DNA of 34,748 nucleotides from Thermoanaerobaculaceae bacterium. GTDB taxonomy: Bacteria; Acidobacteriota; Thermoanaerobaculia; Thermoanaerobaculales; Thermoanaerobaculaceae. How positions within the stretch are numbered: position 1 is the first letter of the stretch; each line of letters begins with the position of its first letter. The stretch lies in NCBI GenBank assembly GCA_013388425.1, contig JACADV010000027.1, forward strand, positions 1 through 34,748, read 5' to 3'. Positions 1 through 34,748 of this stretch are shown piece after piece. The translations under genes and the position numbers were made by a program. The notes beneath the pieces are model-generated. The model had not been told where the DNA came from and made no database searches. It saw only the letters and a list, made by a program, of their open reading frames with translations.

Positions 1-2
1 CA

Positions 3-545
3 AAGGTGCACGCTGCCCAGAAGCAGGAGCGCAAGATCTTCGTGGTGCAGCAGCCCAAGTTCAAGCCGCCGGAGGTGCGCAAGCAGGTGGAGGTCTTGAA
101 GCCGCGCACCGTGCGGGTGCCCATCCCCGACCCGACTCCCGACGAGCCGGAGCCGGTGCGCGAGATCGAGCCGGAAGAGTCGCTGCCGGACGTCGTGCCC
201 GATGACGTGATCTTCGGGGTTCCGGACGCACCGCCGGCACCGGTGGAGGACACGGGCCCGATCCGCGTGGGTGGCCAGATCAAGGAACCGCGCAAGATCC
301 ACGAGGTCAAGCCCATCTACCCGGAGATCGCCCGCAAGGCGCGCATGGAAGGGGTCGTCATCCTGGAGATCACCGTGGACAAGCAGGGGAACGTGCGGGA
401 CGTGAAGATCCTGCGCTCCCTCCCCATGGGCCTCACGGAAGCGGCGGTGGAAGCGGTGAAGCAGTGGAAGTACGAACCGTCGACCCTCAACGGTCGGCCG
501 GTGGAGGTGCTGGTCACGGTGACGGTCACCTTCAGGCTGCAATGA
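3..545 (+). CDS. Energy transducer TonB-type protein, C-terminal part (5' truncated)
   Basis: The frame is open from the first bases of the window, so the gene begins outside it; the GTG at 6 is unlikely to be the true start because no membrane anchor follows. What is visible is a Lys/Pro/Glu-rich periplasmic linker (PDPTPDEPEPVREIEPEE), then a TonB C-terminal domain over the last 80 or so residues, with the family hallmarks YPEIARKARMEGVV, VDKQGNVRDVKILRS and AVKQWKYEP. In the TonB family this domain contacts TonB boxes of outer-membrane receptors while the missing N-terminus would sit in the inner membrane with ExbB/ExbD. Such domains also occur in proteins not dedicated to iron uptake, so the substrate is unknown. 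The stop is followed 12 bases later by the next start, suggesting co-transcription with the DUF4388 gene. Confidence 0.88.
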   Translation, partial: KVHAAQKQERKIFVVQQPKFKPPEVRKQVEVLKPRTVRVPIPDPTPDEPEPVREIEPEESLPDVVPDDVIFGVPDAPPAPVEDTGPIRVGGQIKEPRKIHEVKPIYPEIARKARMEGVVILEITVDKQGNVRDVKILRSLPMGLTEAAVEAVKQWKYEPSTLNGRPVEVLVTVTVTFRLQ

Positions 546-557
546 CGAGGTGACGCC

Positions 558-1376
558 ATGGCGCTCCAGGGTTCCCTCGCCGACATCGCCTTCCCGGACG
601 TGATCCAGCTCGTGAGCGTCTCGGGCAAGACGGGGGTGTTCAGCATTTCCGGTGAGGGAGCCGAGGGGAAGATCTACCTGCGCGACGGTCAGATCACCGA
701 CGCCTACGTGGGCAATTTGCGCGGCGAGAACGCGGTGTACGAGATGGCCATCTGGCAGAAGGGCCATTTCATCTTCACGCCGAACGTGGAGTCGGACCAG
801 GTCACGGTGACCAAGTCCAACGCAAGCTTGATGATGGAGGCGGCGCGGCGGCTCGACGAGTGGCGCGTGCTGCAGCGCCGCATCCCGTCTTTGGACCTGA
901 TCCCCTACTTCCAGCCGCGCCAGTCCGGTCAGGACCAGGTGACGCTGTCCCCGCAAGAGTGGATCGTGGTCACCAAGATCGACGGGCAGCGCACGATCCG
1001 GCAGCTCGAGGAGGCCACCAAGCTCTCCGCTTTCGAGGTGTGCAAGGTGCTCTTCGGGCTCATCTCCTCCGGTCTGATCGGGCTGAGAGACGCCAACGAA
1101 CGACCCGCCCAGGGGGCTCCCGCCGGGCCCTCGGCCACCACCCTCTTGGCCCTCACCGAAAACGTGCGGAAGATTGCCGAGGAGCTGGTGGGGCCGGGCG
1201 GTGCAAAGTCCGTGGAAAAGCAGTACCGCCTGGCGCGCACTGAGATCGAACAGGGCAAGGGGATGGCCGCCATTCAGAGCATGGTGGACCACCTCGCCCG
1301 CGTCATCTCGCTGCTCAAGGGTGGGGAGGAGGCGGGGGAGTTCCTGCGGCGGGTCACGCCGCTGGTGTCGGGCTAG
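558..1376 (+). CDS. DUF4388 (PATAN-like) domain protein
   Basis: A 272-residue soluble protein. Residues 1-100 match the DUF4388 pattern: it opens MALQGSLADIAFPDVIQLVS and continues with SGKTGVFSISG, GKIYLRDGQITDAYVGNLRGENAVYEM and GHFIFTP. A middle winged-helix-like part (about 125-180, WIVVTKIDGQRTIRQLEE...VLFGLISSGLIGL) is typical of the C-terminal half of such proteins. The rest is helical. DUF4388 proteins are found mainly in deltaproteobacteria, Acidobacteria and Deinococcus and are linked to signalling and gliding-type regulation, but no biochemical role is firmly set. A good Shine-Dalgarno (GAGGTGA, 547-553) supports the ATG. It lies between a tonB-type gene and a TPR gene, likely one transcript. 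Confidence 0.85.
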   Translation: MALQGSLADIAFPDVIQLVSVSGKTGVFSISGEGAEGKIYLRDGQITDAYVGNLRGENAVYEMAIWQKGHFIFTPNVESDQVTVTKSNASLMMEAARRLDEWRVLQRRIPSLDLIPYFQPRQSGQDQVTLSPQEWIVVTKIDGQRTIRQLEEATKLSAFEVCKVLFGLISSGLIGLRDANERPAQGAPAGPSATTLLALTENVRKIAEELVGPGGAKSVEKQYRLARTEIEQGKGMAAIQSMVDHLARVISLLKGGEEAGEFLRRVTPLVSG

Positions 1377-1407
1377 GGGGCACGTCACGAGTACGAGGGG
1401 GTACGGT

Positions 1408-2547
1408 ATGCGTCACATGGCATGGGGTCTCGCCGTCTTCACTCTCCTGGCCGCCGTGGCTGGGGCTGACTGGAACGCGGGAGTTGCGGCGTACCAGAAG
1501 AAGGACTGGCAAACGGCGCTCGCCGAGTTCGAAGGTGTCGTGAAGCAGAACCCCACCTTTGCGGGGGGGCACTTCATGCTCGGCAGGGTCCTTTCGCAGC
1601 TGGGTCGCAACGACGAGGCTCTCAAGGCGTTCCGCGAAGCGGTGCGCCTCGAGCCCACCAACGCCGGCTATGCGGTGGCGGCTGCCCAGGCCATGCTGGA
1701 GAAGGGCCTGACGAACGACGCGGCCGCCGCCCTGTCGGGAGTGACGACCGACACCTTGAAGCCGGCGCAGAAGGCCGCGGTGCTGACGGCCAAGGGGCAA
1801 GTGGCGCTGGCCCAGGGCAACTCCTCCCAGGCCATCGAGTTCGGCAAGCAGGCCACCCACGCTGATGCCAACAACGCGGAAGCGTGGGGTTTCTTGGGGA
1901 GCGCCTACTCGCGGGCCGATCGCAACAGCGAGGCCTTCGAAGCGTACCGGCGGGGCTTTGAGCTCTCCGGCAACCCGACCCTGGGCAAGAATGCGGTGGC
2001 GGCAGGGACCCGCGCCGCGCGGTTGGCTTCGGGTCAGCAGAAGCGGACGCTCTACGATGCGGTGGCGGCTGTGGCCACCAACCTGGCCGAGAAGCGCGGT
2101 GGGCCGGAAGGTGCCCTCATGGCCGCCGAGGCCCTGCTGGGTGCTCAGGATTTCGATAACGCGCTCAAGTGGCTGGACCGCAGCGGTCTGGACAATGCGC
2201 TCGTGCTCTACTACCGCGGGCAGTGCTACCTGGGCAAGGACAACCTCGGCGAGGCGGAAGGCAACTTCCGCAAGGCGCTGGCCAAGGGGCCGCAGACCGA
2301 GCTGCGGCGGCAGATCTACACCTCGCTGGGCTTCGTGCTTGACAAGGCGAAGCGTTACCAGGAGGCGGCTCAGGCTTACGAGCAGGCCGGCAACGCCAGC
2401 AAGGTTGCCGAGATGCGCAACAAGCAGTCGTTGGCAGAGCAGAACAAGAAGGCTGACGACGAGGCGGCGCGCTTGAAGAAGTTGGAGGAACTCCAGCGTC
2501 AGTACCAGAGTATCGGCGCCGCCCCCACCCCGCCGCCCACGCGCTGA
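1408..2547 (+). CDS. Secreted or periplasmic tetratricopeptide-repeat protein
   Basis: About 379 residues. The start at 1408 follows a purine-rich GAGGGGG at 1395-1401 and gives a signal peptide (MRHMAWGLAVFTLLAAVAGA); an ATG three codons later is an alternative. From about residue 20 a chain of TPR units runs through most of the protein, e.g. WNAGVAAYQKKDWQTALAEF, FMLGRVLSQLGRNDEALKAF, AWGFLGSAYSRADRNSEAF and LVLYYRGQCYLGKDNLGEAE. The C-terminus is a charged coiled-coil-like segment (NKKADDEAARLKKLEELQRQ) ending in Pro/Thr. TPR arrays bind protein partners; nothing here identifies the partner. The gene begins 31 bases after the DUF4388 gene and ends convergently with ftsX. Function beyond scaffolding is unknown. 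Confidence 0.85.
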   Translation: MRHMAWGLAVFTLLAAVAGADWNAGVAAYQKKDWQTALAEFEGVVKQNPTFAGGHFMLGRVLSQLGRNDEALKAFREAVRLEPTNAGYAVAAAQAMLEKGLTNDAAAALSGVTTDTLKPAQKAAVLTAKGQVALAQGNSSQAIEFGKQATHADANNAEAWGFLGSAYSRADRNSEAFEAYRRGFELSGNPTLGKNAVAAGTRAARLASGQQKRTLYDAVAAVATNLAEKRGGPEGALMAAEALLGAQDFDNALKWLDRSGLDNALVLYYRGQCYLGKDNLGEAEGNFRKALAKGPQTELRRQIYTSLGFVLDKAKRYQEAAQAYEQAGNASKVAEMRNKQSLAEQNKKADDEAARLKKLEELQRQYQSIGAAPTPPPTR

Positions 2548-2569
2548 GCGTGGTTCTGTGCTTTTTAGG

Positions 2570-2591
2570 GCCGCTCGCCACGGCGGGCGGC
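2570..2591. terminator. Hairpin between convergent TPR gene and ftsX
   Basis: A nine-pair inverted repeat, GCCGCTCGC / GCGGGCGGC with one G-T wobble and loop CACG, lies in the 76-base gap between two genes that end facing each other. It has no U-run after the stem in either direction (a T5 run precedes it on the + strand), so it may act as a weak, possibly bidirectional terminator or only as a 3'-end stabiliser. Confidence 0.35.
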
Positions 2592-2623
2592 CGGCTGCAT
2601 TCAGGACCCCCCAGGGCCCGCCG

Positions 2624-3457
2624 TCACGGTTCGCGGGGCAGCGAGACGAGGCCCAGGAGCGCCCCGGCAAGGCCAACCGCGGCTCCAATGGGGGGCAGGG
2701 AGAGGAGGAGGCGGGGGTCCAGGGCGAAGGTCGGGACGAGGGATTGCACCAGCAGCACCAGCGCCGCCAGCACCACGGCACCCAGCGCGCCGCCGGCCAG
2801 GCCAAAGGTAACGCCGCAGCCCAAGTACGGCCCGCGGATGGCAGCCTCGTGGGCGCCGATCAGCCGCATGATGGCAATCTCGTCCGCGTGGGAGAGCACC
2901 AGCAGGCGGATCACCAGCAACACCACCACCAGGCAGCCACCCAGCAGGACCGCAGCCGCCGCCGAGCCGACCCACCCCAGTCGGCTGGCAAACTCGCCCA
3001 ATTGCCGCTGCCAGATGCGCGAACTCTGCGCCACCGTGACCTCCGGGCGAGCGACCAGCCACGCCGAAAGGCGCGGCTCGTCGTCCGTGCGGACCACCAC
3101 CTGCAGGAGGGCCGGGAAGCTGGTCTCGGGCAGCCCGGCGAGCATCGTAGCGACCTCGGGGAACCAGCTGGCGATCTGCTTGCGGACCGCCGCCGGCGGC
3201 AACGCCGTGGCTGCAGCCTGGGGGAAGGCAGCCAGCAACGCCTGTCGCAGCGGCTCGCTCTCGGCTGGGGAGGCGAGCACCGCGACGATGGAGGCTTCCC
3301 GGCCCTGCGCCAGGAGTTGCCCCTGCAGCCACTGCCGCGCGGCAAGCAGCGCCCCTCCCCAGCTGGTGGCGACAGCCATCAACAAAATGGCCACCCCCCC
3401 CACGGCACCGGACTCTCGCAGCTGCCGGCGGAGCTCGCGGGCAAAGTGCCGGTTCAC
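2624..3457 (-). CDS. ftsX: Cell division protein FtsX
   Basis: 277 residues, the usual length for FtsX. Order: short cytoplasmic N-terminus ([16 protein letters not shown]), a first membrane helix (VGGVAILLMAVATSWGGALLA), an extracytoplasmic domain of roughly 120 residues, then three C-terminal membrane helices (around AAVLLGGCLVVVLLVIRLLV, VTFGLAGGALGAVVLAALVL and LLSLPPIGAAVGLAGALLG). The motif HADEIAIMRLIGAHEAAIRGP between the second and third helix is the family signature. In the FtsEX complex, FtsX transmits ATP-driven motion of FtsE to a peptidoglycan hydrolase at the septum. The GTG start overlaps the ftsE stop by four bases (GTGA), so translation is probably coupled. No EnvC-like partner gene is in the window. 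Confidence 0.93.
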   Translation of the reverse strand: MNRHFARELRRQLRESGAVGGVAILLMAVATSWGGALLAARQWLQGQLLAQGREASIVAVLASPAESEPLRQALLAAFPQAAATALPPAAVRKQIASWFPEVATMLAGLPETSFPALLQVVVRTDDEPRLSAWLVARPEVTVAQSSRIWQRQLGEFASRLGWVGSAAAAVLLGGCLVVVLLVIRLLVLSHADEIAIMRLIGAHEAAIRGPYLGCGVTFGLAGGALGAVVLAALVLLVQSLVPTFALDPRLLLSLPPIGAAVGLAGALLGLVSLPREP

Positions 3458-4125
3458 GGGGCCACGCCCCAGCCGTCCCGCACCAGCCGGCCGCGCTCCA
3501 GGGTCAACGTGCGCGCAGGGTGGCTGGCGATCAACGAGCGGTCGTGGGTGGCCACCAGCACGGTCGTCCCCTGGTAGTTGATCTGCTTGAGCAGCTCCAT
3601 GAGCTCGTGGGAGCGCTCCGGGTCCAAGTTGCCGGTGGGCTCGTCGGCAAGGATGAGCTCCGGCTGGCACACCAGGGCCCGGGCCACCGCCACGCGCTGC
3701 TGTTCGCCTCCCGACAGCTCGTCGGGGTAGGCCCCGAGGCGGTGCTGCAACCCCATTTGCTTGAGGGTCAGGTACACCAGGCGCTGCTGCTCGCGCTCGC
3801 TCACGTTGAGGAGCGAGAGCACAAAGGAGATGTTCTCGCCCACCGTGCGCCGGCGCAACAGCTTGAAGTCCTGGAACACCACCCCGAGGCGGCGCCGGAA
3901 CAGCGCCACCTGGTGCCGACTCATGCCCACGAGGTCGCTCCCAGCCACCCGCACCCGCCCCTGGTCGGGGAGCTCGGCCCGGTAGAGCAGCCGCAACAGC
4001 GTGCTCTTGCCAGCGCCCGAAGCACCCGTCAAGAAGACGAACTCCCCCGCTTCCACCGAGGTGGTGATGCCGCGCAGTGCCGGGCGGCCGTTGTAGCTCT
4101 TCACCACGTCTTCGAGGAGGATCAC
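3454..4125 (-). CDS. ftsE: Cell division ATP-binding protein FtsE
   Basis: ABC-type ATPase, 223 residues. Walker [10 protein letters not shown] (34-42), Q-loop [12 protein letters not shown] signature [15 protein letters not shown], Walker [14 protein letters not shown] and switch histidine VLVATHD are all present, in the arrangement typical of FtsE. The open frame runs further upstream, but the GTG at 4125 is preceded by GGAGG six bases before it, and residues [13 protein letters not shown] match the family N-terminus. FtsE pairs with FtsX, the next gene, in the inner-membrane complex that controls septal peptidoglycan cleavage. A possible promoter lies near 4299-4308 on this strand, which would leave a leader of roughly 165 bases. 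Confidence 0.95.
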
Positions 4126-4279
4126 CGTCCGCCTCCGCGCGGACTGGCGCCGTGCCGGCCCAACGCCACAGCGTTGCGACCTGGCTGGGGGTCGCGCCGG
4201 GGAGCCCGAAGGGGGTGGGGACACGCTAGCGAGGTAAACCGAACGCCCTGTTGCCAACCTCCCCGCCGTCCCTTGTCCA

Positions 4280-4296
4280 CGCGGCCTCCGGCCGCG
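4280..4296. repeat. Perfect 7-bp inverted repeat (possible operator) between ftsE and pgeF
   Basis: CGCGGCC-TCC-GGCCGCG is a perfect palindrome with a three-base spacer. It sits just upstream of the -10-like TAGCAT of pgeF and just downstream of the candidate ftsE promoter on the other strand, so a protein bound here could affect both genes. It could equally be a leader hairpin or chance in GC-rich DNA. Confidence 0.35.
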
Positions 4297-4298
4297 CA

Positions 4299-4308
4299 GT
4301 GTAGCATA
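4299..4308. promoter_or_regulatory. Overlapping divergent -10 elements, pgeF (+) and ftsE (-)
   Basis: On the + strand TAGCAT (4302-4307) ends six bases before the pgeF GTG at 4314. On the - strand the same bases read TATGCTACACT, giving TATGCT or TACACT as a -10 for ftsE. No good -35 is seen on the + strand. The six-base gap means the predicted transcript start coincides with the pgeF start codon (leaderless). Confidence 0.45.
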
Positions 4309-4313
4309 GGCCC

Positions 4314-5042
4314 GTGGAGCGATCCGCAACCGCAAGGGGCGTGACGGCCTTGACGTGCCGGGGCGGCGCAGCACTGTTTGCCGATGCCAGCAGTGTTCCC
4401 GCCGCCGGATCTGCGGGGAGGATCGCTGCAGCAGCGGTGGAGTCCATCGCCGCCCTGGTGGGAGCGCCTGTGCCCGTGCTCTGGGCCGAGCAGCGGCACG
4501 GCACCACCTCCTTCGTTTACGGCCAGCACGCGCCCCTGCCCGTGGCAGCGCACTGTGTTGGCCAGTGCGACGCCATCATCACGGCGGAACCCCACGTGGC
4601 GCTGCTGGTCCTCACGGCGGACTGCCTCCCCGTGGCCCTCGTGGGCGAAGAGGTGGTGGCGATCGTCCACGCCGGCTGGAGAGGGCTGGCGGCGGACATC
4701 CTCGGTGCTGTGCTGCGGCGCATTGGCAACGAGTTCGGCGTGTCCCCTGGGCAGCTCACCGCGATCCTTGGCGTGGGTGTGGGCCCATGCCACTACCCGG
4801 TGGGTACCGAGGTGCGCGAGGCCCTGGCCGTGCACCCAGTGGCCTGGAGCGACTGGAGCGTCGACGGGGCCGTGGACCTGAGCCGCTGGGCGGCGGGCCG
4901 GCTGCTGGCCTTGGGGGTACCCCCTGGGGGCGTGCTGCGCCTCGCCGGGTGTACCGCCTGCTCGGACCGCTACCATTCCTACCGGCGCGATGGTGCGGGC
5001 GCGGGGCGGCAGTGGAGCGCCGTGGTGCTGACGCCCCGCTGA
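4314..5042 (+). CDS. pgeF: Peptidoglycan editing factor PgeF (YfiH/laccase-domain family)
   Basis: 242 residues, normal family length. Conserved metal/active-site residues are visible: His62 in AEQRHG, Cys104 in LTADCLPV, His119 in VHAGWRG, plus GVGPCH (155-160) and the C-terminal CTACSDRYHSYRRDG. The family is a zinc enzyme, described in bacteria as removing wrongly incorporated residues from peptidoglycan precursors; purine nucleoside phosphorylase and deaminase activities are reported for related proteins. The GTG at 4314 is chosen because TAGCAT ends six bases upstream and no Shine-Dalgarno exists, an arrangement shared with other genes here. The GTG at 4341 is an alternative. It is divergent from ftsEX and convergent with rlmN. 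Confidence 0.9.
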   Translation: MERSATARGVTALTCRGGAALFADASSVPAAGSAGRIAAAAVESIAALVGAPVPVLWAEQRHGTTSFVYGQHAPLPVAAHCVGQCDAIITAEPHVALLVLTADCLPVALVGEEVVAIVHAGWRGLAADILGAVLRRIGNEFGVSPGQLTAILGVGVGPCHYPVGTEVREALAVHPVAWSDWSVDGAVDLSRWAAGRLLALGVPPGGVLRLAGCTACSDRYHSYRRDGAGAGRQWSAVVLTPR

Positions 5043-5069
5043 GCCCAGCTGGACCTGGAGGAGCCGCTC

Positions 5070-6188
5070 TTAGGCGCCGTGCAACCGCACAATGCCAGGG
5101 GCAGCTGGCGCGGGGGCGCGGCGTCCCCGCAGCTGACCGCACGCTCCCGAAATTTCCCGGCCGCGGCTCCACCGCACCGTGACGTTGAGCCGTGCCGCCG
5201 CCAGGACCCCGGCAAAGGCGTCCACCTGCGCTTCGCTGGGAGCCTCCAGGTGCGGGAGGTAGGTGGCATCGGCGTTGAAGGGGATCAGGTTGACCTTCAC
5301 CGGGATGCCCGCCAGCAGGCGGGGCAGCCGGGCCGCATCGGCAAGGGTGTCGTTGATGCCGCCGATGAGCACGTACTCCACCGTGATGCGCCGTCCCCGC
5401 TCCAGGGGGAAGCGGCGCAGCGCCTCGAGCAGCGCCTCCATGGGCCAGCGGGCCGCCGTGGGCATGAGCGCCGCACGCTGGGCCTGGGTGGTGGCGTTGA
5501 GCGACACCGCCAGGTTGGGGCGACGGGGCAGCTGCGCCAGCCACGCCAGACCGGGCAGGATGCCGCTTGTGGAGACGGTGATCCGCTTGGGGCTTACGGT
5601 TTCGGCGAGGAACTCCAGGGCGGCACCCACCCCGGCCGGGTTGAGGAGGGGCTCCCCCATGCCCATGAACACCACGTTGAGGGGCGAGCCCAAAAGCCCT
5701 TCCCGCCGCACGAGGGTGCGGTACTGGGCGAAGATCTCCCCCCCGGAAAGGTTACGCCCCGCCCCGAGGGCGCCGGTGACGCAAAAGGTGCAGCCCACCG
5801 CGCACCCCGTCTGGCTGGAAAGGCACAGGGTGGTGCGCCCCTCCCCCGGCATGGCCACGGCCTCCACCACGGCCCCATCGGCGTAGGCCAGGGCCACCTT
5901 CACGGTGCCGTCCGCCGCCCGCTGCTCTTCCACCACGGTGGGTTGCGACACCACGGTGCGCTCCGCCAACGCCGCCCGTAGCGGCTTGGGGAGGTCGCTC
6001 ATCTCCTCCGGACCGGTGGCGAGACGGCGAAGCAGCCAGTGCCGCACCTGCTGCAGCCGGTACGGGCGGGGGTCCAACTCGGCCAGGAGCGCCTCCAGCG
6101 CCCCGGCAGGCGCGTCCAGGAGGTCGAGGCGGCGGTGGGTGGCAGGCACGTTCACGCTTCCATGGGGCCCCTCGCGGGCCGCTGCCAT
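5070..6188 (-). CDS. rlmN: Dual-specificity 23S rRNA/tRNA adenine-C2 methyltransferase RlmN
   Basis: Radical-SAM methyltransferase of 372 residues from the ATG at 6188. The iron-sulfur motif is TGCAVGCTFC (Cys129, Cys133, Cys136), followed by FMGMGEPLLN for SAM binding, ITVSTSGILPG, and ISGACGQL near the C-terminus carrying the cysteine that forms the methyl-protein intermediate. Family members methylate A2503 of 23S rRNA and A37 of some tRNAs. The start is uncertain: there is no Shine-Dalgarno before 6188, and in-frame GTG codons at 6155 and 6149 would give a start closer to typical family length. It is divergent from the amgK-like gene and convergent with pgeF. Confidence 0.95.
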   Translation of the reverse strand: MAAAREGPHGSVNVPATHRRLDLLDAPAGALEALLAELDPRPYRLQQVRHWLLRRLATGPEEMSDLPKPLRAALAERTVVSQPTVVEEQRAADGTVKVALAYADGAVVEAVAMPGEGRTTLCLSSQTGCAVGCTFCVTGALGAGRNLSGGEIFAQYRTLVRREGLLGSPLNVVFMGMGEPLLNPAGVGAALEFLAETVSPKRITVSTSGILPGLAWLAQLPRRPNLAVSLNATTQAQRAALMPTAARWPMEALLEALRRFPLERGRRITVEYVLIGGINDTLADAARLPRLLAGIPVKVNLIPFNADATYLPHLEAPSEAQVDAFAGVLAAARLNVTVRWSRGREISGACGQLRGRRAPAPAAPGIVRLHGA

Positions 6189-6226
6189 TGTGCCACGACG
6201 CGCCGCCTGCGGCCGCTGCGCTGCGC

Positions 6227-6232
6227 TACCAT
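6227..6232 (+). promoter_or_regulatory. -10-like TACCAT of leaderless amgK-like gene
   Basis: TACCAT, then exactly six bases, then GTG at 6239. No -35 match and no Shine-Dalgarno are seen. The spacing is identical to pgeF, nfo and the HAD phosphatase gene. Confidence 0.45.
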
Positions 6233-6238
6233 GCGTCG

Positions 6239-7192
6239 GTGCAGGTGGCGGGGGGTGATCGGGAGCTCCAGGAGTTGCTGGCGGAGCTCGGGGTAGCGGC
6301 CAGCCGGGTCGAGGCGCTGGCTGGCGACGCCTCGTCGCGCCGGTTCTTCCGGATCTGGGGCCACGACGGCGGCCGACTCGTGGTTTCCCTCTACCCCGCG
6401 GGCAGCGAGGCACAGGTAGCGCACGATGTAGCCGTGCAGGTCTGGGCTACCTCGCAGCGCTTGCCCATCCCCCGACAGCTTGGGCAGGGTCGAACAGGTA
6501 TCGCCAGCGAGGACCTGGGGGACGAGAACCTGGAGGTGGCGCTGGCACACCGCGGCGGCGCGGTGGTGGGGTCGCTCGTCGAGGCGCTGGCGCGCTTCGG
6601 CCACTGCCCCTGGCAGGAGGCTCCCAACCCCCCCTTCGATGCAGCGTTCTTCCGCCGCGAGTTGGCTGTTTTCGAGTCGCTGGCCGGCCTGGCGGAGGAC
6701 CCGGAGACAGCCGCATTCCTGGACGATCTGGCCGAGCGCCTGGCCCGTCACCCCTTCCGTCTGGCCCACCGGGACTTTCACCTCCACAACCTGTTCTGGC
6801 ACGGCGGCGCGGTGGTGGCCGTGGATTTCCAGGATCTACGCGGCGGTCCCGACACCTACGATGCCGTGTCGCTGCTGCGGGAGCGCGGGGGCAGCAACCT
6901 GCTGGCTGCGCCGCGCCTCTCCTTGCCGACCCTGGCCTCGGCCTGCGGGTGGGTGGCCGGGTGGGAGCAACGCTTCGTGGAGTGCGCCGCCCAGCGGGGC
7001 CTGAAGGTGATGGGGACCTTCCTGCGCCTGGCGTCGCTGGGCCGCAGCGCTTACCTGCACTTCCTGCCCGAGGCGCGCAGCCAGACGCTCGCTGCTCTGG
7101 CGGAACTCGAGGCTCCCCTCGCCCTCCGGCAGGCAGTGTCCAGGCCCTCCTTTCTCGAAGGGGTATACTCTGGTGGCGGAGGCGGCTTGTAA
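6239..7192 (+). CDS. AmgK-like anomeric sugar kinase (aminoglycoside phosphotransferase fold)
   Basis: 317 residues with a small kinase/APH fold. The family signature near the N-terminus is [13 protein letters not shown], the catalytic loop is HRDFHLHN (177-184) and the metal-binding motif is DFQD (196-199), as in COG3178 proteins such as Pseudomonas AmgK, which phosphorylates N-acetylmuramate and N-acetylglucosamine at C1 for peptidoglycan recycling. Substrate is inferred: family-level similarity is clear, but no murU-like nucleotidyltransferase is beside it. The frame could begin at a TTG at 6188, but TACCAT lies inside that extension six bases before the GTG at 6239, so 6239 is preferred. 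The stop overlaps the tatA start (TAATG). Confidence 0.72.
7164..7169 (+). promoter_or_regulatory. -10-like TATACT before tatA, inside the kinase gene
   Basis: A close match to the sigma-70 -10 consensus near the 3' end of the upstream gene, 22 bases before tatA. No convincing -35 accompanies it. It may give tatA transcription independent of the kinase gene; a Shine-Dalgarno GGAGG (7178-7182) follows. Confidence 0.35.
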
Positions 7193-7368
7193 TGTTTGGC
7201 ACGATCGGACTCCCGGAACTCCTGGTGCTGCTCGTGATCGTGGTGATCATCTTTGGCGCGAGCCGGTTGCCCCAACTCGGGCGCGGCATCGGCGAAGGGA
7301 TCAGGAACTTCCGCGCGGCGCTGCGGGGGGAGTCTCGCGAGGAGGACCGGAACTCAAAGCACTCCTGA
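7192..7368 (+). CDS. tatA: Sec-independent protein translocase TatA/E
   Basis: 58 residues. A single N-terminal membrane helix ([23 protein letters not shown]) contains the conserved FGxxRLP hinge, followed by the amphipathic helix [15 protein letters not shown] and a charged tail, the full architecture of TatA/E. TatA oligomers form the pore for folded twin-arginine substrates in the inner membrane. The ATG overlaps the preceding stop (TAATG) and has GGAGG nine bases upstream. tatB and tatC are not in the window. The last 15 bases overlap the end of the lytic transglycosylase gene on the other strand. Confidence 0.93.
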
Positions 7369-7959
7369 GGGCTCGGGCATGACCCGAGCGGCGGCCTCCA
7401 GTCCCACGCCGGTCAACTCCCGATAGGCTGCGGCCACCCGGGCCACGAACTCCCGGGTCTCCCGGTAGGGGGGGATGGTGCCCCAGCGGCGCACGGCTCC
7501 CGGGCCGGCGTTGTACGCCGCCAGCGCCAGCTCCGTATCGCCGCCAAAGCGATCCAGGAGGGAAGCCAGGTACCGGCACCCGGCCTCCAAATTTGTGGCG
7601 GGATCGGCCACCTCGGCAAAGCCGAGGAGCGCCGCTGTCTGGGGCAGCACCTGCATCAGGCCCACAGCCCCCTTGGCGGACACGGCCGCGGGGTCGTGGC
7701 CGGACTCGGCCTCGATGACGGCCAGCACTAAGGCGGGGTCCAGACCGGCGTGCGCGGCCGCAGCGGCAAGCTCGGCTGGCACGGCGGGAGCGCCCTCCAG
7801 AAAGGGGGTGCTTTCGATGGATCCCGCAGCAGCCGGGTGGGGCGGCTCGCCCCCCCGCTCTTCCCCGCCGCGGCGATCGAGCTGCTGCGCGTACCAAGCC
7901 AGCCAACCCCCGGCCGCCACGCTGAGCCACAGGGCGGTCAGGGCGCGACCGCGCAGCAC
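7354..7959 (-). CDS. Lytic transglycosylase (SLT domain), membrane-anchored
   Basis: 201 residues. An N-terminal hydrophobic segment ([18 protein letters not shown]) anchors or exports the protein. From about residue 60 there is an SLT/lysozyme-like domain: [10 protein letters not shown] with catalytic Glu85, [15 protein letters not shown], and [12 protein letters not shown] further on. The family cleaves peptidoglycan glycan strands, forming 1,6-anhydro-muramic products. The GTG at 7959 lies one base after the stop of the Fis-type gene, with GGAAGTGAG before it acting as ribosome site. It is the last gene of a LysM-HTH-SLT set; its products would be of the kind salvaged by an AmgK-type recycling route. 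The 3' end overlaps tatA tail to tail by 15 bases. Confidence 0.85.
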
Positions 7960-7960
7960 C

Positions 7961-8218
7961 TCACTTCCCCCGCTGCGGCCTCGCGCCGTTGCGCTGCAGC
8001 TTCTGCCGCAGGGTGTTGCGGTGGACACCCAGGGCCAGCGCCGCCTGGGACAGGTTGCCACCGTGGCGGCTCAAGGCCTGCTTGGCGAGCCGCGTCTCGA
8101 AGGCCGCCACCGCCTCGTCCAGCGTCAACCCTCGGTCCAGCACGGCATCCGCCACGGATACCACGGCCTCGCTGATGGCGCGCAGCGCCTCGCCCCGCTC
8201 GGTGTCCTGCTCGCTCAC
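7961..8218 (-). CDS. Fis-type helix-turn-helix protein
   Basis: 85 residues. The C-terminal half carries the Fis/NtrC-type DNA-binding motif, GGNLSQAALALGVHRNTLRQKL, preceded by LAKQALSRHGGN, very like the C-terminal domain of sigma-54 activators and of Fis. The N-terminal half is helical and has no ATPase, so this is a stand-alone DNA-binding protein in the size class of Fis (about 98 residues). The GTG start overlaps the stop of the LysM gene by four bases (GTGA), and the lytic transglycosylase starts directly after it. The location inside an envelope operon hints at autoregulation or regulation of wall genes, but no target site is identifiable. Confidence 0.75.
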   Translation of the reverse strand: MSEQDTERGEALRAISEAVVSVADAVLDRGLTLDEAVAAFETRLAKQALSRHGGNLSQAALALGVHRNTLRQKLQRNGARPQRGK

Positions 8219-9342
8219 TTGACTTCGACTCGATCTCCCACCACGAGCGGCAGGGAGGAGGACATGATCTTGGCCGATGCCCAGTGCTCCCCCACGGTGA
8301 GCACCCCTGCCTCACCCAGCACGATCCGGGGTGCCCCGGCCACGGGGTTGTCCCGGTACAGCGTGCACACCGTGCCGGGAGCGAGATTGTCGGCGGCACC
8401 CAGATCGATGAGTACCACGTGGTCCCCCCCGAAGCTCACCACGTCGTCCTTGCTGTAGACGATGTAGCCCTTCGGCTTGTCGTTGGGCAGGTCGCAGCGC
8501 GTGGTCGGGGCGGAGAGGGCCACCATGGGGATGGGGAGCGCTTCGAACGGCTCGAGCCAGTTCCCCACCCGTGCCTCGTCGCAGGAGGACATGATCTCCG
8601 CAGTGGCCGAATGCTCCTGGGCGCAGAGGACGCGCACATGCCCCACGTAACGCATGATGCGCCCCAGCACTGCCTTGGTTGCCGGGTGGCGCACCACCCG
8701 TCCCGGCGCCACGAGGAAGTACTCCTGCCCCGCCGCCACCCCCTCGGCGCTCCCCTTGGAGAGGTACACGATGTCACCCGCAAAGTAGCTGGCCTGGTAC
8801 TGCATCTGCTCGGCCGAAGTGACGGTGAGCTTGGGCTGGGCGTCCGCCGGGGCCAGGTAACCGAAGCAGTAGATGTCGTCCTCGGATCCCAGGGGCACCA
8901 GCTCCAACGCTGCTGCCTCGCCCCCCGGCGTTCCGCCCGCCTCGGTACCACCCCCCCCTGCTTCCCCGGTGGGTGCAGCCGCCTCGGCTGCGCCGGCCCC
9001 CTCGCCGGCCGGCGGGGGAGTGGGAGCCTCCGCTGCCTTCACGCCAATCACCAGCGGGTCACCCGGGTAGATCCAGTGGGCGTCGCGGATGTACTGGTTC
9101 TGCTCCCAGATCTGCGGCCACAGGTAGGGGTTGCCCAGCGACTTGGCGGCCAGGTCCCAGAGGGTATCCCCCGGCTGGATGATGTAGACGTTGGTGCCGG
9201 GCGGGAATTCGGTGGGGGGATCGTAGGGCGTCCAGTGGTCGCCCACCCGGTGGAGCGGCCGCGGAGGTGGGTTCACCGCCTGTTCCGCCATCCCTACGGA
9301 AGCCACGAGAACAGCTAGGAGAGCAACGGTTGCGCGGACCAT
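8215..9342 (-). CDS. LysM-domain exported protein with two similar C-terminal domains
   Basis: 375 residues from the ATG at 9342, which has GGAG nine bases upstream; an ATG seven codons earlier is possible but lacks a ribosome site. Signal peptide: MVRATVALLAVLVASVGMAEQ. A LysM domain follows at about 52-100 (YIIQPGDTLWDLAAKSLGNP...IYPGDPLVI), expected to bind peptidoglycan glycan. A Gly/Ala/Glu/Pro-rich linker (about 103-150) leads to a C-terminal region with two similar units, each ending ATAEIMSS...VGNWLEP or ASAKIMSS...VGDRVEV. Such LysM proteins are common in Acidobacteria and deltaproteobacteria, function undefined. It has its own promoter and is translationally coupled to the HTH gene. 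Confidence 0.85.
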   Translation of the reverse strand: MVRATVALLAVLVASVGMAEQAVNPPPRPLHRVGDHWTPYDPPTEFPPGTNVYIIQPGDTLWDLAAKSLGNPYLWPQIWEQNQYIRDAHWIYPGDPLVIGVKAAEAPTPPPAGEGAGAAEAAAPTGEAGGGGTEAGGTPGGEAAALELVPLGSEDDIYCFGYLAPADAQPKLTVTSAEQMQYQASYFAGDIVYLSKGSAEGVAAGQEYFLVAPGRVVRHPATKAVLGRIMRYVGHVRVLCAQEHSATAEIMSSCDEARVGNWLEPFEALPIPMVALSAPTTRCDLPNDKPKGYIVYSKDDVVSFGGDHVVLIDLGAADNLAPGTVCTLYRDNPVAGAPRIVLGEAGVLTVGEHWASAKIMSSSLPLVVGDRVEVK

Positions 9343-9384
9343 GGCACTCTTCTCCTTCGGCACAAGCTGTTAGCTCCGCTGTCT

Positions 9385-9413
9385 ACCATACCCCACCGAC
9401 TCGTCGTCGTCAA
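9385..9413 (-). promoter_or_regulatory. Sigma-70-type promoter of the LysM gene
   Basis: On the - strand TTGACG (9413-9408), a 17-base spacer and TATGGT (9390-9385). The -35 overlaps the stop codon region of the bamD-like gene. The predicted transcript starts near 9378, about 35 bases before the LysM ATG with its ribosome site. Confidence 0.6.
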
Positions 9414-10141
9414 CGGTCGGAGCTCGTTCGCACCGTACCCCCCGCGCCGTCCTGTCCCCCGCCGGCAGGCGCCGAGGCCAGGGCCGCCTCCACGCTCTCG
9501 AGCAGTGCCTTGCCGCGAGACGCTGCGGCGGAGTCGGGGAAGTTGGCGAGGAGGTACTGGAGGCGCATGCGGGCCCCTTCGAACGCTTTGATGTTGAAGT
9601 AGTAGCGAGCCACCAAGTACTCGTGTTCAGCGAGGATCTCGCGGCTCTGGGCCAGCAGCTCGCGGGCTTCGGGAGCCTGGGGCGAGTTGCCGAACTGTTC
9701 CACCACCTGCTGGAAGCTGCTCGCCGCCTCGCGCACCGGCGCCAGGTCGCGCAGCGGCCCCCGCGCCTGCTGGAGGCTGCACTTGCCCAGCATGAGCAGG
9801 GCGTACGCTCGGTTGGGGTCGTTGGGGTAGCGGTTGGAGAAATCCCGGAAGCGGAGCTGGGCTTCGGTGAGCGCCTCCACCGTCTTCTCGGCAAAGAAGG
9901 TATCCGCCACCTTGAGGGCGGCCTGCCGCCCCAGTGGATCGTTGGGGAAGGCGTCGGCCACGAAGGTATAGTACCGCCGCGCTTCTTCCCACTTCTTCTT
10001 GGCAGCCAGGGCATCCCCCTTGGCCAGGATCTCCTCTTTGGAAAGCGCCCCCACCTCGTCGAAAAAACGGGACTCCTTGGGGGTGGACCGGCAACCGCCG
10101 GCCAGCATTACGAGCAGGAGCACGCAGGTGATCTGTCTCAC
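9410..10141 (-). CDS. bamD: Outer membrane assembly lipoprotein, BamD-like
   Basis: 243 residues. A lipoprotein signal (MRQITCVLLLVMLAGGC, lipidated Cys17) is followed by TPR-like repeats: EILAKGDALAAKKKWEEARRYY, FVADAFPNDPLGRQAALKVAD, FRDFSNRYPNDPNRAYALLM, SSFQQVVEQFGNSPQAPEAREL and LVARYYFNIKAFEGARMRLQYL. The last, with the LVARYY pattern, is the best match to the BamD signature. BamD is part of the beta-barrel assembly complex at the inner face of the outer membrane. The GTG start overlaps the rpe stop by four bases. A few residues at the C-terminus are low complexity. A YfiO/tol-pal-type TPR lipoprotein of other function cannot be excluded. Confidence 0.82.
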   Translation of the reverse strand: MRQITCVLLLVMLAGGCRSTPKESRFFDEVGALSKEEILAKGDALAAKKKWEEARRYYTFVADAFPNDPLGRQAALKVADTFFAEKTVEALTEAQLRFRDFSNRYPNDPNRAYALLMLGKCSLQQARGPLRDLAPVREAASSFQQVVEQFGNSPQAPEARELLAQSREILAEHEYLVARYYFNIKAFEGARMRLQYLLANFPDSAAASRGKALLESVEAALASAPAGGGQDGAGGTVRTSSDR

Positions 10142-10797
10142 ACTCTCACCTCTCCGCGCAGCGCAGCCATGGTGGCGCGGCGGTCCGCTGCGCGAAAGAC
10201 CGTCGTCCCGGCTACCAGCACGTCCACGCCAATGCTGCGCAGTTCCGTCGCGTTTTCCAGCTCCACGCCGCCATCCACCACCAGTTCCACCGCCGGTCGC
10301 CGCGCGCTGCGCAGAGCCGCAAGCCGGCGCACCTTGTCCAGCATCTCGGGGATGAACCGCTGCCCACCAAAACCGGGGTTGACGGTCATGATCACGATGA
10401 AATCCACGTACGGCCAGCACTCCTCCAACGCTGCGGGCGGCGTGAGCGGGTTGAGGGCGACCCCTGGTGCCAAGCCCACCTCGCGGATCCTGGTGACGGT
10501 GCGATGGAGGTGGGTGACCGCCTCCACGTGCACGGATAGACGGTTGGCGCCCGCCTCGGCAAACGGTTCGATGAGGGCGTCGGGGTTCGTGACCATGAGG
10601 TGGACGTCCAGGGGCAGGGTGGTGAGGCGCCGCACCGTGGCGCACAGGGCCGGTCCAAAGGACAGGTTGGGTACGAACACCCCGTCCATGACATCGAAGT
10701 GGAGCAGGTCGGCTCCCCCCGCCACCACCGAGGCCACCTCCTCGGCCACCCGGCCCAGGTCGCACGCCAACAGCGACGGGGCAACCCGGACGGTCAT
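10138..10797 (-). CDS. rpe: Ribulose-phosphate 3-epimerase
   Basis: 219 residues, the normal size. Family motifs: VAPSLLACDLGRVAEE with the substrate-binding Ser, LLHFDVMDGVFVPNLSFGP with metal-binding His and Asp, LPLDVHLMVTNPD, VIMTVNPGFGGQRFIPEML, ELVVDGGVELENA and VLVAGTTVF. It interconverts ribulose-5-phosphate and xylulose-5-phosphate in the pentose phosphate pathway in the cytosol. The ATG overlaps the PASTA gene stop (ATGA) and its own stop overlaps the bamD start (GTGA), so the three genes form a tightly coupled run. Its presence between two envelope genes is operon economy rather than a functional clue. Confidence 0.97.
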   Translation of the reverse strand: MTVRVAPSLLACDLGRVAEEVASVVAGGADLLHFDVMDGVFVPNLSFGPALCATVRRLTTLPLDVHLMVTNPDALIEPFAEAGANRLSVHVEAVTHLHRTVTRIREVGLAPGVALNPLTPPAALEECWPYVDFIVIMTVNPGFGGQRFIPEMLDKVRRLAALRSARRPAVELVVDGGVELENATELRSIGVDVLVAGTTVFRAADRRATMAALRGEVRV

Positions 10798-11504
10798 CGG
10801 CTCACCCACAGGGCCACGGTTTCCGCCTCCATCACCGGCCCCCCCGCCGGTGGATCCTGGCGCAGCACGATCCCCGGCCGCACCCCCACGTAGCGCACCT
10901 CCTGCCGCGCGGTGAGGCGAAACCCCAGGGCGCGGATGACGCGACTGGCAATCGCTTCGTCGATCCCCACGAAGTCGGGCATGACGAAGCGTGAGCGCTG
11001 CGGCACGGTGTTGACCAGCAGGTCCACGGCGCCTCCCGGTGCCACCGCCGCACCGGCCGGGGGGGACTGGGCCACTACCACGGCAGCGGCTGCCTGTCCC
11101 TCGATCCGGCAGGTCCGGCCCACGTGCAGACCCGCCTCCTCCAGCTCCGCTTCGGCCAACGATGTCGGCAGTCCCACCAGGTTCCCCACCCGTCGCACCT
11201 CGCTGCCCTGGGAAGGGTAGAGGCGGACCACCGATCCACGCTTTACCTCCAGGCCAGGGCCCGGTCGCTGTCGGGCAATGCGGCCCACCGGCACCGTGGC
11301 GTCGAACACGTCCTCCTGCACCTTGGCGAGCAATCCACTCTCCTGCAACACGGCCACTGCCTGCAACTTCTCCATGCCGCGCACATCGGCGACGCGAACC
11401 GCGGTGGAGCGCAGCCCCACCCAGAGGACCAGCCACACCCCCACGGCGCAGCCGATGCCAAACCCAGCGAGCACCGCGACCCCGCGCAGGAGCCTCGTCC
11501 CCAT
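10794..11504 (-). CDS. PASTA-domain membrane protein
   Basis: 236 residues. One N-terminal membrane helix (LLRGVAVLAGFGIGCAVGVWLVLWVGL) is followed by three PASTA units, roughly 36-98 (VADVRGMEKLQAVAVLQESGL...), 100-168 (VGNLVGLPTSLAEAELEEAGL...VVAQSPPAGAAVAPGGAV) and 172-236 (MPDFVGIDEAIASRVIRALGF...VLRQDPPAGGPV). PASTA units bind muropeptides or beta-lactams and are usually the sensor part of PknB-type kinases or of penicillin-binding proteins; here there is no kinase or transpeptidase domain. Start: ATG at 11504, eight bases after TACATT on this strand and without a ribosome site. It leads the rpe-bamD run and faces nfo across only 24 bases. Confidence 0.85.
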   Translation of the reverse strand: MGTRLLRGVAVLAGFGIGCAVGVWLVLWVGLRSTAVRVADVRGMEKLQAVAVLQESGLLAKVQEDVFDATVPVGRIARQRPGPGLEVKRGSVVRLYPSQGSEVRRVGNLVGLPTSLAEAELEEAGLHVGRTCRIEGQAAAAVVVAQSPPAGAAVAPGGAVDLLVNTVPQRSRFVMPDFVGIDEAIASRVIRALGFRLTARQEVRYVGVRPGIVLRQDPPAGGPVMEAETVALWVSR

Positions 11505-11512
11505 GACCTGGC

Positions 11513-11522
11513 AATGTACCAT
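11513..11522. promoter_or_regulatory. Overlapping divergent -10 elements, nfo (+) and PASTA gene (-)
   Basis: On the + strand TACCAT (11517-11522) lies six bases before the nfo GTG at 11529. On the - strand TACATT (11518-11513) lies eight bases before the PASTA gene ATG at 11504. The two elements share bases 11517-11518, and the whole control region between the two start codons is 24 bases. Confidence 0.5.
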
Positions 11523-11528
11523 ACCGGC

Positions 11529-12455
11529 GTGCTCTACCTGGGGGCGCATCTCTCCGCTGCGGGCGGCGTTTCTCGGGCAGCCGCCGCGGCTGTCGCCTGT
11601 GGCTGCCAGGCGCTCCAGCTGTTCCTGCGGCCCCCCGGCCGCTGGCAGGGGGGAACGCTGGAGGCGGCCGAAATTGCTCGCTTCCGCGCCCTTGCTACTG
11701 CGGGCGGTCTCGCAGGGCGGTGCTTTGCCCACGCCCCGTACCTCCTTAACCTGGCGAGCGCCGACGATACCTTGCGGCAACGCTCCCTCGCGGTGCTCGC
11801 CGAGGAGCTGCGGGCGGCCGATGCCCTTGGCCTTTCGGGCGTGGTCCTGCACCCCGGCTCCGCTGGCGACGCGGCGCGGGGGGAGGCCATCCTACGGTGC
11901 CGGGACGCCATTGCCGAGGCGTTGGCGAGGGCCGGGGCCGGATCGGCCAAGCTGCTGCTGGAGGGAACCGCAGGCGCCGGCCACCAGCTAGGTGCCACCC
12001 CGGCGGAGCTCGCCACGTTGGTGCCCGAGGGCGCCGCCGAGCGCATCGGCGTCTGCCTCGATACCGCCCACCTGTGGGCAGCGGGCTACCACCTCGAGGG
12101 CGACGGGTGGGACGAGGTGCTGGCGGAGCTTGCCACCCACTGGGGTCGCGTGGCCCCCGACCTCATCCACGGCAACGACTCGCCGGTGGCCTGCGGCTCG
12201 CGCCGAGACCGGCACGCCGTGCCGGGCGAGGGGCAGCTCGGCGAAGCGGTGTTCCGCAAGATCCTGGGCGACCCGCGACTGGAGGGCGTGCCGATGGTGC
12301 TGGAAATCCCGCCCGGTGCCCGCAACGCCACCGTCCTCCGCGCCCTCGCCCAGCTCCGCAAGTGGACGCGAACCCCCGCTCCTGCAGGGCCTACCGGCTG
12401 CCGGGGGCGGAGAAGGGGCCGAAGTGGGCAGGCAGGTTCTTCATCACGTCGTTGA
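11529..12455 (+). CDS. nfo: Endonuclease IV (apurinic/apyrimidinic endonuclease)
   Basis: 308 residues, somewhat longer than the usual 280 because of an Arg/Gly-rich tail. The N-terminus MLYLGAHLSAAGG matches the family start exactly when the GTG at 11529 is used; this GTG lies six bases after TACCAT, and an ATG at 11514 would add five atypical residues. Other motifs: CFAHAPYLLNLAS, GVVLHPGS, LLLEGTAGAG, IGVCLDTAHLWAAGY, DLIHGNDSP...GSRRDRHAVPGEGQLG and MVLEIPPG, supplying the three-zinc site. The enzyme cuts 5' of abasic sites in base-excision repair. The last 65 bases overlap the 3' end of rseP on the other strand. Confidence 0.93.
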   Translation: MLYLGAHLSAAGGVSRAAAAAVACGCQALQLFLRPPGRWQGGTLEAAEIARFRALATAGGLAGRCFAHAPYLLNLASADDTLRQRSLAVLAEELRAADALGLSGVVLHPGSAGDAARGEAILRCRDAIAEALARAGAGSAKLLLEGTAGAGHQLGATPAELATLVPEGAAERIGVCLDTAHLWAAGYHLEGDGWDEVLAELATHWGRVAPDLIHGNDSPVACGSRRDRHAVPGEGQLGEAVFRKILGDPRLEGVPMVLEIPPGARNATVLRALAQLRKWTRTPAPAGPTGCRGRRRGRSGQAGSSSRR

Positions 12456-13737
12456 AGAGCACCACCACCACCAGGGCGATGATGAGCCAGAAGCCAATGT
12501 TGATGATCCGTTCCTTGGTACGGAAGGAAAAATCGCGGCGCCGCAGGGATTCCAGCGTTGTGACCAGCAGGTGACCGCCATCCAGCACCGGCACCGGCAG
12601 CAGGTTGAAGATGGCCAGCTGCAGGGAGATCACCCCCAGGAGCCAGACGAGGTTGACGAAGCCGGAGCGAGCCGCCTCCCCGGAAAAGCGGGCAATATCG
12701 ATGGGCCCGGACATTTGCTTGATGGAGGACTGCCCGGTGACCATGCGGCCCAGCACGGTGAAGGTTTCGCGGGTCATGCGGACACACTCGCGCCACGCCT
12801 CGGTCACCGCGGCGGGCAGGCCCAAGCGCTGCACGACGGTGGGGTTGGGAAGCGGGATGCCGAGCTTGCCTTGCCCGTCCACGGTGCGGGGTGTGGCTGG
12901 GAGTTGGAGCTGGTGCCCGTTGCGCTCCACGGTGAGCACGATCCGCTGCCCGGCGCGGCCACCCACCAGGCGGATCAGGTCGTAGAAGTGGCGCACCGGC
13001 TCGCCGTCCACGGCGAGGATGCGGTCGCCGCTGGCAAGGCCAGCCTCCTCGGCGGCGCTCCCCGGCAGCACCCGCGGAACCTGGGCGGGCAACAGCGGGG
13101 CGAGTCCCGCGTAGCCCAGGGCGTAGCGGCTCACGTTGCGGGGGGTGAGCGTCACCTCGAAGGTGGTGCCGCCGCGGCGCAGGCGGACCTTTAGCGTGCG
13201 ACCTGGGGCGGAGAGCGTTTCCATCTCCAGCTCCCGCCACGTCGCCACCGGCCTGCCGTCCACTGCCAGCACGAGATCGCCGGGGAGCACGCCTGCTTCG
13301 GCGGCGGGCGAATCGGGGTCCACCCAGGCAATCTCGGGAGGTTGGTGCTGCCAGGCTGGCACCTCCACCCCCACCACGAAGGCAAAGGCGAGAAAGGCAA
13401 CCGCTCCCACGACGTTGGCCAGCGGCCCGGCAATGAGGATGATGCTCCGCTGCCAACGGGGGAGCAGCTTCTCTTCCTCGCCGGCTGCACCCACCGGCGT
13501 GGATTCGTCGGGACCGAGCCCGGCGATGCGCACGTAGCCGCCCAGGGGGATGAGGCTCACGCGGTAGTCGGTGCCGCCCCGGGTGACGCCAAATAGCCGT
13601 TTGCCAAAACCGAAGGAGAAGACGCTGACCCCTGCCTTCACCGCTCGGGCGGCCAGGAAATGGCCGCCCTCGTGAATGAAGACGAGGACCCCCAGTACCA
13701 CCACGAGGGCAAAAATGTTCACCAGCACGAAGGCCAC
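12391..13737 (-). CDS. rseP: Site-2 protease RseP, membrane zinc metalloprotease
   Basis: 448 residues from the GTG at 13737. The zinc motif HEGGH (22-26) is in the first membrane helix, with SVFSFGFGKRLFG and IPLGGYVRIAGLGP after it. Two PDZ domains follow (around VDPDSPAAEAGVLPGDLVLAVDG and VLPGSAAEEAGLASGDRILAVDG). The second catalytic region is NLLPVPVLDGGH, and a final membrane helix is GFWLIIALVVVVLFNDV. RseP cuts anti-sigma factors and signal peptides within the inner membrane. The start is seven bases after the dxr stop without a strong ribosome site; GTG codons at 13728 and 13722 are alternatives. It is the last gene of uppS-cdsA-dxr-rseP, a conserved order. The 3' end overlaps nfo by 65 bases. 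Confidence 0.95.
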   Translation of the reverse strand: MAFVLVNIFALVVVLGVLVFIHEGGHFLAARAVKAGVSVFSFGFGKRLFGVTRGGTDYRVSLIPLGGYVRIAGLGPDESTPVGAAGEEEKLLPRWQRSIILIAGPLANVVGAVAFLAFAFVVGVEVPAWQHQPPEIAWVDPDSPAAEAGVLPGDLVLAVDGRPVATWRELEMETLSAPGRTLKVRLRRGGTTFEVTLTPRNVSRYALGYAGLAPLLPAQVPRVLPGSAAEEAGLASGDRILAVDGEPVRHFYDLIRLVGGRAGQRIVLTVERNGHQLQLPATPRTVDGQGKLGIPLPNPTVVQRLGLPAAVTEAWRECVRMTRETFTVLGRMVTGQSSIKQMSGPIDIARFSGEAARSGFVNLVWLLGVISLQLAIFNLLPVPVLDGGHLLVTTLESLRRRDFSFRTKERIINIGFWLIIALVVVVLFNDVMKNLPAHFGPFSAPGSR

Positions 13738-13744
13738 CCCACGT

Positions 13745-14923
13745 TCATGACAACGCCTCCCCCGAAAGGCGGTATTTCTCGAGCAGCCGGCGCGCCTCCT
13801 CGCGCGCACGGCGGTCCGCTTCCAGCACGTCGCCCAGCGTGGTGAGGGGGTGGGGGCGCGCCGCCTCCCGCTCGCTCACCGCTTCCACCACTGCCGGGAT
13901 GGCGGTGAAGCCAATTACCCCCGCCAGGAACGCTTCGACGGCCACCTCGTTGGCGGCGCTCAGGGCAGCCGGGACCGTGCCGCCGGCACGGAGCGCTGCG
14001 CGGGCCAAGCCCACGCTGGGGAAGCGCTCCTCGTCCAGCTTTTCGAAGTGCAACGACCCCAGGGCTGCGAGGTCCAGGGTGCCAAAGGGGGACGGCCAGC
14101 GCTCGGGGTAGGCGAGGGCGTAGAGAATGGGGAAGCGCATGTCGTTCACCGAGAGCTGTGCAATGAGGGTGCCGTCCAGGTACTCCACCAAGGAGTGGAC
14201 GCGGCTCTCGGGGTGGACCAGCACCTCGATGCGCTCCTCGGGGAGGTTGAAGAGGTGGTGGGCTTCGATGACCTCCAGCCCCTTGTTCATCATGGTGGCG
14301 GAATCGACGGTGATCTTCGCCCCCATCCGCCAGGTGGGGTGCGCCAGCGCCTGCTCCACCGTCACCTTGGCCAGCGCGGCGAGCGGTGTGGTGCGGAAGG
14401 GGCCGCCCGAGGCGGTGAGGATGAGGCGGCGGACCGTCCCCACGGGTCCCACGCGCAGCGCCTGGTGCAGGGCGTTGTGCTCCGAGTCCACCGGCAACAC
14501 CGGGGCACCGGTGCGCTCCGCCGTGGCCATCACCAGCTCGCCCGCAGCCACCAACGTCTCCTTGTTGGCGAGGAGGATCTCCCGGCCCAGCTCGATGGCC
14601 TCGAGCGTCGGGACGAGCCCCAGCGCCCCCACGAAGGCTCCCACCACGGTGGTGGCATCGGGGTGGGTGGCGACGGCAATGCGACCCGCCTCCCCCGCCA
14701 GCACCTCCAGGTGGGGGAACTCGGCGGCCAGCTGGCGGGCCGCGGCTTCCTCGGCGACGGCCACGAGGTGCGGCTGGAACGCAGCAATCTGCTGCCGCAG
14801 CAGCGCCACGTTGCGGCCGGCCGCCAGCGCCACCACGCGCACGCGCTCGGGGAACTGCGCCACCACCTCCAGCGTGGCGCGGCCGATGGAGCCGGTGGAG
14901 CCGAGAATGGAGAGCCGCTTCAC
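13745..14923 (-). CDS. dxr: 1-deoxy-D-xylulose-5-phosphate reductoisomerase
   Basis: 392 residues. N-terminal NADPH site MKRLSILGSTGSIG, then LLANKETLVAAGELVM, VLPVDSEHNAL, LTASGGPF, HPTWRMGAKITVDSATMMNKGLEVIEA (metal and substrate site in pieces), YPERWPSPFG and AANEVAVEAFLAG. It makes 2-C-methyl-D-erythritol 4-phosphate, the second step of the non-mevalonate isoprenoid pathway, the target of fosmidomycin. Two adjacent GTG codons compete; 14923 is chosen because it gives the family N-terminus MKRL and the same GTGA four-base overlap with the cdsA stop seen at other junctions (14926 would add one Val). It supplies isoprenoid precursors to UppS encoded two genes earlier. Confidence 0.96.
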   Translation of the reverse strand: MKRLSILGSTGSIGRATLEVVAQFPERVRVVALAAGRNVALLRQQIAAFQPHLVAVAEEAAARQLAAEFPHLEVLAGEAGRIAVATHPDATTVVGAFVGALGLVPTLEAIELGREILLANKETLVAAGELVMATAERTGAPVLPVDSEHNALHQALRVGPVGTVRRLILTASGGPFRTTPLAALAKVTVEQALAHPTWRMGAKITVDSATMMNKGLEVIEAHHLFNLPEERIEVLVHPESRVHSLVEYLDGTLIAQLSVNDMRFPILYALAYPERWPSPFGTLDLAALGSLHFEKLDEERFPSVGLARAALRAGGTVPAALSAANEVAVEAFLAGVIGFTAIPAVVEAVSEREAARPHPLTTLGDVLEADRRAREEARRLLEKYRLSGEALS

Positions 14924-15735
14924 CACGTGGGGCGCACCAGCAGGAAGAGGGCAAGGACGAAGGGGGCCGCGAAGAAGAGGGAGTCGGTTCGGTCCAGAAA
15001 ACCCCCGTGCCCGGGGATGGCGAGGGAGGAGTCCTTGAGGCCCGCGTCACGCTTGAACAGCGACTCCGCCAGATCGCCCAGGGGTGCAAGCACCGACAGG
15101 AGCGCTGCCACGGCCAGACCCAAGGTGGTGGGGAGCTCGGGGAAGAACACCGTGCGGCACACCCACACGGCAAAGAAGGAGAGGGCGGTCCCGCCCACGA
15201 TCCCTTCCCAGGACTTCTTGGGGCTCACCACCGGCGCCAGCCGGTGCCGGCCGAAGTACGTGCCCACGTAGTAGGCGCCCGAGTCGCCCCCCCAGATGGT
15301 CAGGCAGTGGGTGAGGAGGATCTTCCACCCGTACGCGCCGGCAAAAGAGGTGCGCAGCAGCCCCATGGCGCCACCGGTGACAGCAAAGTAGACAGCAGCA
15401 AAGACTGCGGCGGCAATGGCACCGCCAGCCCCTGCCACGGGTCGCCCCGTCAGGAGGTGGACGAGGGGGAGGAGGAGCACCACCACCGCCAGCACCGGTC
15501 CACTGGCGGCCAAGCCCAGGGCCCACAGGGCCGGCAAGGCGGCGGCCAGCAGCAGGAGGGGGGGCCAGAGGGGCGTGGGCGGGTGCACCCGCCTCAGGAT
15601 GGCGAGGAGTTCAGCAGCCGCCAGCAGGCTCACAGCCCACACCGCCACCAGGTACACCCAGGCCGGGAGCAAGACGATGACGGCGAGGACCACAGGCAGG
15701 AGCAGGAACGCCGTGGCTTCGCGGATGGCGCTCAC
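14920..15735 (-). CDS. cdsA: Phosphatidate cytidylyltransferase
   Basis: 271 residues, strongly hydrophobic with about seven or eight membrane helices. The CDP-diglyceride synthetase signature is intact: SLFKRDAGLKDSSLAIPGH followed by GGFLDRTDSL, and upstream APVVSPKKSWEGIVGG. It forms CDP-diacylglycerol from phosphatidic acid and CTP for phospholipid synthesis in the inner membrane. The GTG start overlaps the uppS stop (GTGA), and its own stop overlaps the dxr start in the same way. The first 60 residues are Leu/Ala/Val-rich, normal for the family. Confidence 0.95.
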   Translation of the reverse strand: MSAIREATAFLLLPVVLAVIVLLPAWVYLVAVWAVSLLAAAELLAILRRVHPPTPLWPPLLLLAAALPALWALGLAASGPVLAVVVLLLPLVHLLTGRPVAGAGGAIAAAVFAAVYFAVTGGAMGLLRTSFAGAYGWKILLTHCLTIWGGDSGAYYVGTYFGRHRLAPVVSPKKSWEGIVGGTALSFFAVWVCRTVFFPELPTTLGLAVAALLSVLAPLGDLAESLFKRDAGLKDSSLAIPGHGGFLDRTDSLFFAAPFVLALFLLVRPTW

Positions 15736-16550
15736 CGCTCCCCCTCGCTGGCTTCCCCCTCCGCCCCCTCCGATCCGCCCTCGAGGACCCCCCCGAAGCG
15801 GCGTTCCCGCCGGGCAAAGTCGGCGACGGCGGCAATCACATCGCGGGCGCGGAAGTCTGGCCACAGCACCGGGGTGATGTGGAGTTCGGTGTAGGCGACC
15901 TGCCAGAGGAGGAAGTTGGAGAGCCGCTGCTCGCCGGAGGTGCGGATGAGGAGGTCGGGATCCGGCGTGCCGGCGGTGGTGAGGTGGGCCGACACCCACG
16001 CCTCGTCGATGGCGCCCGCGTCGAGGGTGCCGGCAGCGGCGAGCCGCACCGCCTCCCGCACCAGATCGGTGATCTCGGCGCGCCCCGAGTAGTTCAGGGC
16101 GATCTGGAAGAGCATCCCGGTGTTGCCCTGGGTGGCGGTCACTGCCCGTTCCAGGCCACGCTGGATTTCCTCCTCCAGCTCGCCGATGCGGCCAATGGGG
16201 CGGAAGCGGATGTTGTTCTCCACCAGCACGTGGAGTTCCTTCTTCAGGTACTCCTTGAGGAGACCCATGAGGGTCCGCACTTCCCAGCGCGGACGTTTCC
16301 AGTTTTCCGTGGAGAAGGCGTAGAGGGTCAACGCCTCCACTTCCAGGCGGGCCGCCGTCTCCACCGCCTCGCGCACGGCGCGGATCCCGGCACGGTGCCC
16401 CTCCACCCGCGGCAACCCCCGCTGCTGGGCCCAGCGCCCGTTGCCATCCATGATGATGGCAATGTGCCGGGGCAGCCGGTCCGGGGGGATCCGGGCGAGC
16501 ACCTCACGTTCGGGCGAGCCGAGCGGCGCGATGGCGTCCAGGTCCTTCAT
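15732..16550 (-). CDS. uppS: Isoprenyl (undecaprenyl) diphosphate synthase
   Basis: 272 residues. Motifs: IAIIMDGNGRWAQQRGLPR with catalytic Asp35, EGHRAGIRAVREAVE, LTLYAFSTENWKRP, LFQIALNYSGRAEI, PDPDLLIRTSGEQRLSNFLL and AYTELHITPVLWPDF. The family condenses isopentenyl diphosphate onto farnesyl diphosphate in cis, making the lipid carrier for peptidoglycan and O-antigen. The C-terminus has a Glu/Gly tail of about 20 residues not needed for the fold. It begins 45 bases after truA ends; TAGACT ten bases before the ATG suggests that the uppS operon also has its own start. Confidence 0.96.
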   Translation of the reverse strand: MKDLDAIAPLGSPEREVLARIPPDRLPRHIAIIMDGNGRWAQQRGLPRVEGHRAGIRAVREAVETAARLEVEALTLYAFSTENWKRPRWEVRTLMGLLKEYLKKELHVLVENNIRFRPIGRIGELEEEIQRGLERAVTATQGNTGMLFQIALNYSGRAEITDLVREAVRLAAAGTLDAGAIDEAWVSAHLTTAGTPDPDLLIRTSGEQRLSNFLLWQVAYTELHITPVLWPDFRARDVIAAVADFARRERRFGGVLEGGSEGAEGEASEGER

Positions 16551-16560
16551 GCGCCGGGGC

Positions 16561-16566
16561 AGTCTA
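16561..16566 (-). promoter_or_regulatory. -10-like TGCTAGACT before uppS
   Basis: Read on the - strand, an extended -10 (TGC + TAGACT) ends ten bases before the uppS ATG. No clear -35. The same TGCTAGACT word precedes the HAD phosphatase gene. Confidence 0.4.
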
Positions 16567-16595
16567 GCACGGGCCTGGCGTGCCGCCGCTGCGCT

Positions 16596-17348
16596 TCAGT
16601 AGCGGACTCCCTCCAGGGTGAGGCCGTGGGCTGGTGCGGTGGGGGCCGGCGGCGTGGTGACGGTACCCTCCAGCAGACCCTCCAGCCACGCCAGCTCCTG
16701 GGCGCCCCGGCCGATCTCCACGATGCTCCCCACCAGCCGGCGCGCCATCCCGCGCAGAAAGCCGTCGCCCACCAGGTGGATCGCGGCGCGACGCCCGCGC
16801 GAGGCAAAGCGCGCCAGCTCGATTCGCCGCCCCGTGCCGCGGCGCCCAGTGCCCGCGTGCCCCGTGCGGGCGAAGGCAGCAAAGTCGTGCTCCCCCACCA
16901 GACGGGCCGTGGCCGCCGCCATGGCTTCGAGGTGGGGGCGTTTGGGCAGGATCCAGGTGCGTTGGGCCTCCCAGGGCGGCAGCACCGTCTCCCAGGCGAG
17001 GCGGTAGCAGTAGTGCTTGCAGCGGGCGTGGCGGCGCGCATCGAAGCTCGCTGGCACCCGGCGCGCCTTGAGGGCACGGATGTCCTCGGGGAGCGCTGCA
17101 TTGAGCGCCGCCACCAGCCCCGCCGGCGGGATGGGCAGCGGGGCGTCGAAGTGGATCACCTGAGCGGCCGCGTGCACGCCAGCGTCGGTGCGGCCGGCTG
17201 CCGTGACGCGGATGGGGGTGCCGTAGAGGGTGGCGAGGGCATCCTCCACCGTGGCCTGGACGGTGCGAGCTGCTGCCTGGCGCTGCCACCCGGCGTAACG
17301 CCCCCCCAGGTACGCGAGCCGGAGTGCAATCCTCTGGCAGGTGTGCAT
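16596..17348 (-). CDS. truA: tRNA pseudouridine(38-40) synthase TruA
   Basis: 250 residues. Catalytic Asp55 lies in TAAGRTDAGVHAAAQVIHF. Other family features are the start QRIALRLAYLGGRYAGWQRQ, KHYCYRLAW in the middle, and FLRGMARRLVGSIVEIGRG near the end. It converts U38-U40 of the tRNA anticodon stem to pseudouridine. The ATG at 17348 has GATAAT ending five bases upstream and no ribosome site, so the transcript may be leaderless. It is divergent from the acyl-CoA synthetase and upstream of uppS. Confidence 0.95.
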   Translation of the reverse strand: MHTCQRIALRLAYLGGRYAGWQRQAAARTVQATVEDALATLYGTPIRVTAAGRTDAGVHAAAQVIHFDAPLPIPPAGLVAALNAALPEDIRALKARRVPASFDARRHARCKHYCYRLAWETVLPPWEAQRTWILPKRPHLEAMAAATARLVGEHDFAAFARTGHAGTGRRGTGRRIELARFASRGRRAAIHLVGDGFLRGMARRLVGSIVEIGRGAQELAWLEGLLEGTVTTPPAPTAPAHGLTLEGVRY

Positions 17349-17353
17349 GGGCC

Positions 17354-17359
17354 ATTATC
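17354..17359 (-). promoter_or_regulatory. -10 element GATAAT of truA
   Basis: Read on the - strand, GATAAT (5 of 6 to TATAAT) ends five bases before the truA ATG. The predicted start of transcription falls on or next to the start codon. Confidence 0.45.
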
Positions 17360-17383
17360 CCGCGCGCGACACCGCCGCGACCC

Positions 17384-17413
17384 TTGAGCTTGGGGTGGCG
17401 GGAATCGTACAAT
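17384..17413 (+). promoter_or_regulatory. Sigma-70-type promoter of the acyl-CoA synthetase gene
   Basis: TTGAGC (17384-17389), an 18-base spacer and TACAAT (17408-17413). Transcription would start near 17420, leaving a leader of about 20 bases containing GAGGGGG before the ATG pair. It lies back to back with the truA promoter. Confidence 0.6.
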
Positions 17414-17440
17414 GGCGCGCTGTTGCCCGAGGGGGAGATG

Positions 17441-19228
17441 ATGGAGACACTTCGAGATCTTTTCCAGCACGTTGTGACCACGTTCCCCGCCCGACGGGAG
17501 CTGCTCCGCATCAAGTCCGGCAGGGGGTGGCGAAGCCTCACCGTGCGGGAGTTTGAGCGGGCCACCCGCGAGTGCGCCGACAAGTTACGCGCCGCCGGCA
17601 TCGGCCCCGGGGACCGGGTGGCGCTGTTTTCCGAGAACCGCCCCGAGTGGCACGTGGTGGACTTTGCCTGCCACCTCATCGGTGCCGTGTCGGTGCCGCT
17701 CTATGCCACCCTGCCGGCGCCGCAGGTGCGCTACATCGTCAAGGATTCCGGCAGCAAGCTCCTGCTGGTTTCGGGGGCGGAGCGGGCCCGCACGGCGCTG
17801 GAGGCGGTGGCGGGACTCGATGGCGTGCAGGTGGTGGGGATCGACGGCGGTCTCGCCGAGGGGATCGTTTCCCTGGGTGAGATGCCGTCGCTGCCGCGCC
17901 GCCAGCGGGGGACGGTGACGCCCCTGGCTGGGAAGGACCTGGCCAGCATCATCTACACCTCGGGGACCACCGGCGATCCCAAGGGGGTCATGCTGTCGCA
18001 CAGCAACTTCATCTCGCAGGTCAAGGCGGTGCAGCCCCTCTTCCCCATTACCGACCGCGACATCTCCATGAGCTTCCTGCCCCTCTCGCACGTGTTCGAA
18101 CGCACCGTGGATTACGTGTTCTTCAGTTACGGCGTGCAGATCAACTACGTGGAGTCCATCGAGCGCGTGCCCACGCAGCTCACCGAGGTGCGTCCCACCA
18201 TCATGGTGTCGGTGCCGCGGCTGTTCGAGCGCTCCTACATCAAGATCATCTCCAAGATCCAGCAGGAGGGCGGGGCCAAGCGGCGCCTCTTCGAGTGGGC
18301 GCTGCGGGTGGGGCGAGAGGTGAAGGAGGCCGAGTGGCGGGGGCAGCGGCCATCGGCCTTCGCCCGGGGCAAGTACGCGGTGGCCAAGGGCCGGATCTTC
18401 TCCAAGGTGCTGGAGCGCCTGGGGGGGAGGCTGCGGTTCTCGATCTCCGGCGGCGCTCCCCTGGCACGGGAGGTGGCGGAGTTCTTCGACATCATTGGTC
18501 TGCCGGTGCTGCAGGGCTACGGTCTGACCGAGACCTCCCCGGTGATTGCCGCCAACCTCCTGCACCGCAATCGCCTCGGCTCGGTAGGTCCAGTGCTGCC
18601 GGGGGTCGAGGTGCGGATCGCCGACGACGGTGAGATCCTGGTGCGGGGTCCCAACGTCATGATGGGGTACTGGCGGCGCCCCGAGGCCACCGCGGAAACC
18701 ATCGACACGGACGGATGGCTGCACACCGGCGACGTGGGCTACCTGGACACGGACGGGTTCCTGTTCATCACCGACCGCAAGAAGGACATCATCGTCACCT
18801 CGGGGGGCAAGAACGTGGCGCCGCAACCCATCGAGGGGCGTCTGGGCGCCACCCCCTTCATCGCCCAGGCGGTGCTCATTGGCGACAAGTTCCCCTATCT
18901 CACCGCCCTCATCGTCCCCAACTTCGAGAACCTCGAGGTCCGGCTGGCCGAGAAGGGGATCCGCGGGCTGTCCCGCGAGGAGATGGCGGCCCACCCCGAA
19001 ACCGAGGCGCTCATTGCCGCCACGGTGAAGGCTGTCAACGCCGACCTGGCCGTGCACGAGCGCATCCGGCGCTTCACCCTGCTCAAGCGGGAGTTCTCCC
19101 TGGAGGAGGGGGAGCTCACCCCCACCGTGAAGGTGCGGCGGCGGGTGATCGCCGAGAAGTACCGGGATGTGATCGAGGGGATGTACCTCAAGACGCAGCG
19201 GGCGGGAGAGTACGAGCTGGGCGACTGA
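17441..19228 (+). CDS. Long-chain acyl-CoA synthetase (AMP-forming)
   Basis: 595 residues, the length of FadD15-type long-chain enzymes. The AMP-binding signature is IIYTSGTTGDPKGVMLSH, with SFLPLSHVFERT, ISGGAPLAREVAEFF, LQGYGLTETSPVIAAN, GEILVRGPNVMMGYWRRPEAT, DGWLHTGDVGYLDTDGF and DRKKDIIVTSGGKNVAPQPIE. The final catalytic lysine region is EGELTPTVKVRRR. It activates fatty acids as acyl-adenylate and then acyl-CoA for beta-oxidation or lipid synthesis; chain length cannot be read from sequence. Two ATG codons adjoin (17438 and 17441); 17441 has better spacing (5) from GGGGG. Confidence 0.93.
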   Translation: METLRDLFQHVVTTFPARRELLRIKSGRGWRSLTVREFERATRECADKLRAAGIGPGDRVALFSENRPEWHVVDFACHLIGAVSVPLYATLPAPQVRYIVKDSGSKLLLVSGAERARTALEAVAGLDGVQVVGIDGGLAEGIVSLGEMPSLPRRQRGTVTPLAGKDLASIIYTSGTTGDPKGVMLSHSNFISQVKAVQPLFPITDRDISMSFLPLSHVFERTVDYVFFSYGVQINYVESIERVPTQLTEVRPTIMVSVPRLFERSYIKIISKIQQEGGAKRRLFEWALRVGREVKEAEWRGQRPSAFARGKYAVAKGRIFSKVLERLGGRLRFSISGGAPLAREVAEFFDIIGLPVLQGYGLTETSPVIAANLLHRNRLGSVGPVLPGVEVRIADDGEILVRGPNVMMGYWRRPEATAETIDTDGWLHTGDVGYLDTDGFLFITDRKKDIIVTSGGKNVAPQPIEGRLGATPFIAQAVLIGDKFPYLTALIVPNFENLEVRLAEKGIRGLSREEMAAHPETEALIAATVKAVNADLAVHERIRRFTLLKREFSLEEGELTPTVKVRRRVIAEKYRDVIEGMYLKTQRAGEYELGD

Positions 19229-19230
19229 GG

Positions 19231-19247
19231 GCCCGGGTCCAACGGGC
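19231..19247. terminator. Short hairpin between convergent genes
   Basis: GCCCG, a seven-base loop and CGGGC lie in the 21-base gap between the acyl-CoA synthetase stop and the HAD gene stop. The stem is only five pairs and no T-run follows, so termination activity is doubtful. Confidence 0.2.
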
Positions 19248-19249
19248 GG

Positions 19250-19945
19250 TCACACCCCGAGGATGGCGTCGAGAGCCGGGGGCGGCTCGAGCGTGTCCAG
19301 GAGGGCGTCCGGATGGAGAGCGGCCAGCACGGCCCGTGGTGTCCAGCCGCTCGCCACCGCCACCGCCAACGCCCCGCCGGCGCGGGCGCAGCGGATGTCC
19401 GCCTCCGCATCCCCCACCACCACCGTGTGCTCCGCCCGAAACTCCCGGCCCAGGGCTTCCCGCGCCCGCTCAAGCGCCACCGGCACCAGGAGGTTGCGGT
19501 CCGCCGAGTCGGAACCGTACGCCCCGAAGCGGAAGCGCCCAGCAAGCCCCGCGACTCGCAGTTTGATCTCGGCCCCGGCGGCTACGTTGCCGGTGAGCAG
19601 GCCCATCGCCACGCCGCGGCGCTCCAGCTCGTCGAGGAGGGGGAGGACGCCGGGTAGGACGGTGACCGTGCCGGGGGCCAGGGCAGCCGAGAGGTTCTCC
19701 AGGTAGCGGGCGAAAAGGCGCGGCAGGTTCGCCTCGATCACGGCCGGCTCGACTCCGGCGGCCAGCATCAGCTCCCTGGCAATGAGCGGATCGGTCTTCC
19801 CCGCCCACCGGTAGCCTTCGATGGGACCGCGGCATCCGAACACGTGCTGGAGCGCTTCGCCAAAGGCCGCACCGGCCCGCCCGCCGGTGGAGATCAAGGT
19901 GCCGTCCACGTCGAAGAGGACCAGCCGAGAGTTGGCGCCCCGCAC
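19250..19945 (-). CDS. HAD-superfamily hydrolase, phosphoglycolate phosphatase-like
   Basis: 231 residues. Motif I is LVLFDVDGTL with nucleophile Asp12 and Asp14; a helical cap follows (AGAAFGEALQHVFG...WAGKTDPLIARELM); motif II is GLLTGN; motif III lysine probably lies in AEIKLRV; motif IV is VVVGDAEADIRCARAGG. This is the Gph/PGP-like subgroup, which acts on small phosphorylated metabolites such as 2-phosphoglycolate; the substrate is not determined. The GTG at 19945 gives MRGANSRLVLFDVDGT and is exactly six bases from an upstream TAGACT, as at pgeF and nfo. It is convergent with the acyl-CoA synthetase. Confidence 0.87.
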   Translation of the reverse strand: MRGANSRLVLFDVDGTLISTGGRAGAAFGEALQHVFGCRGPIEGYRWAGKTDPLIARELMLAAGVEPAVIEANLPRLFARYLENLSAALAPGTVTVLPGVLPLLDELERRGVAMGLLTGNVAAGAEIKLRVAGLAGRFRFGAYGSDSADRNLLVPVALERAREALGREFRAEHTVVVGDAEADIRCARAGGALAVAVASGWTPRAVLAALHPDALLDTLEPPPALDAILGV

Positions 19946-19951
19946 CGGGGG

Positions 19952-19957
19952 AGTCTA
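19952..19957 (-). promoter_or_regulatory. -10-like TGCTAGACT of leaderless HAD gene
   Basis: On the - strand, extended -10 TGC + TAGACT, then exactly six bases (CCCCCG), then GTG at 19945. No ribosome site and no convincing -35. Confidence 0.48.
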
Positions 19958-19988
19958 GCATTCTGGCGGGCCGGCCCGGGTGTGGGGT

Positions 19989-20018
19989 TTGACAGGTTGG
20001 CGGCGGTTTTCGTAGCAT
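19989..20018 (+). promoter_or_regulatory. Sigma-70-type promoter of the 20037 gene
   Basis: A perfect -35 TTGACA (19989-19994), an 18-base spacer and TAGCAT (20013-20018). A ribosome site GGGAAGGG follows before the ATG at 20037. This is the best consensus promoter in the window. Confidence 0.68.
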
Positions 20019-20036
20019 CCTGCCCCGGGAAGGGCG

Positions 20037-20738
20037 ATGCTGACCGGGTTCAACACCGATATCGAGTGCGAGGGCACCGTCTACCACGTCCAGACCGAAG
20101 ATCGCTCTGGCGGGGTGCCCCTCATCGAGTCGCTCATCTACATGAAGGGGGAGATTCTCGCAGCCCGGCGCACCGAGTACCGCCACCTCCTGGAGGCCGG
20201 CGCCGACATGTCGGACATCCAGGCCCTCATGGAGCGGCAGCACCGCGTTATCGTCGAGACGATCCGCAACGGACGCATCGACATCCTCACCGAGCCGCAG
20301 CTCGGTTCGGAGGGCGACACCACCGTCTCGCGGCGTCCGCCCCTGGTCCCGCCCCCCCCTGCCGAGAAGGCGGAGGCCAAGGCGAGCAAGTCGCTGGACG
20401 AAGTCATTTCCGAGTGGCTGGCGGAGCAGCAGCGGGTGGAGCAGATCCAGCTGCAGGTGGTGGGCGCGGAGGCGCTGCGCTTTGGAAGCCCCTTCACGCT
20501 CCTGGTGGAGGTGCGCAGCACCCCGGGTGGTCGGCCGGTGGCCGGGGTGCGGGTGGCCGCCCGCTTCCTGTCCACGGCCAGCAAGGCCACCGACCTGGTG
20601 GTGGGGGAGACCGATGCGCGCGGGTCCGTGGAGCTGGCCGGCACGATCCCGCCCCTTGACAAGGGCACCGGCCTCATCGTCGTGGCGGCCCAGCACGGCT
20701 CGGTGAGCGACGAGGCCAAGTTCCTGGTCCAGCGCTAA
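20037..20738 (+). CDS. Conserved protein of unknown function, two-domain
   Basis: 233 residues, no signal peptide and no membrane helix. The N-terminal part (1-85) begins MLTGFNTDIECEGTVYHVQT and continues with LIESLIYMKGEILAARRTEY and a helical RQHRVIVETIRNGRID; similar short domains are, as far as I recall, common in Acidobacteria and deltaproteobacteria but unnamed. A Pro-rich linker (VPPPPAEKAEAKA) leads to a helical SLDEVISEWLAEQQ and then a beta-rich Ig-like/carboxypeptidase-regulatory-like domain (about 135-233: SPFTLLVEVRSTPGGRPVAGVRV...GETDARGSVELAG). Start supported by GGGAAGGG. Its promoter is the best consensus match in the window, so it is likely well expressed. No function can be assigned. 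Confidence 0.8.
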   Translation: MLTGFNTDIECEGTVYHVQTEDRSGGVPLIESLIYMKGEILAARRTEYRHLLEAGADMSDIQALMERQHRVIVETIRNGRIDILTEPQLGSEGDTTVSRRPPLVPPPPAEKAEAKASKSLDEVISEWLAEQQRVEQIQLQVVGAEALRFGSPFTLLVEVRSTPGGRPVAGVRVAARFLSTASKATDLVVGETDARGSVELAGTIPPLDKGTGLIVVAAQHGSVSDEAKFLVQR

Positions 20739-20780
20739 GGGCAGCTGCAGGCGCAGCAGGGGTGAACGGGCGCCCTGTCC

Positions 20781-21692
20781 TCAGGGCTCCAGCCGGCCGC
20801 GCAGCAACGCCTCGAGCCCGGCGCGGGCAATGGTGGGGTTTTCCCGTAGGCGGCGCACGGAGTAGGGGTACCAGTGGGTGCCAAAGGGCACGTACACCCG
20901 CAGCCGATGCCCGCCGGCCGTGATGATGCGCCGCAGCTCTGGATCCACACCCAGCAGCATCTGGAACTCGTAGCGGTTGGCGGGAAGTCCGAGGCGCTGG
21001 AGGAGCGCCAGGCTCTCGCACACCAGCCACTCGTCGTGGGTGGCGATCCCCACGGTGCTGCCGCCCTCCAGCAACACGCGGAGCACGTGCACGAAGTTGC
21101 TGCGGATGATGTCGCGCTCGCAGTAGGCGATGCGGCGCGGCTCCAGGTAGATGCCCTTGCACAGCCGAACGTTGGCACCCTCGCTGGCGAGCTGCGCCGC
21201 GTCGGCCAGGGTGCGACGCAGCCGGGCCTGGAGCACGACGCCGGTGCTGCCCGGGTAGCGGGCGATGAGCTGCCGGTAGATGCGCAGGGTGGCGTCGGTG
21301 GTGGAGGCGTCCTCCATGTCGATGCGCACGAAGGTCCCCTGCGCGGCGGCCTGTTCGATGATGGCGGCAATGTTGGCGCGGCAGAACTCCTCGTCAATGG
21401 CCAGCCCCATCTGCGTCGGCTTCAGCGAGATGTTGGCGTCCAGCGAATGCTGGCGGATCGCCTCCAGCACCTGCTGGTAGGAGGCCACGGCCGCCGCCGC
21501 CAGTTCCCGGCTGGTGACGCTCTCGCCCAGCACGTCGATGGTCGCGCAGCACCCCTCGGCGGCGAGCCGCTGCACCGTGGCCACGGCTTCCTCGAGGGTG
21601 GTGCCGGCCACGTAGCGCCGCGCCACGAAGTGGACGACCCAGCGGGGGGTGACGGGCAGAGTGGTGCGGACCAGCGTGTCGAACAGACTCAT
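20781..21692 (-). CDS. Proline dehydrogenase (monofunctional)
   Basis: 303 residues, the size of Thermus/Deinococcus-type monofunctional enzymes. Family features: RYVAGTTLEEAV, TIDVLGESV, ISLKPTQMGLA, VRIDMEDAS, VRLCKGIYLEP, IATHDEWLV, YEFQMLLGVDPELRR and LRVYVPFGTHWYPYSVRRLREN; the last holds the substrate-binding arginines. It oxidises proline to pyrroline-5-carboxylate with FAD. Its usual partner, P5C dehydrogenase, is not nearby. The ATG overlaps the comF stop by four bases (ATGA), so it is translationally coupled to a gene of unrelated function. Near the 3' end a small inverted repeat, GCCCTG-TCCT-CAGGGC (20772-20787), overlaps the stop. Confidence 0.93.
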   Translation of the reverse strand: MSLFDTLVRTTLPVTPRWVVHFVARRYVAGTTLEEAVATVQRLAAEGCCATIDVLGESVTSRELAAAAVASYQQVLEAIRQHSLDANISLKPTQMGLAIDEEFCRANIAAIIEQAAAQGTFVRIDMEDASTTDATLRIYRQLIARYPGSTGVVLQARLRRTLADAAQLASEGANVRLCKGIYLEPRRIAYCERDIIRSNFVHVLRVLLEGGSTVGIATHDEWLVCESLALLQRLGLPANRYEFQMLLGVDPELRRIITAGGHRLRVYVPFGTHWYPYSVRRLRENPTIARAGLEALLRGRLEP

Positions 21693-22402
21693 GGGATCCT
21701 CCGAGCGTTGGGGGTGCGGGCCAGGGTGAGGACGGAGACCTCCTCCGCCCCAGCGGCCAGCAGGGCACGGGTGCAGCGCGTTGCCGTGGCACCGGTGGTG
21801 AACACGTCGTCCACCAGCAGGATCCGTCCGGTGACGGGCCGGCGCGCAGAAAAGGCAGTGGGAGCCAGCCGCAGCCGAGCCGAGCGGGTCAGGCCCACCT
21901 GGTGGCCCGCCCCGCGCCGGCGCAGGGCCAAGAGCAGGGGGACGCGGAGTTTTGTGGCGAGCTCCCGGGCGAGCAGCGCCGACTGGTTGAAACCGCGCAG
22001 CAGCACGCGGTGCCAGGCCGCCGGCACCGGCACCACGGCAGCGGGAGCTGGCCAGCCGGTGCGCTCCCAGGCCTGGTAGAGCAGGTCGCCCAGGGGCGCG
22101 GCGAGCTCGTCGCGGTGGCGGTGCTTAAGGAGCAGCACGAGGGAGCGCAGGGCCCCCTCGTAGGGGCCGTAGCTGGAGGCGGCTGCAAAGGGGGGTGGGT
22201 CGGTGCGACAGGAGAGGCAAGGTGCCAGCTCCGCCTCCGGGTCGCCGCAGCGCCCGCAGCCTGCCCTCGGGTGCGGGGCCACGCCTTGCCAGCAGGCGGC
22301 GCAGATGCCGGCGCGACTGCCCCGGTACGGCAAGGAAAGCCCGCAGAGCTGGCAACGGGACGGCAGGAACGTCGTGACGAGAGCCCCGGCGAGACTCGCC
22401 AT
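21689..22402 (-). CDS. comF: ComF-family phosphoribosyltransferase-like protein
   Basis: 237 residues. An N-terminal zinc-ribbon has four Cys pairs: CQLC, CAAC, CGRC and CLSC. The rest is a type I phosphoribosyltransferase fold: YEGALRSLVLLLKHRHRDELA, VVPVPAAWHRVLLRGFNQSALLA and the PRPP loop ILLVDDVFTTGATATRC. ComF/GntX proteins act in the cytoplasm in uptake of transforming DNA or in salvage-like roles; none has a proven reaction. The ATG at 22402 lies nine bases after TACACT, which has TTGCGC at a 16-base spacing. The stop overlaps the proline dehydrogenase start. No other competence gene is visible here. Confidence 0.9.
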   Translation of the reverse strand: MASLAGALVTTFLPSRCQLCGLSLPYRGSRAGICAACWQGVAPHPRAGCGRCGDPEAELAPCLSCRTDPPPFAAASSYGPYEGALRSLVLLLKHRHRDELAAPLGDLLYQAWERTGWPAPAAVVPVPAAWHRVLLRGFNQSALLARELATKLRVPLLLALRRRGAGHQVGLTRSARLRLAPTAFSARRPVTGRILLVDDVFTTGATATRCTRALLAAGAEEVSVLTLARTPNARRIP

Positions 22403-22411
22403 GGCGCGGCG

Positions 22412-22439
22412 AGTGTACCAGCTTTCACGAGCCGCGCAA
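22412..22439 (-). promoter_or_regulatory. Promoter of comF-proline dehydrogenase
   Basis: On the - strand TTGCGC (22439-22434), a 16-base spacer and TACACT (22417-22412) preceded by TGG (extended -10 form). The ATG follows after nine bases, so the leader would be only a few bases. Confidence 0.5.
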
Positions 22440-22469
22440 ACGCGCTACCCTGCATCGGGAGGCGAGACG

Positions 22470-23006
22470 ATGCGCACGCTCTTGGCGATCGGTTTGATGT
22501 GCACGGCGGCGGTGGCAGGAGCGCAGGTGGGGATGCTGGGCGCCGGCGCCGGCCTCACCTTCGAGTTGCACCCCGAGGCGTTCCCCAACAAGGACTGGCG
22601 GCGGGGGGAGGACTTCTCGCCGGTGGTCTCGTTTTCCTTGAACCTCTCCGACGACACGGCGGTGCGGCTCCAGGCCCGCGACCTCTCCCGCACCACCCGG
22701 GTCGGGGGGGCGCCCTGGAACGGCCGCTTCCGCGCCTACACGGTGGGTGCCGACTACCTGTTGCCGGGTACCTTTGGCCAGGCTTCCTTCTCTGGCGGCG
22801 TTGGCGCCTACCGCCTGGATCTGGCGGGCGAACGGGCTCCCCAAGGGGTGGAGGGGCAGGAGTTCGGGTGGTACGTGGCGGTGGGAGAACGGTTCCAGCT
22901 CACGCACACCACTCGCCTCCTGGGCGAGATCGTGCTGGATCGCACCGGACATGCGGACTCGCCCACCCTCCTCACGGCGGCGCTAATGGTGGCGGTCGTC
23001 TTCTAG
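22470..23006 (+). CDS. Predicted outer-membrane beta-barrel protein
   Basis: 178 residues with signal peptide MRTLLAIGLMCTAAVAGAQ. The mature part shows alternating hydrophobic/polar strands (FSPVVSFSLNLSDDTAVRLQ, FRAYTVGADYLLPG, ASFSGGVGAYRLDL, EFGWYVAVGERFQLTHTTRL) and ends in a hydrophobic strand closing with Phe (LTAALMVAVVF), the C-terminal signal used by the Bam machinery. This fits a small eight-stranded OmpA/OmpW-like barrel. Role unknown. GGGAGGCGAG supplies the ribosome site; TACCCT at 22446-22451 may be the -10. The next gene starts three bases after the stop. Confidence 0.7.
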   Translation: MRTLLAIGLMCTAAVAGAQVGMLGAGAGLTFELHPEAFPNKDWRRGEDFSPVVSFSLNLSDDTAVRLQARDLSRTTRVGGAPWNGRFRAYTVGADYLLPGTFGQASFSGGVGAYRLDLAGERAPQGVEGQEFGWYVAVGERFQLTHTTRLLGEIVLDRTGHADSPTLLTAALMVAVVF

Positions 23007-23009
23007 AGG

Positions 23010-23363
23010 ATGCCGCACGTCATTTGCGCTGGGCGGGTCGATCTCGAAGCGGCCTGGCAGGGGCTCGGTACCGGTCCGTGGCGGTGGGGCACGGCAGTGG
23101 CGCGCGTGGAGGGGTGTTACCTGGGCGCGGACGCGCGCACCCTGCTGGTGGCCGCGGTGGTGGTGGAGTACGGGCGGCCGCTCCACCCGGTGGTGGTGGT
23201 GACGCATCGGGGTGAGGAAACCGCTGTCCACCTCTGGCCGGTGGTGGCCGTGGAGCGCACCGAGGCGGTGAAGCGGCTGGTGGCCCACGTGGCCAAGGAG
23301 CTGGAGGCGTTCGGGGCCGGAGCGGTGACCACCACCAACCTGGCGGCGTACCTACCCGGCTGA
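23010..23363 (+). CDS. Small protein of unknown function
   Basis: 117 residues, no signal peptide or membrane helix. It looks like a compact alpha/beta domain: MPHVICAGRVDLEAAWQG, WGTAVARVEGCYLGADARTLLVAAVVVE, then TRGEE-like turn and a helical AVKRLVAHVAKELEAFG. The VARVEGCYLGADARTLLV section resembles proteins conserved in some Acidobacteria, but I cannot name a family. It starts three bases after the stop of the barrel-protein gene (AGAGG directly before the ATG), so it is probably co-translated with it. Coding is supported by even codon use and by the tight spacing. Confidence 0.65.
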   Translation: MPHVICAGRVDLEAAWQGLGTGPWRWGTAVARVEGCYLGADARTLLVAAVVVEYGRPLHPVVVVTHRGEETAVHLWPVVAVERTEAVKRLVAHVAKELEAFGAGAVTTTNLAAYLPG

Positions 23364-23397
23364 GGCGCGCCAGCCCCCTGCCTCAGGGGAGCGCCTC
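23362..23397. terminator. Strong two-part hairpin at convergent gene ends
   Basis: Outer stem GAGGCGC / GCGCCTC (7 pairs) and inner stem CCCCTG-CCT-CAGGGG (6 pairs) with an asymmetric internal loop. It spans the stop codon of the + gene and the last codons of the - gene. No T-run, so a factor-assisted or bidirectional terminator is the likely role. Confidence 0.5.
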
Positions 23398-23898
23398 GCT
23401 GCCCTGCTGCAGCTCTTCCTGGTGGCGGGTGGCCAGATTTTCCAGCTGATCCCTGATGGCCCCCACCGAGCCGCCCGCGGACCCTCCCGGTGAACCCAGC
23501 GCCTCCATGGCTTCTTGGACCAGGCGTCGCGCCCGCCGGCGTTCCGGATCGCCCGCTCCCGGCCCTGCGGCAAGGAGGGCATCGGCGGCGGCGCGCAGCT
23601 TCACGGCAGCCCGGTACGGTGCAGTGCCAGGCGTGGTTGCGGCGGCCCAGCCAGCACAGGTGGCGGCCGCCTCGGCCAGTTCCTGGCGGGGAAGCTCGGC
23701 GACTCCCGACAGCTCGTCCAGACGCCTGGCGAGCGCTCGCGCCGCCTCCTCCTCGAAGGGGAGCGGTGCGGTGTCGTCCCGGAGCGTCGTCGACACCGAC
23801 TGGACCGCCTCGAAGCTCTTCTTGGTGTCGCGGGCGGAAAGGGTGAGCACCACGGCCACCGCCACGAGGAGCACCACGAGACCCAGGATCGCTCGCAT
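23383..23898 (-). CDS. Membrane-anchored helical protein of unknown function
   Basis: 171 residues. One N-terminal membrane helix (MRAILGLVVLLVAVAVVLTL) then a soluble, strongly helical Ala/Glu/Arg-rich domain (LPFEEEAARALARRLDELSG, LPRQELAEAAATCAGW, YRAAVKLRAAADALLAAG, RRRARRLVQEAMEALG), a Gly/Ser hinge and a final amphipathic helix (IRDQLENLATRHQEEL). A good ribosome site GGAGGTGG precedes the ATG. It is unrelated in sequence to the coiled-coil protein at 29370 although similar in plan. Upstream, TAGTCT with GCGACA at 17 bases makes a plausible promoter. Function unknown. Confidence 0.75.
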   Translation of the reverse strand: MRAILGLVVLLVAVAVVLTLSARDTKKSFEAVQSVSTTLRDDTAPLPFEEEAARALARRLDELSGVAELPRQELAEAAATCAGWAAATTPGTAPYRAAVKLRAAADALLAAGPGAGDPERRRARRLVQEAMEALGSPGGSAGGSVGAIRDQLENLATRHQEELQQGSEALP

Positions 23899-23917
23899 GA
23901 CTACCACCTCCCCCACG

Positions 23918-23946
23918 AGACTACACCTGCGGGGCGGGAGTGTCGC
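23918..23946 (-). promoter_or_regulatory. Promoter of the 23898 gene
   Basis: On the - strand GCGACA (23946-23941), a 17-base spacer and TAGTCT (23923-23918). The ribosome site GGAGGTGG and the ATG follow within 25 bases. The 136-base divergent gap (23899-24034) shows no clear promoter for the + gene. Confidence 0.4.
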
Positions 23947-24034
23947 CTCGCAGGGACAGGGGTACGCGCCGCCACGTGGTGACGCGCACAGCCAGTGGCA
24001 CGGCTGATGCATTGGCGCCCGCCGGAGGTGGCCG

Positions 24035-24928
24035 ATGCGATACGCTCTGACCGTTGCCCTGGCCGTGACGCTGGTGGCGGGGACCGTCTCGGGCCGCGAG
24101 CTCACCTGGGTGTACGTGGTCCCGGCGGCGGCCAACACCACCGGCCTCAACGGCACCGACTGGCATACCGATCTCACCCTCTACAACCCCCACACCACCA
24201 CCCTGCCAGTGGTGCTGCAGTTCCTCCCCTCGGGGCGGGACAACCGTAGTGGCGTGCCCACCGTGGAGCTGGAGCTGGCCCCCTGGGAAACCTTGAACCT
24301 CTGGGACGTGCTGGGTCCGCACGGCTTCGCTGCACGCGGCAAGACCGGCGCGCTCCTCGTCTACGCCGACGACGACCGCGTCTCCTGCAGCGGGTCGAGC
24401 TGTGATTTTGCGGTGTTTTCCCGCACCTATACGCTCAATCCCTCGGGCGGCAGCGGCGAGTTCGGCCAGGGCATCGCCGGTTTCCCCGCCTCCCTGGGGC
24501 TGGATCGCAGCGTCATCGCCTACCTGCCGCAACTCACCGACGACAGCTCCTTCCGGACCAACCTGGGGGTGGCGTCGTGGACGGCAGCAGCGGTGACGGT
24601 GCGCGTGGAGCTGCAGGATCGCTCTGGGCACATCCTCGACCGGCGCGACCACGTGGTGCCGCCCTACGGGCACATCCAGTGGCGGGTGGAGCACGGGGTG
24701 GCGGGTGGCACGGCTGCGGTGTACATCGTGGCGGGGCCGGACGACGCCATGGTCTACCCGTACGCTTCGGTGGTGAACTGGGTCACCGGCGACCCCGCCT
24801 ACGTGGAGGCCCACCTCACCACCGTGGGTCTCACTGCCCAGACAGCCCTGGGGCGCTCGCCGCGGCAGCGCCCACCGGCCCTACCCGTACCGACCTTCTC
24901 CCGCGCCCTGCTGGCCCAGAACCGCTAG
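24035..24928 (+). CDS. Secreted protein of unknown function (VPAAA-type)
   Basis: 297 residues with signal peptide MRYALTVALAVTLVAGTVSG. The mature protein starts LTWVYVVPAAANTTGLNGTDWHTDLTLYNP, a pattern of secreted Acidobacteria/Thermoanaerobaculia proteins made of beta-sandwich units. Two units seem present: residues about 22-135 and about 148-270 (SVIAYLPQLTDDSSFRTNLGVAS...VTVRVELQDRSGHILDRRDHV). Both share the 'T(N/D)LxxxN/S... L.F/L.. G' layout. The pair of Cys in SCSGSSC (about 118-124) may form a disulfide. Possibly a surface or adhesion protein; no enzyme motif is seen. Ribosome site GGAGGTGG; it is divergent from the membrane protein gene at 23898. Confidence 0.7.
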   Translation: MRYALTVALAVTLVAGTVSGRELTWVYVVPAAANTTGLNGTDWHTDLTLYNPHTTTLPVVLQFLPSGRDNRSGVPTVELELAPWETLNLWDVLGPHGFAARGKTGALLVYADDDRVSCSGSSCDFAVFSRTYTLNPSGGSGEFGQGIAGFPASLGLDRSVIAYLPQLTDDSSFRTNLGVASWTAAAVTVRVELQDRSGHILDRRDHVVPPYGHIQWRVEHGVAGGTAAVYIVAGPDDAMVYPYASVVNWVTGDPAYVEAHLTTVGLTAQTALGRSPRQRPPALPVPTFSRALLAQNR

Positions 24929-24967
24929 GAGCAGGCCGCACTCTCGTCCCACCGCGGCAAGCCCTGC

Positions 24968-24973
24968 TAGAAT
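24968..24973 (+). promoter_or_regulatory. -10-like TGCTAGAAT before the GTPase-kinase fusion gene
   Basis: Extended -10 TGC + TAGAAT, nine bases before the ATG at 24983; no -35 or ribosome site is visible. The transcript would carry only about two or three bases before the start codon. Confidence 0.48.
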
Positions 24974-24982
24974 GGCCGCGGC

Positions 24983-27139
24983 ATGGTACAGTTCGATAAC
25001 CAGTACAAGCAGGTCAAGCTCAAGGTCGTCTACTACGGCCCAGCGCTGGGCGGCAAGACCACGTGCCTGAAGTACATCCACCGCGTCACGGACCCTACGC
25101 GGCGCACCAAGCTCTACGCCCTCAACACCGCCTCCGACCGCACCCTCTTCTTCGACCTCCTGGGCATCGACTTGGGGCGGGTGCGCGGCTACCGGTTGAT
25201 GCTGCAGCTGTTCACCGTCCCCGGCCAGGTGCAGTACAACGCCACCCGCCGGGCGGTGCTGGCCGGTGCGGACGGGGTGCTGTTCGTGGCCGACTCGCAG
25301 AGCTCGCAGCAGACCGCCAACGAGCAGAGCCTGGCCAACCTGGCCGAGAACTTGAAGGCCAACGGCCTGGATGCCGCCACCATCCCGCTGGTGTTCGCCT
25401 ACAACAAGCGGGATCTGCCCGAAGCCATGGACTGCGCCACCCTCAACGCGTCCCTCAACCGGCGGGGGGTCCCCTGGTTTGCCACGGTGGCCACCACCGG
25501 CGAGGGGGTCATGGAGTCGTTCGCGGCCATTGCCGAGGCCACCGTCCGGTCGGTGGGCGACCGCCTCGGGCTGGCAGCCCAGCCGGAGGCAATGGAGCGG
25601 CTCCTGGTGGGGGTGCGCGCGGCGCTGCAACCGTTCTTGGGTCCCCCTCCTAGCGCCGAGAGCGAGGTGGTGATCCGCCCCAAGGCCACAGCGGAAACGC
25701 TCTCCGCCGAGGAGCTGGTGTCGGAGGCGGTGCGGGCCAACCTGAGCATGACCGACCTCAACGCCAAGCTGGATCAGCTCGGCCAGGAACTGGCGCGGCG
25801 GATTCGGCAGCTGCGGGCAATCAACGAGTTTGGTCGCCTCATGTCGGGCGCCCGCCAGAGCCGTCAGGTGACCTCGGGCTTTCTGGATGCCCTGTTGCGG
25901 GAGCTGGGGGTGAGCTGCGGCTCGCTCCTGCTGGAGCGCAACGGCACCCTCGAGGAGGTGGAGCGGCGCGGTCTGGCGGAGGACCCCTTCGCGAGACCCC
26001 AGGCGGACGGGCGGTCGCCGGTGGCTGCGGTGGTGGAGAGCCAGCAGCCGTTCGTGGTGTTCGTGGACGAGACAGGGCCGATCACCTCGCGCCTGACCGA
26101 GGAGCTGCTGGGACTGGGGCTGGTGGCGGGGTTGTCGGTGCCGCTGGTGGCCCAGGGGCGGGTGCTGGGCGTGGCCACCGCCTACGGCGATGCCGCACGC
26201 GGCGCCTTCAGCGACGACGACCGGGATCTGGCCATGGGGCTGGCGGCCAACGCGGCAGTGGCCCTCGCCCACCTGCGGGCCCTCGGCGCGCTGGAGGAGG
26301 CCAACCGCACCCTGGAAGCGACGGTGGCGGCCCGCACCCGCGAGCTGGAGCTGGCCCTCACCCAGCAGAAGGTTCTGACTGAGCAGTTGGAGGCGCGGCG
26401 GCAGGAGCTCGAGGCGGCCAACGCCCGCCTGGGAGAACTGGAGGCGCTCAAGGGAGAGCTCCTCTCGTACGTGGCCTCTGCCTTCGAGGAGCCGGTGCGG
26501 TCCATCCAGACCGCTGCCCGCGTCCTGATGCGCGAGGAAGGCGTGTCCGAGAAGGCGACCAAGCTCCTCGAAGTGGTCCACGCCGAGGTGACCCGTCTGG
26601 CCGACCTCATCGTCTCCACCCGCCAAGCCACCGTTCTCAGTGCAGCGGAGGGCGGCTCCGTGACGGAGGTGGCGGTTGCCGACCTGATGAAGCGGGCCCT
26701 CTCGCCGCTGCGGAGCGCCATCGGGGAGCGCAAGCTCTCGGTCCACGTCAAGGTGGCGCAGGGGCTGGAGCGGCTCCTGGCGCGGGCGGAGCAGCTGGAA
26801 GTGGCGCTGCGGGCGGTGCTGCGCAACGCCGTGGAGTACAACACCCCGGGCGGCAGCGTCACGGTCATCGTCCAGCCCACGCAGCGGGACGGCAAGGCGT
26901 TTACCGAAATCCAGGTGACGGACACGGGCCAGGGGATACCCGCCGAGGACATCCCCAAGGCTCGGGAGCGCTTCTGGCGGGGGGCTGCCGGCGAGGCGGC
27001 CGCCCACGGCTTGGGGTTGGGGCTGACGGTGGCGAGTCGCGTGGCCGAGGCGCACCAGGGGACGCTGGAGATCCGTTCGGAACCTGGCCGCGGCACCACC
27101 GTCTCCATCCTCCTCCCGGCGCGGTCCACCCCCGCCTGA
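24983..27139 (+). CDS. MglA-type GTPase / GAF / histidine-kinase-like fusion protein
   Basis: 718 residues, cytosolic. (1) About 1-195: Ras-like GTPase of the MglA family, with P-loop GPALGGKT (19-26), SDRTLFFDLLGIDLG (51-65), FTVPGQVQYNATRR (77-90), VLFVADSQ and NKRDLP (141-146). (2) About 245-432: helical linker and GAF domain (CGSLLLERN...AGLSVPLVAQGRVLGVATAYG...FSDDDRDLAMGLAANAAVALA). (3) 434-490: coiled coil. (4) 486-550: dimerisation-like helix where the expected phospho-acceptor His is Ser499 (ASAFEEP in place of SHELRTP). (5) 560-718: HATPase with Asn615, DTGQG (647-651), GLGLGL (676-681). GTPase motifs and ATPase motifs look complete; phosphotransfer by the standard His does not. MglA-type GTPases set polarity in gliding bacteria; a role in signalling is inference. 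Near-leaderless start. Confidence 0.88.
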   Translation: MVQFDNQYKQVKLKVVYYGPALGGKTTCLKYIHRVTDPTRRTKLYALNTASDRTLFFDLLGIDLGRVRGYRLMLQLFTVPGQVQYNATRRAVLAGADGVLFVADSQSSQQTANEQSLANLAENLKANGLDAATIPLVFAYNKRDLPEAMDCATLNASLNRRGVPWFATVATTGEGVMESFAAIAEATVRSVGDRLGLAAQPEAMERLLVGVRAALQPFLGPPPSAESEVVIRPKATAETLSAEELVSEAVRANLSMTDLNAKLDQLGQELARRIRQLRAINEFGRLMSGARQSRQVTSGFLDALLRELGVSCGSLLLERNGTLEEVERRGLAEDPFARPQADGRSPVAAVVESQQPFVVFVDETGPITSRLTEELLGLGLVAGLSVPLVAQGRVLGVATAYGDAARGAFSDDDRDLAMGLAANAAVALAHLRALGALEEANRTLEATVAARTRELELALTQQKVLTEQLEARRQELEAANARLGELEALKGELLSYVASAFEEPVRSIQTAARVLMREEGVSEKATKLLEVVHAEVTRLADLIVSTRQATVLSAAEGGSVTEVAVADLMKRALSPLRSAIGERKLSVHVKVAQGLERLLARAEQLEVALRAVLRNAVEYNTPGGSVTVIVQPTQRDGKAFTEIQVTDTGQGIPAEDIPKARERFWRGAAGEAAAHGLGLGLTVASRVAEAHQGTLEIRSEPGRGTTVSILLPARSTPA

Positions 27140-27165
27140 GCGGCCCACCAGCGCGTCGGTTGGGC

Positions 27166-27171
27166 TAGACT
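27166..27171 (+). promoter_or_regulatory. -10-like TAGACT before the ATP-grasp gene
   Basis: TAGACT, nine bases before the ATG at 27181, no ribosome site. Same spacing as at the preceding gene. Confidence 0.42.
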
Positions 27172-27180
27172 GGCGTGTCC

Positions 27181-28062
27181 ATGGCGCGCCTGGCGGTCCT
27201 CACCTCCAAGCCCGATCTTCCCCTCTACCGGGAGCTCCAGGCAGCCGCTCGCGCCGCGGGGCATCGCCTGAGCGTCCTTAACGGCCTCGACCTGGTGGCC
27301 ATGGCCACCCCCCCCAGCGTGTGGGACTCCCGGCGGAATGCGCCAGTGCGCGGGATCGCGGCCCTCCTCCCCCGCGTGGGCAACTGGCGCCCCGATTCGG
27401 TGCTGGCCGTCTTGGCTGCCTTCGAAGCCTCGGGCGTGCCCGTCCTCAACCGCCCCGCGCCCATCCGCCGCGGCCGCGACCACTGGCGCACGGTGGCAGC
27501 GCTGGCGGCGGCCGGGCTGCCCCACCCGGAGACGGTGGCCGGGGCCGAGCCGGAGGCGCTCGTACGCGCGGTGGAGGCGACCTTCGCGTACCCCTGCGTG
27601 GTGAAACAGCGCCGTTCGCGCATGGGCGTGGGCGTGATCCGCTGCGCCTCTCGGGCCGAGCTGGAGGCCGTGCTGGACTCCTGCTGGCGCCTGGGGGACG
27701 AGGTGATCGTGCAGCGCTTCTGCCCCCCCGGGGGGGTGAGCCGGCGGGTGGTGGTGCTGGACGGGGAAGCGCTGGGAGCCGCCGAACACCGGGCCGAGCC
27801 GGGGGAGTTCCGCGCCAACGCGGCCCGCGGCGCCGGCGTGGTGGGGGTGGAGCTGGACCAGGCCCAGGCGGATCTGGCCGTGGCGGCGGCAGCGGTGGTG
27901 GGCCTCGACTTTGCGGGTATCGACCTCATCCCCGACGGCGAGGGGTGGGTGGTGGGCGAGGTCAACCCCACCCCGGGCTGGAAACACTTTGCGGCCGCCA
28001 CCGGTCTCCCCGTGGCGGAGCGGGTGGTGGAGGCGCTGCTCCGCCGGGCCGAACCGTGGTGA
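27181..28062 (+). CDS. ATP-grasp ligase, RimK-like
   Basis: 293 residues. N-terminal Rossmann-like part (MARLAVLTSKPDLPLYRELQAAARAAGH, LLPRVGNWRPDSVLAVLAAFEASGVPVLN), then ATP-grasp domain: YPCVVKQRRSRMGVGVI, EVIVQRFCPP, VVVLDGEALGAAEHR and metal site GLDFAGIDLIPDGEGWVVGEVNPTPGW. This arrangement matches RimK/LysX/MptN-type enzymes that add an amino acid to a carboxylate, but the substrate (a protein tail, an amino-acid carrier, a cofactor) is not deducible. A GTG at 27175 is possible but would leave only three bases after TAGACT; the ATG at 27181 is preferred. The stop overlaps the methyltransferase start (GTGA). Confidence 0.82.
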   Translation: MARLAVLTSKPDLPLYRELQAAARAAGHRLSVLNGLDLVAMATPPSVWDSRRNAPVRGIAALLPRVGNWRPDSVLAVLAAFEASGVPVLNRPAPIRRGRDHWRTVAALAAAGLPHPETVAGAEPEALVRAVEATFAYPCVVKQRRSRMGVGVIRCASRAELEAVLDSCWRLGDEVIVQRFCPPGGVSRRVVVLDGEALGAAEHRAEPGEFRANAARGAGVVGVELDQAQADLAVAAAAVVGLDFAGIDLIPDGEGWVVGEVNPTPGWKHFAAATGLPVAERVVEALLRRAEPW

Positions 28063-29243
28063 CGGCCGGCGACCCCTTCCGCGTGGCCGGGCGGGTGTGG
28101 CTGCGCCCGGGCCGGGAGGCTTCGGTGCGGCGCGGGCACCCGTGGATCTACCGGGGCAGCCTGGCGACCCCCTTGGGCTCATCCTCGCTGCCAGTAGAGG
28201 TCTCCTCGCAGGCGGGTGAACGGTTGGGCGTAGCGCTGCCGGGCTCCTCGGGGGCCTCCCTGGCGCTGCGGGTGGTGGCCTGGGGGAACGAGGAGTGGAG
28301 TGCCGCCACCCTCCAGCAGCGACTGCGGACGGCGGTTTCCTTGCGGGAGCGCCTGGGCATCGACGCCGACGCCTACCGCCTGGTGCACGCAGAGGGGGAC
28401 GGTCTCCCGGGGCTGGTGGTGGATCGCTACGGGGTGTACGCGGTGGTGGAGCTGTACGAGGCCGCCTGGGAAGCCTACCTGGACCACCTGGCGCAGTTCC
28501 TGGGCACGGCCGTGGGGTGTGCCGCGGTGCTGGTGCGCCGTCCCTACGCTGGCCGCGCCCCCGTGGAGGCTCGAGTTGGCGCCGCTCCAACTGGAGTCGT
28601 GACGGTGCGCGAGGGACAGCTGGTGCTGCCGGTGGACCTCGTGAAGGGGCAAAAGACCGGTCTGTTCCTGGATCAACGCGAGAACCGCCGGCGCGTGGCG
28701 GAGCTTGCGGCGGGGTGCGAGGTGCTGAACCTCTTCTCCTACTCGGGCGGGTTTGCCGTGGCGGCGCTGCTGGGCGGGGCTGTGGCAGCGGTGAACGTGG
28801 ACGCTTCCGGCGATGCCCTCGCCCTTGCCCGGGAGGCGTACCGGCGCAACGGCCTGCCGGTGGTGGAGGGGGACTTCCTGCGCGGCGACGCTTTCTTCTT
28901 GGCGCGGGAGCTAGTGGCAGCGGGGCGACGCTTCGACCTCGTCGTGGTGGACCCGCCAGCGTTCGTGAAGCGCAAGGGGGATCTCGCCCGTGGCCTCGCG
29001 GGCTACCGCGACATCAACCACAAGGCCCTCCGCCTGCTGCGCCCCGGTGGCATCCTCGTCACCGCCTCCTGCTCCGCCCTGGTGGGGGAGGCGCAGTTTG
29101 CCGGTGCGCTGCAGGCAGCGGCGGTGGATGCGGGGCGACGGGTGACGGTGCTGGAGCGGCGCGGCGCGGGTCCCGACCACCCGGTGGCGCTGGCGTGCCC
29201 CGAGATGGAGCACCTCAAGGTGCTGTTCTGCCGCGTGACGTGA
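28059..29243 (+). CDS. Class I SAM-dependent rRNA cytosine methyltransferase (RlmI-like)
   Basis: 394 residues. N-terminal PUA-like part (FRVAGRVWLRPGREASVRRGHPWIYRGSL), central EEHUD-like region (RLVHAEGDGLPGLVVDRYG), then a methyltransferase core: KTGLFLDQRENRR, VLNLFSYSGGFAVAALLGG (SAM motif), DFLRGDAFFL, LVVVDPPAFVKRKGD (PP motif) and GGILVTASCS with the catalytic Cys. The family (COG1092) methylates C5 of cytosine in 23S rRNA, as with RlmI at C1962; exact position is not known here. The GTG at 28059 overlaps the ATP-grasp stop by four bases (28056 is an alternative). There is also an upstream open frame, not coding. Confidence 0.92.
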   Translation: MTAGDPFRVAGRVWLRPGREASVRRGHPWIYRGSLATPLGSSSLPVEVSSQAGERLGVALPGSSGASLALRVVAWGNEEWSAATLQQRLRTAVSLRERLGIDADAYRLVHAEGDGLPGLVVDRYGVYAVVELYEAAWEAYLDHLAQFLGTAVGCAAVLVRRPYAGRAPVEARVGAAPTGVVTVREGQLVLPVDLVKGQKTGLFLDQRENRRRVAELAAGCEVLNLFSYSGGFAVAALLGGAVAAVNVDASGDALALAREAYRRNGLPVVEGDFLRGDAFFLARELVAAGRRFDLVVVDPPAFVKRKGDLARGLAGYRDINHKALRLLRPGGILVTASCSALVGEAQFAGALQAAAVDAGRRVTVLERRGAGPDHPVALACPEMEHLKVLFCRVT

Positions 29244-29318
29244 GTGGCGCCGGCTCGGGCGGCCGGGTTGACGGTGGCAGGGGCGCTGCAGCGGGTACCG
29301 TGACGAGAGGGCCGTCGC

Positions 29319-29347
29319 TTGACGCCAGCGCCAGCTGGTCGTAGGCT
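29319..29347 (+). promoter_or_regulatory. Sigma-70-type promoter of the 29370-30625 gene pair
   Basis: TTGACG (29319-29324), a 17-base spacer and TAGGCT (29342-29347). The ribosome site GGGAGGC follows and then the ATG at 29370. The 126-base gap before it (29244-29369) holds nothing else recognisable. Confidence 0.58.
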
Positions 29348-29369
29348 CCCTCCACCCGTGGGAGGCAGC

Positions 29370-29777
29370 ATGAGGACCGTCATTGCGCTGATCGTGCTCG
29401 TGGCCGCGGGCCTCGTCGTCTACAACGTGGCAACCACCGGCGAGGTGCGGCTGCTCCCCCGTCGTATGTCGGCGGAGGAACGGGAGATTGCCGAGCTGGA
29501 GCGCCAGCTCGCGGCCGTCAAGGGGGAGTTCGAACGGGCAGTGAAGGCGGCGGCGGGTTCAAGCGCCGAGGTGAAGGCCCAGGTGGAGGCGGCCCGCGTG
29601 CAGGTGCAGCGCATCCAGCAGCGCCTGGACGCCACCGTGGCGCGCCTGGGTGCCGTGACCCGGGAGCGGGCGCACCGCTGGTCGGACCGGGCTGCCGATC
29701 GCGCCCGGGCGCTGGAGCGAGCGGTGGAGGCGTTCCGCCGCGAGCTGCGCAGGCCTTCCGGCCAGGGGGAGCCATGA
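29370..29777 (+). CDS. Membrane-anchored coiled-coil protein of unknown function
   Basis: 135 residues. One N-terminal membrane helix (TVIALIVLVAAGLVVYNV), then long helices typical of a coiled coil: SAEEREIAELERQLAAVKGEFERAVKAAAG, VEAARVQVQRIQQRLDATVARLG and RAADRARALERAVEAFRREL. No catalytic motif. GGGAGGCAGC precedes the ATG. The stop overlaps the ATG of the acid phosphatase gene (ATGA), so the two are likely co-expressed. It may be a stalk or scaffold in the inner membrane; this is inference only. Confidence 0.75.
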   Translation: MRTVIALIVLVAAGLVVYNVATTGEVRLLPRRMSAEEREIAELERQLAAVKGEFERAVKAAAGSSAEVKAQVEAARVQVQRIQQRLDATVARLGAVTRERAHRWSDRAADRARALERAVEAFRRELRRPSGQGEP

Positions 29778-30625
29778 AGGCAGCGAGCAGAAGCGCGATC
29801 CTGATTGCACTGCTCCTGGCGAGTTACCGGTCGGCAGCCGTGCCGGTGCGAGCGCTGCAAGACGACTGTGGCCAGCTGGCAGCCCACGAGCTACTCAACG
29901 CCGTCCTGTGGATGCAGCGTGCGGCAGAGTACCGGGCCAGCACCCGCCAGGTCTTTGCCACCGCGCGAGTCAACCTGGAGCGCGCCCTCGCCGACCCTAC
30001 CTGGCCCCCCGCGGTGGCGCCGCCGGACTCCGCCCCCCCTCCCCAGCGCTACGCCGTGATCGTGGATGCGGACGAGACGATCCTCGACAACTCGCTAACC
30101 GCCGCCGCGCAGATCCTGGCCGGGCAGGGCTCGTTCGATCGGGAGGCGTGGGCCCGGTGGGAGGAGCAGGGTGCCGCCCCGGCGCTGGAAGGTGCTGTGG
30201 AGTTCTTGGCCTTTGCTGCCGCGCGCGGTGTCACCGTATTTTTCGTCAGCAACCGCCGCAACGAGGCGGGGTTGCGGAAAAACCTGGCGGCGTTGGGGGT
30301 GGCGCTGCCCGCCCAGCCGGACGTGGTGCTGGTTCGCGGCGAGTGCGACGGGGCGGCGGACAAGAGCTGCCGTCGCCAGGCCGTGGCTCGGAAGTACCGG
30401 GTTGTGCTGCTGATCGGCGATGACTTGGGGGACTTCCTGTCCGTGGAGGGGTTGTCAGCTGCGGCGCGGCTGGCGGCCGTGGGGAAGGCGGCCGATCGCT
30501 GGGGCAGGGAGTGGCTCGTCCTTCCCAACCCCGTCTACGGCTCGTGGGAACGAGCGCTCCTCCCCCCTGACGCCGACGACTGCACGAGGGTCCGCGCCAA
30601 GCTGGCTGCGCTCCAAACTCCCTAG
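29774..30625 (+). CDS. Exported HAD acid phosphatase, lipoprotein e(P4)/class III-B-like
   Basis: 283 residues. N-terminal signal-like segment (SAILIALLLASYRSAAVPV), no cysteine in a lipobox position, so it is probably soluble periplasmic rather than a lipoprotein. Family features: LNAVLWMQRAAEYRAS (helical cap start), nucleophile motif VDADETILDNS (Asp98, Asp100), VEFLAFAAARGVTVFFVSNRR and metal motif LLIGDDLGDFLS, near the end a PNPVYGSWE signature typical of this family. Members remove phosphate from nucleoside monophosphates and cofactors such as NMN outside the cytoplasm. Coupled to the coiled-coil gene by an ATGA overlap. Convergent with the LamG-dehydrogenase gene. Confidence 0.9.
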   Translation: MKAASRSAILIALLLASYRSAAVPVRALQDDCGQLAAHELLNAVLWMQRAAEYRASTRQVFATARVNLERALADPTWPPAVAPPDSAPPPQRYAVIVDADETILDNSLTAAAQILAGQGSFDREAWARWEEQGAAPALEGAVEFLAFAAARGVTVFFVSNRRNEAGLRKNLAALGVALPAQPDVVLVRGECDGAADKSCRRQAVARKYRVVLLIGDDLGDFLSVEGLSAAARLAAVGKAADRWGREWLVLPNPVYGSWERALLPPDADDCTRVRAKLAALQTP

Positions 30626-30649
30626 CCTGCTGCACTCCGGGGCAGCGGG

Positions 30650-33130
30650 TTACGGGTTCGCCAGGGAAGGGTCGAGCCCCAGGGCGGCGGAAGCGCCCGA
30701 TAGCACGGAAAACCCGTTGCGCAGCGTCACCTGGTAGGCGGCGCGAAACACCACGCCCGCCGCCTGCACCTGGACGTTGGGTCCCAACGCCAGGGTGCCG
30801 CAGGAGGTGACGGTGGCGGCTGCGGCGTACACCTGGTTGGCGATCTCGATCTGGCAGGCTGGGTTGCTGGCCACGGCCGTGGCCTGGGTAGGTGTCCAGG
30901 GTCCGGAGAAGGTGACGGCCCCGCAGGTGTCCAGGGGCCGCAGGCGGGTGTAGTAGGTCTGGGGCGTGCTGCCGGTGTGGATCACGGTGAAGCTCGTACC
31001 GGTCACCAGCTGGGTGGTGGCCGGGGAAAAGGTGGGGGAGGTGCTCTCCGCCAACTCAAAGGTGGTCGCGGGACCTACGGCCGACCAGTGGAGCTGGTAC
31101 GGGATCCCGTAGGTGGCAGTAGCTGGAGCGGTGAAAGAGCTCACATCGGTGGCGGTGCAGTTGGGGACGGGTGCGGCGTCGATGCGGTAGACCGTTCCCC
31201 CGCTGGAGGAGTAGCTGGCCACGTACACCTCGCCTGCGGCATCCTCCCCGAAGGTGGAGATGTTCATGGTGGTGTCCACGAGCTCCACGGTCCGCCAGCT
31301 TCCGTCGCCTCGCTGCGAGGCGCCCCAGATCCTGCCGCTGCAGTAGTCGCCGTAGAGGTACACGCCGTCGAGACGCGGGGACATCCCCCCGCGGTAGCGG
31401 GTGCCACCGGTGACGGAGCAGTTGCCCTCGGTGTGGGGGTACTCGAGGATGGGGTCGGCAAGCCCTCCGGGGTCGCAGCTGCTCGGCGGGTTGTAGCAGT
31501 GGTCCCCCTCCTTGAGACGCCACCCGTAGTTCTCCCCGCCGCTGCTGCCAGCGGGCTGGAAGTCAATCTCCTCCCAGGTTCCCTGGCCCACGTCGCCGAT
31601 GAACACATCTCCGCTGCGCCGGTCGAAGGCCACCTTCCAGGGGTTGCGCAGCCCCAGCGCCCAAATCTCCTCACGAGCGCCGGTGATACCCACGAAGGGG
31701 TTGGTGGCGGGCACCTGGTAGGGGGGCGCTCCGGACACATCCAGGCGGAGGAGCTTGCCCAGTAGTTCGCCCAGATTCTGGGCGCGGTTGTCGGGGTCGC
31801 CACCTGAGCCCCCGTCCCCCAGGGCTACATAGAGGTAGCCGTCGCGGCCGAAGGCGAGGGGGCCACCGTTGTGGTTGGCGTAGGGCTGGGTGACGGTGAG
31901 GAGGGTGACACCGGAGGTGGGGTTGGCGAGGTTGGGGTTGGCGGAAACGGCGTAGCGGGCCACCACCGAGTTGCCGCTCGTATCGGTGTAGTGCACGTAG
32001 AAGGCGCCGTTAGTCGCGTAGCCGGGGTCAAAGGCCAGCGAGAGGAGCCCTCGCTCCCCGCAGCAGGAGACGAGGCTGGAGAGGTCCAGGAACGGCGTGG
32101 GGAGGAGGGTGCCGTTGTCCACGATCCGCACCTGCCCCGTCTGGAGCGTGATGAACAGTCGCCCCGGCCCGTCGGAGGTGATGGAGGTGATGCGCGGCAG
32201 GCCGCTGGCGATGGGCGTCAACGTGAGGGTGAGGTACCCACCAAATGGGGGTTCCTGGGAGGACCAAACGGGGCCGGTGGGGGAGCCGCCCACGCGTAAC
32301 TGGCCGTTGCTGGGGCCGCCCGCAGCCCCCGAAGAGTCGCCGAGGGTCGTGCCGCTCCCCTCGTCGAAGTGGTAGAGCGCGGCGGTGGCAGCATCGGGGA
32401 TGAACGGCTGCGCGGGACGGGTGAAGCCGGAGGTGTAACGCAGCGTCGTGGAGAGGCGCAGCTCGTCCAAGTAGCCGTTGAACGAGGGGTAGCTAGGGCC
32501 GGCGTCGTGCTTTTCGGCGGCCAGCACCAAGAACGGGTCGCTCCCCGTACACGGGCCGCCGCAGTAGTTGCCGGGCACGCCGTCGTCGGGGTAGGACACG
32601 TCGCCGTCCGGCCCGTCCCCCTGCGCTTCCAGCACGCCATCCACGAACAACCACAGGTACCCGTCCGCGCGACGGCGCTGCACGGCCACGTGGTGCCAGC
32701 GCTCGTCCAGCACGGGGGTGACACCGCAAATGGTGAGATCGCCCGTGCCGTCGCCGGAAACCCCGAAGACCACCCGGCCTGCTGCCAGGGAGAGGCCGAA
32801 CTTGCGGTCCTGGTTGTAGCGGTCGCGGTCCAGCACGATGTTGCCGTAGATCCAGTTCACGTTGGCGCCGCAGCTCACGGCCGCCGCGGTGTTATCGGCT
32901 GCCGCCCCCTTGAGCCAGAACTCGATGGTGAAGTCCGTGGCTCCCACGTCGGCGGGAGGGCCGGGGAGGGAGGTGGCCGGGTCGTCGATGGGGATCTTCA
33001 CCCGGTCGATGTCGTTGGTGCCGTTGCCGAAGAAGCGCAGCGAGGTGCCCCCCGAGGCAACCGCGGGCAGGGCCAGGGCCAAAGCGGCCAGGAGCGGGGC
33101 GGTGAGCCAGCTGGGAAGTGTGACGCGCAT
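30650..33130 (-). CDS. Secreted LamG / PQQ-type sugar dehydrogenase / C-terminal coat-hanger-like protein
   Basis: 826 residues. Signal peptide [27 protein letters not shown]; start backed by GAGGAGGG. About 30-235: LamG/concanavalin-like beta-sandwich ([56 protein letters not shown]). About 260-640: soluble glucose/sorbosone dehydrogenase six-blade propeller ([87 protein letters not shown]). About 650-740: FN3-like. Last 65 residues: short repeats with hydrophobic spacing ([19 protein letters not shown], ...[21 protein letters not shown]), as in '3-coathanger stack' C-termini of secreted proteins. The enzyme would oxidise sugars with PQQ; cofactor use and substrate are inferred. Confidence 0.87.
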
Positions 33131-33227
33131 GGCATCCCTCCTCATTCCCCAAGAGGCGCTGTGCGATTCGTTATTCCCGCTTGCTGCTGCTGCGAGCTGG
33201 CCGCTTCCGCGACGGCGCCGCCCGCGG

Positions 33228-34748
33228 CTACGGCGGCTCGACCCGTACGTGGCCCAGCACGTTCCAGCCGTGCTCTCGGTCCCACGTTCCCTCGTTGGCA
33301 AACCGGAGGGCATAGCGCGGATCGCTCCGCACCTTCTCCGCCGGGTCCGGTAGCCACAAGGCCACGGTGTACTCCCCCCCGGGCAGATCGGGGGGCAGTT
33401 CGAGCAGTGCGCGGAAGCTGTGTTCTCCCGCCTCCCAGCGGCGCGGATCCACGGGCACGGTGGTGGAGACCGTCCTGTTCTGGCCGTGGAGCAGCAGGAG
33501 CACGGGGCGGGGCAGCAGCGGCGAGGCAAAGCCTGTGTTGGCAAGGTGCACCTGGACCTCGAGCGTGCCGCCCCCGGGAACGGTGGCGGGGAAGGTGGCG
33601 CGGTGGAGGGTGAGGCGGTACCCCAGCCGTCGGCGGATCTCCTCGTAGCACCCTTGAGCTTTCCAGGCGCTGATCACGTCCGGGTGCCACCCCTCGTTGA
33701 GTGCCGACCAGTGCAGCATCTCCAGCTCGAAGAGGGCGGTTCCGCAGTCGGAGCGCGGCGGGTTGGGGTGGCACGTTTCGCCGCTCACCGGCACGAAGCG
33801 GCCCATTTCCGCAATGTACGCCTTCCATTCTTGGGCCCGCAGACGTCCCTCCTCGTCCAGGTAGGTCCCCTCGTCGTCGTCGCTCGCGAGGAAGCAGTCG
33901 TTGTGGTGGCCGAGGCGCGCCTGGGGGTGTTCCGTAAAGGCCAGGGCCGGGCTCACTGGCTGCGGGTACCAGGCGGTGAAATCGCCCGGGTAGCGGAAGA
34001 GGAGGAAGCGGTCGGGAGGGAAGTGGTTGAAGAGGGCGTCGCGAACCGTGGCCTTGCGCGGCGGCGAATCCAAGCCACTCGCGGAGGTGTGCCACTCGCC
34101 CCAGGCGCCGATGAAGCCCGCTTCGATCCACGCGATCACGTCCTTGTTTTCCGCCAGCACGGGGGCGAGCTGCTCGATGTGGCGCAGGAGCTGGGGCAGC
34201 GCCGCGTCGGGTGCCGGGTCGGGGTACGTTTCCCCTTCGTTGTAGGCAAAGCGCAGGATCACCTTCAGCCCCGCCTGGCGCACCGCCTGGAAGCGGGCAG
34301 CCAGGGCGGCAAGGTACGCGGGAGGCAGGTCGCTGGCGAGGTAGTCACCCAGTCCCTCCCGCTGGTAGGCGAGGGTGTAGCCCCGGGCTGCGTGATCCGC
34401 CAGGGCCGCGGGGGTGAAGTCGTCGGGCCAGTTGTAGATGCCGCGTTCCGGGTTGGGGATGTCCGCGGTGGAGGGGGTGAAGGTGTGGGTAGTGGCGAGG
34501 GTGCCGGAGGGGCGCACCGTGTTACGCGACCAAGACGCCAGGATGACGCGCAGCAGGTCGTTGTCCTCCTCCTGGAAGTTGGTGGGATCCGGGCCCAGGA
34601 GGTAGTTCATGGCCTTGCTGCCCACCGTGCGCCAGGGCTCCCAGGAGGGCTCCCAGACCCAAATGGCGTGGTTCATCCCCCGCCCCTCGAAGTACGCGAT
34701 CTCGTCGCGCATGAAGTCGGCCGCGGTGGGCGCCCCCCCCCCCCCCCC
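33228..34748 (-). CDS. DUF4874/DUF4832 protein with glycosidase-like N-terminal part, 5' truncated
   Basis: Open to the right edge of the window, so the N-terminus is missing. The first visible 65 residues ([20 protein letters not shown], then PSWEPWR..., LLGPDPTNF...[11 protein letters not shown]) resemble the last strand and helix of a TIM-barrel glycoside hydrolase. Next, about residues 85-310, is a DUF4874-like domain ([56 protein letters not shown]). After that is a DUF4832-like beta domain ([39 protein letters not shown]). DUF4832 proteins in polysaccharide loci are unproven. The codon frame runs in phase through the C-run to 34748, but those glycines and the first few residues may be artefactual. 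It ends 97 bases before the LamG gene start. Confidence 0.82.
34733..34748. other. Run of 16 C at the window end
   Basis: A pure C16 run forms the right edge. A run this long in this position is far more likely to be sequencing or assembly error, or a padded contig end, than real sequence; the gene running through it is therefore of unknown length. Confidence 0.85.

Follow-up and report, generated by a model that had tools for sequence, protein, structure and literature searches.

The window analyzed here, a contig of 34,748 nucleotides from a Thermoanaerobaculaceae bacterium (GenBank assembly GCA_013388425.1, contig JACADV010000027.1; Acidobacteriota), encodes a protein in which an MglA-type GTPase is joined to a GAF domain and a histidine kinase-like module, with a serine in place of the phospho-acceptor histidine. 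This raises the question of what such a chain could do in the absence of phosphotransfer on the usual residue, and whether the missing histidine belongs to the architecture or to this lineage.

The gene encodes 718 aa without a single internal stop (Table 1), and its start is considered correct because the N-terminal MVQFDNQ is kept in relatives. Besides GAF_2, Pfam identifies Arf/Ras models over the GTPase and HATPase_c at residues 603–714 (2.7e-23), and the match to HisKA is weak (17.7 bits at residues 490–543, against a cutoff of 26.9). Residues 8–187 match solved MglA structures at 1e-51 (phmmer), with Arg53, Thr78, and Gln82 in register with the MglA structures 6hjh and 6h17. The HATPase domain contains the N, G1, F, and G2 boxes of histidine kinases, and the residues N615, D647xG649xG651, and G676xG678xG680 are all intact. 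An AlphaFold model built with 27 relatives (mean pLDDT 81.6) consists of the GTPase, a helix (242–288), the GAF domain, an unbroken helix (411–517) leading into the DHp, a second helix (523–554), and the ATPase fold; as the pTM is only 0.37, the relative placement of the domains in this model is uninformative. A Foldseek search with the model returned MglA as top match (TM 0.89–0.93, target-normalized), followed by histidine kinases that include the pseudokinase DivL (4q20). The uninterrupted frame, the domain order, the complete Ras/MglA motifs and the complete HATPase, all noted in a preliminary description of the sequence, are therefore borne out. On the opposite strand, an open frame of 755 aa (24881–27148, −) runs across the whole fusion, and probably results from G+C-rich codon usage.

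Table 1. Features of the fusion gene and its immediate surroundings (positions in the window).
Feature	Position	Strand	Remarks
Syntenic upstream gene	24035..24928	+	Conserved; no Pfam match
Gap, 54 bp	24929..24982		At the place of the relatives' REC-HisKA-HATPase gene
MglA-type GTPase – linker helix – GAF – coiled coil – degenerate DHp – HATPase fusion	24983..27139	+	718 aa
MglA-type GTPase domain	24983..25567	+	Residues 1–195; phmmer to MglA structures, Foldseek
GTPase P-loop	25037-25060	+	
GTPase Arg53 codon	25139-25141	+	
GTPase Gln82 codon	25226-25228	+	
GTPase NKRD motif	25403-25414	+	
Conserved linker helix	25703..25852	+	Residues 241–290, motif L[LV]xxAVxxNxxMA; motif survey, AlphaFold model
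GAF domain	25865..26266	+	Residues 295–428; Pfam GAF_2, 1.1e-13
Coiled coil	26267..26443	+	Residues 429–487; AlphaFold model, unbroken helix 411–517
Degenerate DHp/HisKA	26444..26650	+	Residues 488–556; sub-cutoff HisKA score
Ser499 codon	26477..26479	+	Position of the phospho-acceptor His of relatives; alignment
HATPase (CA) domain	26783..27124	+	Residues 601–714; Pfam HATPase_c, motif residues kept
HATPase N615 codon	26825-26827	+	
HATPase DTGQG	26921-26935	+	
HATPase GLGLGL	27008-27025	+	
Gap, 35 bp	27140..27174		At the place of the relatives' receiver gene (with or without GAF-SpoIIE phosphatase)
Syntenic RimK-like ATP-grasp gene, downstream	27175..28062	+	Conserved

The GTPase domain resembles MglA of Myxococcus xanthus (PDB 5YMX, 6HJO) and Thermus (3T1O) in its fold and in the positions of the three residues mentioned above. 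In M. xanthus MglA, the Arg finger (Arg53) and Gln82 are required for GTP hydrolysis (PMC6876712). However, MglA itself is a separate polypeptide of about 195 aa that works with a roadblock partner, MglB, whereas here it forms the N-terminal domain of a much longer sensor. Proteins of more than 240 aa were excluded from the principal 2014 survey of Ras-like GTPases in prokaryotes, a limit that the fusion (718 aa) exceeds. The window is contig 8 of a genome that is 83% complete. No free-standing MglA was found in this genome, nor was a match to the roadblock family (Robl_LC7), of which the other 39 of the 40 genomes examined each encode at least one member; given the incomplete assembly, a real loss is uncertain. 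The same genome contains a second MglA fusion of 533 aa on contig 20 (L002:1501–3102), in which a long Ala/Pro-rich stretch and an unassigned C-terminus follow MglA, and which adjoins a gene for a Der-like GTPase.

The H-box region of the window protein reads YVASAFEEPVRSI. All 15 readable relatives from the same family carry the canonical H-box R[IV]AHE[LF]NTPVT[AS]I (AHELNTPV), and Ser499 aligns exactly with their acceptor His; the Glu at +1 is replaced by Ala500 and the Thr at +4 by Glu503. The alignment reveals no other acceptor His in the H-box region of the helix. A one-base sequencing error is excluded, because the flanking Glu and Thr are lost as well, and at least seven in-frame substitutions surround the H-box. 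The assignment of Ser499 to the expected His position, made from the sequence alone, is thus confirmed by the alignment and by the sub-cutoff HisKA score. Conservation of Ser499 across genomes had been proposed as a check; in the 15 readable relatives from the family, this position is occupied by His throughout. In the sister family, 3 of 15 fusions (G018, G023, and G026) have the His and 12 have Leu, Ala, Ser, Asn or Asp, while all of them retain N615, D647, G649, G651, G676, G678, and G680. As the readable family relatives all carry the His, its absence is, on these alignments, a derived loss that has occurred repeatedly, and not a defining trait of the architecture.

Full-length homologs (residues 1 to ~713, 55–60% identity) are present in 15 of 16 family relatives, the 16th being truncated by a contig end. 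The sister family has a full-length fusion in 15 of 20 genomes (42–46% identity), and a sample of 63 genomes from the rest of the class contained none. When 396 genomes were drawn evenly from the phylum, collinear fusions with 29–34% identity were found in ten further genomes of other families. Records of full-length homologs derive from Thermoanaerobaculum, Thermoanaerobaculales, and Sulfomarinibacter (Acidobacteriota), and no full-length copy was found in plasmid records. The gene order HAD, 20037, PutA, ComF, 23010, 24035, fusion, RimK-like is kept throughout the family and largely throughout the order. This conservation rules out that the fusion arose from an assembly join, a possibility raised in the preliminary description, as the same fusion occurs in the same gene order in many genomes. 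In the sister family, G027 (L153) encodes a shortened fusion of 534 aa that lacks the GAF domain and has a broken DHp, and the nearby G028, G029, G033, and G034 are without a full-length fusion, which would fit an ongoing loss of the gene in these genomes.

The family relatives also carry receiver genes on both sides of the fusion. A REC-HisKA-HATPase gene is located upstream in 16 of 16, where it ends at most 5 bp from the fusion start or overlaps it by 10–13 bp, overlap being the usual arrangement. Downstream, a single-domain receiver gene is found in all 15 complete cases, directly adjacent in nine and behind a GAF-SpoIIE phosphatase gene in six. The window lacks both receiver-bearing neighbors, with the remaining gene order intact. 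The earlier remark that no response regulator or roadblock gene lies nearby therefore applies to the window, but not to the relatives, in which response-regulator genes flank the fusion. Relocation of the partner genes was considered, and a search of the window's own assembly identified only paralogs of both proteins with 31–34% identity; as this genome is 83% complete, absence elsewhere in the assembly is no proof. About 25 receiver domains as well as other kinases are encoded elsewhere in the genome, and these receivers could interact with the fusion. In two of the relatives, G001 (L122:7251–8393) and G003 (L124:7339–8496), the receiver of the upstream REC-HK gene is degenerate, with a weak HMM score and no evident acceptor Asp, and the kinase His is intact.

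In the sister family, no receiver gene was found within up to 8 kb on either side (less at some contig ends) of the 12 full-length His-less fusions, and several of these have a DUF4388 gene close by instead; the His-bearing fusion of G026 is directly followed by a receiver gene. The window itself contains a DUF4388 (PATAN-like) gene at position 558–1376. Genes with PATAN domains have been reported near MglA/MglB genes in other genomes.

Among 46 fusions from across the phylum, 22 have both the His and a linked receiver, 20 have neither, four have the His only, and none has the receiver only. A naive Fisher test for this co-occurrence gives 2e-9. On the tree, the His changes at least five times and receiver linkage at least four times, resulting in 4–5 independent contrasts; the receiver changes together with the His in approximately two of these, is the same in the rest, and changes in the opposite direction in none. 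With so few and phylogenetically clumped contrasts the sign test is underpowered (p 0.5) and unable to reach significance. The fusions of G018 and G023, which have the His without a linked receiver, fit a sequence of events in which the receiver is lost first and the His later, and this hints that receiver loss came before His loss.

The structural match to DivL of Caulobacter (4Q20) suggests one way in which a kinase module without its His could be used. DivL retains the fold of the histidine kinase module with a Tyr in place of the acceptor His, but it senses through PAS domains, lacks a GTPase, and both binds DivK in its phosphorylated form and regulates CckA. It binds ATP poorly. DivL is a histidine kinase repurposed as a sensor, which reads DivK~P without a His of its own (PMC4211667). 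By analogy, the dead DHp and CA domains of the fusion might serve as an input module that senses a phosphorylated receiver encoded elsewhere and relays its state to the GTPase, and many receivers are left in the genome. We consider this unlikely, as none of the His-less fusions examined has a linked receiver gene, opposite to what retained receiver reading predicts, and DHp helix 1, including the receiver-docking surface, is decaying.

Top database matches of the fusion include MglA-GAF-HK proteins, MglA-PAS-pseudoHK proteins with or without a C-terminal REC domain (Holophagae, e.g., Geothrix), and shorter proteins in which the kinase half has decayed. The N-terminal MglA and the linker-helix motif are common to the fusion and the other Acidobacteriota proteins (Geothrix MglA-PAS-pseudoHK-REC, Acanthopleuribacter MglA-PAS-pseudoHK, and Vicinamibacteria short forms), but the latter have PAS rather than GAF, often have REC in the same chain, and show a different pattern of kinase decay. 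A helix motif resembling L[LV]xxAVxxNxxMA follows a variable linker in 80 of 105 fusion proteins, compared to 0.4 after shuffling. The motif marks a common connector between GTPase and sensor, and the helix may transmit the signal. The MglA-PAS-degenerate HK-REC proteins of Geothrix, including cultured species (L066, L083, L088, and other Holophagae loci), have an ATPase with a degenerate G2 box, and the His is present in most. The Vicinamibacteria-type short fusions (L080, L089, L091, L100, L105, and L113) comprise 503–545 aa, with C-termini that look like remnants of the DHp and ATPase domains; the C-terminus of L080, the only one of the six scanned, had no Pfam match. No description of fused MglA-kinase proteins was found in the freely available literature.

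To locate the remaining constraint, we considered sites that do not vary among the His-bearing members of the order. Of these, the window protein retains 78 of 79 in its GTPase, all 10 in its linker helix, and 22 of 28 in its CA domain, but DHp helix 1 retains just 4 of 9. Identity to a reference clade is normal for the GTPase (75% in the window versus 76–79%) and the GAF domain (51% versus 50–55%), somewhat low for the ATPase (54% versus 55–68%), and low for DHp helix 1 (50% versus 75–85% in other lineages). No ATP-binding motif residue has been lost from the window protein or from any of the 12 full-length His-less proteins of the sister family, and this retention at a CA identity of ~45% points to selection on ATP binding. 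The decay of the DHp next to retained GTPase and ATP-binding residues suggests that phosphotransfer has been released from selection, and that these residues have not. With a remodelled ATP lid and changes at 6 of the 28 invariant CA sites, the window protein may have weakened ATP binding. It could be argued that the whole kinase half is on its way out and no longer relevant, leaving a GTPase with a GAF sensor. In line with such decay, DHp and CA have diverged faster in the window protein, the G027 fusion is shortened and genomes near it lack the full-length fusion, and the Vicinamibacteria-type fusions have no recognizable HATPase; nevertheless, the complete set of ATP-binding motif residues in the window and all 12 sister-family proteins makes this reading improbable.

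A close parallel is provided by the actinobacterial conservons (AGPS; CvnA kinase, CvnB roadblock, CvnC, CvnD GTPase, and CvnF GAF protein), which have the same trio of MglA-family GTPase, GAF, and histidine kinase-like protein and no receiver protein. In conservons, however, these are separate proteins from a different phylum, with roadblock and CvnC partners and a HAMP membrane kinase, whereas here they are found in one chain encoded by a single gene, between the conserved upstream gene and the RimK-like gene. For conservons, it has been suggested that the GTPase acts as the output, since a receiver is absent (PMC4316618). The kinase CvnA8 is stimulated by the GAF protein and requires His183, the residue at which it is phosphorylated, for autophosphorylation (PMC13343842); this His is kept in CvnA8 and lost in the window fusion. 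The preliminary description stated that MglA GTPases and histidine kinases normally act as separate proteins: they are indeed encoded by separate genes in conservons, but their joint working is known there (PMC4316618; PMC13343842). The H183A mutation in CvnA8 significantly lowered ATP turnover (PMC13343842), which argues against the idea that the HATPase of the fusion is still a kinase in trans, acting on another protein or on a residue other than 499 (Ser/Thr/Asp, or the DHp of a partner kinase). The intact ATP-site motifs and the kinases and receiver domains left in the genome would allow for such activity, but the catalytic Glu after the His is Ala, the Thr at +4 is Glu, the linked receivers are gone and the DHp is the most decayed part, and we regard continued phosphorylation in trans as doubtful.

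We favor, with a probability of roughly 0.55, a model in which an ancestral GTPase-kinase phosphorelay protein has become a phosphotransfer-dead, probably ATP-binding, GAF-regulated dimer that controls the MglA switch. The ancestor would have been a GTPase-histidine kinase fusion that belonged to a phosphorelay operon together with REC-HK and receiver protein genes. In the lineage of the window, both receiver-bearing neighbor genes were lost, and the DHp lost the acceptor His, the catalytic Glu, and the Thr. What remains is predicted to be a GAF-sensing dimer that would not autophosphorylate on the usual His and in which the HATPase probably still binds ATP, as judged by its motifs. The conformation of the kinase fold could be passed via the coiled coil and linker helix to the MglA domain, where it would most likely gate GTP loading or hydrolysis as the remaining output. 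The loss of both the His and the receiver genes suggests that the output role has passed to the switch. A GTPase/ATPase switch in one piece, already put forward in the preliminary description, is inferred from conservation and gene loss. More tentatively, a takeover of this kind may have occurred repeatedly in MglA-GAF-kinase fusions across the phylum: once linked receivers disappear, the His would decay, while the ATP and GTP sites stay under selection, the GTPase becomes the output, and an ATP-driven dimer regulates the Ras-like switch in cis.

If this is true, these proteins would be single-chain sensors in which an ATP-driven dimer of the kinase fold controls a Ras-like switch. The fusion represents a recent case of a two-component system that is without its receiver and phosphorylation site and has retained the ATP site. 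As a natural one-chain version that exists in His-bearing and His-less forms among related bacteria, it offers a test of the control of a Ras-like GTPase by the histidine kinase fold without phosphotransfer.
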